Source of the DNA: Yponomeuta sedellus
Lineage: Eukaryota; Arthropoda; Insecta; Lepidoptera; Yponomeutidae
Assembly: GCA_934045075.1 (NCBI GenBank)
Contig: OW203740.1
Coordinates: forward strand, 20,101,878 to 20,165,877
DNA: 64,000 nucleotides
Direction of reading: 5' to 3'
Below, in pieces: positions 1 through 64,000 of the stretch; the first letter of the stretch is position 1, and each line of letters starts with the position of its first letter. The notes below the pieces were generated by a model. It saw only the letters and a program-made list of their open reading frames with translations, was not told the origin of the DNA and ran no database searches. The position numbers and the translations under genes were made by a program.

Positions 1-62
1 TCTAAATAGGTTTTTTAAATTTGTCCTTAGCACGGGTTAGTGCATTAAAAATAAATATAGTA
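1..62 (+). mobile_element. TFB element tail, cut by the window edge
   Basis: Matches the end of the TFB family: the AAATAGGTTTTT block, then CTTAGCACGGGTTAGTGCAT and an A-rich TAAAAATAAA end. The tRNA-like part lies outside the window. Confidence 0.8.
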
Positions 63-129
63 CAACTCACAGCTTCTGAAATTTTGAGTAAAATACTTTG
101 CTGTTTGTTTGAGGGATAAGAACCAGGAA

Positions 130-197
130 ATCGATTTTTTGAGGTAACAACGACTGTGAGCCAATGCTCACAGTCGTTGTTACCTCAAAAAATCGAT
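130..197. repeat. Perfect 32-bp hairpin
   Basis: Arms 130-161 and 166-197 are exact reverse complements around a 4-nt loop (CAAT). The arms include GAGGTAACAACGACTGTGAG. Probably the core of a small foldback element. No other copy was seen in the window. Confidence 0.9.
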
Positions 198-480
198 ACA
201 CTGCGTTGGAAATCGAGCTTGCTACCGGTAAGGCAACGGGCAAAATCGAACAAGGATCCCAGCAGCTGACTCGGCGTGGTGTCACAATCGGCGTGGGCGT
301 AAAACTTACAGTAACCCGGGCACGTGGTCTACACGTGCGGGCTTAGTCACATTTTGAGTCGGCTCTCCACTCTCGGCCCGTCCGCTAATGGAAATAAGCG
401 GCGGAAAAACTCGGCAATAGTTAGTTAATATTTCATCACTTGGGTGTGGAGTTTTGTCGGAGATTTAAAAAGAAAATCTT
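198..480. other. GC-richer stretch beside the hairpin, origin unknown
   Basis: Clearly richer in GC and CpG than its surroundings and not matched by any repeat here. It is open on the plus strand to 346 (about 50 codons in frame through the hairpin), but the frame begins inside the hairpin and no family is recognised. It could be a captured host fragment or a conserved non-coding piece. Confidence 0.35.
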
Positions 481-482
481 GT

Positions 483-602
483 TCTTCTTCTTCTTCAGGC
501 TATATTAGTCCACTGCTGGACATAGCCCTCCCCTAATGAGCGCCATAGCGCCCTGTCTTCAGCTTGCCGCATCGAGCATCTGCCCGCAGTTTTTCTGCGA
601 AA
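483..602 (-). mobile_element. RTE-F LINE 3' end
   Basis: Reverse complement of the RTE-F terminus: end of the ORF2 C-terminal region, CAGCAGTGGACTAATATAGC, then a (GAA)n tail, seen here as TTCTTCTTC at 483-495. Severely 5' truncated. A terminal trinucleotide tail is typical of RTE-clade LINEs. Confidence 0.75.
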
Positions 603-852
603 AATTAAAATTCAATGCATTTATTATCCGCTCAGAACTACAGAAACACTTTAACCACACACAATAGGTTATTTTAAATTAATAAAACGCGTATTGCCTT
701 GCACGAATCACAAAAGGGAGAAAAAAACCATTAGAAGTTATATAAAAAAAAATAAGAACAAAACAATATTGGTGGTTGCTCTGTCGGCACGGAGATACCG
801 TACATAAACAATTTTATGTAACTTACGTTAAATTACAGGAAACAATCTGAAA
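603..852. other. AT-rich stretch, no feature seen
   Basis: No convincing ORF, repeat match or RNA structure. Confidence 0.5.
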
Positions 853-932
853 ACTACATACATACATGCATAACCTCACGCCTGTATACCAGAGGGGTAG
901 GCAGAGACCAGGGACTGCTAATTGCCACGATC
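853..932 (-). mobile_element. LINE-H 3' end fragment
   Basis: Contains CAGAGGGGTAGGCAGAGACC, the reverse complement of the LINE-H ORF2 end, next to a short (CATA)n tail at 858-868. Same family as 42119-42640. Confidence 0.75.
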
Positions 933-1004
933 AAAATTAGTGGTGCGTGAGTCACACTCACACTTAGTACTCACACACTACGGTAGCTTGATTATTATGT
1001 ATAA

Positions 1005-1600
1005 CTAGCTGTAGCCCGCGGTGTTACCCGCTGTTTATTAGGGAATAAGATATTTTCCCGCAATAAAACCTAGCCAATGTGTTGTGTGAAGCGGTGGTAG
1101 CTCCGTGGGTAGAACCATGGACTCGCATGCGAGAGCCCCAGGTTCCAATGACTTTGTTTAATTTCAAAGTTACGCACATTTGCGAATTTGTAGTCGCAAC
1201 ACCACACGCTAACTGTGAAGGAAAACGTCGTGAGGGAACCCGCGGCTTGGTTGGCTCCGCACGTATCGACTAGTCTTTCCCGTGGGCTAGGCCGATTAAG
1301 CTGTCAGGATGGTATAGGTGCTGGGCAAGCTTACACCATCTATAAAAAAACCATGTCCCAGACACTAAAGCGTCGGAGTGGTCCCTTCGCCCATCTAGTG
1401 TGAGTGAAGATGCCACTGGACGCTGTATAAATCATCTCATTAAGTAGATGCAAAAGGCCAATATTATTATTATTATGTGTTAATCCAAGGTGTCAGCTAA
1501 CTCCATACCAGATTTTATTAAAATCGCTCCAGCCGCTTAGACGTGAAGAAGTAAAAAACAAACACACTCACAAACGTTTGCCTTTATAGTATTAGTGTGG
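1005..1600 (-). mobile_element. Helitron-like element, split by a SINE-1
   Basis: On the minus strand the element ends in CTAG followed by host T (1005-1008 on plus), after the GGGTAACACCGCGGGCTACAG-type 3' region also seen at 50863. It is interrupted at 1084-1474 by a SINE-1 and resumes at about 1475 with GTCAGCTAACTCCATACCAG. The 5' boundary near 1600 is approximate. Non-autonomous, with no Rep/helicase coding. Confidence 0.65.
1084..1474 (+). mobile_element. SINE-1, near full length, with target duplication
   Basis: tRNA-derived head (GCGGTGGTAGCTCCGTGGGT resembles an A box; the B-box area is damaged), a body with GTGAAGGAAAACGTCGTGAG, and a tail ending in (ATT)n. Flanked by ATGTGTT at 1077-1083 and 1475-1481, and inserted inside the HLE. 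Colinear with the better copy at 48310-48714. Confidence 0.8.
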
Positions 1601-1713
1601 TGTGATGTGATGATGTGACGTGATGTGATGAAGTATGATATATAAAAAAAAACGTTTATTATAAGAAAGGATTTTGACATTGGTATCATTGGTATGATTG
1701 ATGTGATTATCTA

Positions 1714-1779
1714 TTATACTAGATTTTTATTTTTAATGCACTAACCCGTAAACAATTAGGACAATTTTAAAAACCTATT
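1714..1779 (-). mobile_element. TFB tail fragment
   Basis: Reverse complement of the TFB tail (ATTTTTAATGCACTAACCCG then AATTTTAAAAACCTATT), with a small internal alteration. The tRNA-like part is absent. Confidence 0.65.
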
Positions 1780-1873
1780 CATTATCTGTACGAAATTTCT
1801 ACGCTAGGTCTTCTTTTAGTAGTCCTTGGCTCTGTGGTAAGTCACGAACAGACATGGCGTAACTAAAATAGTT

Positions 1874-1875
<2 letters not shown>

Positions 1876-1943
<68 letters not shown>
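1876..1943. repeat. (TA)n microsatellite
   Basis: Uninterrupted TA dinucleotides for about 68 bp. Confidence 0.95.
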
Positions 1944-1945
<2 letters not shown>

Positions 1946-2616
1946 CTTTGCATCTCGATTGTGAGGTAAGTAGAAATAAACCGGCATTACAAGAATAAAA
2001 CATTTTAAAGTAAAAGTTTTCTATTCGTGCCTTTTTCATTAAAAAAATTAAGGAAATAACGTTTTAAGTTTTTTTCAAGAACGAAATTGTGCTTCGCCGT
2101 TCAATATTAAAAATTTATGACTATTATACTCACACAAAGACAAGGCTGAATAGCAAGCGACCTCTTTGGTCATTATGCTGAATGTATGATGTATATTGCC
2201 AGTATGATGATGGTTAGATGTACGCGAACTTTTGAAAGAAAGAAGTGTTTCTTTTAATGTTTATCCCTAGGGCTTTTCTAGCTACATTATTACCCTAGAC
2301 CGCTAATTAGTCACCTACAAGCCCCATTTGGAGGTTATAAGAACCTACTTGCCGATCATGAGAGATTTTAAAACTATTAAATAAACGAGTACCATGTACA
2401 ACATGGTGCACACTAAAAGTTTTGCACTTCTAGCTAATCGGAACTATTTGAGTTTCGAATGTTATATTTTTTGAAAGTTTTTAGTATTAATAGACATTCG
2501 GCGGGGGAAATCATTGGTCAATTGTTTTTTATCACACATAAAGTTCTACGTACGCAACGAAAATGGAATTCAGTCGAAAGGATGTTAGAGCGATGATTTT
2601 TTATGATTTTAATATA
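1944..2616. other. AT-rich DNA, nothing recognised
   Basis: No long ORF and no match to the repeat families listed here. Confidence 0.5.
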
Positions 2617-2870
2617 TGTAATAATAATAATTTATTTATTGTACATGTAGCAAAAACACGAATACAGTCAATTTACAGAGACAGTGACTAAAGTATAGGT
2701 ACGCACACACTTAAAATAGGCAGAGGCTGTACATCATGAGTTTAAAAACTGTGTCACTCTTCTATCCCCTAAACTAAGCAAAACCTGTATCTTAGGGAAT
2801 AGTGTTCCTTATAAAATTAGATGTCACATATGGTACAAAGTGGTAGACATGCAGTAGCGTACACATACAT
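2617..2870 (-). mobile_element. Possible LINE 3' UTR
   Basis: Begins with an AT-repeat end and TTTATTTATTGTACATGTAG, the reverse complement of a poly(A)-signal-like end as in the LINE-K group. The body is not matched elsewhere in the window. Confidence 0.35.
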
Positions 2871-2884
2871 TAAGGCACAAAAAG

Positions 2885-3174
2885 TTCTCTCTCCCCGCAA
2901 AACAGTGCCGCTCATCTTCAAAATGCTTTTGGAAGAGAAGCACCATGTATGAGCACCGTGAGGCGATGGTTTGCTGAATTTTAGAGAGGCGGAGTTTCTT
3001 TACATGACGCCTTCAACTGCCGTCAACGAAAATAATGTGGCCACTGTTAAGCGGCTAATTGAAGAAATTTCGCGGATTACCTATGAGACAATTCGAAAAC
3101 TAATTGAGGGTTGGTATGAGGTTAATTCAGAAAATTTTACTTACGACAATATTTTTTTCCGGGACAACACTTAA
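2885..3174 (+). pseudogene. mariner-type transposase fragment, internally deleted
   Basis: Broken frames encode a mariner N-terminal helix-turn-helix region: a STVRRWFAEF-like segment near 2950, then after a stop and frameshift STAVNENNVATVKRLIEE (about 3015-3065) and RITYETIRKLI. The frame then jumps to a short tail ending FFRDNT at 3174, which may be the family C-terminus brought close by an internal deletion. The DDD catalytic core is missing, so it cannot be active. The open part, from 2971, is 67 codons against about 340 for a full transposase. Confidence 0.6.
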
Positions 3175-4040
3175 GTAAATTAAAAATTAATGTTATTCGG
3201 AATAAGTAATTGGTCTATGTTTACTTAAAGTTTAAGACTATACATAACAAATCACAGAGTCGCCTTGAAAAGTGTTATATAATTACAAAGTGTACTCTTT
3301 GTGTTACTGAAAAATGTGATCCGGCCCTTATTTAAATAATAACATTTGTAAATCCTATTTAGAGGCTAAAAATTCCACTCATGCCGGGATTCGAACCCGA
3401 GACCTCTGGATATCCGTGCCAGCGCTCTTTCCAACTGAGCTAATGGGCGACTCATCGGCACCAGTGAAATTTCGAACCTCTTTACAATGTTCTCTGTATT
3501 ACGTATGGAATTTTTAGCCACTAAGTAAGTTTTTGAAATTGTCCTTAGCACGGGTTAGTGCATCAAAAAGAATATCATTACACAAATTTTAAAATAAATG
3601 TATCGTGATCTTTTAGTAAGATAAAAGACAAAAAACCTTTCGTTTTTAAAAATTATTAATCCTCTATCTCCGTCCAAAATACATTATAGAGAGTTCAAAA
3701 GTTATGAAATGTCTGTTTTATTATTTTAAAAACAATAATTGCCGGAATATTTTTTTTTAAATTATAAACTTGAACTTTAGAAATCTCAAGAAACGTGGTT
3801 GAGATGGAGCGAAAAAGCAGATATTTACTGCAAAAAGTGTACGGTTTCTTAAACAAAGATTGCGTTTAACAGTTTTAAGTCATTAACATAATGTTCTCCA
3901 AAAAGCAAACTTTCAGAAAATTTTGGACTTCATGTTATGTCTAGTCTCAAACTTTAAGTAAACATAGACCAATTACTTATTCCGAATAACATTAATTTTT
4001 AATTTACTGAAGTGATGTCCCGGAAAAAAATATTGTCGTA
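3143..4040. repeat. Inverted pair of mariner 3' ends
   Basis: About 90 bp at 3143-3232 recur inverted at 3950-4040 with few mismatches; both carry ATGTTATTCGGAATAAGTAA. The left arm includes the last codons of the mariner fragment. The spacer holds a TFB insertion (3352-3570) and otherwise unmatched AT-rich DNA. Confidence 0.75.
3352..3570. mobile_element. TFB element: inverted tRNA-like arm plus forward tail
   Basis: Left part is the reverse complement of the tRNA-like domain and head (GGGATTCGAACCCG is the inverted B box). At about 3508 it switches to the forward strand (GGAATTTTTAGCC) and ends with the forward TFB tail. Flanks show only a doubtful, diverged target duplication. Confidence 0.85.
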
Positions 4041-4104
4041 AGGAAGTCTCCGATTTTTGTCTCTGTTCCTTGGAGTTTAGGTAAATAAGCCCGCTCCATT
4101 CCTA

Positions 4105-4860
4105 TCACTGGTCATCAGCACACATGATCTTGGTGATCAGTGCGTGTGAGACTTTAGTGCGAGCCTTAAGTCTAGCCAAGTTGAAAAGGCTACCGTCTGT
4201 GCGGAAGCGGATGCGAACTCCTTGAGAAACAGTTTGTAAGACTCCTCTAACTACCACCGCAAAGTATAAGGCGAACAGAGTATTAGCTAAAACGCAACCT
4301 TGCTTCACCCCACAGGTAACGGGGAAGAAGTCTGTCTGATCACCGTCTATGGCAACGCAGCATTGCATGTCGTCATGCAGGAGTCTAAGCAGTGTCACAA
4401 ACTTTTCCGTGCACCCAAGCTTACCTAGCACCAACCATAGAGCTTCCCGAGGCACGCTGTCAAAAGCCTTCTCTAGGTCCACAAAGCAAAGGTTTAGCTG
4501 ACGACCCTGTTTTCTGCTCTTTTCTTGCAGTTGACGCACATAGAATATAGCTTCGCATATGCCTTGGTCCGGTCGGAAGCCAAACTGGATTTCTGGCAGA
4601 ATCTTAACGGACATGTTCTTTAGGCGGTTTAAGATAACTGTAGCAAAGACCTTTCCGGGGGCAGAAAGAAACGAAATGCCGCGATAAGCGTTGCAGTCAG
4701 ATCGGTCACCTTTGTTCTTGTAGAGAGCATTTATGCGCGATTCTTTAAAGGTATCCGGAGCGCGCTCCTGCTCCCACATGCGAACAAATAGTTCCCAGAC
4801 CAGCTTATGCAACTTCTCTCCGCCGTATTTTATGAGCTCTCCTGGTGAGGTCAATACCAA
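4105..4860 (-). pseudogene. Non-LTR retrotransposon reverse transcriptase fragment
   Basis: 251 open codons of a LINE-type reverse transcriptase, the longest coding signal in the window. Visible RT blocks in order: NAYRGISFLS (residues 57-66), FGFRP (93-97), motif A CFVDLEKAFDSV with Asp128 (125-136), motif B GVKQGCVL (184-191), RTDGSLFNLARLKARTK (about 219-235), and motif C as CADD (247-250). The frame stops right after motif C (CADDQ, stop), so the thumb, C-terminus and endonuclease are absent. The start is not a real start codon: the homologous frame simply begins here, so the element is truncated at both ends. It resembles a widespread metazoan LINE family with FADD at motif C; I do not assign a clade. 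The reading frame is otherwise intact, which suggests recent loss or a domesticated piece; the former is likelier. Confidence 0.85.
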
Positions 4861-5748
4861 CCGCCCGTTTGTTTTTTTACCCTGCCCAACATTTCAAATA
4901 ACCCTCATACCGAGCAATTTTAAGAAAATTGACGGTCTTCAATTATTAAAATAAATAAATTTCAAGTCAAAAAGAAGACGGTCACTTGACATTATGACTG
5001 GTCACATATGACTTTCGTATACGGTAATGAAATCGCGCAATACACCTATGTTACAAGAAAATACCGGTGTAGCATTCATACACATTGATTTAAACATTCT
5101 TTCTTAAACGGTCACTTAGCATATTTCCTACTTACAGTTCATATATCCACTTGTATTCCAATATCCAGATATTTTGGTATTGAACTGGATAGGCAAAGCA
5201 TAAGGCATACCTGATGATAAGCTAACAGCGTGGCCCATCCAGGAGATACAATCCAGAAAAGTTTCGACCCCTTATTTAATTGAGAATTCATTGTGTTAAA
5301 AACTAAGGACAAATGTAGGTCTGAGAATCCTCGGGAGTTCGGACGCCTTACTTACCAGGAACGCAACACCACGTTCCTATCGAGCAAGAAGAGGTATTCT
5401 TTCAAACAATAATACAAATATGGAAATTAGGTATTGACGCACAACATGGCAACGTCGCATTCTGAAGGAGCTGGTATAGTCGATGATGTGAAATAATTTT
5501 ATAAAATATTCGCCGGGTGTTAAATGGATCGCAATATGGAAGGGGGTTCCCAGAGCTATGAGTGTGCATAGTGGTATACATATATTTGTATATCGATATA
5601 AATTACTTTAAGGAAAAACTAAGTAATACACTGTAATAGCAGGTAATTTAGTAACTAATATTCACCGGCAGAGTCGATCTAAACCTGCTAGTAATGGTGG
5701 ACGTCACAATGATGCGAAATGAAAGGACGCTGAATCGGTACCCAGATG

Positions 5749-5751
<3 letters not shown>
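4861..5751. other. No gene or known repeat
   Basis: Mixed-composition DNA with no ORF of note. A small imperfect palindrome around 5157-5180 (CCAATATCCAGATATTTTGG) is the only structure. Confidence 0.5.

Positions 5752-5823
<72 letters not shown>
5752..5823. repeat. (TA)n microsatellite at the left edge of a TIR element
   Basis: About 72 bp of TA repeats with one TG interruption, directly abutting the 33-bp inverted repeat that starts at 5824. Confidence 0.9.
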
Positions 5824-6490
5824 CGCTGCTTATAAACAAAAGTGCCACATGTCAAAAATGTCCAAAAACGTTTTTAATTCAAAAATGTGTCTAAAATCGG
5901 TCATATTTACATATTTCACGAAGACACCCATCAAAATCGGCCTCCAAATCACCGATTGACGTAAGCGCCCTTTCGGCATTTCCGCACATCGACGACTAAG
6001 TTCCGAGCAAAGCGGCCATATTTTTACTTGCGACCCGAACGTCGACGCGAACGCGCATCTTTTTTAAGCGAAAGGGCCACATCGCGAAAAGTGACCGGTG
6101 TTATTAAAAAGTTTTATGTGCAACAGGGCCACATTTCGGAATACGTCCGTTTCGTTTACAAATAAACAAGTAATTAAATAATATTTTTTGAGACAAGGTG
6201 CCAGTTTTGGAATAATGTCCGTTTAGCAATAAGATGATGCTTGCTTTGTTATTACTGTGATAAACAAAAGAGCGTTTTTTTGATAAAAAAGTCTTCTGCT
6301 CAAAACATTTCTGTGCTTGCCATGATATATTTTTAAGAAAAAGGGCTGCGATACAAAATTGGTATTTCTGTTTGGCAAAGAATGATTATTATTTATATTT
6401 TGTCGTGCACATTGTATATTTTTTACTAACTACACTGTTTTATAATAATTTCTATTACATTTTCTGGAGAAGCAATGAAAATTACTCGAA

Positions 6491-6706
6491 GTGTTTTGGG
6501 AAACCAAACAAAGTTGTCGAACAGACTCAGATTCTGACGAAGACTCTAGTTCGAGTTCAAAGAGCGATTCTAGCAATAGCTCAGATAGTACAGACGACGA
6601 TTTTTCATCAGACGACAGTGTCAAAGATTTTTTATTTTTCCAGGCAATGCTTATAAGGACGCACGCAATACTAACAAACAGCCATGCAACCTCGCTAAAT
6701 AACTAG
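6491..6706 (+). CDS. Short acidic, serine-rich ORF inside the TIR element
   Basis: 72 codons with a GTG at the nominal start and no clear ATG start. Residues about 12-42 are almost all Ser/Asp/Glu (DSDSDEDSSSSSKSDSSNSS), followed by VKDFLFF. Acidic N-termini of this type occur in several DNA transposases, so it may be a remnant of the element's own first exon. It is equally compatible with a chance low-complexity frame. Confidence 0.25.
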   Translation: MFWETKQSCRTDSDSDEDSSSSSKSDSSNSSDSTDDDFSSDDSVKDFLFFQAMLIRTHAILTNSHATSLNN

Positions 6707-6764
6707 CTGAAATCAATATTTGACCAGTTGACGTTCATATCTATCCATTCAGTGGCAATTTTCA

Positions 6765-6836
6765 GCCACCCCCTATGATAGCACAACGTGGCGCTCTTTA
6801 GGGGAGGGCTATGTCCAGCAGTGGACATTAGCCTAA
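6765..6836 (+). mobile_element. RTE-F / SINE-G 3' end fragment
   Basis: CCCCCTATGATAGCACAACG, then GGGGAGGGCTATGTCCAGCA and GTGGACATTAGCCT. Inserted inside the 2.28-kb TIR element. Confidence 0.7.
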
Positions 6837-7017
6837 ATTTATAGCGGAAATCCAGTCTCGGAAAACAAAACCGCAGCATAAAAAAATACAGCAGATAGAT
6901 CCTGTTTTCAAGAAGCCATAATTCGGACATTCGGAAATAGTTTAAAAAAATCGTTTATTATTTTTATCGCTTTGTACACTGTCGTTTAATCACCATTTAA
7001 ATATCGATTTTTTAGTA

Positions 7018-7335
7018 ATGGATCTATCCAGTGCTGCCTTTTTCGTCTTTGTATACTACGACGATAGTGTCGGAGAAGTAAAAAAAGGAGCAGCAGGAAC
7101 ATCGTGTCTCCATTAGAATCTATATTGGAAATGAGCTAGTCACCCCAAGTCCAACGCGCGTCTGCAGCGCGACTGTCGCTAGCGACGACGCCGCAACTTA
7201 GCCGCGCTACAGCCGCTGTAATGTAAAAGGATTCGCTGCGCAGCGCTTCGGTGTCTACTTTGACCAAAAGATAAATCAAGTCTAACGCTGCAGCAGCACC
7301 AACACTCAATAAAGTGTCTGAAAAAAAAAAAAACT
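7018..7335 (+). other. Possible retrocopied RNA 3' end with poly(A)
   Basis: A GC-rich block within AT-rich surroundings ends with CAATAAAGTGTCTG, an AATAAA signal, directly followed by about 13 A. An ATG at 7018 opens only 31 codons. It could be the tail of a reverse-transcribed RNA or the native 3' end of the element's own transcript. Confidence 0.35.
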
Positions 7336-8107
7336 TAAAGTTCCTGAAACAAAAATACGGGGTATTCTTAACCTAATAAAAAAAAAAAGTGATATCAAAA
7401 TACTATGAAAGTGGTTATACTAATCTTTAAACGATTATTGTATTTGCCTTTCATGCAGACTGATTTTATGCGATATTTATAGTTTAAACAGCATTTTAAC
7501 TAATTAGCTACAATTTGCAAAGATATTATGTTATAACTTTAGTAAACATGTTGATTTCTTGATGATATTAGATGAAAGAATTTATCTTTTTATCCTTAAT
7601 TAACATTAATCTATGCTTTATAAGGTTTTTGAAGCATTTATTTTTGTTAGTTCTTGATTTTTTATGATGACCAAACGCGTTTTTGTTTTAAAAGTGCACA
7701 CGATGATTTATGTCCAACATATAAATTTGCCAAGGTGAGGTTTTTATATATTCTTTTTTTAGATATAAATATGGTTTGTTTCCAACAAAGTTGTGATGAA
7801 AAGTTTCAATAAAATATCTTTATAATTTCTACTTGCGGCCGTTTTCTCAACATATTAGTTAACCTATGAAAAATATTTTATAAACTAAAGGGACTTATCT
7901 GCTTTTAATGTTCTATAGAATAAAGTTACCATAAAGTCAAAAGAACTACTAGAAAGGGAATAAAATTACTCGTCGAAGGACATATAACACAAAAGTATTG
8001 AAAGTAGGAATGTCAAAAAAATTAAGAAAAACGAAAATGAAATCTTCAATGTGTTCTCCTGAAAAAACTATAAATTTGACATGTGGCACTTTTGTTTATA
8101 AGCAGCG

Positions 8108-8134
8108 ATATATATATATATATATATATATATA
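8108..8134. repeat. (TA)n microsatellite at the right edge of the TIR element
   Basis: About 27 bp of TA repeats, probably the duplicated or continued target tract of 5752-5823. Confidence 0.85.
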
Positions 8135-8356
8135 GAAAACTATTATTATTACATATAACATAACATTTTACATACAAGCACATACATTGCTTCTGGCGCC
8201 ACACTAGGATACCCTGTGTCGTGGGAACCAGAAACAACGACATCACAAACATGTTAACATCCAAGACCTGGACTTTTTTTTGTTCCCAGCCGGGATTCAA
8301 ACCCGGGACCTCTTGCATGGTAGGCAGACGCGCTACCGCTACGCCACAGAGGTCGT
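8135..8356 (-). mobile_element. SINE-2 copy
   Basis: Reverse complement of the copy at 9747-9937: a tRNA-like head with inverted B box GGGATTCAAACCCG near 8292, then GGGGCCAGAAGC-type body and a GTATGT-rich end. Box A is degenerate. Confidence 0.8.
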
Positions 8357-9586
8357 CTATTATTATTTACTTATTTATTATTTTTCATAACTATCTATTG
8401 TGAGTCTTTTGTTTCTTACTTGTTTTACATATTAGGTGCCGACAGAATACCAGCGTTGCAGAAGGTATTCCTTTTGTGACAAATGCTGAGTCGGGTCCTT
8501 TCACAAACGCAGTGCACTGACATTCCTTGTATGTTTCTTTTTAATCTAATATTAATAATCCTGTACATTGTATTTACATTCTGTCATTGTACTGTGTTTT
8601 AAGTGGATAAATTGTTTCAATTCAATTCAATAAAATACAACAATAAAGTTACTACGTACTATGAAACACACCTATCGCCTGTTACAAACTCCTGCTAGGC
8701 CTTAATCACCCCAGTCCACCTGTCCGTCACAGATAATGACATAAAGCTGCCACCGAAGTGACAACCGATACTTTTCTAAACGACACCCATTTCCTCGGAC
8801 ATTGAATCGATAGCCACCTCGACCTTATCGAGTAAGCAAATTAACATGAAACTTTTATCTCACCCATGACTCACTACTTTGCGTGCCCGGCGTACAAATG
8901 GCCAGTTAGGTTACGACACTGTTTCCGACCTAAAATCCCTCTGGGGCACGCAAAAAAACGTCTTGAGGCTCGACTTTTAAGCGCTGAAATAGCTTGGCGA
9001 ACTTAGTGATATAAAATTAAGTGACCACGACTGCATTTGCTGCTGATTAGGCCTTGTTGCGAGAGGAGTAGAGTTGAGGTTTGCGTGGCTTTTTGAGGAT
9101 TTTAAGTTGGTTGCGTTAATATCTCAGTTGGTCGCATTACTATGGCTATCGTCACGTTCAGGCAAACCGTTTATCAGTTTCTGGTTAAATGTAGGTAAAG
9201 GTTTAATGAGCGGCAAATTGTTCGATGCCTCTATTTCTTCGCTTCCCTGTGTATTATTTTTTTAAACGGCTTATTGTCATCGTTTCTTTTTAGCCAATAT
9301 GTTGGTCTGTATTTTCAGTTACCATTATGCAGCCAATATATCTTCATATCTTCAGTTAAAATACATACCTTGGATGTTTTCAATGATACCTTACTAAAAT
9401 TCTAAAGATGCCTGTTTAAATATCTTTAATTTATGTGTATTTAATTAGTTTTTTTTTAGTTTAATTTGTCTTTATATAATATATAGGTATTTTATATCTT
9501 TAAGAAAAAATTATATGTATTACAGTTATTTAATTTTTACATGCATGATGCGACAACCTATAAGTTGGTGAGCAACTACGATGTTA
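8357..9586. other. Mostly single-copy-looking DNA
   Basis: 8700-9060 is GC-richer and has no repeat match (for example CATTGAATCGATAGCCACCT and GACTCACTACTTTGCGTGCC), making it a candidate conserved non-coding or exon-derived stretch. An open frame 9074-9265 (63 codons) has no recognisable family and an unremarkable composition. Confidence 0.4.
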
Positions 9587-9612
9587 TTTGTGTGTGTGTG
9601 TGTGTGTGTGTG
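9587..9612. repeat. (TG)n microsatellite
   Basis: About 12 TG units. Confidence 0.9.
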
Positions 9613-9676
9613 TTTTTTTTCTCTGTGACTGTATTTGTTGTATCGCCTGTTGGTTGTCCTATTTGAATAAAATAAA

Positions 9677-9735
9677 ATATACGTCCAGTGCGGGTAGGTA
9701 CCGGCCTTCTCTAAGATAGAGAAAGAGATGATGCG
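9677..9735 (+). repeat. Rep-N fragment
   Basis: Shares the CAGTGCGGGTA / GGCCTTCTCTaagataGAGA pattern with 23215-23324, 28200-28276, 32085-32185 and 37080-37140. Probably the 3' end of a LINE; class unknown. Confidence 0.45.
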
Positions 9736-9746
9736 CTTAATCACTG

Positions 9747-9937
9747 ACGGCCTCTCTGGCTCAGCGGTAGCCTACCATGCTAGAGGTCCCGGGTTCGATC
9801 CCCGGCTGGGGACAAAAAAAACCCAGGTCTTGGATATTTACCTGTTTGTGATGTCGTTGTTTCTGGTTCTCACGCCACAGGGTATCCTAGTGTGGGGCCA
9901 GAAGCAATGTATGTGCCTGTATGTAATACGTTATGTT
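9747..9937 (+). mobile_element. SINE-2 copy
   Basis: tRNA-like head with CTCTGGCTCAGCGGTAGCCT (A box) and GGGTTCGATCCCCGGC (B box), then GGGGACAAAAAAAACCCAGG and a body ending in a TATGT-rich tail. The Pol III promoter boxes look intact. Confidence 0.85.
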
Positions 9938-9944
9938 ACTCAAA

Positions 9945-10180
9945 TTCAAAAATCAAGATGTTTTTCAAAGTAGCACAGAAACTGACCCAGAAGATGTAAT
10001 GAACGTTCCAAGCTAAACTAGGTGTCCGATTCAAAATCTAGATAATTTCGGATAAAAAATTGTCCGAACTTAGTTCTTTCAAAGTTCTTAATTAAAAAAG
10101 TTTATGTTATTATTATAAAACTCAAGTATTGTACTTGTTCGAGGCATTATTGTCAGCTAAATAATCTTTTTCTTTATATT
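9945..10180 (-). mobile_element. LINE-L 3' end
   Basis: Reverse complement of 13190-13428: end of the ORF2 C-terminus (KDYLADNN-like) and a 3' UTR containing GTCCGATTCAAAATCTAGAT, ending at CAAAGTAGCACAGAAACTG. Confidence 0.7.
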
Positions 10181-10888
10181 ATTTTTATGTCTATCACGGA
10201 TTGATTATTTCTAACGCTAAGGTTTTATGAACAGCTTTCCTCTCAATATTCATGAGATACAGAGCTGCAAATGTAAGTCAAACAGACCGACAGACAGACA
10301 GCTTAGAGTTCCTAGTAGGTTCCCGTTGGAATTCTTAAAAAGCATAAAACATAACCAGCTAGCAACCGGTAATAACCAGCTCCGAAGCGGTTTAATCCGG
10401 CTCGCGTCGGTTCTCACACGTCGGTACCAGTTTTTTTGTATTTTTTTCAGGACTCGCTCACAAAATATGAAAATACGGCAGGTCCATTACAGTAAGATCA
10501 GTAGTGGCTGATACCTTGAGGATAGAAATTATCACGATACTATCTATATATCTAATCAGCCCATAAAAAAAGCCCAGGTGGGATTAGGCCTCTTCTGTTT
10601 CACGCCATTGCTAGTGCCTTCGGTCTCTTAGGACTCATTCTTATGTTTTACTGATCTCATATTGAACAAATACGGTTAGAAATATAATTATGGCGCAAGT
10701 TTTAAAAATAATGGGGCATCAAAATATTCTCAAAATAAAACTATGGATAGAGCGTCTTATGGTCGACGCCGGGCAACTCTATTGTTCTTTCACCTCTTTA
10801 CGCATATTAATCGATAGAAACTTAAATGCCTATTTAGCAAATTAGAAATATTTTTCAACGTTATTATGACATTGGTATACCTTTTATT
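10181..10888. other. Unclassified DNA
   Basis: Includes a 94-codon open frame (10227-10511, plus) with no recognisable family. Local features are CAGACCGACAGACAGACAGC and a short block rich in ACCGGT/CGG. No support for a gene beyond the open frame. Confidence 0.35.
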
Positions 10889-11009
10889 ATTACATATTGT
10901 AATTAGAGCCAATTAATGTTAATTGGCTCTAATTACAATATGTAATATCTCAAGTCAATAATGTATCCCAGTATCTCAAGTCAATAATGTTATTGACTTG
11001 AGATACTGG
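10889..11009. repeat. Two adjacent perfect palindromes
   Basis: First: arms 10889-10916 and 10919-10946 (28 bp each) around TG. Second: arms 10968-10987 and 10990-11009 (20 bp each) around TG. Between them, 10945-10967 is a direct partial copy of the second palindrome's left arm (TATCTCAAGTCAATAATGTA). Confidence 0.9.
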
Positions 11010-11060
11010 TAAATATAAAATTGACAGTGATTTTCAGTTTTCTTTAGCGTACGCCTTATT

Positions 11061-11160
11061 GGCCAAACAAGGCGCAAATTTAATATTTATTAGACCACGC
11101 ATGTATTGTATAGGTACCTAAGTTTGACAAATAAAGTATCTGTATTCTGTATCTGTATTT
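11061..11160 (+). mobile_element. Probable retroposon 3' end
   Basis: Ends with GACAAATAAAGTATCTGTAT and further TCTGTAT repeats, a poly(A)-signal-like and simple-repeat terminus as in LINE tails. The body is not recognised. Confidence 0.4.
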
Positions 11161-12000
11161 GTTACCTTTCCTATCACTTTGCATTTGGATTCACAAGGGG
11201 GTCGAAATCACGAATAATAAATTATGTTACACCATTATAAATTTTATAAAATAATTTCAAAACATCCCTTAAAATATTACTGACAATCTCGATATCATTT
11301 TGTAGTGAAATTTCCTAGGATATCCACAATCCATTAGCTTAATCTATGGCCAAATAATTGTTACAATTATCATTATATTCAAGCTTATAAAATATATTTT
11401 CTGTATCATAAATATATTCCCGTAAATAGTTCAGCGAAAGAGACCATCTGCATGCAGTACTTTCGTACGAATTTTTTCCGAATACAATCTGTCTGTCCAA
11501 TTTATCTGGTGGCCCAAGCTTGGAAGTATTTGGTAAAAAGGATTAGATCACCAGAATGTAAGGCGTTCAACGTTGCTACTATAGGTGTTTTTTCACGCCA
11601 CCTCTCCGGATAGATTCTGAATAAATTATGGCCTGTCTCGGCTCTGTGGCTAAATGTGTGATGTCGGTACTGCGTATGTTATTCTGTTTATATTTTATGT
11701 AAAAGACATTTTGGACAATCGAGATAAAATACTGCGAGCTAATTCTTACTTCTACTTGAAAAATGGGTACCTATTGTCCTAAATACTGACCATAGGTACA
11801 AATAATGCTTCATTTTGAAGGTAATACCACTCGCTAATTGCGTGACGATACTATCAAAGAATTAACGATATTAAGGTAAAGTTCATAAAAGTACATGAAA
11901 GGATTTAAAACACTGATTTAGTTATATAAAAAGAAGAGATTACCAATATTTTCAATGAAACAAAACATTATAATACTGCCATTTGGACTGAAACAGCAAT
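11161..12000. other. AT-rich DNA, nothing recognised
   Basis: No ORF, repeat or structure that I can support. Confidence 0.5.
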
Positions 12001-12120
12001 CACACCGCGTGACGTCACGCTTGGGTAACATTGGTAAATTTCATCCGTGCTTTGACGTTTGATGTTTCTTCACCTGGGCGTGACGTCAGATTCGACGCCA
12101 TGACACTGCGTGCTGTTTTC
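12001..12120. promoter_or_regulatory. Two consensus CRE-type sites (TGACGTCA)
   Basis: TGACGTCA at 12010-12017 (inside the 14-bp palindrome GCGTGACGTCACGC) and at 12081-12088, both next to GCG. This 8-mer is the CREB/ATF binding consensus. The 120-bp block is GC-richer than its surroundings and unmatched by repeats here. Function is inference only. Confidence 0.35.
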
Positions 12121-12174
12121 CCACATATTATATAAAAATAATTTTAAACTTTAGCTTGCTATACTAACATATTT

Positions 12175-12727
12175 AAAACTTTCGCGACTTGTACACATAG
12201 AATATTTTTGGGGCTTAATCGCGTAGTAATTTATTGCTATTTTACTTCGACGTTTCGACCACGTTACAGTCATAGTGGTCACGAAAAGACTCTTCTTCCA
12301 CGTTACAGTCATCGTGGTCACGAGAAGACTGATGGCTAGCACCCGTTCGCATCTTCGGCTGATGAGGTTTCAGACTACCCTCAATCAGCACAGATTAGAC
12401 AAAGAAGACAAAGCACTATTAGGGTTGCGACACACTACACTGACAATGTCGGACGATAAGCACGTTTGCGACAGTTTGAAACCACATTCCCGATAAAAAA
12501 AATTGTGTTTCTTAATTTCAACCGCTTCACGCACAATTCGGCTATAATAATGGTGATCGTTGGAAAGCACCGATGGTTTGTGCAATTCTATCCAGTGGTT
12601 TGATCCTGATTCAAGAAGATGTTCCGCTATCGCTGACTTTTGACTGACGATGATGTAACGTCGTCGAAACGTCGAGGTAAAATAGCAATAAATTACTACG
12701 CGATTAAGCCCCGAAAATATTCTAATT
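12175..12727. mobile_element. PLE-P repeat with 60-bp inverted ends
   Basis: Arms about 12199-12261 and 12664-12724 are inverted copies (GGCTTAATCGCGTAGTAATT). Near each inner arm lies a stem followed by GAAACGTCG. The interior is shared with 47632-47891. Terminal GAAACG stems and paired inverted ends suggest Penelope-like terminal repeats, but no coding part is here. Confidence 0.55.
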
Positions 12728-12856
12728 TAGCTTACTAGTGAAATATAGGCTTTTTTGTAAATAAAAATTTCTCCACATTATGAAAGAGGACTTAAAAATC
12801 TTTCGTCTTGCCTACTCTACTTGAAAAATGGCTATTGTTCTAAATGTCATGACTTA

Positions 12857-12960
12857 TGAACGTTGATGCAGCGAAGGTGTTCGGTCAGGATCGCGGCAAG
12901 TGGCAGTCCCTGGTCTCTGCCTACCCCTCTGGGATACACGCGTGAGGTTATATTATGTTA
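12857..12960 (+). mobile_element. LINE-H 3' end
   Basis: Encodes the family ORF2 end (codons resembling GKWQSLVSAYPSGI) from 12895 and ends GTGAGGTTATATTATGTTATG, its short tail. Confidence 0.75.
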
Positions 12961-13059
12961 TGTGTCCTAAATAATGACAATAGTTACAAATTACACTTCA
13001 TTTTAAAGATATAAGTTATTTACATTTGTGAATTTAAAGTCGCATTATCTCTCGTCGCA

Positions 13060-13428
13060 TTGTCTCATTGGGCATTGTATACGCTTCTATAATAAAATCC
13101 CTGAAGATATATTAAGCTTGCCTGAATCGCGGTTCAAAAAATATGTTAAGCACACTTTGTGCCAAAAGGGCTACTAATAACATAAAGGATTATTTAGATG
13201 ACAATGAGGTCTGGAATAAAGCCAGTACAATGTATGAGTTCTATGTTTTATAATAATTATATAAACTATGTTAATTAAGGTTTTTTGAAAAGACTAAGTA
13301 GGATTAGATTAGATTTAAGTTAGGGTAAAAGACTAAGATTTTGAAATGGACACCTAGTTTGAATTGTATCGTTCATTAAGCCGCAGTTTCTGTGCTACTT
13401 TGAATAAAACCTTTTCATTTAATTTCTT
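13060..13428 (+). pseudogene. LINE-L ORF2 C-terminus and 3' UTR
   Basis: 13068-13167 encodes FYNKIPEDILSLPESRFKKY and the rest of a typical LINE C-terminal stretch. After a stop or frameshift near 13165, the next frame gives IKDYLDDNEVWNKA and a stop at about 13250. The 3' UTR follows, ending at CTACTTTGAATAAAACC. Such IYNKLP...FKK segments end many CR1/jockey-like LINE proteins. Confidence 0.7.
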
Positions 13429-13430
13429 GC

Positions 13431-14290
13431 AATACCACTCGAATTGCTTGCTCACTCGAATACCAACTGCTTAAATTTAAGGTGTTTACTACCTTACCTT
13501 ACAATTGTATTTACTACGTATTTGTTAGGTGTATTGTGTGTGTTGATGCAATAAAGGCTTCTCTTTCTCTCATGCTCTCTTTCGTTTTTCGCCTCAGCGT
13601 ACCATGCTGTAAAACTTTTTCGCGACAATGTTTGTCGCTCCGGTGTCATTCGACCTGGTGGATTTTGCTTCAATAATTATTCGCCCCAGCGTAGCACGCC
13701 GAAAGTTTTTCGCCACAATGTTTGTCGCTACAGCGTCATTCGAAACTACATACCAAACCCGAAAAATTCATATCTTATTTTATAATTCTGCTTTGGAATA
13801 AGTGATCATACCACATCATAAAACTTAAAATTATACCTAGTAGCCCATTTTTTGGAACTTACTGGCAAGAGCCTAGGTTCAAAAATATAAGACTTAAAAG
13901 CAGTTTGCCAAAAACGGCAGCTTTTATCAGAAATCGATTAAAGTCTTGGATTGTTGATCAAAGTTTATTTTATCTTTCCGATGTAATATTCTTCTTAATA
14001 TTAATTTCAACATCAAATAATAATTTCAATAACATTTTTCTTAGAGCGGCTGCTTGATTTATGATTGTTAAAGAATCGCAGGTGTCTTATGATTCGGATC
14101 AAGAATTGATCAAACGGTATTTGCTTCATGTATCAAATACATCAAACGATTCATGCAATTGGACTTTTATACCACTGTAGTTAATAAAAATCAAAGATAA
14201 CCTATTCTTAAAATGAATAGCATCGAAGGAAATCGAATTATGTAAACTCGGGTGCGTTAACGTGCAGCTTACAAATACATAAATAAAATT
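13431..14290. other. Unclassified DNA with an imperfect direct repeat
   Basis: 13590-13655 and 13680-13745 are diverged direct copies of about 65 bp. Both centre on GACAATGTTTGTCGC, which can fold on itself. The rest is AT-rich with no ORF of note. Confidence 0.5.
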
Positions 14291-14293
14291 TTC

Positions 14294-14610
14294 TTTCATC
14301 ATCAACCCGTTATATCCCCACCAAGGGGCACAGGTCCCTTCTCTGAGGAAGGAATAGGCCATACTCTAACACGGGGGCCCAGTCCCGATTGGTGGAGGCT
14401 TGCAAGACTAGTGGCTGGTCTTACTGTAAGAAGTTTTCAAGCCGCCTTAAGACCTCCCCAAATTTTATAATAATATGTGCTCTGGTGTACAATAATGAAT
14501 ATTCTTATCTTATCTTACCTCTGAATTGGCTTAACGAATGCCATCTATCGACGGCAGCTGGCACCAACTGCTTAACGTGCCATGCGAATCCTTATACCTG
14601 GAATTATAAT
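14294..14610 (-). mobile_element. SINE-4b copy, interrupted
   Basis: Reads TATATCCCCACCAAGGGGCA, GGCCATACTC and GGTGGAGGCTTGCAAGACTA on plus, resumes with TTGGCTTAACGAATGCCATC and ends GCTTAACGTGCC. A LINE-K tail (14466-14521) lies inside. Confidence 0.75.
14466..14521 (+). mobile_element. LINE-K tail inside SINE-4b
   Basis: GTGTACAATAATGAATATTC followed by TTATCTTATCTTAC, the family's terminal pentamer repeat. Extremely 5' truncated. Confidence 0.65.
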
Positions 14611-14646
14611 TAAAATTCAAAAAGGAATGAAGTAGATTCACTTAAT

Positions 14647-14795
14647 GTTTGATATCAACCCTTGTATGCCCCCACTGCTGAGGCACCGGTCGCTTCCTGC
14701 ATCGCAGTAAGATACGCCACGCCACGCCATACGCCACGGAGGCCAAGTCCGGGTTAGTGGAGAATTGTCAGAGGCGGGCCTTACTTCTGACAGAT
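14647..14795 (-). mobile_element. SINE-4 fragment
   Basis: Starts GATATCAACCCTTGTATGCC and runs through the CACTGCTGAGGCACCGGTC and GGCCAAGTCCGGGTTAGTGG blocks to CTTCTGACAG. A short CCACGC-type reiteration sits at 14712-14732. Confidence 0.7.
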
Positions 14796-15004
14796 CACAG
14801 ACCAAGAAAAAAACATATCTTTAGATCCATTACGGATCTGATCAATGAAGACTGAGATTGAAGAGAAAATAGAAAATAATATCTATGTGCTTTAGTTAAA
14901 CAATAGTTTTTATATGTATCTTCGGTGTGCAATACCACTCCAATCTCAGTTAGACGCACAAGTTCTAGACAAGAAGGGAGCTCAATAATAAGAATCTAGA
15001 CGTA

Positions 15005-15268
15005 ATTGCTATGTGGCGTCGGCCTAGAATAGCACCAACCCAAATTCTTCCCGCGGGTGTCGTAAAAGGCGACTAAAGGACATAAACCGGGGGGTGGGCA
15101 GCAGCGCCCCCTGCAGTACAATTCCACCAAACTGCGATCCCCAACCCGCATGCCCAGCGTGAGGATTATGGGCATTACACCCCAATCATGGCACAACCTT
15201 GCGCTATGGCGCTCATTATGGGAGGGCTATGTCCAGCAGTGGACTAATATAGCCTAAAGAAGAAGATG
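15005..15268 (+). mobile_element. SINE-G with RTE-F tail
   Basis: Body with CTTCCCGCGGGTGTCGTAAA and CGATCCCCAACCCGCATGCC, then a 3' part identical in kind to RTE-F (GAGGGCTATGTCCAGCAGTG, AGAAGAAG tail). Other copies are at 32433 and 40122. Confidence 0.75.
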
Positions 15269-15893
15269 AGACGCAAATTCCCCCATTCTAGACAAGAACC
15301 CCTTGTTGCCCAACATTGTTAATCTTACCATAAAATTTTTGATAAAGGATAATATTCAAAACGACAGGGCATTTTATTACATTTCACAGAACATTATCTC
15401 CCAGGCCGATTGTCTTCGAAGCGGCCACGCCGCGTTACTCCATAAAAATAAGTCCTACGGCCCAGTGGGCCAGCCACGCTGCTATTGATTTATTGCGTGT
15501 GTAAATTTAGGCCCGAGCCATTAAAAGTAAATCAAAGTGCGTTATAAATCGTCAAACTGCGGTGAAACGCCTACGGGCCAGCCCCGCCTGAACCCGCACG
15601 GCTTACCAAGTGCAGGCTAATCCCACGGCAGTGTACGCAGCGCGGGAGACCATGTGAGCTGGTGATGGAGCTCAGTGTAAAACCGTGTGGTTAAACACAG
15701 AACTGCGTTTGTGCAGTCCAGTTGGGGTGGATATGATGTCGTGTTTCAAATGGGAGTTTTGCCGTTTCAGTTGCTATGCGCTCGTATTTACAGTTGTGAA
15801 AGTTGCGTCGCATTGTGCTGGAAGAGCAAAATGCTACGTTATTTTTAAGATAGCCAAACTTCTACTTCTTTAGTGTCGTTAATTATGATACTA
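15269..15893. other. GC-rich, repeat-free island
   Basis: 15400-15660 is rich in CpG and has no match to the repeats here; AT-rich homeodomain-like words (ATTTATTG, CATTAAAA, ATAAAT) sit between GC-rich blocks. Open frames 15303-15488 and 15685-15873 have no recognisable family. Candidate conserved non-coding DNA. Confidence 0.4.
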
Positions 15894-15966
15894 GAGCGGC
15901 GGTAACTCAGTTGGTAGCACAATGGACTCGGTAGCCAGAGAACTAGTTTCCAATGACTTTGGTCTA
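15894..15966 (+). mobile_element. SINE-1 head fragment
   Basis: GCGGCGGTAACTCAGTTGGT (A-box region) through CCAATGACTTTGGTC. Confidence 0.6.
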
Positions 15967-15974
15967 CGTTATTA

Positions 15975-16080
15975 TTATTATTAATACGTTTATTGCACAT
16001 AAGTAAAAAAAATACAATGGCAATGTGGCGGACTTAATGCTATAAGCGTTTTCTACCAGTCAACCACAGATGGTGTAAGA
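15975..16080 (-). mobile_element. LINE-K-like 3' end
   Basis: Starts with (TTA)n and TTTATTGCACATAAG, the reverse complement of an AATAAA-type LINE end, followed by family-like UTR words. Confidence 0.4.
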
Positions 16081-16199
16081 GATTAACGGCCGGGTCTCGG
16101 AAACCGGCTGTAAATGGTAGGCATTCGAAACAAAACTGAAGAGATACTTAGTTAAAATTAGATAAGCTGACAAATACTCTTTATGTACACTTTTTGTTG

Positions 16200-16336
16200 C
16201 AGTAACCCGTGCTGAGGACAATTTTTAAAACCTATTTAGAGGCTAAAAATAACGCCCATGCCGGGACTTGAACCCGCGACTAAAACACCTAACTGCAAAG
16301 TAGGTACTCGGGGCTGCAAGTGATGCAAATTACTGA
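16200..16336. mobile_element. TFB element: inverted tail and half tRNA, then forward head
   Basis: Inverted tail and 3' half of the tRNA-like domain (GGGACTTGAACCCGCGAC), then at 16280 a switch to the forward head (CACCTAACTGCAAAGTAGGT). The switch point is unlike that of any other copy. Confidence 0.8.
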
Positions 16337-16337
16337 A

Positions 16338-16500
16338 ATATAGGGACAGGGTTCCGCAAAATGGACACCAAGGTCACGGTAGCCCAAGGCAAAGATGGCG
16401 GAACGACCTTAATGTATTCTTGCCAGGATGGTCCGTAGGTGGTTGTGGACGAGATGGTGATGAGAGAGTGGAACACAAAAGAGGCTAAGTAAAAAATTCA
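16338..16500 (+). pseudogene. LINE C-terminal coding fragment
   Basis: A plus frame reads RWRNDLNVFLPGW and continues in a related frame with VVDEMVMREWNTKEAK, close to the R-RWRDDL...W...A-DR-W pattern that ends RTE-like LINE proteins. Confidence 0.45.
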
Positions 16501-16509
16501 GCAATCAAA

Positions 16510-16741
16510 AATATGAAATTAAAAGGTTTTATTAAAAAGCAGCGAAGAAACTGCGGCTTAATGAACGGTACAATTTAAACTTAGTGTCCATTTCAAAATC
16601 TAGATAATTTTGGAGAAGAAAAAACTCCAAACTTAGTCTTTTTTCAAAGTCATTAATTAACAGAGTTTGCATCATTATTATAAAACATAGAACTCAAGAA
16701 CGGTACTGGCTTTAATTCCAGACATCATTGTCATCTAAATA
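16510..16741 (-). mobile_element. LINE-L 3' end, split by the Helitron array
   Basis: Reverse complement of the LINE-L 3' UTR (GTCCATTTCAAAATCTAGAT). It stops at CATCTAAATA, where the Helitron tetramer begins. Confidence 0.7.
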
Positions 16742-17475
16742 TCTATAATATATAAATTAATCGCTGAATGTGTTGTTAAGCGCAAATCTCGAGAGCAACT
16801 GAACCGATTTCGCTAATTCTTTTTTTAGAATATTCCTTGAAGTACGAGGATGGTTCTTACATGGAGAAAAATAAAAAAAATAAAGAATCGACTGTAAGGC
16901 GGTACGAAGTTCGCTGGGTCAGCAAGTCTATAACATAAAAATTAATCTTTCAATGTGTTGGTAAGCGCAAATCTCGAGAGCAGCTGAACCGATCTCGCAA
17001 TTTTTTTTTTAGAATATTCATTGATATACGAAGATGGTTCTTACGGGGAGAAAAATAAAAAAAATAGAGAATCGACTGTTAGGCGGTACGAAGTTGGCTG
17101 GGTCAGTTGGTCTACAATATAAAAATGAATCGCTGAATATGTTGGTAAGCGCAAATCTCAAGAGCAACTGAACAGATTTCGGTAATTCTTTTTTTAGAAT
17201 ATTCCTTGAAGTACGAGGATGGTTCTTACGGAGAGAAAAAAAAAATTAAAGAATCGACTATTAGGCGGTACGAAGTTCGCTGGGTCAGTTAGTCTACGAT
17301 ATAAAAATGAATCGCTGAATATGTTGGTAAGCGCAAATCTCGAGAGCAGCTGAACCGATATCGATTTTTTTTTAGAATATTCATTGAAGTACGAGGATCG
17401 TTCTTACGGGGAGAAAAATAAAACAAAATTAAAGAATCGACTGTTAGGCGGTACAAAGTTCGCTGGGTCAGCTAG
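16742..17475 (+). mobile_element. Four tandem Helitron-like units
   Basis: Four head-to-tail units: 16742-16926, 16927-17110, 17111-17292, 17293-17475 (182-185 bp). Each starts TC (TCTATAA, TCTATAAC, TCTACAA, TCTACGA) and ends GGTACRAAGTTSGCTGGGTC then CAGCAAG, CAGTTGG, CAGTTAG or CAGCTAG. The array is flanked by A on the left (16741) and T on the right (17476), as Helitrons insert between A and T. Non-autonomous; no Rep/helicase. Confidence 0.85.
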
Positions 17476-17816
17476 TAATATAATAAAATCAAAAATCCAA
17501 AACATCTCAAAACACCCAATCGCCCATGCGCACCCTAAGCAGAGTTGTACATTACCTATTTCCGAACGTCATTCGAGCATGCATTGATAACAAAACACTC
17601 GTTCAGAAACCCTTAAAATAAACATTATTTTTCACTTTTGTTACTACACAGCTGCGTAGCTTAGGGGCAGCACCAGAACGTACCTACTTCACTTGGTAAT
17701 TTGACTGTTGGAGAGTTGCTTATTTTGTTTACGACGCGGGTTTTACTATTTGCGATAGGAATGACGTGATTCTAATAGTAAATTGATGGATGTTGAGACG
17801 GCTCTGCAAATTTTGG
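17476..17816. other. No feature recognised
   Basis: Contains the end of a 67-codon frame that begins inside the last Helitron unit; not considered coding. Confidence 0.45.
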
Positions 17817-17905
17817 GGTGCTCTGTTAAGGCTGGGTGCATGCTGAGAGGCAGGTGACACAGCACAGCGCAGATTTTGTAAAGCATGGAACGTCATTGCC
17901 GCACG
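17817..17905 (+). mobile_element. Half of MITE-E
   Basis: Starts TTAAGGCTGGGTGCATGCTG, like the left end at 22356, then joins directly to inner sequence (CAGCGCAGATTTTGTAAAGC) found inverted at 22721-22752. An internally rearranged or one-armed copy. Confidence 0.65.
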
Positions 17906-17908
17906 CCG

Positions 17909-18074
17909 CAGAGGCTAAAAATTCCACCCATACCGGGATTCAAACCCGCGACCTCTGGCATGCTGGTGAGTCAGCTCACCATTAGCTCAGTTGGAAAGAG
18001 CGCTGGCACGGATAGCCAGAGGTCGCTGGTTCAAATACCGGCATGGGTGGAATTTTTAGCCTCTAAATAGGTTT
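17909..18074. mobile_element. TFB element: near-complete inverted pair
   Basis: Inverted 3' half of the tRNA-like domain, a switch near 17961-17980 (GCATGCTGGTGAGTCAGCTC), then the full forward tRNA-like domain with A box TTAGCTCAGTTGG and a forward end at AAATAGGTTTA. Confidence 0.85.
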
Positions 18075-19010
18075 ATGAAAGTACTTGTTGATCTTTATAA
18101 CATTGATATTATTTAAATTGTATAATCATTTATGCCATTATAAAATAATTGTTCCTTATAGAGAGATTGTTCCTTATAGTTCCTTATTGTTCCTTATAGA
18201 GTTCCTTATAGACCTTAGAAGTTAATAAAGTACAAATTTTAAGAAAAAATGGTAATGAACTGAATAAAAGTCACAACTAAGTTTTAAGTGCCATCTTTGT
18301 TAAAAGATTTAAAGATGTTTCACTTTGATTTTTGTATTGATTTGATATGAAGGTGCTTGTTGATTCTGTGAAATTTAAGTCAATTAATATTTTATTGTTA
18401 AAGTTAGGATTTGAATAGAAATAAAAGATCATCGTAGGTTACTAAGATAGTACAGATGTAAAGCATTTTTTTTACCTAATAGTATTACATTGTTCACAGT
18501 CAATAGTAGCTATGTAGTAACTAGATATCGAATGGTGAAATTTGATGTTTCCTTCCCTGAATAATTTTTAAACGCTATTTTATAACTGTCGCTTTTAATA
18601 AAAATGCTGGTTTTCGTAACTTTTGTCTTTGAATTTACTAACAACAGGAAAATTCCTGAAAAGAAATCAAAAAGGTCCTTATTGTATTTCTGAACTTAAC
18701 TGATATGTGGCAAAATAATACAGCACTATTTCATAATCACTCTACAAAAAGGACGTATCTCAAAATAATTAGTTTTATTTCGTGAGATAATTAGGAAATA
18801 GAGAGTTAAATCGAAAAATGTATGTTAACTCTTGCTCGATGTTTAAGTAAGGGGAATAAACAATATAATATTGATTCACATTGGATACATTCCATAAAAC
18901 ATTTAAGACTTTGCAATGCAATAACTTCGATACAAAACCAGTTAACTGTTTTTCGTCAATTGTGAAAAAATAAGTTTTTCGACTTAGTGCTGTCTTGTTC
19001 TACGGGTGCG
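18075..19010. other. AT-rich DNA; short GTTCCTTAT repeats
   Basis: Six GTTCCTTAT(AGA) words cluster at 18150-18210. Otherwise nothing recognised. Confidence 0.5.
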
Positions 19011-19145
19011 ATATATTAAAAGAGTCTAATCACGATTATTTATTAGGTAAAACGTAATTACCTAGACCGAGTCTACCCCAGACCACGACAACTGTAACGC
19101 TGCCGAAATAATAATCGCGATTTATAGTATAATTGATTGGCCTCA
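19011..19145. mobile_element. PLE-J terminal fragment
   Basis: ATTATTTATTAGGTAAAACG and AACTGTAACGCTGCCGAAA match 59760-59895 in diverged form. Confidence 0.5.
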
Positions 19146-19202
19146 CAGATTGCATAATTATGATATTGACATGTAATGCAATATTTTCTTTTTGACATAG
19201 TT

Positions 19203-19262
19203 AGTTAGACCTGAGATTTCCGCACTTAGCCTCATAGTTGGGCCATTGTACGTAGCAAGCGC
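19203..19262 (-). mobile_element. SINE-1 end fragment
   Basis: Reverse complement of the end of the 36096-36355 copy (GACCTGAGATTTCCGCACTT). Confidence 0.7.
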
Positions 19263-19417
19263 TGAGATACGTTCTTTTTGACATTTGTAAATTTGATTGT
19301 TATTACGTACGGAGTTTAATCTTGACTTGTAATGAATATTACTAATAAATGATGTCTATGTCTATATATAACTATGCGTAAAAATTGTAAAATAAATGGT
19401 TTTAATCAGTTTTATTT

Positions 19418-19595
19418 AAAAACCTATTTAGAGGCTAAAAATTTCACCCATGCCGGGATTCGAACCCGCAACCTCTGGCTATCCGTGCCAGCGCTCTACC
19501 AATTGAGCCAATGGGCGACTCACGGCATCAGTGAAATAGGTTTTTAAATTTGTTCCTTAGCACGGGTTAGTGCATTAAAAATAAAAATAGTTTAC
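19418..19595. mobile_element. TFB element with 12-bp target duplication
   Basis: Inverted tRNA-like domain (19445-19520), a switch at about 19540 (CAGTGAAATAGGTTTTT), then the forward tail. Flanked by TCAGTTTTATTT at 19406-19417 and 19596-19607, so the whole inverted structure arrived as one insertion. Confidence 0.92.
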
Positions 19596-19607
19596 TCAGT
19601 TTTATTT

Positions 19608-20236
19608 ACCCAATATAATCCTCACAGTTCTTTTTTTTGTAGAAGACGGTCGCGTTTGTTGTTATCCAGAAACACTAGAAAATGTTTATTTACTACGTCT
19701 ACGTCTAAAATATAAAAAAAAATTACCAAATACCGTCGTTCATAATTCTGGTTAGCCCACATTTTATAAGAGCGTCTAAAAATTAAATAGGTTTTTAAAT
19801 TTGACGTTTCCATACAAAATTTGACAACTCCACCGCCTCAGATTACTTTGTAGCACTATGCTTAGTTTTGCAGGACAGTTTTTTTAAGACAACGTAGAGA
19901 TCTATTGAAATAAAACAAAGTCTAATAAGCTTCACCATGTTTTTCTTACGAAACTAATAACAAAACTGTGTAGCTACCTAATAATCGTCTTCCATTGTTC
20001 ATTGATGTCTGTAGTGAGAAAGATTCTGCGCCATTTTCTTTTAGCCTAGTACCTACTCATTCGATTTGTGAACTTTGATTGTTTGCTTCGATTCAAAACA
20101 ACGGTTCTGTTTTACACGAGTTGCACTTCATAAGTCTTTCTTTGTTTCCTATTTTATAAACAGCTCCGTAAGTATTTAACTGTGTTGAATCGAGATCCTT
20201 TGTTGCAATTCGTGATTTAAATTGGTTATTCCGTTT
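19608..20236. other. AT-rich DNA, nothing firm
   Basis: A 20-bp match to the TFB end (TAAATAGGTTTTTAAATTTG, 19784-19803) may be a minimal TFB insertion. Nothing else is recognised. Confidence 0.4.
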
Positions 20237-20367
20237 TAGTCGGCCTAGCCCACAGGAAAGACTAGTCAATACATGCGGAGCCAACGAAGCCCCGGGTTTC
20301 CTCACGATGTTTTGCTTTCTACAGTTAGCCTGAGGTATTGCGACTGCAAATTTGCAAATTTGTAAAG
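20237..20367 (-). mobile_element. SINE-1 fragment
   Basis: Reverse complement of the middle of SINE-1: GGCCTAGCCCACAGGAAAGA and CGCATGTATTGACTAGTC region. Confidence 0.75.
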
Positions 20368-20640
20368 GCATTTTTTGAGCGGTTTCATGCATCGCAAGCC
20401 ACGTTAAGCAGTTGCTGCCATCTATGCAGCTGTTAAGCCAAGTCAGAGGCCTTAGGGTGGCTTGAAAATTTCTGACAGTTAAATCAGCCACTAGTCTTGC
20501 AAGCCTCCACCAACCCGGACTTGGCCCCCGTGGTAGAGTATGGCAGAAAGACTCGAGTTCATCGTGCTTATGGCCTATACTCTCCTTATGGAAGAGACCC
20601 GTACTCCTCGGTACTATTTTATGCCCTCCCCTAGTTTTTC
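20368..20640 (+). mobile_element. SINE-4b copy
   Basis: CATCGCAAGCCACGTTAAGC, CTTGCAAGCCTCCACCAACC and GACTTGGCCCCCGTGGTAGA in order. A 28-bp insertion splits the ATGGCC-CATACT block near 20540-20570. Confidence 0.75.
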
Positions 20641-20679
20641 ATTTACATCATTAATTCACAGTTTATTGATATAAAATAA

Positions 20680-20985
20680 GTATTTGTTTGCATCCGACAG
20701 AGAACCAAAGTTATCGACGTAGCTCAGAGAATCAACAAGCTGAAGTGGCAGTGGACTGCCCATATCTCGCAAAGAACCGACAAAGTTGGAATAAACGTGT
20801 TCTTGAGTGGAGACCGCGACTCGGCGAAAGTAGTGTAGGACGCCTTCCGACCAGGTGGGATGACGATCTGCGAAAAACTGCAGGCAGATGCTGGATGCGA
20901 CAATCTGAAGACAGGGCGCTATGGCGCTCATTAGGGGAGTGCTATGTCCAGCAGTGGACTAGTATAGCCTGATAATGATGATAAG
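20680..20985 (+). pseudogene. RTE-F ORF2 C-terminus and 3' end
   Basis: A frame from 20698 reads VIDVAQRINKLKWQW, shifts frame near 20785, and then reads WNKRVLEWRPRLGESSVG, LPTRWDDDLRKTAGRCW, ALWRSLGECYVQQWTSIA, with a stop at 20972. This W-R-RWDDDL...W-SLGE-YVQQW ending is typical of RTE-like LINE proteins in Lepidoptera. The terminal UTR is a few bases. Frameshifted and 5' truncated. Confidence 0.8.
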
Positions 20986-21430
20986 ATGAATTATTTGATT
21001 CAGATCAATAAATTATCTCTGTTCCCCCCGCCAAGGCCCGGCCAAGTCGACAAAACGCCGCGTCAATTAACAAAACAATTAAATCGGTCCACATCCTTGT
21101 TAAAGTGTGCTTTCCAACTTCACACGCTACCAAAACAAACATCATTATTCCCTTAATTTACTTCGCTTGCAACAATAACACTGCGATTTAAATAAACTTA
21201 TACCTAGAATCGATTCAAGGCGGGTGTGGACAAAACAGAGATGTTTCTAATGGAAATATTTACACTCATACCCGTGTTCTGTCTGAGTTATAATAATATA
21301 AACTCACGCTTGTGTACCGGAGGCGTGGGCAGAGGCCGGTGTACTTTAGTTTCATGCTGCGCGCACGCATCTCTTCCTTGTTATCGGCTTGATGATTGAC
21401 TGCCGACATTCATGGAGGAGGCTTGATGAT
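20986..21430. other. Mostly unmatched DNA
   Basis: 20995-21250 is repeat-free and moderately GC-rich (CCAAGGCCCGGCCAAGTCGA). 21298-21345 is a diverged LINE-H fragment (CTCACGCTTGTGTACCGGAG). Confidence 0.4.
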
Positions 21431-22195
21431 GACATTCAGAGACGAATCCCAAGTTCACGCTTAGAGCAGTCTTAGCAAAGTAAACTAAAGTCATACTTAG
21501 TAAAGCGCCGAAATTTTCGTATTCACATTCGATCGGGAGCCGGAGTTAAGCATGAGCTAAGAAAAGAACTGTCTTAAGAAAGTTATCTATATTGTCTATT
21601 ATTTTTTAGTGATGTAGTTCTTACCGGTTTTTTAAACATTATATCGCTACAGGAGAGCAGGACAACATCATACAAGTTTATGTATGTGAGAGTGAAATAA
21701 AAAGCTCACAGATAATGCTCGTAGAACTTCAGTGAAATGACGTTTGGAGTCGTCTGTGAACAAAAGAATTCTTTACATTCTTTGGTTAGCGGTTGGCGCG
21801 AGTTTTATAAGTTGGCGAAAATTGTACCTATTCTCAATTCTGTAAATTAATATTCATTATTCATCATCCAGACCTAGGTCTCCCAAGGCGTCCACTTCTT
21901 CTAAAAAGTCTATAACTTAAAAGCGATTCATTTTCTCACAAAACTCCGCAGTAAACACAATTCTAATCACACACTCTAACCAAACCAATACGACAAAAAG
22001 GTAACCACAAAGTAAAGAGAACCAAATGACAGTTCTAAGCTCACGTAAAGTCACCAATATTGGCTAATTACACTTAGCTAAGTACCATTTCATATTCAAC
22101 TTGATAAGATTCGATTCTGAATACGAAATAATTCTAAGTACGTGATTTTGACATTTCTGATACCGGTCTTAGCTTAGTTTTCGTCTCTGAATGTC
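21431..22195. mobile_element. 765-bp inverted-repeat element
   Basis: 16-bp exact terminal inverted repeats GACATTCAGAGACGAA at 21431-21446 and 22180-22195. Subterminal TTAGC/GCTAAG-rich words resemble other TTAGC-type MITEs at 26318 and 58147. No coding. Confidence 0.65.
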
Positions 22196-22235
22196 AGCCT
22201 TATTACACTGTTAATACTTTCGATAAGACACTGAT

Positions 22236-22355
22236 GATATCAACCGTTTGTATGTCCCTGCTGGGGCACGGGTCTCTTCTTGGTATGCAGGAAGCGTATG
22301 AGCCACTTACACATTGTTATATTTTCCGCTGACAACTCTTACATGCGCGAACTTA
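22236..22355. repeat. Rep-E, left copy
   Basis: Related to the SINE-4 tail (TATGTCCCTGCTGGGGCACG, TGCAGGAAGCG), then a distinct end CGCTGACAACTCTTACATGC. Directly repeated at 22801-22925 on the other side of MITE-E. Confidence 0.65.
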
Positions 22356-22799
22356 AGGCTGGGCGCATGCTGAGACGCAGGCGACGCAGCACAGTTCAGT
22401 ACTGGGCGGGGCAGTTGAGGCAGACATAGGCCAGACCGCATGCTGCGACGCAACTAACTATTCGCTCTATTCCTTGGCAATTCTCACCCATAGTAACTCT
22501 TTCAATGTCTTTTTTTAATAGTCTGGATGATTTGTATAATAAGGTTCACAGCTAACTAATTCAATTAAATGTTTTGTCATTGCAACAAAATTGTAAGTAA
22601 AGACGCCTCGACGTGCACGCGTCGCGCAGAAATCTGTACCGGCACTACAACGAGACGCAGAGCAGGGCAGACACATGTCTGCGTCGCAGTGCCTGCGCCG
22701 CAGCGTACGTAGCTCAATGAAGTTCCATGCTTTACAAAATCTGCGCTGCCCTGCGCTGCGCTGAGCTGCGTCGCCTGCGGCTCAGCATACTCCCAGCCT
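22356..22799. mobile_element. MITE-E, 444 bp
   Basis: Ends AGGCTGGGCGCATGCTGAGA and, inverted, GGCTCAGCATACTCCCAGCCT, with inner arms continuing the pairing (CAGGCGACGCAGC). GC-rich and CpG-rich, unlike the neighbourhood. No coding. A half copy is at 17817. Confidence 0.7.
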
Positions 22800-22800
22800 A

Positions 22801-22925
22801 ATAATAACCCTCTGTATGTCCCTACTACTGGGGCACGGGTCTCTTCTTGCATTGCAGGAAGCGTATGAGCCACTCACAAATTGTCATAGTTTTCGCTGAC
22901 AGCGCTTACATGCGCGACGTTAATA
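22801..22925. repeat. Rep-E, right copy
   Basis: Same order and orientation as 22236-22355, ending CGCTGACAGCGCTTACATGC. The MITE therefore sits between two direct repeats far longer than any target duplication. Confidence 0.65.
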
Positions 22926-23079
22926 GTTTTACCTAAACCATTCCAAACTCTGTACATCTATTAACTAGTACATTATAGACCGTCATCCATATCGACTGTG
23001 TACCTACTCAATAGACAACTTCCCTCCCTTGCATGGATTTTGATACTACTGGGTCTGAACATTACATACCGCTACGTCA

Positions 23080-23155
23080 GGAAGGCCTAGGCCATAGGAC
23101 GTGATCCACCACGGGGGCCAAGTCTGAGTTGGTGGAGGCGTAGTGGCGATTTTAA
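23080..23155 (-). mobile_element. SINE-4 fragment
   Basis: CCACCACGGGGGCCAAGTCT and GTTGGTGGAGGCG only. Confidence 0.6.
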
Positions 23156-23214
23156 GCGTTAAGATAGATTCAAAGATTTAAAAAAATATATTTGCAAACA
23201 ATTTGTGTAATCAC

Positions 23215-23324
23215 AAAAAAAATGTAGTCTATAAACGTCCCACTGCAGGGCACAGGCCTTCTCTCTGGGAGAGAGTATGGGCTTAGTTACCACGCGTGCC
23301 CACTGCGAATTAGCAGGTTCGAAA
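23215..23324 (+). repeat. Rep-N copy
   Basis: CTATAAACGTCCCACTGCAG, GGCACAGGCCTTCTCTCTGG and CCACGCGTGCCCACTGCG, the best copy of this repeat here. Confidence 0.6.
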
Positions 23325-23511
23325 GCGACGGTAGCCCAGTGGGTAGAACAATGGACTCTGAAGCGAGAGAAGCAGGTTCGATTCCTAGAGCGGACATGTA
23401 CCAATGACTTTGTTTTCTGGGTTATGTACATTTGTGAAGATAGTAGCAATACAACTCGCTAACTGTGAAGGAAAATATTGTGAGGAAACCTGAGTGTCTG
23501 AAGTGTTCAAC
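23325..23511 (+). mobile_element. SINE-1, short-tailed type
   Basis: GACGGTAGCCCAGTGGGTAG (A box), AGGTTCGATTCCT (B box) and body words ACTGTGAAGGAAAATATTGT. Confidence 0.75.
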
Positions 23512-23581
23512 TAATTTAATTAGACTTAACCCTAAATCAAGCTAACCTAGGTTGGTGAACATACTTTATCTATTTACAATT

Positions 23582-23944
23582 GTGGCGAGCACATGTCAAC
23601 TCTGCGCGCGCATTACAAACTCCAACATTCCTGCATCGCGCAATGAAAGTGTTTCAATGACATACCATAAATATAACGTCCGACTAACATTAGTTGGACC
23701 GGCCGTCCCCAGGCATACGATCTGCCTGGCGGGAAATTTCCCTTTATAGTGGAAGAGCACGATCACCCGCTCTTCCCTATAGTGGGGTGCCGAGGGGTTG
23801 GAGGATCGTATGCCTGGGGACGGCCGGTCCAACTAATGTTAGTCGGACGTTATATTTATGGTATGTCATTGAAACACTTTCATTGCGCGATGCAGGAATG
23901 TTGGAGTTTGTAGTGCGCGCGCAGAGTAGACATGTGCTCGCCAC
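23582..23944. mobile_element. 363-bp foldback MITE with 6-bp target duplication
   Basis: Arms of 141 bp (23582-23722 and 23804-23944), exact but for about two mismatches, starting GTGGCGAGCACATGTC. An inner hairpin (GGAAGAGC / GCTCTTCC) fills the loop. ACAATT repeats at 23576-23581 and 23945-23950. GC-rich; the matching open frames on both strands follow from the symmetry and are not genes. Confidence 0.85.
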
Positions 23945-24017
23945 ACAATTAATAATTTTCTTGACTGAAATATTGTGATTTATTTGTACATCTAATGCCT
24001 ACTCCAGTATATTGCTG

Positions 24018-24178
24018 CAGTCCATCCAAAGGTTGTCTGGAAGAGATGACTTTTAATGATAAGGCCGCCGTCTGTACTCTTAGTTTAAGAAATATCTGTG
24101 AATTTCCTTTTTTAATTTTAAAATTGTAAAAATTTAATAAACAAGCATAAATCCGTATAAAAACAGTTTTAATTATGT
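24018..24178 (+). mobile_element. LINE-K fragment followed by a PLE terminus
   Basis: 24020-24075 has GGTTGTCTGGAAGAGATGAC and GATAAGGCCGCCGTCTG (LINE-K 3' UTR). 24119-24178 has GCATAAATCCGTATAAAAAC then AGTTTTAATTAT, the same terminus as 62840-62890 but without the insertion found there. Confidence 0.6.
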
Positions 24179-24654
24179 CTAGTGCTCGTGTTAACCTTAG
24201 AAAATACAATAAAGTGTTCTCTTCCCGACCTTGGTGCTTGAAATCACCATCCGAAACTCAAACCCACGACCCTACTTACAAGACGCCAACGTTCTGCGGC
24301 TCGTACTTCAAGCATTTTTATATCATTCAGTTGAAATTAGCACAAATATTTTTGGTGATTTTAATTTTAATTTGGGCTTAGGGATATTAAAATTATATCG
24401 AGGGAAGACCTCTAAAGCAGGGTTCTTAAGCTTCTTGAACTCAAGGGCCACTTTCAATATTTTTAAGAGGACACGGAAGATTTTAAATACGAAAATTTGA
24501 AGTAAATTTGAAAATATTTAAACATTCCTAATTTAAAAAGATTAAAGATGATGTAATAAACTTGGATCAGTGTGTCCTTAAGAATACTCGAAATTGATTA
24601 ATATTCTTTATTCTATTTTATTAATGGACTCAGAGCCAAATTCTAAATTTTGAT
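24179..24654. other. Unclassified DNA
   Basis: Two overlapping short frames (68 and 89 codons) with no family. CTCAAACCCACGACC near 24260 resembles an inverted B box, but no SINE body is recognised. Confidence 0.35.
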
Positions 24655-24891
24655 TTTTGCTAAGAATATAGTTAACTGTATTGCTGTCTCTTCGAATTTC
24701 CCTTAAAAGAAGCGTGACAGAAACGTTACTTAAGTACTTTCTTAGAGAAATTTTCAATTCAGAAAGTGGTCCTTAGGGCAAATTTCTTAATTGACAATGT
24801 CGCTAAGTAAATAGTTAACTCTAATTCTGTCTCCTCGAATTCCCCGTAAAAGAGCGTGACAGAACGTTAGGCACTTAAGTATTTACTTAGA

Positions 24892-25098
24892 TAAATAGAT
24901 AGATAGATAGAATATTCTTTATTGCATGTAAACCAGGGATTAGATAAAAGACTTTAAAAAATACAGTACAGTACAAGTGGCGGCCTTATTAATAAAAGTA
25001 ATTTCTTCCAGATAACCACTGACAGAAAAGAAGAAACGGAAACTGAAATACGGGTAGTCGGCGCAACTAAACAATATTAGACAACATAAGAGAAATTA
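24892..25098 (-). mobile_element. LINE-K 3' end
   Basis: (ATAG)n tail, GAATATTCTTTATTGCATG and GTGGCGGCCTTATTAATAAA: the reverse complement of the copy at 29225-29400. Confidence 0.7.
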
Positions 25099-25099
25099 T

Positions 25100-25360
25100 A
25101 CTTTTTCTTTTTAATGCACTAACCCGTGCTAAGGACAATTTAAAAACCTATTTAGAGGCTAAAAATTCCACCCATGCCAGGATTCGAACCCGCGACGTCT
25201 GGCTATCCGTAATACAGAGAATATTGTAAAGAGGTTCGATATTTCACTGATGCCGGTGAGTCGCCCATTGGCTCAGTTGGAAAGAGTGCTGGCACGGATA
25301 GCCAGAGGTGGCGGATTCGAATCCCTGCATGGGTGGATTTTTTAGCCTCTAAATAGGTTT
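25100..25360. mobile_element. TFB element
   Basis: Inverted tail and 3' half of the tRNA-like domain, a switch at about 25211 (TATCCGTAATACAGAG), then forward head, complete tRNA-like domain and end. B box GGATTCGAATCCC is present in the forward arm. Confidence 0.85.
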
Positions 25361-25490
25361 ATAAGTGAAATTTTCATTTCAGAAACCGGCCCTTAGAGCT
25401 TCGTGTGTGTGCCTCGGCTTTGCTTCGGCCCACATTTGGACGTTCGTCCATCAATTCTTTTTTCGCTGGCCTTGAAGTAATCTATCTTTT

Positions 25491-25783
25491 AATTCCGTTT
25501 TGGCTTAAAGTGTACTTTACACATTTATTAAACAGCGTTTGTAGCAAGCTTTTTATGTCTTCAGATATTTCACTGAATCGTATTATCTTGATTTAGTTTA
25601 GTTTTAGTCCGAACCCCGGCTGGGGACAAAAAAAACCAATTCCCTATTAGCTTAAAGCTACTTTACACATTTCTTGAACATCCTTTGTAGCAAGCTTATT
25701 AAATCTTCAGGGATTTCACTGAATCGTATTATCTTGATTAAGTTTAATTTTAGTTTGAACAGCGGCTGGGGACAAAAAAAACC
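25491..25783 (+). repeat. 147-bp tandem duplication carrying a SINE-2 piece
   Basis: 25491-25637 and 25638-25783 are diverged copies. Both contain TTTCACTGAATCGTATTATC and end with GGCTGGGGACAAAAAAAACC, the head-body joint of SINE-2. Confidence 0.75.
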
Positions 25784-25915
25784 ACAGGTCGTTTATACAA
25801 AAAAAAACCACGGGATGTTTACATGTTTGTGATGTCACTGTTTCTGATTCCCACGACACAGGGTGTCCTAGTGTGGGGCCAGAAGCAATGTATGTGCCTG
25901 TATGTACATGTTATG
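25759..25915 (+). mobile_element. SINE-2 body, head replaced
   Basis: GGCTGGGGACAAAAAAAACC onward through CCTAGTGTGGGGCCAGAAGC and a TATGT-rich tail. The tRNA head is absent upstream of the duplicated segment. Confidence 0.7.
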
Positions 25916-25949
25916 TTATTTCTAACTTAATCAAGTTTAACTAATTACG

Positions 25950-26160
25950 CTTCGGTAGCGCAGCGGTTTGGCACGCTGACTGTAAAACTGAAGGTCTCGG
26001 GCTTGATTCCCGGCCGGCTCAAACTAGGAAACGAACTTTTCTAGTTTGTAATGTTATGTATGTGTGTGTTTATTGCATTAAATCTATCGTCGAGTTAGCA
26101 CTTGTAACACAAGTTGTACTTAGTATGAGGCTAACGAGATCTGTGTAGTGTGCCCTGAGT
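25950..26160 (+). mobile_element. SINE-3 copy
   Basis: tRNA-like head GCTTCGGTAGCGCAGCGGTT, loop CTGTAAAAC, B-box region TCGGGCTTGATTCC, then AAACTAGGAAACGAACTTTT and TCTATCGTCGAGTTAGCAC. Confidence 0.8.
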
Positions 26161-26317
26161 ATTTATTATTATATTATTTATTTAATTATAGTCTATGCAA
26201 CAATTATTAGCGCAAACTTCACTGGTTTACGTAAATCTATACGTCTGAGTAAAACTTGTTAGTGAACCGTTTGTTTCCCAAATAAAAAATAAAATCCTTT
26301 GCCAGCCTAAGAAACTT

Positions 26318-26732
26318 AGGCTGATACTCAGAAACACAGCGTTGAGCTACACTTAACTTGAACTAAGCTGAGCATCGGTTGGGCAATCTCAACCAAGAAT
26401 CAAGAATTTTGTATTCACAGTCAATATATCGACTCGAACACAGCTAAGCCACATTTAGTTAGATTTCTCCAATTGCCTACAAGTGTTGTCACTTTCTTCG
26501 TCACACAGTATTTCGGTGACTTAGCTCAGACTCAAGGTGGCAGTCATTGCCACCTTGAGTCTCAGCTAAGTCACCGAAATCCACTACTCAGTCTCAGCTT
26601 AGCTTGCGCTCAATTTTTGGTACCTCAAACTCAACTGTGAATACAAAATATCCCTGAGACTTTCACTTTCACAGTTGTAAGACCCGGACTCACATTGAGC
26701 TCACGCTCATAATCGTTTCTAAATATCGGCCT
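26318..26732. mobile_element. 415-bp TTAGC-type MITE with a central hairpin
   Basis: Ends AGGCTGATACTCAGAAAC and inverted AGGCCGATATTTAGAAAC (four mismatches). AATTTTGTATTCACAG recurs inverted near 26635. The centre is a 33-bp hairpin (26510-26542 / 26548-26580, one mismatch). Confidence 0.7.
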
Positions 26733-27329
26733 CAGTACCGTGGAATCGCCAGTTACACCTAGTGCAAACAACTCAGCAACTGGAATGCCACTCAAAGAAG
26801 ACGGGCACCCCCAGGGCTCTCCAAGCCTAAATCACTGTTGATACATGTGGGTAGACTTAGCAACACGCGGATCCGTCTCCCTTCATTCGATTCTCACACT
26901 TACACCGTAGCGCTTAAGTGCTACAACTGGTTAGTAGCGACAGAAGCTGAAGATGCCACATCCCATGAGTGTTAGTGCCGTCTCTGTAATTGTTTACATT
27001 CGCGCACCGCTACACTTCGGGACAATATTTGAATAAGGCAGATAACTAGGCTAACACACCATAACATATATTATGCAGGGCAGAAGAAACGTGGAAATTG
27101 AACTCTAGTTTCTTGAGGGTAAGGGCTAGTTTGGATAGGCGCCTGAGGAGGTCTGCGAGTGATAAGTGTAAATATTAATCTGTTCTCTGTTCTGAATCAG
27201 TTTTCGTAAGGGTGTTTATTTAAAATGTGTAGTGTTATTGTGTTGTTAGTCTTGGATATCTGTTTTGGACGCTTTCCTGCTTTCCTTTTGGCACACATTC
27301 TAGCGGGAGAAAATATTAAAAAAACTTCT
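26733..27329. other. Repeat-free stretch, GC-richer at 26740-27010
   Basis: No ORF above the noise and no repeat match. Possible conserved non-coding DNA. Confidence 0.4.
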
Positions 27330-27412
27330 AAAGCACTTGAGCGCCTTTCGGTAGCCTAATCCTTCCGTCAGTGTCCACGATTCAACTCCGTAAGTCATAA
27401 CTGATGAAAATT
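27330..27412 (-). pseudogene. RTE-type LINE internal fragment
   Basis: On minus the frame reads MTYGVESWTLTEGLGYRK, the conserved YG-E-W-LT block between the RT domain and the C-terminus of RTE/L2-like LINEs. Confidence 0.6.
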
Positions 27413-27413
27413 A

Positions 27414-27576
27414 TGATATCAACCCTTTGTATATCCCCACTGCTAGGGCACGAGCCTTTCCGTGCTTTGCAGGAAGGGTCGACCATAATCCAACACGGGG
27501 GCCTGGTCCGGGTTGGTGGAGGATTGTAAGACAGTGGCGGGCCTTACTGTCAAAATTTATCAAGCCGGCTTAGCGT
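27414..27576 (-). mobile_element. SINE-4 fragment
   Basis: GATATCAACCCTTTGTATAT, GGGGGCCTGGTCCGGGTTGG and GGGCCTTACTGTCAAAA in order, then joined to the next SINE-4. Confidence 0.75.
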
Positions 27577-27976
27577 TATCAACCCTTGTATGTCCCCACT
27601 GCTGGGGCACGGGTCTCTTCCTGCATCGCAGGAAGGTTAGGCCATACTCCTAACCTTCAAGATAAGGTTATTAGGTGATTAAGATTAGGTAAGATTGCTT
27701 AGATGAAAACAAATTGTTTCTAACCTAACCTTCAAGATAAGGTTATTAGGTGATTAAGATTAGGTAAGATTGCTTAGATGAAAACAAATTGTTTTCATCT
27801 AAGCAAGCCGGCCATAAGGCGGAGACAAGGCTTAACGACAGCCATTACATAACAGCCGGCACCAACGGCTTAACGTGCCTTGCAAAGCACGGAAGCGCTC
27901 AGAGAAAAAACGCCCATCCTGAAGTGTTTGATTCCAATCACTCGGTTCCACTGGGCCACGAGCGCTTCTCATAACT
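27577..27976 (-). mobile_element. SINE-4 with its middle replaced
   Basis: Both outer parts of SINE-4 are present (27577-27648 and about 27807-27976). The middle is replaced by a 75-bp direct repeat (27649-27723, 27724-27788) ending in an 18-bp hairpin (27770-27787 / 27789-27806). Confidence 0.7.
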
Positions 27977-28199
27977 GGCTTTATAACAAATTAATTAGAG
28001 TAGAGTAAATAGGTTCCACTTGAGCAATCAAAAGATTCTTTATTAAACAGACAAGGTGAATTCCCAGTATCAATTGTAAGGGAGCTGGCAGGAGTCTGTC
28101 GCAGACGGGAGAGTTTCTTCGTTTCCAATTAAGTCTGGCCAATTATAACAAGTTCTTGGCAAACGCTATTTCAAGTGTCTGAGCAGCAGGTATTGTATT

Positions 28200-28276
28200 C
28201 GGTTAGGAGTGACATACCTTTTTAATGTAGCCTATAAACGTCCTATTGCAGGGCTCAGGCCGTCTCTCAGAGAGAG
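28200..28276 (+). repeat. Rep-N fragment
   Basis: CCTATAAACGTCCTATTGCA and GGCCGTCTCTCAGAGAGAG. Confidence 0.5.
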
Positions 28277-28543
28277 AATCGATATCAACCCTTTATATGT
28301 CCCCACTGTTGGGGCACGGATCTCTGCCTGTAACGCAGGAAGGTTTGGCCACACTCCACCACTGGGGCCGAGTCCGGGTTGGTGGAGGATTTTAAGACAG
28401 TGGCGGGCCTTACTGTCAGAAGTTATCAAGCCGCCCATAAGGCCTCCGACATGGCTTAACGACTGCCATTACATAACAGCCGGCACCAACGGCTTAACGT
28501 GCCTTGCGAAGCACGGAAGCGCTCGGACAAAATGCCACTAGCG
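28277..28543 (-). mobile_element. SINE-4 copy
   Basis: ATCAACCCTTTATATGTCCC to GAAGCACGGAAGCGCTCGG with all middle blocks. The 110-codon open frame across it is a property of the repeat. Confidence 0.8.
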
Positions 28544-28582
28544 GAATTGTCCTTAGCACGGATTAGTGCTTTAAAAAAATAT
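28544..28582 (+). mobile_element. TFB tail only
   Basis: AATTGTCCTTAGCACGGATT then AGTGCTTTAAAAAAATA, attached to the broken end of the SINE-4. Confidence 0.65.
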
Positions 28583-28934
28583 AACCAACAACCCGAGTCT
28601 ATGAAACTAGAAGTTAGTTAGTTATCAACTGAAATTCTACAAAAAAATTACATGGTTGTCAGTTTCTTATCAGAATCCTACTAGGTTTTTGTACAGCTTG
28701 TATTTCCATTGCACGCAGTCTCCCAAAAGTCTACTACACTTACTACAATGTACTATATTTATCAAAAGCAAACAGTTCAAAGACCACACACACAGGCGGC
28801 ATAAACGAAAGCTCGATGCACGAGTGATCCGAGCACACAAATAATTGCGTTCAGGAAATCAAAGGCCGATTAATTTTACGTTCAGCGTTTTTGAGCTAAG
28901 GCCCGTGCAGACTTACGCAGTATTTGTTATTTAC
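28583..28934. other. Unmatched DNA
   Basis: 28795-28925 is GC-richer, with ATTA-type words (CCGATTAATTTTACG). No ORF of note. Confidence 0.4.
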
Positions 28935-28990
28935 GTAGCCTCTATTTTTGTGTCCCACTGCTGAGGCAAAGGCCTGCTCTAATCTCGTCC
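28935..28990 (-). mobile_element. LINE 3' end (same family as 34925-35190)
   Basis: Reverse complement reads GGCCTTTGCCTCAGCAGTGG, then GACACAAAAATAGAGGC: the last codons and terminus of that LINE. Confidence 0.6.
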
Positions 28991-29009
28991 AGAGATTTCT
29001 GTTCTGACT

Positions 29010-29218
29010 ACCTCAGAACGGAGATGTTGGTCGAGATTATATTTCCACATTACCTCAGAACGGAGATGTTGGTCGAGATTATATTTCCACATTACCTCAG
29101 AACGGAGATGTTGGTCGAGATTATATTTCCACATTACCTCAGAACGGAGATGTTGGTCGAGATTATATTTCCACATTACCTCAGAACGGAGATGTTGGTC
29201 GAGACTATATTTCCACAT
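29010..29218. repeat. 42-bp minisatellite, five units
   Basis: Units 29010-29051, 29052-29093, 29094-29135, 29136-29177 and 29178-29218. The first four are identical and the last has a change in GAGACTATA. Unit length is 14 codons, so the array stays open on both strands (minus unit MWKYNLDQHLRSEV). Confidence 0.95.
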
Positions 29219-29224
29219 ATCTTC

Positions 29225-29500
29225 TTCCATTTACGCAGTATAAATGTCTCCATGTCTCTGTAACATGTCTCCGTCTATGGTTGCCTGGAAGAAATCGCTT
29301 TTAGTAATAAGGCCGCCATTTGTACTATATTTTTATTTAATTTCTGTTACTGTAATTTCTGTGTGCAATAAAGAATATTCTATCTATCTATTCTTTATTG
29401 TACACCAGGAAAAACGAACATAAAATATTTAAAAAGATACAATGTCTACTATAACCACTTCCCGATCTCCCATACTACCATGGTAACAGGTATTTTTAAC
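29225..29500. mobile_element. Two LINE-K type 3' ends, tail to tail
   Basis: 29270-29395 plus: GGTTGCCTGGAAGAAATCGC, AATAAGGCCGCC, GCAATAAAGAATATTC and a (TATC)n tail. 29390-29500 minus: CTATCTATTCTTTATTGTAC onward. They share one (CTAT)n tract. Confidence 0.65.
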
Positions 29501-29606
29501 AAAACATCACATTTGAATCACATAGTGTGATTTGATATGATTAATTTGTCAGGTAATTTAAATTCAGGATAAGAATTACCTGTTAAACACATCATTAAGG
29601 GATTAT

Positions 29607-29740
29607 ACATACATACATAACCTCATGCCTGTATCCCAGAGGGGTAGGCAGAGACCAGGGACTGCCACTTGCGACGATCCTGACAGATCACCTTCGCTTC
29701 ATCAACGTTCATAAGTCGTTGCATACACGCACGACATTAA
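29607..29740 (-). mobile_element. LINE-H 3' end
   Basis: (CATA)n tail, CCTCATGCCTGTATCCCAGA, CCACTTGCGACGATCCTGAC and CATCAACGTTCATAAGTCG. Confidence 0.8.
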
Positions 29741-29989
29741 GGGGTTATATGCAGAAAAGTTAGCGCCATTAATGAAAAAAAAAAACATTTTATTAGAAAT
29801 TTCACTAGAAATTAAGTACCTTATCTCTGTAAATTACTGGTGTGCAAGAAAAAGGTCACTAGCGTTTTTGCAAAAAAAAATCCGTTCAGGATCTCAATCA
29901 CGTTAGTAGTGATTTTGGGGACACATGGTCATGAATTTAAAACAAAAAACCTAAGAGTACGCAACGACTAATGAACTTTGACTGAGTAA

Positions 29990-30075
29990 AAGTGTTCTGT
30001 CAGGATCGTGGCAAGTGCCAGTCCCTGATACCAGCCTGTCCTTCTGGGATACAGGGGTGAGTTTATGTCAATGTT
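29990..30075 (+). mobile_element. LINE-H 3' end, diverged
   Basis: GTCAGGATCGTGGCAAGTGC and CTTCTGGGATACAGGGGTGA, then TTATGTCAATG. Confidence 0.65.
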
Positions 30076-30589
30076 ATAAAAATGTTCATTATTACACAAT
30101 CATAAAAAAATATACGAAGTTGTAGCGAGAGACTATACCAACGCCATACACTTAATTGGCTGCGGATTGCATAGTGCAAATACTGCAGGCAGATGCTAGA
30201 TAATTTGACATCATCTATACGCACCTTTACGTCTCCTTTTTTATTGTAGCGCAGAGGAAGCATCGGTTTATTTTTTCCAACAGCACATCTTCATATGCGC
30301 CGACCCAATAAAAACATAATTTTAAAAAAAACATCCCGCACCGTTGATTTTTTAACATAACGCTCGGTTTTACGCCGATTTTATGTGAAAATTTATATTA
30401 GTTTTTATGAGGGCACGCCGCGCACTTAAAATACAAAATATTACACGCAGAAAGACCACTCGCGGTGACGTGAAACAAAACTGCGAGACAGAGAGATTTT
30501 AACCTGCTGATTTTTACTTCACCTATGAGTTGACTGCACTAATAATACCTACTCGTATTTCTTAATAATTCGCGATGCTCATACATAGT
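30076..30589. other. Unmatched AT-rich DNA
   Basis: A 66-codon minus frame (30063-30263) has no family. Nothing else seen. Confidence 0.45.
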
Positions 30590-31080
30590 TATATATTATA
30601 CGGGTTTAACCACGATGATTTATTAGGATTCGTAACAAATGCATCCGACAGAGAACCAAAGTTATCGACATAGCTCAGAGAATTAGCGAGCTGAAGTGGC
30701 AGTGGGCTGGCCATATCTCGCAAAGAACCGAGAACCGTTGGAGTAAAAAAGATCTTTAGTGGAGACCGCAACTCGGCAAACGTAGAAACGTAGTGTAGGA
30801 CGCCCTCCGACCAGGTGGGATGACGATTTGCGAAAAACTGCCGGCAGATGCTGGATGCAGCAAGCTGGAGACAGGGTGCTATGGCGCTCATTAGGGGAGG
30901 GATATGTCCAGCAGTGGAGCACATAATATAGCCAGAAGAAGAAGAAGAAGATTTATTAGCTAAAATGTAATTACTTTAACTCCCAAAATTTTGGTAGCGT
31001 AGCAGTTGCTACAGTCACAGGTAAACTGAAGTGGCGAGTACAGTATAATCATGACTAAGCCAGTTTAATATATAACTGTG
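30590..31080. mobile_element. PLE-J pieces on both sides of an RTE-F insertion
   Basis: 30590-30635 (ATTATACGGGTTTAACCACG, TTTATTAGG) and 30953-31080 (GATTTATTAGCTAAAATGTA, TTAATATATAACT) are the two parts of a PLE-J-like terminus. RTE-F 30640-30952 lies between, a plausible single insertion. Confidence 0.5.
30640..30952 (+). pseudogene. RTE-F ORF2 C-terminus and 3' end
   Basis: Parallel to 20680-20985: LKWQWAGHISQRT near 30690, a frame break, PPTRWDDDLRKTAGRCW near 30805, a short UTR and a (GAA)n tail. Carries a duplication in the GGCAAACGTAGAAACGTAG area. Confidence 0.8.
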
Positions 31081-31933
31081 CACTAATTATGTTTGTCAAA
31101 TATGCAAGCGATAACGTGGCCCAAGTTCTAAACAATGTCTGCTTTTAAATTTAAAAAGTAATGGTCAAGTGCGTGTCATCAACGCGTTGTTTAAGGTTCC
31201 GCAGATATCCTTCTTTATACGAATTTGGACGCCGTGATAGTTTTCCTTTTAACTTCATTATCTTTGCTATTTTCCTGATTTTTCACGTTTCTACAATTCA
31301 GTGTTTAGCCAGGAGAGGGGAGGCAGCGTCATGGTTTAACAAAAAAATACGTTTTTAATAATAAATATTTCGCAAACGAATTCTTAAATCGAAAAATAGT
31401 TACTCTACACTCACGAGGTTTTTGAAATTGACGTGGTCTACGAGGCGAAGACATAAGGGTTCCTTGTTGACCACGGTACCCTCAAAAGGTTTCAATTCAT
31501 TACCATTGGGTTCATGTAGTTTTTGTTGCCTTCTTTGGCTAATGCCTCCTTATTAAATGGGCTTAATCGCGGCAGACTTTCTGTTATACTCTACCGTGAG
31601 TCCTTCAAATAAGCAGAGATAAAAATATATACTATTTCGGTTCGTCGATCGTTGGAGGAGACATTTTTTTTCAAAATACTTTCACGAGGTTGTAAAAGCT
31701 TGAAAGTTGTTATGATATTAAAATGTAAGCGATTTACTAGAACATTAAAATTGCTTACCTAATTGCCTTAATTCCAGAAGTGCATGAGTCCTTAATGCAG
31801 GAAATATTCTCTTGCAGTAAAGTGCATTGCAGCGCGTCATTGTTGACTTCGCTAATATTGACATAGAAATGTCTAGGCAGAGATTATTAGAATAAAAATC
31901 TAAAAGCTAAAGTATTTCTCTTTGTAACCTAAA
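31081..31933. other. Unmatched DNA
   Basis: No supported feature. The 65-codon plus frame at 31161-31358 is hydrophobic in the middle but has no family. Confidence 0.45.
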
Positions 31934-32056
31934 ACATCTTCTTCTTCAGGCTATATTATGTAGTCCACTGCTGCACATAGCCCTCCAATAATGAGCGCCA
32001 TAGCGCCCTGTCTTCAGCTTGCCGCATCCAGCATCTGCCGGCAGTTTTTCGCAGCT
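31934..32056 (-). mobile_element. RTE-F 3' end
   Basis: TTCTTCTTCAGGCTATATTA, then AATGAGCGCCATAGCGCCCT and CAGCATCTGCCGGCAGTTTT. Confidence 0.8.
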
Positions 32057-32084
32057 ATAACCTATAACATAGAGATATTAAAAT

Positions 32085-32255
32085 AGCTCGTGATATTGCC
32101 AATCCGGGCACGCGTGATAATTAAGCCCATACTTTCTCTCTGAAAGAAGGTCTGTGCCCAGCAGTTTGTAGGCTAAATAAGGTCAATATTGAGGAGGTTA
32201 AATTAGATGCCTGTACCCCAGAGGGGTAGGGAGAGAACAGGGACGGCCCAGGCGT
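32085..32255 (-). repeat. Rep-N followed by a LINE-H fragment
   Basis: 32100-32180 has ACTTTCTCTCTGAAAGAAGG and CTGTGCCCAGCAGTTTGTAG. 32205-32255 has GATGCCTGTACCCCAGAGGG and GGTAGGGAGAGAACAGGGAC. Confidence 0.55.
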
Positions 32256-32432
32256 GCCCTAATCTCCCGCTAATGTGTACATGAAGGCACATTTCAGAAA
32301 CTCTGTACGGTTTCAGACAATTGCCGCTGTGTTCAAGCAGACGAACGCTAGTTATCTAATCTACCCTTTTATTTATTTATACAGTTTTACTTACAAAATT
32401 ACGCTAGTAAAAGAAATAGTGCTGTATGGTGT

Positions 32433-32662
32433 CGGCCTAGAGAATAGCACCAACCCAAATTCTTCCCGCGGGTGTCGTAAAAGACGACTAAGGAACTCAA
32501 ACCGAGGGTGGGCAGCGCGCCCTGCAGTACAATTCCACCAAACTGCGATCCCCAACCCGCATGCCCAGCGTGGGGATTATGGGCATTACCCCTAATGATG
32601 GCATAACCTTGCGCTCATTAGGGGAGGGCTATGTCCTGGACTAATATAGCCCGAAGGAAAAG
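32433..32662 (+). mobile_element. SINE-G with RTE-F tail
   Basis: GTCGGCCTAGAGAATAGCAC to ATGCCCAGCGTGGGGATTAT, then CATTAGGGGAGGGCTATGTC with a small deletion in the CAGCAGTGG part. Confidence 0.8.
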
Positions 32663-32699
32663 AAAAATAAGAAATAGGTTATTAAGAGCTAATAAATAA

Positions 32700-33310
32700 C
32701 AGATTCGCCTCTAGATACAACGCAATCAAAAAATGTATGGACTTCATGCTTTGCGCTTCAAACACTTTGGCTCCCGTTTGGCTGGACTCAGCTATCCCAT
32801 TCCGGACGCTGGTTTTTGCCTTGACGTAGCGCGAATGACTACGAGGGAATTGTGGTATCGTACTCTTAGTGTTTGTGAAACTAACAGAGTGCAGACCTTT
32901 GAATTAAGACTCAGGCTTATAGGCATAAATTTGCTCCCGTTTTATTTCTGCCCTCAAGAAATAACGTACCTCTTTCACTGTCCGAGCTGCGCATGTTTGG
33001 AACAAGCTTCCTAACTATATTCAAGAGAGTCCATTAGTATATGCTTTAAAGAAGACGTTAAAAAAGCACTACTGTTCTAACATCACATGGTTAATAGGTT
33101 TATGTATGTATAAGTTTATATTTATATGTAAGTGTAGTATCGTATTATTACTTATTTATATAGTTATAAATATTTCCTCCCGCTTTCTTAATTTAAACAC
33201 CCGATGCTAAGGTTGGCTGGAAGAGATATCTGTTAGAGATGAGTTCGCCTTTGAAACTATTTTTATGTAATGATCTTTCGAATTTACTGTTTGCAATAAA
33301 GAATATATAT
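32700..33310 (+). pseudogene. LINE-K ORF2 C-terminus, 3' UTR and tail
   Basis: A frame from about 32950 reads TSFTVRAAHVWNKLPNYIQE, then LKKTLKKHYCSN, to a stop at 33210; an upstream stop and frame breaks show decay. The VWNKLP...LKK-L segment ends CR1/jockey-like LINE proteins. The UTR has GGTTGGCTGGAAGAGATATC and GCAATAAAGAATATATAT, where a SINE-4 is inserted. This copy links the short LINE-K tails elsewhere to a coding LINE. Confidence 0.75.
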
Positions 33311-33677
33311 GAAGCGCTCGTGGCCTAGGCGAACCGAGTGATTGGAATCAATCACTTGGTTAAGCAACAATAGGCGCGGTCAGGTACGGGATGGGTGAGC
33401 GTCCCGTGACCGCCGCTAGGGGCATTTTTCCGAGCGCTTCCGTGCTTCGCAACTCGCAAGGCACGTTAAGCCGTTGGTGTGTCATATAATGGCAGTCGTT
33501 AAGCCATTTCAGAGGCCTTATGGGCGGCTTGATAACTTCTGACAGAAAGGCCCGCCACTGTCTTACAATCCTCTACCAACCCGGACTTGGCCCCCGTGGT
33601 GGAGTATGGCTTAACCTTCCTGCGATGCAGAAAGAGACCCGTGCCCCAGCAGTGGGGACATACAAGGGTTGATAACG
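33311..33677 (+). mobile_element. SINE-4, full length, 16-bp target duplication
   Basis: 367 bp from GAAGCGCTCGTGGCCTAGGC to GACATACAAGGGTTGATAAC. Flanked by AATAAAGAATATATAT at 33295-33310 and 33678-33693, so the boundaries are exact. TGGCCTAGGCG near the start resembles a Pol III A box; a B box is weak. Hence a tRNA-derived SINE is likely but not proven. Confidence 0.85.
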
Positions 33678-33697
33678 AATAAAGAATATATATAACG

Positions 33698-33752
33698 TAA
33701 CACCATTTGCCACGATCCTGATAGATCACTTTCACGTCATCAACAAACATGC
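33698..33752 (-). mobile_element. LINE-H fragment
   Basis: CATTTGCCACGATCCTGATA and CATCAACAAACATGC. Confidence 0.55.
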
Positions 33753-33845
33753 CCGCTTTGTCGCTTTCATGCCCTTTTGTAGGTGTGATTCAAGTACTTG
33801 TCGCGGGCAGACAGAAACCATTTTTAAGTAATATAAACAAATAAA

Positions 33846-34078
33846 TATTCATGGACATATTACACAGATGTCGTTAGCCCTATACTAAGTTCAACTAAAT
33901 GACTTGTGTTACAGGTGCCAACTCGACGATAGATTTAATACAGTAAATACATAGATAACATCCAAGACCCGAGAAAAACTAGAAAAGTTTGTTACCTCGT
34001 TTGACCCGGCCGGGGATCGAACCCGAGACCTTCGGTTTAACAGTCAGCGTGCTAAACCGCTGCGCCACCGAGTCCGTC
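33846..34078 (-). mobile_element. SINE-3 copy
   Basis: Reverse complement of 52971-53212, including the tRNA-like head with inverted B box GGGGATCGAACCCGAGACC and A box region CTGCGCCACCGAG. Confidence 0.85.
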
Positions 34079-34924
34079 GTTTTAGTAGTCAAGTAGTTTT
34101 TGTGTCCCGCCCGCAAACACACATCTTCCTCTTCATGGCCTCCTCCTGACAGGCCGCGAGGCCGTCCAGGCTTGCAATATCGATCCAGTCAGTGACGATT
34201 TTTGCCCACCTCTGGGTTCACACAGGAAGTCTAAACAAAGTTTTCTACTGTGTGTTTGAAGCTCACAGATACTGCAAGATTCGGATAAATGTATTATCTA
34301 AGCCAGTCCCATAAACAGTGAGTAAACTCAACATTATAATTGCTCCGATTCCACGTCTCGGAAGCCTGATGTGGACTTTAGTATCGCATGAGCAGAAACA
34401 GACGGTGTCAGTAATATAGCTAGCCAGAAGGTTGGCTGGAAGATATTAATGAAGAACTTGTAACTTAATGAACCTTTTAACAAGGGTTTCGTACCTGAAA
34501 AGGAAAAACAAGGAATCCTTTGTAGGAAAAGGATCACTCTATTGAAGTTATGGCCGTTTATGCCACAAAAAAACAATACATTTGTTGTTTTTCCAGTGTA
34601 CAATAAAGAATACTTATCTTATCTTACATTTCCACACCCAAAAGTTTACTGGAATAGGATCACTTTATTGAAGTTATGGTCGTTTATGCACAAAAAACAG
34701 TATATTTCCACACTCAAAAGAATCGAAAATCCATAGGGCATTTCCCGTCGACCAAGATTCTAGGCCAGGCCAGGTCTAGAACCGAGAACTACAACAATTT
34801 GGCAAGTATTATTGTCTTATACTACTAAAAAATCTGTAACTACTCGTATATATTTGTAATTAACTAAAAAACAAATACCGCCTGCGAAATACCACATTAC
34901 GCGCAAGGACCCGAATAATCGATG
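34079..34924. other. Mostly unmatched DNA with a LINE-K tail
   Basis: 34592-34630 (GTGTACAATAAAGAATACTT then ATCTTATCTTA) is a LINE-K terminus. GTTGGCTGGAAGATATTAAT at 34432 is another scrap of its UTR. No host feature. Confidence 0.45.
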
Positions 34925-35190
34925 TGGGTGTTTAGACGGCGAAACTGAAGTGAAGCTGGGCTGGTCGTGTCAGTCGAATGCACCAGGATAGGTGGGCGAA
35001 ACTCGCCACCGAGTGGGTGCCACACGACGGCCATCGTAATCGAGGCCGGCCTAGAAGACGGTGGAGAGAGATCTCGACAACCATCTGCCGGAGTGCTCTG
35101 AGGTGGCCCAGGACAGGAAACTCAGGACTGAATTGGGGGAGGCCTTTGCCCAGCAGTGGGTCACAAACATAGAGGCAACGTAAAAAAAAT
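34925..35190 (+). pseudogene. LINE ORF2 C-terminus and 3' end
   Basis: Frame 34978-35172 reads MHQDRWAKLATEWVPHDGHR then GRPRRRWREI. After a frameshift the remaining codons match W-EVAQDRKLW-ELGEAFAQQWV, ending CAGCAGTGGGTCACAAACAT and an A-rich tail. RTE-like C-terminal pattern but a family distinct from RTE-F. Confidence 0.7.
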
Positions 35191-36079
35191 AAAAAACAGT
35201 CTTCAAGGTTCGGTAAAAGCTCGGCAAAACTGCGAGACTAGATTGCTAAACTATTTTTAATTAGTACCTATTTACAAATTTGTACGTAGCCCTCGGTGCG
35301 CTAGTTCACCTCGCACTTGGCCTTTTTATATTTATTTTATTCTGCCCTATCATTCAATAATCAAAATTTATAATTACGTCCCCAATCCTAGATTTCTTTA
35401 AGAATAGAATAAACTTTATTTGGCACATAAAATTACAGTAAGACAAACTTCACATAAAACTTAACACGTATAGGTATGTACCAAAAAGGTCTCCGCTCAG
35501 CTTTATGCCATGGTTGAGCCACGGCGCTGATTTTCAGCGGATGCCCTACACTTATATACTAAACACATAAAACATTATTTCGAGTTTCGGACATTAAAAA
35601 CATTCGAGATGAACACAGGATACGGAACAATAATTTATCTGTGAGTCTTTTTGGTTAGTTGGTAATAAGTATACTATGCTCTACTTACTAAAACATTATA
35701 TCGATATGACACAGAGTAGGCAATTACTTGTTTATTTATTTTAATCAGTATCACATTCGGCTCACTCAACTCAAACTCAGTACGCAAGTGAGATTTTAAC
35801 ACAACCAAGGAGATCTTAATATTATATGCGTAGAAACAAATGGTTATATTAAGGATAACAATATAAAGCCAATAATATTTTCATAATTTATGAAACACTT
35901 GCCCCTAACACCATTGCCTATAGTTCTTCTGTGGAAGTTATTTTGCGGCCTCAATATCGGGTGACGGCACCACGGCGGGGTGTGCTTCCTGAAATCACAA
36001 GCCCCCGCTGTAAGGGCTTCGCGCAATCCCAAACCATTGTCCGGCTGTACAGTCGCGAGCACTAATATGTATGCACTTC
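35191..36079. other. LINE 3' UTR scrap and unmatched DNA
   Basis: 35395-35560 (AATAAACTTTATTTGGCACA, CTCAGCTTTATGCCATGGTT) looks like a minus-strand LINE 3' end. 35840-36060 is open on minus (72 codons) and GC-richer, with no family recognised. Confidence 0.4.
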
Positions 36080-36095
36080 ACTACCTTCATCATCA

Positions 36096-36355
36096 AGAGC
36101 GGTGGTAGCGGAGCGGTGTCGAACGCCGGCTTCTCAATCGGGGGGTCGTGGGTTCGAACTCCGGCATGTACCAATGACTTTGTTCTCTAAGTTATGTACA
36201 TTTGTAAAATTATAGTAGCAATACTACTCTCTGACTGTGAAGGAAAACATCGTAAGGAAACCCTAGTGTCTGAGGTGTTAGCGTACCTCAGCGCTTGCTA
36301 CGTATAATGGCTCAACTATGAGGCTAAGTGCGGAAATCTCAGGTCTAACTAACTA
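36096..36355 (+). mobile_element. SINE-1 short type with 16-bp target duplication
   Basis: Head GAGCGGTGGTAGCGGAGCGG and B box GGGTTCGAACTCC. Body ends CTCAGGTCTAACTAACTA. ACTACCTTCATCATCA repeats at 36080-36095 and 36356-36371. Confidence 0.9.
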
Positions 36356-36383
36356 ACTACCTTCATCATCATCATCATTATAT

Positions 36384-36668
36384 TCTTTTTGTTGCACTAA
36401 CCCGTGCTAAGGACAATTCTAAAAACCTATTTAGAGGCTAAAAATTCCACTTATGCCGGAATTCGAACCCGCGACCTCTGGCTATCCGTGCTAGCGCTCT
36501 TCTAACTGCGCTAATGGGTGACTCACCGGCATTAGTGAAATTTCGAACCTCTTTATAATGATTTATTTACCTCTTTGTATTGCTTACAGGCGGCAACATC
36601 TGGCTGAAGTAATTTGCATCACTTGCAGCCCCGAGTACCTACTTAGCCTCTAAATAGGTTTTTAAAAT
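36384..36668. mobile_element. TFB element: long inverted arm, short forward end
   Basis: Inverted tail, full inverted tRNA-like domain and most of the inverted head, to GAGTACCTACTTA at about 36642, then forward GCCTCTAAATAGGTTTTTAAA. ATCATCATC on both sides may be the target duplication but lies in a CAT repeat. Confidence 0.85.
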
Positions 36669-36669
36669 C

Positions 36670-36832
36670 ATCATCACCACCAGGCTACATTAGTCCACTG
36701 CTGGACATAGCACTCCCCTAATGAGCGCCATAGCACCCTGTCTTCAGCTCGCCGCATCCTGCATCCGCCTGCAGTCTTTCGTAGATCGTCATCCCACCTG
36801 GTCGGAGGGACTTCAGTACCTTGTCAAAGTTA
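36670..36832 (-). mobile_element. RTE-F 3' end
   Basis: CAGGCTACATTAGTCCACTG to TCATCCCACCTGGTCGGAGG; longer than most copies. Confidence 0.8.
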
Positions 36833-37944
36833 AATAGTCACGTTCTCATACATCAGGCTAGAAGAGGTAAATGTGACAAGGTTCTAACGTGTGTACATGT
36901 TAGTGCACGCGACTGTACACAGCCTCCGTGTGCACGTGGTTACATGAAAATCTGATCACCAAACACTACATAGTCGACCAACACAAATAGACAGCTTCAC
37001 TTCATATGTAGTTATCTTTGTTGATTACCTACGAGGCCCATATAGCGATAGATAGATAGTTAGAATGTTTATTTGGTACCACTTTTCTTAACAGTCTATA
37101 TAAACGTCGCACTGAAGGGCAAAGGCTTCCTTCATTTGGTACGATTAAAAATATAAAACAGTATTGATTCATCAGTGGTATATAAAGACACTGATTCTCA
37201 CGAGACTTCTTGATGGAGATATGCCAGTCATACAACAGCCGATAGTGAAAACTTATTATGTCTTCATAAGCTGTCATCATGAGAAGACGATGGCGAGATG
37301 AGTCGCGCACTAGCTCAGTAGACATTGCTGGCTGCAGCTCGTTTAGGAAAGTTCAAAGAAGTGGCATTATATATTAAATATCCTCATGTAACCTACTATG
37401 ATCTAGATCTAGACTCAATTATTGCACTACAGTGTAGATGCCAGTTATGTTAGTGTGGCTTTTGTCGCGCTCGCACATAGCTTGACAATAGTAGCTTACA
37501 CACGGATTAGTACAAAGGCGCCCTTTTGTCTGCGATCCAATATCTTCATTCAACTCACCGACTCGGTCATTAGCTTTAATCTCAGTTATGGAACTTGTTT
37601 TCACGCTGCTATTTGCTATTTCTCTGTGATGATGTGTTGCGTTTGTGATCCAGCAGAAAACGTAGCGCTTTGTCGACATTACATCCCCATCTCCTGATAT
37701 ATTTAAATCTAAAGTAGGTAGTTGAATTCTTTCTTTCCAAATAATTTCTAGTTTTCTTTTTGTCTGTAGGTAAATCCCATTTATTTTTCCTATCATGCTT
37801 GCTATTATAACTTAATGCTTATGTATCTTTATAATATGTATTTATCTATGTAAGTTTATTTTATTACGTATACGTATGTACATTAATATTCGATGAGCGC
37901 CAACTACCCGTCTCAATTTCTCCTTCAGCAATCTTTCCGATTTA
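36833..37944. other. Unmatched DNA
   Basis: 37080-37140 is a Rep-N scrap (TATAAACGTCGCACTGAAGG). Otherwise no repeats; two open frames on minus are considered below or not supported. Confidence 0.4.
37419..37796 (-). CDS. 125-codon open frame, unknown
   Basis: The longest frame outside recognisable transposons. No domain, signal peptide or membrane segment can be seen; the composition is ordinary and Cys-containing (SYYCQAMCERDKSH near the end). An overlapping plus frame of 91 codons shows the region is simply low in stops. No splice context was examined that supports it. Probably non-coding. Confidence 0.12.
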   Translation of the reverse strand: MIGKINGIYLQTKRKLEIIWKERIQLPTLDLNISGDGDVMSTKRYVFCWITNATHHHREIANSSVKTSSITEIKANDRVGELNEDIGSQTKGRLCTNPCVSYYCQAMCERDKSHTNITGIYTVVQ

Positions 37945-38095
37945 AGGTTGCCTGGAAGAAATTGCTATCAGCAATAAGGCCGCCAATGGTACCTCTTCTT
38001 TTGTAACTGTTGTCTCTGTAATTATTTTCTGGTGTGTACAATAAAGAATATTCTTATCTTATCTTATCTTATCTTATCTTATCTTATCTTACATC
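37945..38095 (+). mobile_element. LINE-K 3' end with (TTATC)n tail
   Basis: GGTTGCCTGGAAGAAATTGC, AATAAGGCCGCCAATGG, GTGTACAATAAAGAATATTC, then eight CTTAT units (38052-38091). Confidence 0.85.
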
Positions 38096-39070
38096 TCAGT
38101 TTTAGTCACTCATTAAACTTCACGTAGAATCTACTTTAAGTAGAGTAAAGCAAGCAAACAATATATTATTCGTAAATATATTATCTGTGTGACATTGTCT
38201 GAAATCTTGACGAGCCTCTTTCGCTCGTGGATTTTGGCAAGCGGCAAACTTTGGTACCTATGTGGTATACTGGTTTCCCCCACACAGGTTATCTTAGGGA
38301 GGGGACCAGGGTTGCACCTACTGGCGTTACGGGTTGAACTGAGTAAGCCACTAATTCTTATATCAAGTAATCTTCTTTTTGTAATTCCAGATATTAATTT
38401 TTATGTAAAGAAAACTTCTTTTTGTAATTCCAGATATTTTTAGGCTTAGTATGGTGCCCTATATGATGTAAGAAGTAAATAAATGAATAAAGTGTATTAT
38501 TTTTATATACCCCTACACCTTCTGTATATAGGGGAAAGAGTATGTCTATATACATTTTTAGGGTGTTCAGTTCTTGCAATAATTTCTTTTTGTGTTTCTC
38601 CATCTTTCTCTATTCGTATATTTAAGCTATCATGTATCTTTTGTAATGATTTATTATCATTATAAAACATTTGCTAACCAACCGACAGTAGTTGCGGGCT
38701 TAGCTTACGGAATAGAACCTTGATGGTACCAAGTGAAAAGCAAAGTTTCTACCGTAAGTTTACATTGAGGCATTAGTACAATCTCTAGATTCTAGATATT
38801 GCAGACAAACTCAGTTTCCTTTTACAGTGTAGACTGCTATATTATTCAATGAATACAAACAAGTTTTCCCGCGTCTTAATCTGTCCTTCGCAGAAGCACA
38901 TCTTTGAATTATGACTCCGTTTTTCCTATTCATAAATGCGCGCGGCGAACTCTAGTTCCGAGTTTACACATCCAAAGTCTACATTCAGCAGATGGTTGCC
39001 CGATCCAGGTTTGAACCTATTCACCTTCGGTTATTTGACCTTCATGCTCATGTTTCCCTATGGCTCACCA
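38096..39070. other. Unmatched DNA
   Basis: CTTCTTTTTGTAATTCCAGA occurs twice (38371 and 38415), about 44 bp apart. An open frame 38189-38443 has no family. Nothing else seen. Confidence 0.4.
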
Positions 39071-39078
39071 ACTATTAA

Positions 39079-39265
39079 TTATACTATTTTTATTTTTAAT
39101 GCACTAACCCGTGCTAAGGACAAATTTAAAAACCTATTTAGAGGCTAAAAATTTTACCCATGCCGGGAGCTCAATTGGTAGAGCGCTGGCACGGATAGCC
39201 AGAGGTTGCGGGTTCGAATCCCGGCATGGGTGAAATTTTTAGCCTCTAAATAGGTTTTTAAACCT
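39079..39265. mobile_element. TFB element with 8-bp target duplication
   Basis: Inverted tail, only the first part of the inverted tRNA-like domain (ACCCATGCCGGGA), a switch at 39168, then forward GCTCAATTGGTAGAGCGCTG through the B box GGGTTCGAATCCC and the forward end. ACTATTAA at 39071-39078 and 39266-39273. Confidence 0.92.
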
Positions 39266-39279
39266 ACTATTAAGTTTAG

Positions 39280-39592
39280 ACGAGACGGCAGTCTTTCGTT
39301 ATCATCACCATGAGATCCCTCCGGACGATCGATTAAAACCTACTTGAATGAAAAGCCTTGTTGATGTGTGTTGTTGTTGTTCCATTGGTAGTTACTTGCT
39401 CCAAAAAACGGCGAGTTAAAAAAGAGACGAGTTGGGAAAGTGTGACGGTGAAAGCACATCGAAGTCGTCCAGAGTGGACATGAGTTAGGAAAGAGTCAAT
39501 TTAAAAAAAAGAGACGGCAAGTTAAAAAAGAGAAGAGTTTGGAAAGAGTCGAGTTTAAGAAAATTTCAAAGTCGTCTGGAGGGATTCGTTCC
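39280..39592. other. Purine-rich stretch with diverged internal repeats
   Basis: GAGTTAAAAAAGAGACGAGT (39411) resembles CAAGTTAAAAAAGAGAAGAG (39514), and GAAGTCGTCCAGAG resembles AAAGTCGTCTGGAG, roughly 100 bp apart. Strongly biased to A and G on plus. Confidence 0.5.
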
Positions 39593-39799
39593 TGTTATAC
39601 CTCATTGTAATGGTAGTCGTTAAACCATGTCAGAGGCCTTATGGGCGGCTTGATAACTTTTGACAGTAAGGCTCGCCACTGTCTTACAATCCTCCACCAA
39701 CCCGGACTTGGCCCCCGTGGTGGAGTATAGGCTAAACTTCCTGCGATGCAGGAAGAGACCCGTGCACCAGCAGTGGGGACATACAAGGGTTGATATCAA
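39593..39799 (+). mobile_element. SINE-4 fragment
   Basis: CATTGTAATGGTAGTCGTTA to GGACATACAAGGGTTGATAT, in normal order. Confidence 0.8.
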
Positions 39800-40121
39800 T
39801 ACCTTATTGGGGACAAAAGGTTCATAGGTTAGGGCGTTGGTGGGGCTGTTGCGCTTTTGCAGCGCTTCAGGAATGTTCACAGAAGCAAGGGTGGATTGTT
39901 TTTACACCACGATGCGTAAAAGATGTGCATCCTTGGTGCCCAGGGTTCGTGCTAGCTCCAACAGCGTTCTAGACATGATAGCGGATAGGTTAGACTGTCC
40001 CTATATAACCGCTGCTGCTTTGTCTCCCATGGGATTAGGCAGCATTGATAATAATTTGTTATTTTGCAGTGTGTATACCCTCACTAACACTTAAAGTTCA
40101 ATGGATGCCATGTGGATTGCT
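39800..40121. other. Unmatched, moderately GC-rich DNA
   Basis: Overlapping short open frames (60 and 85 codons) with no family. Confidence 0.35.
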
Positions 40122-40371
40122 ACGTGGTGTCGACCTAGAGAATAGCACCAACCCAATTCTTCCCGCGGGTGTCGCAAAAGGCGACTGAGGGACACCAACC
40201 GGGGGGTGGGCAGCAGCGCCCCCAGCAGTAATATTCCACCGAACTGCGATCCCCAACCCGCATGCCCAGCGTGGGGATTATGGGCATTACCCCCTATGAT
40301 AGCACAACGTGGCGCTCTTAAGGGGAGGGCTTTTTCCAGCAGTGGACTAGTATAGCCTGACGACGACGACG
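40122..40371 (+). mobile_element. SINE-G with RTE-F tail
   Basis: GTCGACCTAGAGAATAGCAC to GGCGCTCTTAAGGGGAGGGC and ACTAGTATAGCCTGACGACG. Confidence 0.8.
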
Positions 40372-40617
40372 GATGCCATGTATCTGAAACAAAATATGTA
40401 ATAAAAAATAGCAGCTGAATTTGCGCTTTAAATTCAAGATCATCCAGTGACGTGCTTAACCATTTGTGGCTTCAGCAGAAATCATGCAAGAACGTGTCGT
40501 ATGTCAAGGCGGTGAGTGTTGTCTGGTGTGGGTTATCAGCTCCAGCCACCTTTCACCAGTGATGCCACTCATTTGGCATCACCCAGTGGTCAGAGTAAAG
40601 CGATTAAAAATATGGAA

Positions 40618-40780
40618 ATAAGTAGCTTCATAACTTCTGACAGTAAGACCCACCACTAGTCTTGGAAGCCTCCACCAATCCGGACTTGGCCCCCGTGGTG
40701 GTGTATGGCCTATACCTTCCTCAGGGAAAAGACTCGTGCCCCTCGGTGGGGACATAATGGGCTGATGATGATGATGATGT
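40618..40780 (+). mobile_element. SINE-4b copy with (GAT)n tail
   Basis: AACTTCTGACAGTAAGACCC, GGAAGCCTCCACCAATCCGG and CATAATGGGCTGATGATGAT, the tail running to 40779. Confidence 0.8.
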
Positions 40781-42116
40781 AGTAGCTTCAACACTCTAAC
40801 CTTGTACAAATTTTGGTTTGTAAATTTGTGGCGAATATAGTTTTTTAGTTCATTTCCTTGCATCATCTCCACTAAAGACTCGAAAGAACAGCTCATATTT
40901 TACTTTGTCGTTCATGGAATGTAGGTAAACTCTTTACGTCGCAAAACATGTTAAAGACATTTTCTACCACGATGGTAAAATAAACTACTGTTGGCTGTTC
41001 ACATCTACAAAAGAACAAAAAACGCACGAGAAAAAAGGTGCTAGAGTCGTTAAGGCGACAGACAAATTTATGGTTGAAGAAGCGAAGTGGGTTACTGAAG
41101 GAGCTCCTTCAGTAACCCACATCATTAGACATCTTTTGTACCTGAAGATGCAAAATCTAACAAAAAACAGCTTAGACATTTGTAAATCAATGTGCCAGAG
41201 CGACAGGCTATCAATGACAACGGAGTGTTTCAGCCGACTTCACTCTAAACAGAAGCATGGGTAAAACATGTGGACAAGTGGGTCTAAATCGCAGATCTCA
41301 ATGGGAAGTGTATTCGGCGGAAAGTTTCCGAAGTGCGGCAAGTTTCTCGCGGTACGCGCGCGGAATAACCGACGCTAGCCGTTTTGAATACCTACTCGGG
41401 CCCACCCGCTTATACGCTTTGGGGAGTCAACTTTGTTTTTAGTGCCGCCACTTATAACAGTCATCTTGGTGGGAGGAACTTGACAACTTCGCCTTCACGT
41501 GAGTGGGCTGGCCTCTACGTCTTCATATCGGCGTCCGGACGGCTTGCCAAGCCCGGAACGCAGATTGTTGACGAAAGTTTTAGTCTGGCGATCTGGCTTG
41601 TTGTCAGACAATATTCAGTTGGCTCTTATTAAAAGTTCTCTTTGTACTAGAGTAAATACAGGAGTGCTTTTAATGTTGAGAACTTTGTTCTTTATTGGTC
41701 GAGTTGCAAATTCTATTTCAGATCTGTTTCTCCACGTGATAGACCGCTGTTTTGACATAAGAAGAGATGAATGTGTTTTGAATCAATGAAATAACAAAAT
41801 GAGACGAAAAAAATACTGAAGTGACGTCAGTGGTTTACTCGTAGGTAATAGTGAGACCGCCATTAAACATTAAGGTACTTGAGGGTACTATCTAACGCCG
41901 CTAATGGAAAAAAAAATCATAACTTCTGTTTTAATACGTTTTTATTTAAAAGTGAACATGAGACATCTTAACAACAGTGACAACTATTTTTAGAATCTAC
42001 AGTCTAGAACCTAGAATCAACAACCAAGGACTTGAAGCACTTTCCGCCAAAAACGTCGTTTTTAGCGGAAATCGATTAAAGTTTTAATCCATCGATCATA
42101 AATCATCGTGGCGCTA
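40781..42116. other. Repeat-free stretch with several short frames
   Basis: 41240-41640 is clearly GC-richer (CGCGGTACGCGCGCGGAATA) and open in overlapping plus frames of 61, 82 and 96 codons, none recognisable. A TGACGTCA lies at 41822-41829. This could be an exon-derived or conserved region, but no start, splice or domain evidence was found. Confidence 0.35.
41087..41120. repeat. 34-bp perfect palindrome without spacer
   Basis: GTGGGTTACTGAAGGAG followed immediately by its reverse complement. Confidence 0.95.
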
Positions 42117-42117
42117 G

Positions 42118-42118
<1 letters not shown>

Positions 42119-42148
<30 letters not shown>

Positions 42149-42308
42149 CATACATACATACATACATACATACATACATACATACATACATACATACATA
42201 CATACATACATACATACATACATACATACATACATACATACATACATACATACATACATACATACATACATACATACATACATACATACATACATACATA
42301 CATACATA
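42119..42308 (-). repeat. (CATA)47 microsatellite, the LINE-H tail
   Basis: 47 uninterrupted units, read (TATG)n on minus, directly after the LINE-H ORF2 end at 42309. The long open frames on both strands are artefacts of the tetramer. Confidence 0.95.
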
Positions 42309-42640
42309 ACCTCACGCCTATATCCCAGAGGGGTAGGCAGGGACAAGGGACTGCCACTTGCCACGATCCTGACAGATCACCTTCGCTTCATCAACGTTCA
42401 TAAGTCGTTGCATGCACGCACGCCGGTTCCGTTATATTTCCCTTTGCTAATAGGGGACACTATTTGGTCGATGCATGTCCGCCTGGGACGTCCCTTACCA
42501 GCCCTTCCACTCACATTCGCAATATATATTTATTTCGTCAATCTTTCTTCCTTTATCCTCTCCACATGTCCAAACCAACGCATAGTTAGCGCCCCGAAAC
42601 GCCTTAAACGATATTAGGGGAAGAGTCTTGACAAAGTTAC
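42309..42640 (-). pseudogene. LINE-H ORF2 C-terminal region
   Basis: Reading minus in broken frames: a GALTMRWFGHVERIKEERL-like block near 42590, RAGKGRPRRTCIDQI near 42490, NVDEAKVICQDRGKWQSLV near 42380 and AYPSGI, then a stop just before the (TATG)n tail. This is the RTE/L2-like ending (RWFGHV-R...GRP-R-W...DR-KW) and explains the short LINE-H pieces elsewhere. Several frameshifts. Confidence 0.7.
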
Positions 42641-43668
42641 AATTAATATGGTCAAACGACTAAGCCCAACTCCAGTTGTTTCGATACCACTTGCCTTGTA
42701 TCAGCTCCATTTGAAACAGATCGTAATATTTCAGATCACCTCCACACGACTTAAGAGACGGTGTAAGCAATACGTGACTCAATTAAGATATTATATTTGT
42801 CGCTTGCTGGTCCCACCTTCTTATGCATTCGTATGAGGACGTCGACATTTGAAAAGTATATAGGACGCCCTAAATTGCGCCGGCGAGTCCAACGACCCGT
42901 CTTATCTGCCGCTGGTTCTCCGCGAAACAATTAACCAGCCGGGACAGACCCTAAGCTGCGCAACAAACGTCCCGCGGCCGGACAAGTTGCTACAAATAAC
43001 AGTAATTCAGCCGCTGCGCTACGCTAATTCAGTATTAATGCTTCGCCTGAACCGGTTGCCGACGCGTCCGTGCCAAGAGCGGGAGCGGTTTTGGAATGGC
43101 TCTCTTTACTTTCAGCTATTCAAATTTACCAGGATATCTGGGCTTACTAAACGCGCACTTTAGGAGCGTGAAAACTGTTTTGAAACTTAAAAGGAGGTAA
43201 TATGTGTTAAGGTTCCAGAAGAGCGAATCGACCCACCCATAACAATAATTATTAAAAGTTTGTTCTAACAATGGTTTAGGTAGGTATCATACGCTGATTT
43301 AGGTATCTTATTATTTCATTGGCCTAGGCCAACTTAGAGTTAGTCTCGGCGCAAAAACATAGTTTTAGAAGCGCCAAAAATTCAGATTACCCAACTTCCT
43401 TTTTCTGTGATCTTAACAGATACTAAGATTAACAGATAATAAGAAAGTTGGCAATTTGGGTGGGTTATATCTAGATCAGGTATATCGCTCATTATCCAGG
43501 TAGTGATAAGGTTAACTAGCAGAAATTTTAGGCTTTTAGACCCAAAACTTACAGCAAGGTTGTAAGCTTACTTTCTAGTTTCATCATGCTATCATGATGA
43601 TCATGCTATCTAAACAATGATTGACGAACTTGATTATTGATTGACTACGTCTGTTAAAATTTCAGAAA
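42641..43668. other. Repeat-free stretch with a GC-rich island
   Basis: 42840-43110 is CpG-rich (CGTCCCGCGGCCGGACAAGT, CGGTTGCCGACGCGTCCGTG), with no ORF of note and no repeat match. The rest is AT-rich. Candidate regulatory or conserved DNA. Confidence 0.4.
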
Positions 43669-43682
43669 AGGATAATTTGATT

Positions 43683-44135
43683 ATACTATTTTTATTTTTA
43701 ATGCACTAACCCATGCTAAGGACAATTTTAAAAACCTATTTAGAGGCTGAAAATTCCACCCATGCCGGGATTCGAACCCGCAACCTCTGGCTATCCGTGC
43801 CAGCGCTCTTCCAATTGAGCCAATGGGCGACTCATCGGCATCAGTGAAATTTTGAACCTCATCTGCATCACTTACAGCCCCGACTACCTACTTTGTAGTT
43901 AGGTTTTTACATCGGAATGATATCACTGTACCCACATGATTATACTATTTTTATTATTAATGCACTAACCCGTGCTAAGGACAATTTTAAAAAACCTATT
44001 TAGAGAGGTTCGAAATTTCACTGATGCCGGTGAATCACCCATTAGCTCAATTGGAAGAGCGCTGGCACGGATAGCCAGAGGTTGCGGGTACGAATCCCGG
44101 CATGGGTGGAATTTTTAGCCTCTAAATATGTTTTT
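43683..44135. mobile_element. TFB composite (three partial units) with 14-bp target duplication
   Basis: Inverted full unit (43683-43937), a second inverted tail joined tail-to-head (43938-44005), then a switch to forward head, tRNA-like domain and end. AGGATAATTTGATT at 43669-43682 and 44136-44149 shows that all 453 bp entered together. Confidence 0.92.
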
Positions 44136-44163
44136 AGGATAATTTGATTTAGGTTGTCTTGCC

Positions 44164-44820
44164 AACATCATCATCATCATCAGCCCATTATGTTCCCACC
44201 GAGGGGCACGGGTCTCTTCCCTGAGATAGGTATAGGCCATACTCCACCACAGGGGCCAAGTCCGGATTGATAGAGGCTTGCAAGTCTAGTGGCTCGTCTT
44301 ACAGTCAGAAGTTTTCAAGCCACCCTAATCCTCTGACTTGGCTTAACGACTGCCATCTATCAACGCAGCCAGCACCAACTGCTTAACGTACCTTGCGACG
44401 CAAGGAACCACTCGGAAAAATACCACTAGCGTTAGTCAAAGACGTTTTATACTATTTTTATTTTTAATGCACAAACCCGTGCTAAGGACAATTTTAAAAA
44501 ACCTATTTAGAGGCTAAAAATTCCACCCATGCCGGGATTCGAACCCGTGACCTCTGGCTATCCGTGCCAGCACTCTATCCAACTGTACGTAATACAGAGA
44601 ATAGTGTAAAGAGGTTCGAAATTTCACTGATGCCGGTGAGTCGCCCATTGGCTCAGTTGGATAGAGCGCTGGCACGGATAGCCAGAGGTCGCGGTTTCGA
44701 ATCCCGGCATGGGTGGAATTTTTAGCCTCTAAATAGGTTTTTCAAAGACGGTTTACCCATCCATGCACTGAACACGCCCTGTGTTGCTTAACCGTCGTGA
44801 ACCGACGAACGCAAACCGTC
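44164..44820 (-). mobile_element. SINE-4b copy, split by a TFB
   Basis: (ATC)n tail, TTCCCACCGAGGGGCACGGG, GTCCGGATTGATAGAGGCTT, TGGCTTAACGACTGCCATCT to GTTAGTCAAAGACG. It resumes at 44742 with GGTTTACCCATCCATGCACT and GCTTAACCGTCGTGAACC, as in 53587-53930. Confidence 0.85.
44445..44741. mobile_element. TFB element with target duplication of at least 9 bp
   Basis: Inverted tail and inverted 3' half of the tRNA-like domain, a switch at about 44588 (CCAACTGTACGTAATACAG), forward head, full tRNA-like domain and end. TCAAAGACG at 44436-44444 and 44742-44750. The uninterrupted SINE-4b elsewhere confirms the empty site. Confidence 0.93.
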
Positions 44821-45552
44821 GTTTCGTTATCGTAAGAATCTACTGGAACGTCACTTAGGACATTGGTCATTCTTGACCTCGCCAACTCTCGTGGCTTGGG
44901 CCACGCGCCCCAGTAGCCGTCCAGCCGGGTAACAGATAGCTGTAACTTAGCCTTAACTTGAGTTCGGCTTGAGCATACAATTGTCCGGACAAAAACTGAG
45001 GGCGGTTTTCATTAGTGGTCGCTCGCTCGCCGTTTGCGACGGAGCGATGAAATTGCGTTGAAGGACTCAAAAGGGTGGGCCTTGTGCAAAGACAGATTTG
45101 TGCCTGTGCTATTCAATTTGTGGGTATTCGTCCATGTCTGTTCAACATAGTATAGCTATGGTATCCTAGTTTGAGACCCGGACAATTAATTGCTAACAAG
45201 TTAATGCTATTATAACATGAAAGAGTTCTTTGAAGATAAATTGTAATTTAAATATTTATTACTTTGGTTTCTAACTATTGATAAGCTGTCATATACGTTT
45301 TTATCATTGACATTTTGAATTGATTTCTTAATATTAGGTTATCTTTTTATTTTATTTTTTCAAATCTTTAACATTTATAACGTTATTGCGTGCGATTATT
45401 TAAATGTCTTGATACTTTTGACATAAGATTTGTATGTCTATTTAGGTAGAGCATAAAAGAAACTGTATTTTTAACTATAGCACTGATGCGATACTTGTGG
45501 CTCACAAATCAATAAATTAATTAAGAATTGTATTGTACGTAATGTTTATTAT
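44821..45552. other. Repeat-free stretch, GC-rich at 44821-45080
   Basis: The first 260 bp are GC-rich (CCGTCGTTTCGTTATCGTAA, CGCGCCCCAGTAGCCGTCCA). A 67-codon minus frame there has no family. The rest is AT-rich. Confidence 0.4.
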
Positions 45553-45655
45553 TAGTTGAACGTTGACGAAGCGAAAGAGATTTGTCAGGGTTATGGCCAG
45601 TGACAGGCCCTGGCCTATACCTCAAGGAGAGAGGCATGAGTTTACTATATGTTAA
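45553..45655 (+). mobile_element. LINE-H 3' end, diverged
   Basis: GAACGTTGACGAAGCGAAAG, GACAGGCCCTGGCCTATACC and GAGGCATGAGTTTACTATAT. Confidence 0.65.
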
Positions 45656-45712
45656 TGTTATTGTTTGAATAAATAGTTTTTTGTTTGAGGTATGCTTTTT
45701 TTATTATTTCAA

Positions 45713-45985
45713 TCGATATCAACCCTTGTATGTCCTCACTGCTGGCGCTTGGGTCTCTACCTGCATAGCAGGAATGTTAGGCCATACTCCACCACGGGGC
45801 CCAAGTCCGGGTTGCTGGAGGATTGTAAGACAGTGGCGGGCCTTACTGTCAGAAGTTATCAAGCCGCCAATAAGGCCTCTGACATGGCTTAATAACTGCC
45901 ATTACATGACAGCCGACACCAACACCAACGGCTTAACGTGCCTTGCGAAGCACGGAAGCGCTCGGAAAAATGCCACTAGCGGCTA
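45713..45985 (-). mobile_element. SINE-4 copy
   Basis: GATATCAACCCTTGTATGTC through CTTGCGAAGCACGGAAGCGC and TGCCACTAGCGG. The 101-codon frame across it belongs to the repeat. Confidence 0.82.
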
Positions 45986-46113
45986 GACCAGGGTACGATC
46001 GCTTCACTAGGTCATTTTGGACAAAAAATGGACAAAAAAGCTCCAAACTATTTAAAAAGGGAAGAGGTCCTACTCACTGTATTGCACAGTACTAGGGCTA
46101 GCTGCAGCTTAAG

Positions 46114-46571
46114 TTAGTTTAGAACACTTTTATTAGAAACCCCTCACCCAAATGCGATTTGGGGGTCTATTCTTAAAACAATAGTAACAAAATACGTATA
46201 AGTAGGAATTTTATTGGACAAAATAAGCGTATAAGCTTCTTCTTCTTCTTCAGGCTATATTAGTCCACTGCTGGACATAGCCCCCCCCCCCCCTTCTAAT
46301 ATGCGCCATAGCGCCCTGTCTTCAGCTTACCGCATCCAGCATCTGCCGGCAGTTTTTCGCTCATCCCACCTGGTTGGCGGGCGTCCTACACTACGTTTGC
46401 CGAGTCGCGGTCTCCACTCAAGAATACTTTTACTCCAACGGTTGTCTAAATTAGTCTAGAATATTTTTAGTAGAAGCCCCACACCCAAATATACTTTAGG
46501 GGTCTTATTCTCAAAACTAAGTAACAAAATATGTGTAAGTAATTTTAATTGACCAAATAAGTGCATATAAG
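46114..46571. repeat. Direct repeats of about 123 bp flanking an RTE-F
   Basis: 46114-46236 and 46448-46571 match at roughly four positions in five (ACCCAAAT, GGGGTCT, AGTAACAAAATA, ATAAGCTT in the same order). Each contains a short stem around CCCAAAT-GGGG. Confidence 0.7.
46236..46443 (-). mobile_element. RTE-F 3' end
   Basis: TTCTTCTTCTTCAGGCTATA, GTCCACTGCTGGACATAGCC, a run of 14 C (46280-46293) and CCATAGCGCCCTGTCTTCAG, to ACGTTTGCCGAGTCGCGGTC. Confidence 0.82.
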
Positions 46572-47631
46572 CTTTATCATTTAAAAATCCACCGTGAAAT
46601 GTAGAGATAATAAAAATTTCCGGTCAATCACATATACATAAGCTCACACCTGTATCCTCGATAGGTTACCACTTCACCAAAGTGTGCCACTACGTTTAAA
46701 ATTACCTTAGTATATCATTCGTAGTAGGGATAACATTCTTAGAATTTATAATTGTAATTCTTTTTTTTCTGCTTGTGCAGTGAAGTGTTCTCTATCTTTC
46801 TGTCGAATAATTATAAAACTCGTTATTGTTATTATTATTAATATTAATACTTTTATTGTACTTAAATTTTAACAATAAACCGTACAATTTGTATAGCAAA
46901 ACTTGCAATAATATTATAAATCTATACATAACTACATGCATATATATACACACATACATACACACACACATACACATATATATACAGACATCTAAATTTA
47001 ATTTATAATTATCATAAGAATGTAAATTGTGAGCTGGTGGGGTTTAACAAGTTATTTTGAGAACAGCCTCTGTTTCAAAATAGTCCATGCTAAAGAGTGT
47101 TCTTTTTCATTCTGACTTAAGTCAATAGAATAAGACAGAGTGAGAATTAGCAATGCTTTGATTTAGCAGACTATTATGAATAAGGGGGTAAATGTTTAAG
47201 CTCAAAATACTAATACTTTTATTGCACCTAAATTTCAACAATAAAACCGTACAATGTCCCCTCATCATTATATAACAAATGTCTTACTATTTTAACCAGC
47301 ATGCCCTGCTCTGAATATAATTAATCAGAATCAAAAAACTTTCGTATCAAAATGCTATTTCGTATTTTCGAAAAGCTTCATTATGATATTTTACATAACG
47401 AATAGCGAGTACATAAACTAAAGATATCCTTGTGTGTGTGCGTGTTTATGTGTGTGTGTGCGTGTTTGTGTGTATCTGTGTGTGTTTGTGTGTATGTGTG
47501 TGTGCGCGTGTTAAAGTCTTAGTGATTGTACGCTGTTGTGTACCAGTGTAGATTGTAATATTTATTACCCACGGACTGTTAATATTATAAAATTCTTAGA
47601 AAAGATTTTGTACTGTTTTCATGGTATAACA
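46572..47631. other. AT-rich DNA with LINE-K-like ends and (TG)n
   Basis: 46630-46668 is a LINE-H scrap. 46830-46880 and 47205-47255 both read ATACTTTTATTG then ACAATAAA(A)CCGTACAAT, like minus-strand LINE 3' ends. 47430-47512 is an interrupted TG/CG repeat. No gene. Confidence 0.5.
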
Positions 47632-47891
47632 TATTTTAAGCTTTCGCGACTTGTACACATAGTTAGAATATTTTCGGTTATCGTCCGAAATTGTCAGTGT
47701 GGTGTGTCGCAACCCTAATAGTGCTTTGTGATAGATGGCTGATTGAGGGTAGTCTGAAACCTCATCAGCCGAAGATGTGAACGGGTGCCAGCTATCAGTC
47801 TTCTCGTGACCACGATGACTGTATCGTCGTCGAAACGTCGAGGTAAAATAGCAATAAATTACTACGCGATTATGCCCCGAAAATATTCTAT
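47632..47891. mobile_element. PLE-P repeat, left arm truncated
   Basis: Starts TTTCGCGACTTGTACACATA as at 12181. Interior in the opposite order to 12345-12440 (GGTAGTCTGAAACCTCATCA). Ends with the right arm GTCGAAACGTCGAGGTAAAA, ATTACTACGCGATTATGCCC. Confidence 0.6.
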
Positions 47892-48301
47892 GTTTTCATG
47901 GTATTTTCGGTGGACGCCAAGAATCCGCCCCGCCCCACCACGGAGGCGCGGTAAGCAAGCGTCGCAGTTAGCCGAATGAATTCATTAGCCCGTTTCGCAT
48001 TCGGCACACGTAAATATCGTCTAGTTTACAAGTTAAATCGACGGAGAAAACGCTCCCATAATTAATTAGAGCAGCGAGCGGGGCGGGACAATTCGGGATA
48101 AATGCGCAAGCTAGCTGGCGAGCGTTGGCTAGACGGAGGGGGGGGGGGGGGTCGCACGGAGAACTATCTTTGTCATAACATTGAGCTAAATATTTATGTA
48201 TTTATTTTAAGTTTACGTAGTTTATTTATTTCTTTCATAGTTAGGTAGTTTATTCAATATTGATGTAGTATATTTTGTACACGTTTAAAGACCCGCTTCA
48301 G
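47892..48301. other. GC-rich, repeat-free island with homeodomain-like words
   Basis: 47915-48150 includes CCGCCCCGCCCCACCACGGA, AATGAATTCATTAGCC, CCCATAATTAATTAGAGCAG and a run of 13 G (48139-48151). No ORF. It looks like conserved non-coding or promoter-type DNA, but nothing confirms this. 48152-48301 is AT-rich. Confidence 0.4.
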
Positions 48302-48309
48302 ACCCGAGT

Positions 48310-48714
48310 AACAGCGGTGGTAGCTCAGTGGGTAGAACCATAGACTGGCAAGCGAGAGCCCCAGGTTCGATCCCGAGTGCGGGCATGTACCAATGACTTT
48401 GTATAATTTCAAAGTTACGTACATATGCGAATTTGCAGTCGCAATACCACACGCTAACGGTGAAGGAAAACATCGTCAGGAAACCCGCGGCTTGGTTGGC
48501 TCCGCACGTATTGACTAGTCTTTCCTGTGGGCTAGGCCGACTAAGCTGTCAGGATGGTATAGGTGCTGGGCAAGCCTACACCATCTATAAAACCATGACC
48601 CAGGCACTACAGCGTCGGAGTGGTCCCTTCACCCATCTAGTGTGAGTGAAGATACCACTGGACGCTGTATAAATCATCTCATTAAGTAGATGCAAAAAGG
48701 CCAATATTATTATT
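48310..48714 (+). mobile_element. SINE-1, full length, 8-bp target duplication
   Basis: Head GCGGTGGTAGCTCAGTGGGT (A box) and CCAGGTTCGATCCCGAGTGC (B box), then a body of about 330 bp and an (ATT)n end. ACCCGAGT at 48302-48309 and 48715-48722. The reference copy for the family in this window. Confidence 0.92.
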
Positions 48715-48763
48715 ACCCGAGTTGAACCGAAGATTAGAAAAGATAAGCGGTGGCAGCCTAACC

Positions 48764-49330
48764 GAAGCGCTCGTGGCCTAGTCGAACAAACCGAGTGATT
48801 GGAATCAATCACTTGAGTTAAGCAACAGCAGGCGCGATCAGGTGCAAGATAGGTGACTGCCGCTAGCGGCATTTTTCCAAGCGCTTCCTTGCTTCGCAAG
48901 GCACGTTAAGCCTTTGGTGCCGGTTGTCATGTAATGGCAGTCGTAACGCCATGTCAGAGGCCTTATGGGCGGCTTGATAACTACTGACAGTAAGGCCCCC
49001 CACTGTCTTAGAATCCTTCACCAACCTGGTCTTGGCCCCCGTGGTGGAGTATGGTCTAACGTTCCTGCACTGCAGGAAGAGACCCGTGCCCCAGCAGTGG
49101 GGAGATACAAGGGTTGATATCGATATCGATCGATATTAGCTCCCGTGGTGGAGTATGGGCTAACCTTCCTGCGATGCAAGAAGAGACCCGTGCCCCAGCA
49201 GTGGGGAGATACAAGGGTTGATATCGATATCGATCGATATTAGCTCCCGTGGTGGAGTATGGGCTAACCTTCCTGCGATGCAAGAAGAGACCCGTGCCCC
49301 AGCAGTGGAGACGCACAAAAGGTTGATATC
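48764..49330 (+). mobile_element. SINE-4 with its last 104 bp amplified
   Basis: Starts GAAGCGCTCGTGGCCTAGTC-like at 48766. The 3' part is repeated: 49010-49113 (original), 49114-49217 and 49218-49321 (104 bp each). Units are joined through GATATCGATATCGATCGATA. Confidence 0.85.
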
Positions 49331-49904
49331 AATATCATATTCATTATTCCACCTTATTTAATTCCTTTCTACGGAGCAATCAATAATTACTTTAAACCAT
49401 ACACACGTTTATCAATACTTACAAGGTGGTGATACAAAACTCTTCTTGAATTTCTCGGGCTGAGCACAAAAACTCGTCTTAATTATAGTGTAAAGCAGTT
49501 TTATCTTTACGTTGCAGTTGTATTGATTTATGGGAGCCCTTAGGGACGACCCAAAATCATATGTTTGACTCCCTTTTGCCTGACGCTCGTCTACCTAAGC
49601 CCTTGCAAGGAATTTCTAACCGTACGGTATTGAAAATAAGGGTACATTTGGAGCAGCTGAGTATGGCAAAAGAAATCTCAGTTTTTACTATCGTCTTGTC
49701 CCGAAAAAAAAACACACAGATTCTAAAGCAACAGGTAGTTCGTAGAAACTCAGGGGTTATTCTTAGAATACGCTTTTTTTTCTAAAAAGGCAATCCTCTT
49801 TTGGATAAGGTTTGGTCAAACAATATAAGACATCCTTTGAGAATGGTGATGGCTGGTATCTAATGCGATTACTGTCTAGTGCTTAATCAACACTTCAATA
49901 CTCA
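49331..49904. other. Unmatched DNA
   Basis: An open frame 49561-49785 (74 codons) shows no family. Otherwise empty. Confidence 0.4.
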
Positions 49905-50605
49905 ATACTTTATTGCATTCCACAAGTTTCAAGGTTGTTACATAATAACTTAACAGTTATTTGATAAGATCTTTGTGGACCCTGTAGGGCACGCAACATT
50001 TTAAAGTGCTATATAAAAGTATTTAAAAACCTATTTAGAGGCTAAAAATTTCACCCATGCTGGGATTCGAACCCGCAACCTCTGGCTATCCGTGCCAGCG
50101 CTCTACCAATTGAGCCAATGGGCGACTCACGGCATCAGTGAAATTTCGAACCTCTTTACACTATTCTCTGTATTACGTACAGGCAGCGACATCTGACTTA
50201 TAAGCAAATTGCATTACTTACAGCCCCGACTTACTTCCTTAGCACGGGTTAGTGCATTAAAATAAAAATAGTATATATAAAAGTATGTATTACATTAATT
50301 TAAATTTAATTTGATTAATTAAATATACAATTTTAATTATATTTATAAAGTTACATTTATACAATTATTTATCTCATTTCATCTATACTATCTTTTAAAT
50401 ATTCTTCTATCTTATAATAACATTTTGAAATTAGTATTTTCTTTAAATCTTTATTGAAACTGTAGTCGTTATTTAATTCTTTGAGGTGATTTGGGAGTTT
50501 ATTATAAATTTTTATAGCCATTACTAATGTACTGGAAGAGTGGAAGAGTGCGCTGCAATACAACTTCGTTCTAATGCAGCTGAAATATAGGGCGAAGCCT
50601 CTCAT
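49905..50605 (-). pseudogene. LINE-M ORF2 C-terminus and 3' UTR, split by a TFB
   Basis: Minus frame to 50369 reads HSSSTLVMAIKIYNKLPNHL then KDLKKILISKCYYKIEEYL, a typical CR1/jockey-like LINE protein end of about 70 residues before the stop. The 3' UTR continues to 49905 and ends with GGAATGCAATAAAGTATTGA. It is interrupted at 50023-50273 by a TFB. A second copy of the UTR is at 61140-61310. Confidence 0.75.
50023..50273. mobile_element. TFB element with 13-bp target duplication
   Basis: Inverted end, inverted tRNA-like domain (GGGATTCGAACCCGCAACC) and inverted head to CCCGACTTA (about 50233), then the forward tail CCTTAGCACGGGTTAGTGCA. TATATAAAAGTAT at 50010-50022 and 50274-50286. The uninterrupted LINE-M at 61140 supports the empty site. 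Confidence 0.93.
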
Positions 50606-50662
50606 TGTGCCCAGCGTGCCCTCACATCTGCACTCAGGAAGGCCTAATGAAGGCGAAAGTTA

Positions 50663-50863
50663 ATATGTATGTTTGTTACTTCTTCACGTCTAAACGGCTG
50701 CGGCTGTCGTGATTTTTTTATTTTTACTTATTTAATGACTCTTGTGGTAGTGATTTTAATAAAATTTTGTAGGAAGTACATAGGCTCCGTTTTACTGCGG
50801 GAAAATATCTTATTCCCATGGGAAAATCGATAAACTGCAGGTAACACCGCGGGGCACAGCTAG
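50663..50863 (+). mobile_element. Helitron-like 3' end
   Basis: Ends GGTAACACCGCGGGGCACAG then CTAG (50860-50863) before T. Same family as 1005-1600 (ATTCCCATGGGAAAATCG; CACGTCTAAACGGCTG). Confidence 0.7.
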
Positions 50864-50886
50864 TAATAATATAATAATATTGTATA

Positions 50887-51161
50887 GAATCAGGCGTTAC
50901 TTTGCGGAAATCCATAGTAGCACTAAAAAGTGAAAATTCCCTTGCTAAATTGCGCCAAAAAGCACCATGCGGTTAGTTAATGCACCGCCCTCCCTCCCAC
51001 TTTTTCAAGCAGAAGCAAGACACGAACACGCCACCACCGACAGCAATACTTGTGTTAGAAAACACGCGACGCGTTTCGCCTCTAACACGAGGCATCCTCA
51101 GGCACACAAGTGCAAGTGAATTGTGTATTATTATGGATTTCCGCAAAGTAACGCCTGATTC
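50887..51161. mobile_element. Inverted-end element with a hammerhead-like core
   Basis: 30-bp exact inverted ends (GAATCAGGCGTTACTTTGCG...; 50887-50916 and 51132-51161). On minus, 51101-51073 reads CTGAGGA, a 5-bp stem GCCTC/GAGGC, and GAAAC. A diverged one-armed copy is at 60965-61140. Possibly a Penelope-like terminal unit. Confidence 0.6.
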
Positions 51162-51200
51162 CATATCTGACAGTAGACAGCTGCTGTACAAGTATACTCT

Positions 51201-51292
51201 TCTTCTTTAGGCTGTACTATGTAGTCCACTGCTGGACATAGCCCTCCCCTAATGAGCGCCATAGCGCCCTGTCTTCAGCTTACCAGTATACT
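51201..51292 (-). mobile_element. RTE-F 3' end
   Basis: TTCTTCTTTAGGCTGTACTA to GCGCCCTGTCTTCAGCTTACC. Confidence 0.78.
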
Positions 51293-51401
51293 CGCATAGT
51301 CCGATCGTCAATCTTGTCCAAAATACACGAATAAGTGAACGGATGTCCACCTGACGCCATTTTGATGCCGAAACAAAAAACACTGCACCCGGCGTGGGCC
51401 T

Positions 51402-51708
51402 GAGTGCTTAGTGCGAGTTTGACAGATCCAATCGAATAACTTTACTACCGCGTCAATCGAGCATTGTGTAGTGAGTATCAGTAAATTAACCGTTCGAACT
51501 GGCAAAACGCTGTCACAGTACAACTCGCACTCGCGTTTATTCGTGTTTTGGCTGGTAAACTTGTTCACTTCTCAACGTAAACCATTACAACACGCACTCA
51601 GCAATTTTAATTTCCATACTTGTCGCTAGGTGGCGCTTCTTCGATGCCATAGAAACATGAGTTTACGTTAACGCGATCGAGTAATTAAAAAACTCGCACT
51701 AAGCACTC
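51402..51708. mobile_element. MITE-Q copy 1
   Basis: Ends GAGTGCTTAGTGCGAGTTT and its exact inverse (AAACTCGCACTAAGCACTC). 307 bp, with CGCTAGGTGGCGCTTCTTCG inside. No coding. Confidence 0.85.
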
Positions 51709-51929
51709 TGAGCGTACAAGCTACTGTTATTTCACAAAATCGAGCGGGTTGACCACCGGGCGGCGTACAAGCCGCTGCTTATGGCGTGATGGGGGAAGGC
51801 GAGGGGCGAGTAAAAACAAATATTATGTAATGTTGTAGTAACTCGGACGGGAGCTACTGAGGCATTATTACGTAAGTATTCGCTGAGTTGCGTAAAGTTG
51901 ATCTATACTTTTTTTAAGCTACTCCGGCT
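51709..51929. other. GC-rich spacer between the MITE-Q copies
   Basis: No repeat match. Contains CGGGTTGACCACCGGGCGGC. Confidence 0.4.
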
Positions 51930-52235
51930 GTGCTTAGTGCGAGTTTGACAAATCCAATCGAATAACTTTACTACCGCGTTAATCGAGCATTGAGTAGTGA
52001 GTATGAGAAAGTTAAACGTTCAAACTGGCAAAACGCTGTCACATTACAACTCGCACTCCCGTTTATTTGTGTTTTGGCTGGTAAACGTGTTCACTTCTCA
52101 ACGTAAACCATTACAACTAGCACTCAGCAATTTTAATTTCCATACTTGTCGCTAGGTGGCGCTTCCTCGATGCCATAGAAATATGAGTTTAAATTAACGC
52201 GATCGAGTAGTTAAAAAAACTCGCACTAAGCACTC
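51930..52235. mobile_element. MITE-Q copy 2
   Basis: 306 bp, same orientation as copy 1, similar throughout with scattered substitutions. Confidence 0.85.
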
Positions 52236-52970
52236 AGACTAGGTTAGCTCGCATGCCAGCTCGTACTGTGTAACCTCGTAATAATAAGGCGCGCTGACCA
52301 GACTTGGGTAAAGTGTGTCCTTAGAGGGAGTTGTTATATCACATATCTTTGCTGACCGAGACACTCTATGTCCCTATCATCTCGCTATCATATCTCGCTC
52401 ACCACTTGTGTCATAGCTCATACGGCGTCCAATCAACTAAATGCGTGTGGAAACAAGAGACGCAAGTGGTGAGTCAATCTAGTCTACCTATTCCCTACTT
52501 TATCCAGATCACACGTTTTTTTTGGTGAACTTTCTCTCATTACTCGTTGGTTACGACGAGAAATGCGGCCGAATGTAACCGATGTCAGACGATGTTGATC
52601 TCGCTCTCGCACATTGTGTGTGAGCTGGTAAGTAGCAGGAGATGACTAACGTACTGAGTTGAGAGTATGTGTGAGGGAGCCAGATATATGTAGTTGACAT
52701 CTCTTGGATATGAATGGGAAACACTTGACGGCGAGGGAGTTGTGTGTCTACTCATACCTGGCTCTTGAGTTACCCAAGGCTAGCGCTGACCAGCAAGTCC
52801 TGGTACTAGGCATACCGCATGCTTGCACACTGCAACCGGCGCGCGTACAGCAAGCTTGCACCTCGCGGGCGACGTATAGCTATGACGCTGACGCTGACGG
52901 CTAGTGGTAGCCTAAACTTGAGGCGAAGCTGTATTTGTGCTGAGTCGTAATGGCACTGGTATAATGTGAC
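52236..52970. other. Repeat-free stretch
   Basis: CTCGCTCTCGCACATTGTGT and similar blocks, moderately GC-rich. A 66-codon frame (52704-52904) has no family. 52880-52895 has GACGCTGACGCTGACG. Nature unknown. Confidence 0.35.
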
Positions 52971-53212
52971 GGCCTCGGTGGCGCAGCGGTTTGGTACGCT
53001 GGCTGTAAAACCGAAGGTCTCGGGTTCGATCTCCGGCCAGGTCAAACTAGGAAACGAACTTTTCTAGTTTGTCTCGGGTCTTGAATGTTATCTATGTATT
53101 TTTGTTGTATTAAATCTATCGTCGAGTTAGCACCTATAATACAAGTCATTTAGTTGTACTTAGTATAGGGCTAAAGAGATCTGTGTAATGTAATATGTCC
53201 ATGAATACATAA
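52971..53212 (+). mobile_element. SINE-3, best copy
   Basis: GGCCTCGGTGGCGCAGCGGT (A box), loop GCTGTAAAAC, CTCGGGTTCGATCTCC (B box), AAACTAGGAAACGAACTTTT, TCGTCGAGTTAGCACC and TAGTATAGGGCTAA. Confidence 0.87.
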
Positions 53213-53228
53213 TGTGTCATAACTTTTA

Positions 53229-53263
53229 GCACACACACACACACACAGACACACACACACACA
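53229..53263. repeat. (AC)n microsatellite
   Basis: AC units with one AG interruption. Confidence 0.9.
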
Positions 53264-53324
53264 TGAACACACGCATACGTGTGTGATCGTTGTGCGTTTT
53301 TGATAGATAAAAAAAAAAAAGTTT

Positions 53325-53470
53325 TTTCAAAGAGAGAGATTGGACTTAGTTACCTCGCATGCCCATGCGTGTGAAGTAATTGAACACCTCAAACACTCAG
53401 GTTACTCCACGACGTTTTCCTTCACAGTTAGCGAGCGATATTGCCACTGTAACTTCATAAATGTACATCA
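53325..53470 (-). mobile_element. SINE-1 short type with a Rep-N edge
   Basis: CTTAGTTACCTCGCATGCCC (Rep-N-like), then CGTTTTCCTTCACAGTTAGC and the inverted SINE-1 body. Confidence 0.6.
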
Positions 53471-53586
53471 CATAGAAAATTAATTCATGTGTCAAACTAC
53501 ATGCCTGTATTGGGAATCGAAGTTGTTATTTTTTCATAAAATTGTATACCACGTATCACCTGAAACTGGAATAGGGCAATGGTCTT

Positions 53587-53930
53587 TTATCATCATCATA
53601 ATCAACCCATTAGGTCCCCACCGAGGGGCACGGGTCTCATCCCTGAGGAAGGTGTATTCCATACTCCACCACGGGGGCCAAGTCCGGATTGGTGGAGGCT
53701 TGCAAGACTAGTGGCTGGGCTTACTATCAGAAGTTTTCAAGCCGCACTAAGGCCTCTGACTTGACTTAACCACTGCCATCTAACAACGGCATCGGGCACC
53801 AACTGCTTAACGTGCCTTGCGAAGCACGGAACCGCTCGAGAAAATGCCACTAGCATTAGTCATAGACGGGTTACCCATCCATGCAATGAACGCGCCCTGT
53901 GTTGCTTAACCGTCGTGATCGTTTATGATC
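53587..53930 (-). mobile_element. SINE-4b copy, near complete
   Basis: (ATC)n tail, CCCATTAGGTCCCCACCGAG to GTTACCCATCCATGCAATGA and CTTAACCGTCGTGATCG; uninterrupted at the site where 44164-44820 carries a TFB. Confidence 0.85.
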
Positions 53931-54058
53931 AATTGATCACTCAGGCAGCCGGGGCTACGAGTAATTCTTAATGATCTTTGTAAGTCTGGTATTTTACCTA
54001 GCTCAGAGATCTGAGACTTCACGATTTTATCTGCACAATTTTTATATAAATAAATATT

Positions 54059-54436
54059 ACGGATAGCCAGAGGTCGCGGGTTCGAATCCCGGCATGGGTG
54101 GAATTTTTAGCCTCCAAATAGGTTTTTAAAATTGTCCTTAGCACGGGTTAGTGCATTAAAAATAAAAATAGTATAATCATGTGGGTACAGCGATATCATT
54201 CCGATGTAAAAACCTAACTGCAAAGTAGGTAGTCGGGGCTGTAAGTGATGCAATCTACTTCAGCCAGATGTCGCTGCCTGTACGTAATACAGAGAATAGT
54301 GTAAAGAGGTTCGAAATTTCACTGATGCCGGTGAGTCGCCCATTAGCTCAGTTGGATAGAGCGCTGGCACGGATAGCCAGAGGTCGCGGGTTCGAATCCC
54401 GGCATGGGTGGAATTTTTAGCTTCTAAATAGGTTTT
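54059..54436 (+). mobile_element. TFB forward dimer with 8-bp target duplication
   Basis: A 5'-truncated unit (54059-54175: anticodon arm to tail) joined directly to a full head, tRNA-like domain and end (54176-54436). The tRNA-like domain is 54337-54410: 7-bp acceptor stem (CGCCCAT/ATGGGTG), D stem GCTC/GAGC, anticodon stem CTGGC/GCCAG with loop ACGGATA, T loop TTCGAAT, A box TTAGCTCAGTTGG, B box GGTTCGAATCC. The loop lacks U33 and one extra base lies before the 3' acceptor strand, so it is not a working tRNA. TAAATATT at 54051-54058 and 54437-54444. Confidence 0.93.
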
Positions 54437-55739
54437 TAAATATTATCTTTTCTTATCTCGTAAAATAATGATTTTTTGTGCATTTACTCGCTTTTAAGAA
54501 CGTTTGGAATTGAATGAAAAAGAAAACTAAAGTTAGCTCTCGAGACAACCGTTCATTGAGAAAGCTTGCTGTATTTTGACTCTTAAGCCACTGCGGCTTA
54601 AGAGTTAGTTTGCTATATTCTGAGGCTTAAGTCAGAGTTATAAGTTGGCTTATCCAGATTACACAAACGCTACAGAAGTTTTCATAAGTCGAAATAGCTT
54701 ATCGAAAGCAAATCTGAATCAACACTTGTTCAGTGAAATAAATCAATCAGCTTATGAAAATAAGCCTCTGTATGAAGAGAAAATACCAAAGCGGTATCGA
54801 TTATTACTTTAACGGTATATCCCAAGAACTGCATGATGCCTTGGGTACGGATCGTGGAGAGCCTCGCCTTTATCTGAAGGTCTTCTAGCAGAACACTTCC
54901 AGTAGGATTCCCATAATTTGGAGGAGCCTCCAAATAGGTTTTTAAAATTGTCCTTAGCACGGGTTAGTGCATTAAAAATAAAAATAGTATAATCATGTGG
55001 GTACAGCGATATCATTCCGATGTAAAAACCTAACTGCAAAGTAGGTAGTCGGGGCTGTAAGTGATGCAATCTACTTCAGCCAGATGTCGCTGCCTGTACG
55101 TAATACAGAGAATAGTGTAAAGAGGTTCGAAATTTCACTGATGCCGGTGAGTCGCCCATTAGCTCAGTTGGATAGAGCGCTGGCACGGATAGCCAGAGGT
55201 CGCGGGTTCGAATCCCGGCATGGGTGGAATTTTTAGCTTCTAAATAGGTTTTTAAATATTATCTTTTCTTATCTCGTAAAATAATGATTTTTTGTGCATT
55301 TACTCGCTTTTAAGAACGTTTGGAATTGAATGAAAAAGAAAACTAAAGTTAGCTCTCGAGACAACCGTTCATTGAGAAAGCTTGCTGTATTTTGACTCTT
55401 AAGCCACTGCGGCTTAAGAGTTAGTTTGCTATATTCTGAGGCTTAAGTCAGAGTTATAAGTTGGCTTATCCAGATTACACAAACGCTACAGAAGTTTTCA
55501 TAAGTCGAAATAGCTTATCGAAAGCAAATCTGAATCAACACTTGTTCAGTGAAATAAATCAATCAGCTTATGAAAATAAGCCTCTGTATGAAGAGAAAAT
55601 ACCAAAGCGGTATCGATTATTACTTTAACGGTATATCCCAAGAACTGCATGATGCCTTGGGTACGGATCGTGGAGAGCCTCGCCTTTATCTGAAGGTCTT
55701 CTAGCAGAACACTTCCAGTAGGATTCCCATAATTTGGAG
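54109..55739. repeat. 816-bp tandem duplication, copies identical to the eye
   Basis: Copy 1 54109-54924, copy 2 54925-55739. Covers the TFB head, tRNA-like domain and about 480 bp of flank (with the CTCTTAAGCC / GGCTTAAGAG hairpin). I see no substitution between copies. One extra G (54924) sits at the joint. Confidence 0.93.
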
Positions 55740-55740
55740 A

Positions 55741-56557
55741 CTACGTATAAGAAATACTGTTGATCAGGAACTAAGCACGTTCCGAATATAATGCAGGGGT
55801 CAGTACAAAATCTCTAACCTTCTCCCTCCTTTGACATAAACACCACGTGCCGAGTGACGTCAAAACATCCGTGGGTTGCTGTAGGTAAATAAAGGACCCT
55901 CTTTACGGCTTACTGGTTCCCTTAGCTTTGGCGATATCTTCAAACACAAAACTCTTGGTGACCCGCTGATTCTTAAGCTTATTTTGGGGAACTGGAGCCC
56001 AAAAGCAAGGGCGAATGCGGCAGTTAGGTGTATTTGGATGCAGGGTGGACGAATGATGCGCAGTTTCTTGACTCTGTTGAGAATAAGTATGTAGTGACGA
56101 CGCTGCTTCTTCTTATCCGGGTGAGGGAGATCAAGCTATCGATATTTTTGACGACGACGCTCCTTATTAATCTGAGGCATTTTAACTGTCATCTCGACAA
56201 TTACCGGGATTCAGCAAAATAACAAGGCGTGCATTTTCTTTAATTTTGGTGAGAACACGTTAATGCCTTCCTTGGGGACTGGTGGCAAATGTAAAACACT
56301 TTTTGTAATATAGTCCACTGTCTTTTTATAAGTTACTACTTTATAGTTATTTGTATTGTCTTTTGGAAATAAATAATTTATTTACTAATAAAATAAATAA
56401 AATAACGTACTATTGACCTAAATCCGGATTAACTTACTTAACTTTTTTTTTTTATTTACTTGTTAATCCAGATTAAGCTCAATAATGGGTAGTGCTTACG
56501 AGATTTTTAGTTCAAAAATTTGCTTTCTTGAGTACTTATAATTAGTAAGCACAATGT
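55741..56557. other. Repeat-free stretch
   Basis: 55770-56010 is GC-richer and holds an E-box and CRE pair (next entry). A frame 56028-56222 (64 codons) has no family. 56290-56400 is AT-rich with an AATAAATAATTT end. Confidence 0.4.
55844..55862. promoter_or_regulatory. E-box CACGTG next to CRE TGACGTCA
   Basis: CACGTG at 55844-55849 and TGACGTCA at 55855-55862, spaced by 5 bp. These are bHLH-type and CREB/ATF-type consensus sites. Function is inference. Confidence 0.3.
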
Positions 56558-56745
56558 CACAAAGTTATGTTCAAAGTAGCACCGAAATGCAACTAAATGA
56601 ACATTACAAGTTAAACGAGGGGTCTACCTTATTACTATTTTATTCTACACCTTGTTATTTTATAATTTCTCAACATTCAGTTTCAAGTTGGCATTCCGGG
56701 TCTCCACAACACAGGCTATCCTAGTGTGGAGGCCGCAGGTACAAC
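56558..56745. mobile_element. LINE-L end (minus) and SINE-2 scrap (plus)
   Basis: 56570-56625: TTCAAAGTAGCACCGAAATG and GAACATTACAAG. 56692-56735: GGTCTCCACAACACAGGCTA and TCCTAGTGTGGAGGCCGCAG. Confidence 0.5.
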
Positions 56746-57885
56746 CTTCCTAGGCATCATTGATGTTTATTATAATCTTAAGTCTTTCAACATTAATTTA
56801 TGTCAAATATTTAGCTGTAAGAAACATACAATGTTGTCTGGATTTTACTTTAAAATTAATAATTTTTTTATCTTTATCTTATCTTAATTTCCTACATCGT
56901 TGTTATTTTGGAGAAAAAACCCGACAAAAACCTCCATACTTATGCTCTTAAATTATCGACTGGTCAGGTACTAAATTTCAACAAAATAAATTATGATAGT
57001 GTAGGTTACAATCTAAGAGATCATCCGCATCCTTCTATCTCAATCTAAGGTTATCTTTAATTTAAAGTCCTGTAAGTCCTATAACTGTACACTTGTAAGA
57101 ACGCGGACCTCTCATTCTATGGAATCTATTATCCCGTAATTTAATCAGAAACCTTAAAGTTTTGTAATCCTGTCTGAGCAGCAAAGACTGATAAAAATAA
57201 TAATATCTTCGTTTCGAGAGATAGTTTTTCAAAAAAGTATCTGAATTCTCTTTCAATCATATTAATAGGGGAATATGTCAGGGAACCCAAGACACAAAAA
57301 GCTAGAACTAAAATGCACCAACGCCAAAAACAGCTGTTTTTGGCATAAATGATAAAAGCTTTCATTCAGCAGAATGTAAATTCTTTACACTGAAACAAAT
57401 TGAATTGAATTGCATTGCTCAGAACACTGATCCAGAATTCTCGGTCTTGGGTCCCAAAAATACTATTACTGTGATTAAGACAACAGCTGCTTCAATTTTC
57501 CATTCTACATTGCTTTTTAGTAAACAGAATGCAAATTCTTCACATTGAAATAAAGAGAATTGATTTGAAAAAAAAATCATTATTACACAAAACTGTTCTG
57601 GTAAAGCTGTGCCTACTAGTCAGGCCTACAATTTCCACCCATTTTAAGACAATCCCAAAACGATCCCGAAAAACCACAGAGCACGAATTACACGCGTCTA
57701 AAAACACCCGTCGATCTGCCTTTTAGAAGGTTTCGCGAATAGAAAACCACAGAAAGTCTTGATCGCAGCAGCACTTTTCACGAATATCATGCTGTCAGTG
57801 AGTTTTGTTTACGCTAGACTGAGGTGAGACTAACATGGAGAATAGTGAACTAATGTGCAGTAACAAAACTGAATCAAATCAAATT
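56746..57885. other. AT-rich DNA, nothing recognised
   Basis: Short frames only. Loosely similar words around 57375 and 57525 (AATGYAAATTCTTYACAYTGAA) may be an old direct repeat. Confidence 0.45.
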
Positions 57886-58082
57886 GGCCTTTTTGCATCT
57901 ACTCAATGAGATGATTCACACAGCGTCCAGTGGCATCTTCACCCACACTAGATGGGTGAAGGGACCACTCCGACGCTGTAGTGCCTGGGACATAGTTTTA
58001 TAGATGGCTTGCCCAGCACCTATACCATCCTGACAGCTTAGTCGGCTTAGCCTACAGGAAAGAAGTGTCAATACCTACGGAA
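57886..58082 (-). mobile_element. SINE-1, 5' truncated
   Basis: Reverse complement of the 3' half of SINE-1: GGCCTTTTTGCATCTACTCA to CCTGACAGCTTAGTCGGCTT. Confidence 0.82.
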
Positions 58083-58146
58083 TACATAGATCGAGAACAA
58101 TTTATTGCACAACCGGAAAAAAGGATACAACCATGATTTCTTAAAT

Positions 58147-58403
58147 CTAAGGGCGAGATAAATAGTCGTTGCTTAGCCCAAGTCCGTGCTCAAGCTTCCC
58201 TAAGCATTACTTCAGGCTAACTTAGCTAAGTATCAAAGTAGACGTTTGCTTAGCTAAGCATGTTCTTAGGCCAATGCTAAGAATTAGTCCGGGTTTCGCG
58301 ACTAAAAGAGTGCTAAAGTACTGTCTATGATAGACAAATCGATTCTTAAGTAAGTGCTTTCGCTAAGACTCGTTCTTAGAAGCGACTATTTATCTCGCCC
58401 TAA
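58147..58403. mobile_element. MITE-R, about 255 bp, TTAGC type
   Basis: Ends AGGGCGAGATAAATAGTCG and its exact inverse. Interior packed with TTAGC/GCTAAG words. No coding. Confidence 0.8.
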
Positions 58404-58589
58404 GTAAAGTTATACAATTACATATATACCTTACGTTAGTGCACAATCTAGGTTGCCTGCCTACTCCTCTCCACACGTGTTAGGATCTTTAGACTTCCTT
58501 TACACCCCATTTTTCGTATTGTCTATGGCCTGTCAGAGAGCTGAAATTTGTCATTGTGGCATAATTATTACGCAAAAATATAGTTATTA

Positions 58590-58670
58590 TATTAAAAGGG
58601 TCTAATTACGTTTTACTTAAAAAATAATCGTGATTTGACCCGTTTAATATATAACTATATAGGAGTATTG
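58590..58670. mobile_element. PLE-J terminal fragment
   Basis: AAAAGGGTCTAATTACGTTT, AATAATCGTGATTTGACCCG and TTTAATATATAACTATATAG. Confidence 0.55.
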
Positions 58671-58723
58671 CAAACCATTAAGAAATACTATTGTACAAAA
58701 ATATGTTTTTGAGTTACTTCGAT

Positions 58724-59092
58724 ATTAACCCTTGTATGTCTTCACGGCACGGGCATGGGTCTCTAGCTGCATCGCAGGAAGGTTAGGCCATACTCCACCA
58801 CGGGGGCCAAGTCCGGGTTAGTGGAGGATTGTAAGACAGTGGCGGGCCTTACTGTCAGAAGTTACCAAGCCGTCCATAAGGCTTCTGACGTGGCTTAAAG
58901 ACTGCCAATCCATGACAGCCGGCACCAACTTCTTAACGTGCTTTGCAAACCACGGAAGCGCTTGGAAAAATTCCACTACTGGTAGTCACGGGACGGTCAC
59001 CCATCCTGCACCTGACCGCGCCTGTTGTTGCTTACCTCAAGGAATTAATTCCTATCACTCGGTTCGATAAGGCCACGAGTGCTTCAAGCTTA
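58724..59092 (-). mobile_element. SINE-4, near full length
   Basis: GATATTAACCCTTGTATGTC to CGGTTCGATAAGGCCACGAG and GCTTCAAGC, colinear with 33311-33677. Confidence 0.82.
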
Positions 59093-59308
59093 AGTTACTT
59101 CCCCTACATTAAAGATGCCATTTTGTTCTTTTTCTGACATTGTAGCCTCTAATCGCAAGTGTTTAAGGTTTATTTTACTTTATAACGTTGCGCTCGCACG
59201 TCGCATGTACGTTGTCATGTAGATAGTCACTAAATTATCATTCAAATGCCATTTTCTTTCTCTTACCCACACCGCGTCTCTCTCTTTCTTGTGTTCCTTT
59301 TCTTTCAG
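59093..59308. other. Unmatched DNA ending in a polypyrimidine tract
   Basis: 59255-59308 is strongly pyrimidine-rich (TCTCTCTCTTTCTTGTGTTC) and ends TTTTCTTTCAG, a good 3' splice-acceptor match. Confidence 0.45.
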
Positions 59309-59464
59309 TCTTCATGTATTTATGAAAAACGCTGCTATATAACTGAGCAAAGGTACACTTCTGTTACCTACTTGGCTCCCGCGAAGGACTTGCCCAAACA
59401 GCTGATAAGCACGTCCGCCGAGAGAATGTGGACCTTGTGTTATAAGGCGCTGGTGCGAAAGTAG
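59309..59464 (+). CDS. Possible terminal coding exon, function unknown
   Basis: After the acceptor AG at 59307-59308, one frame stays open for 51 codons to a TAG at 59462-59464. It starts SSCIYEKRCYITEQRYTSV and ends STSAERMWTLCYKALVRK. The second half uses C/G-ending codons (GCC, ACG, GAG, CTG, AAG), unlike the surrounding AT-rich DNA. I do not recognise the protein. The exon could belong to a host gene with upstream exons outside or far away, or to an old retroposed or transposon gene. No AATAAA lies close downstream, and no upstream exon was identified. Confidence 0.35.
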   Translation, partial: SSCIYEKRCYITEQRYTSVTYLAPAKDLPKQLISTSAERMWTLCYKALVRK

Positions 59465-59759
59465 TCTACTGAGGCATTCAATTAGTCGTAAATTATGTTT
59501 TTTTTATTTTTTCACTCGGCAGACACGTCTCTCGGTGTACGTCTGCATAAGCCTACTGTGAAATGGACTTGTCAAAATACTTTGAAATTCATTAAAAAAA
59601 TATACTTTGAAAGTTAGAAATACTTTAAAAGTAAATCTCAAGAAGTAAAAGTTGTACTTTCAAAAAAATGTAAATAGGATCCGTTGAAATTTTCCGAAAG
59701 GTAAATTTTCTTTCTTTAAATCTAAATTTCAAATAATAAGCTAGTTTAAAGTAACATCT
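59465..59759. other. AT-rich DNA
   Basis: CTCGGCAGACACGTCTCTCG near 59515 recalls words in the exon candidate. Otherwise nothing. Confidence 0.4.
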
Positions 59760-59895
59760 TAAACGGGTCTATACGGCAGAACGTACCCGAGACCACGGCA
59801 ACTTTAACGCTGCCGAAACGTCGGGAAATAAGGTAATTACGTGTTACCTAATAAATAATCGCAATGAGACCCGTTTAATATATAACTATGTATGA
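59760..59895. mobile_element. PLE-J terminus, best copy
   Basis: 59787-59824 forms an outer stem CCCGA/TCGGG, then GACCAC, an inner stem GGCA/TGCC, and GAAACG. It is followed by ATTACGTGTTACCTAATAAA and TTTAATATATAACTATG. Confidence 0.55.
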
Positions 59896-60639
59896 GTATC
59901 GCGAATCATTATGAAATACTAAGCTAATTTAGTTTAAGTGATATTTTATTTTGGAAGCTTGTTTACGTTATTCTGAAGAGTTGATGCTTTGGTTAACATT
60001 TCACCCTGTTTTCATTTTATTTTTATTTAATATTGGGAAGACTAACAGCAAATAACAAATAGTAACAAAAAACATTAAACATGTGTATGGTAAATTTCAC
60101 CCGGCATGGGTGAAATTTTTAGCCTCTAAATAGGTTTTTAAACATTAAACATACAGAAGGTCAATTATAAGTCTCCACTTACAGAAAAAACATTTTTAGC
60201 ACTTATTTAAGCTCTTAAAGCAAACATCCAGTGACAGTTTAAAACACTACATTAATACTTAAAAAAAAACAGAAACTTTCTATAAAGGCTGGTGGCGAGT
60301 TCTTTGAATAGATTTAAAAAAAAATTTTTTTTCATCGAAGTTAGTTTTTTAGTTTCTCAAACCTTTCTGAGTGTCGCACGTATATGAGTTTGGCCTATAC
60401 CTAGTTGATACTTTTTCCGAATGAAAAACTGGATTTACTCGCCTTGATCTGTTTGGAACACAGAAATTAAGTTGACTAAGCAACTGTGGACAGTCGATTT
60501 GACCAGACGCAATCCTATCTGCCCCTTGTGTAACTTTTCAGGTATACATTCTGAGTACGATAGTGGAATGTTTACTTAGCTCTGCCGTATAGATATGAAG
60601 CGTAATATGTATCACCCAAGCGTAACATGTATATTTTAT
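59896..60639. other. AT-rich DNA containing a minimal TFB
   Basis: Nothing recognised apart from the insertion at 60083-60139. Confidence 0.5.
60083..60139 (+). mobile_element. 57-bp minimal TFB with 13-bp target duplication
   Basis: Only the last bases of the tRNA-like domain and the end remain (GGCATGGGTG, AATTTTTAGCCTCTAAATAG, GTTTTT), preceded by an inverted scrap AAATTTCACCC. AAACATTAAACAT at 60070-60082 and 60140-60152. Confidence 0.9.
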
Positions 60640-60796
60640 ACGGGCGGCTTGATAACTTCTGACAGTAAGGCCCGCCACTGCCTTACAATCCTTCACCAAC
60701 CCGGACTTGGCCCCCTCGGTGGAGTATGGCCTAGCCTTCCTGCGATGCAGGAAGAGACTCCTTTCTCATCAGTGGGGACATACATGGGTTGATATC
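60640..60796 (+). mobile_element. SINE-4 fragment
   Basis: CGGGCGGCTTGATAACTTCT to GGGGACATACATGGGTTGAT. Confidence 0.8.
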
Positions 60797-60954
60797 GAAT
60801 GTATCATACGTAGTGGATACCGCACACAGTGATATTGAGCCACGTCATTGTACAACCGTACAGTCCAGTAGATATTTCTTTTTTTCACACAGATGTATAC
60901 GTAAAAAATTACATAATCGAGGCACTAAACCAATACAGTGAAATAAATAAACAT

Positions 60955-61140
60955 ATATTGTATGGAATCAGGAGTTACTTTGAAATCCATAAAAGCTGAA
61001 AATGTAAAAATCACTTTGCTAAATTCCGCCAAAACTCCCACAAGCACCGTGCGGTAGGTTAATGCACCGCTCTCCCTCCCACTTTTTCAATCAGAAGGAA
61101 GACACGAACACACCTCCACCGACACAATGCATCCTCAGGC
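60955..61140. mobile_element. One-armed copy of the 50887-51161 element
   Basis: GGAATCAGGAGTTACTTTGA, AATGCACCGCTCTCCCTCCC and ATGCATCCTCAGGCT. The inverted right arm and the stem of the hammerhead-like core are lost. Confidence 0.6.
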
Positions 61141-61412
61141 TCAATATTCAATACTTTATCGCTTTCCACAAGTTTTAAGTTTGTTACATTATAACTTAAC
61201 AGTTATTTCATAAGATCGTTGTGGACTCTGTAGGGCACGCAACATTTTAAAGTGCTTTATAAAGTTATGCATTACATTAAGTTAAAATTAATTTAAATTA
61301 TTATAATAATAATTACCAACCCGGACTTGGCCCCCGTGGTGGAGTATGGCCTATACCTTCCTCAGGGAAGAGACCCGTGCCCCTTGGTGGGGACGTAATG
61401 GGTTGATGAAAA
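61140..61412. mobile_element. LINE-M 3' UTR (minus) interrupted by a SINE-4b (plus)
   Basis: 61140-61300 matches 49905-50022 (AATACTTTATCGCTTTCCAC, TGTAGGGCACGCAACATTTT). 61314-61412 is SINE-4b (CCAACCCGGACTTGGCCCCC to ACGTAATGGGTTGATGA). Confidence 0.75.
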
Positions 61413-61825
61413 AAATATATATCATGCAACTTTAGTTATTATATTACTTGTGTGACCCTGAGGATGCCTCGTGAAATCCTCGCGTAATGCTAATAAACAT
61501 TTAGTTGCATAGGAAACTTTTCGCCAGGTTCAAAGCCACGCGGGGCGCAGTAGGATCATGTTAGTCTGCGTACCGGCGTTCGTGTATGTGTGGGGTTTTT
61601 TCATCGGCAGCCCCTTCAGGTCCCCTGAGAAAGGGTCAGTTTAGAAATAGCGTAATGGACGCGTCCGTGTCGTGATGAATCGGTCGCTCGCGATGCGTTT
61701 TTGTACCTACCCCAGTGTTTGATGCTTATTGAGGTATCGATGGGAACGATATAGACTGTTGTGGACGAAATGTTTGAGGAAGAAACTGTTGCGTTATTTT
61801 TTATCTACGGAAAGGTTGAAATGAT
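61413..61825. other. Unmatched DNA, GC-rich at 61500-61690
   Basis: 61449-61480 again shows CCTGAGGATGCCTCGTG (as on the minus strand at 51101), now without GAAAC. The following 190 bp are GC-rich and repeat-free. Confidence 0.4.
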
Positions 61826-61969
61826 TGAGGGTCGGTTTCTGAATTGTGAATAGTAGGTAACGGTCTGTCACGCTCTTTGCTGAGAAATTCGGAGAGATAG
61901 CACTACAGCTTACTGATGTGGTAGTGCTTTGTACTTAGCGGAATTCTCAATTCAGAAACTGGCACTAGG
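61826..61969. mobile_element. MITE-S copy
   Basis: GTCGGTTTCTGAATTG at the left end, inverted CAATTCAGAAACTGGC at the right end. GTCACGCTCTTTGCTGAGAA matches the 24.6-kb copies inverted. Confidence 0.65.
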
Positions 61970-62265
61970 CGACGTAATTACGTGAGACTTCCTTCTCTCT
62001 CTCTCTCTCTCTCTCTACAGCTCGTGAACCCGATATAACACGAACCCTCGTTATGAACCCAAATAATTTTTTTATTTAAATTCAATCTATGGCGTTCAGA
62101 ATATAGATTTTGGCTGTCGTTCGACTTTTTACGTAGAATTCCAAGACATAAGCCTTAGACTCGTATACGACATATTTGCTAATAAAGTGAGAACTTTCAC
62201 ACTGTTCTTTTATTAATTTGCTATATACATACCTTTAAAACCACTGTTAGTAATATTATTGCAAT
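61970..62265. other. AT-rich DNA with (CT)n
   Basis: (CT)n at 61994-62016. Nothing else recognised. Confidence 0.5.
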
Positions 62266-62419
62266 TTAAAAACCTATTTAGAAGCTAAAAATTCCACTCA
62301 TGCCGGGATTTGAACCCGCAACCTTTGGCTATCCGTGCCAGCGCTCTTTCCAACTGAGCTAATGGGCGACTCACCGGCGTCAGTGAAATTTCGAACCTCT
62401 TTACAATATTCTCTGTATT
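62266..62419 (-). mobile_element. TFB element, inverted arm only
   Basis: Inverted end, tRNA-like domain (GGGATTTGAACCCG) and part of the head, to TTCTCTGTATTC. It sits just upstream of Penelope-like coding. Confidence 0.8.
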
Positions 62420-62429
62420 CTTCTTGTAA

Positions 62430-62890
62430 CGTTTCTTCCCTAGAATGATACGCGAGGCAATAGAGATCCGTCGGCATCCAAATTTTAATAGAGATCGTGG
62501 TTGGAACATACCGGTAGCATGGGAACCAGTGCTTAAGTGCATGAGACCCCCTTGCTAGAAGTGTGACTGTAGAGTTAAATTTTAATTTCAATTAATAATC
62601 AGTATTTTTAAGTTCATGTCAAGTAATCAGTTTATAAACTTAATTTTAACTTCAATTACTAATAATCAATATTGTTCACTTTACACAAAAAATAATTGGT
62701 TTGCCTATTTTGGAACGTAACTTCATAAATAACTTTTGTAATTTTTGCCGAGGGTAGTAAACTAACCGTTAATGCTTTCTAAAGGACGCCCGTCACCTCA
62801 GTCATCCGGGACCACGGCACCTGAAAAAGTGCCGAAACCTCGGAAAATTGTAAAAAAGTAATAAACGAGCATAAATCCGTATAAAAACAG
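62430..62890 (+). pseudogene. Penelope-like C-terminus and terminal repeat
   Basis: A frame from about 62440 reads REAIEIRRHPNFNRDRGWNI and VAWEPVLK, stop near 62547. The RE-IEI-KHP--FNR-(D/E)-G----W-P pattern ends many Penelope-like proteins after the GIY-YIG domain (recognised from family knowledge; the domain itself is absent). Downstream, 62806-62844 has CCGGGACCAC, the stem GGCAC/GTGCC and GAAACCTCGG, then the terminus shared with 24119-24178. A foldback insertion follows at 62891. Confidence 0.55.
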
Positions 62891-63141
62891 TTTTTTGAAC
62901 TAAAACTTTCGTAAGCACAACACATTGTAGACTTTTAGTCCGGATTTACTTACGGGTGTTGTTATATCGGAAAAGTCCGACCAGGTTTCGCTCCGATTCG
63001 CACACTGAATGTGAGACGAGCAACCGATGACGCGAGCTCCGTCTCTGCTCACCATGATTAAGCTCTGCGAATCGGAGCGAAACCTGGTCGGACTTTTCCG
63101 ATGTAACAACACCCGTAAGTAAATCCGGACTAAAAGTCTAC
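62891..63141. mobile_element. Foldback insertion with 77-bp arms and 8-bp target duplication
   Basis: Arms 62926-63002 and 63066-63142 are inverted copies with one mismatch (GTAGACTTTTAGTCCGGATT). AAAAACAG at 62883-62890 and 63142-63149. The uninterrupted paralogue near 24150 shows the site before insertion. A left extension of 35 bp lies outside the arms. Confidence 0.8.
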
Positions 63142-63149
63142 AAAAACAG

Positions 63150-63621
63150 TTTTAATTATTGCAAATTGGCATATTTTATTTTATGTTTTTGACCCTATGT
63201 TTTAGGAGTTAAAACGTGAAAAATATATAAATAATAATGATAATGAAGTGAGAATTGGCTCCCTTACGCTATCTCACGCCGACTGCGCGGATTTTCGTTC
63301 AAGTTATCTGTCCGGAATGTACCAAAAGATGAATCCCACGTGTACAGGAAACAAGCTGTTGATATTGTTAGTAACGAAACGATCTTGCCGAGTCACTGTT
63401 TGTTGTTACTGCATCGTTCATACACAATCGCAGTGTAATCCTGAGGGTTTCTTCTACTCCTCGGGTCCCGGGGGTGTGATCAGCGGTACAGACTGCCAGT
63501 GAAGAGAGACAGAAGGTCCAATAATACTTCGGACATACGAAAAATATAATGACGTCGTTGATATTCGTCGTTGCAAAATGTCACCTGTCAAATAATAGTT
63601 TTTTTGTGTAATATCATACAT
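63150..63621. other. Repeat-free stretch, GC-richer at 63250-63510
   Basis: Open for 84 codons on plus (63248-63502), Cys-containing, no family recognised. Could be exon-derived; no splice or start support. Confidence 0.35.
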
Positions 63622-63745
63622 GTATAACCTCACGCCTGTATCCCTGAGGGGTAGACAGAGACCAGGGACTGCCACTTGCCACGATCCTGACAGATCACCT
63701 TCGCTTCATCAACGTTCATAAATCGTTGCATGCACGCACGCCGGA
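63622..63745 (-). mobile_element. LINE-H 3' end
   Basis: ACCTCACGCCTGTATCCCTG, CCACTTGCCACGATCCTGAC and TTCATCAACGTTCATAAATC. Confidence 0.82.
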
Positions 63746-63750
63746 TACAT

Positions 63751-64000
63751 CACCCGTATGTATATCCCCACTGCTGGGGCACGGGTCTTTTTCTGCATCG
63801 CAGTAATTTTAGGTCATACTCCACCACGGGGGCCACTCGTATACAGTTTGATAAAGTCCGAGTTGGTGGAAGATTGTACGGCAGTTGCTTGCGGGCCCTA
63901 CTCTGAGCAGTTATCAAGCCGCTTATAAGCCCCTTAACATGGCTTAACCACTGCTATTAAATGACAGCCGGTACCAACGGCAACTTATTACTAATTTTGC
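63751..64000 (-). mobile_element. SINE-4, cut by the window edge
   Basis: CCCCACTGCTGGGGCACGGG onward. A short insertion (ACTCGTATACAGTTTGATAA) splits the AAGTCCG block. Runs to the end at CCGGTACCAACGG. Confidence 0.75.

Follow-up and report, generated by a model that had tools for sequence, protein, structure and literature searches.

TFB, a repeat family of Yponomeuta sedellus, is in all probability (roughly 0.85) a non-autonomous retroposon with a unit of ~310 nt and a tRNA-like Pol III promoter, inserted by the protein of an EN-containing Penelope-like element (PLE) through priming on both target strands. The argument draws on what can be read directly in the DNA, namely the ends of the copies, their target duplications, junctions and tandem units, and on an autonomous PLE of this genome that shows the pattern too. 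Most arms stop, on their outer side, at one of two fixed points; every dimer with two classifiable ends has one SHORT and one LONG, a regularity that the original prediction had missed. Because its unit contains no RT/GIY-YIG reading frame, TFB is classed as a non-autonomous element inserted by PLE machinery rather than as a PLE in its own right.

The TFB unit and its abundance

The TFB unit is circularly 310 nt long, since the copy at 54059-54440 contains part of the tRNA twice, 310 nt apart. Numbered U1-U310, it comprises a head, the tRNA-like domain (~U159-U233), the SHORT end at U263 (..AATAGGTTTTT, also written ..AGGTTTTT) and a tail that extends 46-47 nt beyond it to the LONG end at U309/310 (..AAAAATAGTATAAT, also written ..AATAGTATAAT). 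Spacings of 309-311 nt found for the tail word reveal partial tandem units, which are pLTR-like. The tRNA-like domain with A and B boxes claimed by the original prediction is borne out: it folds according to ARAGORN and Rfam, and the internal boxes were picked out by eye. The family accounts for 7 of 8 ARAGORN hits and 11 of 13 Rfam tRNA hits in the window (the whole 64-kb stretch of DNA analyzed here); tRNA-like sequences outside it, at 8285-8351 and 34002-34074 on the minus strand (ARAGORN, Rfam), may be other tRNA-bearing repeats. The window has two reading frames of at least 150 aa, neither inside a TFB copy, and the 310-nt unit has no telomerase-like RT plus GIY-YIG frame. A 251-aa frame at 4105-4860 on the minus strand resembles, by eye, a fragment of a non-LTR (LINE) reverse transcriptase, and a long CATA microsatellite at ~42119-42305 yields a spurious frame of YIHT repeats.

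An exact 40-nt word of the TFB tail occurs 8,466 times in the genome and its reversed control not once. Nineteen random stretches of 10 kb (190 kb) hold 28 clusters, fragments and one 27-nt tRNA-only match included, or 147 per Mb; extrapolation to the genome (657.5 Mb in 57 contigs) gives, as an order of magnitude with fragments counted, ~90,000 clusters. The window is about twice as dense as the random stretches, with 18 clusters in 64 kb found by BLASTN with the 54060-54440 unit. About 16 of these are independent, because 8285-8316 is a 33-nt match to a tRNA-like sequence other than TFB and 54925-55256 is a duplicate, in keeping with the predicted 15 or more copies or fragments. The duplicate belongs to an 815-bp tandem duplication containing a TFB copy (54109-54923 and 54925-55739, 100% identical), either very recent or an assembly artefact. 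A scan of viral contigs for the TFB tRNA core found none, among records from which those close to the source genome may be absent.

Two linked subfamilies exist. The LONG end reads AATAGTG(TA), not AATAGTATA, in L027:418, L038:7625, L038:7952, L042:706 and L045:9295, perhaps marking a subfamily with a shorter unit. Within the unit, U129-U161 of the head is nearly complementary to U216-U247, which spans the 3' end of the tRNA and the short tail; this built-in foldback has a local score of 24, compared with a 95% point of 16 and a maximum of 27 in 2000 shuffles, and is perhaps the fossil of an older inverted dimer incorporated in the unit.

Ends, target duplications and junctions

The copies in the window and their flanks are listed below.

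43669..43682: left target duplication of copy A, AGGATAATTTGATT, read in the sequence; its partner lies at 44136-44149
43683..44135: copy A; left arm inverted with the LONG end on the left, switch near 44001-44030, right arm forward with the SHORT end
43755..43830, minus strand: tRNA-like domain of the inverted arm of copy A (ARAGORN; Rfam RF00005, 37.1 bits at 43759-43827)
44035..44110, plus strand: tRNA-like domain of the forward arm of copy A (ARAGORN, Rfam)
44136..44149: right target duplication of copy A, read in the sequence
44436..44449: left target duplication of copy B, TCAAAGACGTTTTA, from flanking-repeat scoring (match 13/14)
44450..44741: copy B; inverted arm with LONG on the left, switch at 44583-44585 where the arms overlap by 3 nt, forward arm with SHORT
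44742..44755: right target duplication of copy B, from flanking-repeat scoring
3344..3572: dimer; inverted arm with SHORT on the left, forward arm with the LONG side on the right, switch at 3505/3506, clear duplication absent
16191..16334: dimer fragment; switch near 16280, right arm ending at neither fixed point
17911..18080: dimer; switch at 17959/17960, SHORT on the right, left end at neither fixed point, clear duplication absent
19415..19598: dimer; SHORT left and LONG right, switch at 19534-19537, duplication TCAGTTTTATTTA
25095..25364: dimer; LONG left and SHORT right, switch at 25199-25210
36383..36668: dimer; LONG side left with an inverted arm of >240 nt, very short forward arm with SHORT, switch at ~36643
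39078..39262: dimer; LONG left and SHORT right, switch at 39168
50022..50275: dimer; SHORT left and LONG right, switch at 50236-50244, duplication TATATAAAAGTAT
54059..54440, plus strand: single-arm tandem copy displaying the 310-nt repeat unit, in the order partial tRNA, tail, head, tRNA, SHORT end
54925..55256, plus strand: duplicated part of the 54059-54440 insertion, within the exact 815-bp duplication
60083..60142: smallest dimer; inverted piece of ~11 nt with its outer end at neither fixed point, forward arm with SHORT, duplication AAACATTAAACAT
62265..62419, minus strand: single-arm copy with the SHORT end (BLASTN)
1..65, plus strand: fragment with the LONG end, truncated by the window edge (BLASTN of the window)
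1713..1779, minus strand: fragment with the LONG end (BLASTN of the window)
28545..28577, plus strand: tail fragment (BLASTN of the window)

The 80 clusters dissected come from 25 tail-selected, non-redundant loci (overlapping loci L002, L004, L012, L028, L030 and L031 excluded) as well as from the window and the random stretches; they include the 54925 duplicate and two tRNA-only matches (8285 and L042:2117), and four cut by locus edges were dropped, leaving 76. End classes were drawn wide, SHORT at U254-270 and LONG at U288-310 or U1-8. Among multi-arm clusters with intact edges, 43 of 45 are inverted at their start and forward at their end; one is -- and one +-, the latter looking like two neighbouring insertions. 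Outer 3' ends (n = 123) fall at U261-268 in 47 cases and at U306-310 or U1-5 in 51, with ten at U295-298, assigned to LONG, and 15 elsewhere. Wherever both ends of a dimer can be classified, one is SHORT and the other LONG (38 of 38, with no two-of-a-kind), ~37 of these being independent because L005 and L007, whose flanks are by eye common to both, are probably one duplicated insertion. Unselected sequence (window and random stretches) gives 20 of 20, with 3 dimers unclassifiable, a figure that matters because tail-selected loci must carry the long tail. The SHORT and LONG ends differ in sequence and do not mirror each other as inverted repeats; the presence of one of each is the 'tail' signature of PLEs.

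In five further dimers one outer end falls away from both fixed points (U82, U197, U247, U271 and U286), and the 60083 copy also lies outside the 38 scored dimers; the rule therefore either has exceptions or is obscured by the decay of old ends. The copies at 43683 and 36383 are likewise outside the 38, since the script chained each as one arm; by eye both are long/short. The SHORT arm is usually the longer cDNA: in 15 of 17 dimers it exceeds the LONG arm once 47 nt are subtracted from the latter (Wilcoxon P 0.0017). Arms may be longer than one unit, as is the left arm of copy A (tail-tRNA-head-tail), and reach 493 nt in dimers and ~3.4 units in L029, a single-arm copy, which resembles what tandem PLE RNA gives. 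Target duplications also flank single-arm copies, with SHORT and LONG ends alike.

Flanking repeats score at least 9 in 41 of 76 clusters, compared with 0.96 expected from shuffled flanks, and directly flank 32 of the 38 short/long dimers, as would follow from the predicted insertion of each rearranged form in one event. The prediction of such repeats thus holds, while their supposedly variable length does not: matched lengths, some of which may take in bases of the element ends, cluster at 12-14 bp in 24 of 32 dimers (12 bp in 11 cases, 13 in seven, 14 in six; others 9-19). The claim of a different switch point in every copy fares well, with positions in the window close to those predicted and nearly all of 45 junctions (window, random and tail-selected loci) distinct. 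Junctions shared within 3 nt are confined to L005/L007, L009/L026, L003/L025 and the triple L014, L038 and L039, which sits at the anticodon-stem palindrome in three copies with three different target duplications. The arms overlap by at least 3 nt at 17 of 45 junctions and by at least 5 nt at 8 of 45, compared with 4.9% and 0.5%, respectively, of simulated blunt joins.

Penelope-like elements and other comparable systems

The three dimers examined of an autonomous PLE in the same genome carry short and long ends and target duplications, and this element therefore inserts with the geometry of TFB. It was located at one place (L051) by an RT motif pattern, used because the Pfam GIY-YIG model missed its endonuclease: the domain falls below the Pfam cut-off in the PLE (E 0.08), and the only place matched by the profile across the genome was dropped as a PLE because it reads like the host SLX1 gene. 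A regular-expression search for PLE motifs in ~350 kb of this genome gave chance-like hits only. The reading frame combines an RT with a GIY-YIG-like C-terminus, and the protein has 232 relatives, the best named ones from Bicyclus, Cydia and Choristoneura. The element is young; it matches at least 116 places in the genome (a lower bound, 114 of 1829 candidates having been scored), mostly at 95-100% identity and with open frames of up to 817 aa. Neighbour pairs within 6 kb are -/+ in 28 cases, +/- in none and same-strand in 7, two of the three ++ pairs (C8 and C16) probably being pieces of one copy. Three of the 28 dimers, picked before their ends were seen, were examined: all three have one short end, ..AACTTTTTAA(TGCTA), and one long end ~36-45 nt further, ..CTGATTCTATAC(AACA), with duplications of 12, 12 and 15 bp.

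TTTTTAA occurs at the short end of both TFB and the PLE. Comparison of the TFB unit with the PLE 3' region gave no significant similarity (best local match 14 nt, P = 0.28), and because the TFB tail does not match this PLE, the element is not identified as the helper of TFB, nor as its ancestor. A 19-nt match between TFB and L051 was rejected as chance, being AT-rich and in the opposite sense to the PLE. In the PLE 3' region, L051 ~329-363 on the minus strand reads CTGAGG..CGAAACGCGTC, which resembles a minimal hammerhead motif; Rfam gave no match. Rfam likewise returned no hammerhead, a ribozyme expected in PLE pLTRs, in the window (gathering threshold), in 54050-54450 (E<=5) or in the PLE 3' region (E<=1), and since even this last region gave none, the search may be insensitive.

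With tRNA-derived SINEs, TFB shares a tRNA-like Pol III promoter, very high copy number, 5' truncation and target duplications. Ordinary SINEs of this kind bear one LINE-like 3' tail at their end and are inserted as a single-strand copy, whereas the two ends of most TFB dimers correspond to different start sites. The original prediction that TFB is unlike ordinary SINEs and TIR transposons was right in this, yet PLEs, including the one in this genome, do look so.

Like EN-containing PLEs of the Penelope/Poseidon type, as far as the available parts of their descriptions go, TFB forms head-to-head inverted copies and partial tandem units (PMC3846280, PMC11167929), has a tail at one outer end (optional and 30-40 nt in PLEs) and target duplications, and probably uses both target strands; unlike them, it is without a long ORF, measures ~310 nt per unit and carries a tRNA-like domain and a tail of 46-47 nt. 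The accessible portion of the rotifer account describes inverted pLTRs, a 31-bp tail optionally on one pLTR and TSDs of 8-10 bp (PMC3846280). According to the anole study, available in part, the PLE protein cuts and extends both strands, and reverse transcription begins at two internal sites next to each other that define the tail; in its in vitro reactions the top and bottom strands did not visibly differ in where synthesis started, whereas the two scored TFB ends always differ (PMC11167929).

TFB also recalls the short non-autonomous Penelope elements of heliconiines, prominent in some Lepidoptera, whose description, in the part available, includes no tRNA-like promoter, end rule or dimer structure (PMC6685494). 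With metazoan retrozymes, again from partial texts, it shares repeat units of ~150-300 bp, tandem copies and non-autonomy (PMC7761336, PMC7229834), and PLEs have been proposed as helpers of animal retrozymes (PMC7761336); retrozymes carry hammerhead ribozymes, with none found in TFB by the possibly insensitive Rfam search, and TFB has its tRNA-like domain. A tRNA-bearing PLE-inserted element was not found among titles and abstract openings of the open literature, a body of work with subscription papers mostly outside it.

Origin of the inverted dimers

The original prediction suggested for the inverted arms a cDNA that snaps back on itself, template switching during cDNA synthesis or a hairpin source RNA; snap-back, a hairpin RNA and template switching on one strand all predict arms of identical source. 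Both arms of most comparable dimers do come from the same subfamily: diagnostic site U234 is concordant in 20 dimers and discordant in 5, and variants common to both arms reach 13.1 per 1000 positions, compared with 6.6 after permutation (maximum 12.5 in 2000 permutations). The foldback built into the unit, head against short tail (24 versus 16), would also suit snap-back or a hairpin. The subfamilies are so strongly linked, however, that arm-shared variants do not separate one RNA from two sister RNAs, and a single-molecule origin predicts equal outer ends, whereas all 38 classifiable dimers have unequal ones. The arms of the duplication-flanked dimer L035:3343-3963, moreover, belong to different subfamilies, with 7 of 8 diagnostic sites different; it can be the product of two RNAs or of a mixed tandem transcript, and snap-back cannot yield such arms. 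A single-molecule origin is thus very improbable, and this part of the original prediction is not supported.

Twin priming yields a single fixed 3' end together with an internal piece in inverted orientation. A LINE-mobilized tRNA SINE with 5' inversions of this kind would explain the tRNA-like promoter, the 5'-truncated single-arm copies with target duplications and the target-primed look, and would fit the tiny 60083 copy with its one short end and small inverted internal piece, but in most TFB dimers both outer ends are fixed 3' start points and both arms contain the 3' region, and the duplications cluster at 12-14 bp; we give it no more credence than a folded-back molecule. The tight clustering of duplication lengths, the two fixed ends and the few shared junctions might suggest a fixed foldback or TIR DNA transposon that a transposase moved and that was rearranged later, a still slighter possibility, given that the TFB ends are different sequences rather than mutual inverted repeats, that single-arm and tandem copies with duplications exist, and that nearly all switch points differ; switch points shared by many copies would mark a fixed foldback ancestor, and here they are mostly not shared. 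Independent SINE insertions adjoining head to head, which might seem favoured in a family as dense as this one (147 per Mb in the random stretches), are hardly credible when one pair of target duplications encloses the whole dimer in 32 of 38 cases and 43 of 45 multi-arm clusters start inverted and end forward, with a single +- and a single --. From the original prediction, then, an RNA-templated family, inserted in one event and with separate switches in nearly every copy, stands; its account of how the dimers arise is not supported.

Insertion by a PLE protein, the reading preferred here, would begin with the protein, supplied by a helper family, nicking both target strands ~12-13 bp apart. 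Each free 3' end would then prime reverse transcription on TFB RNA, presumably made by Pol III, one strand starting at the SHORT site and the other, in a presumed strand order, at the LONG site. The two cDNAs would extend toward each other and be joined where they stop, often via a few complementary bases, and the product would be a dimer, head to head, whose switch point is its own and which is flanked by a target duplication of 12-14 bp.

A broader proposal, to which we give even odds, is that PLE integration is itself an asymmetric two-template reaction, in which a dimeric protein would nick both strands and start at the inner site of one RNA and at the outer site of another, leaving one short and one long end, and that TFB, a tRNA-promoted SINE with ~10^5 copies and possibly the first of its kind, exploits it. 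The one-short-one-long rule goes beyond the published PLE accounts, to the extent that their text is available (PMC3846280, PMC11167929).

For the mechanism of PLE insertion, TFB provides very many small, readable insertions that display two start sites, the use of one of each, a duplication of ~12-14 bp and joining by microhomology, features that turn PLE insertion into testable predictions. If the reading is true, TFB would supply natural products of the PLE reaction in very large number, from which its course can be read, and PLEs would join the machineries that carry tRNA-promoted SINEs.
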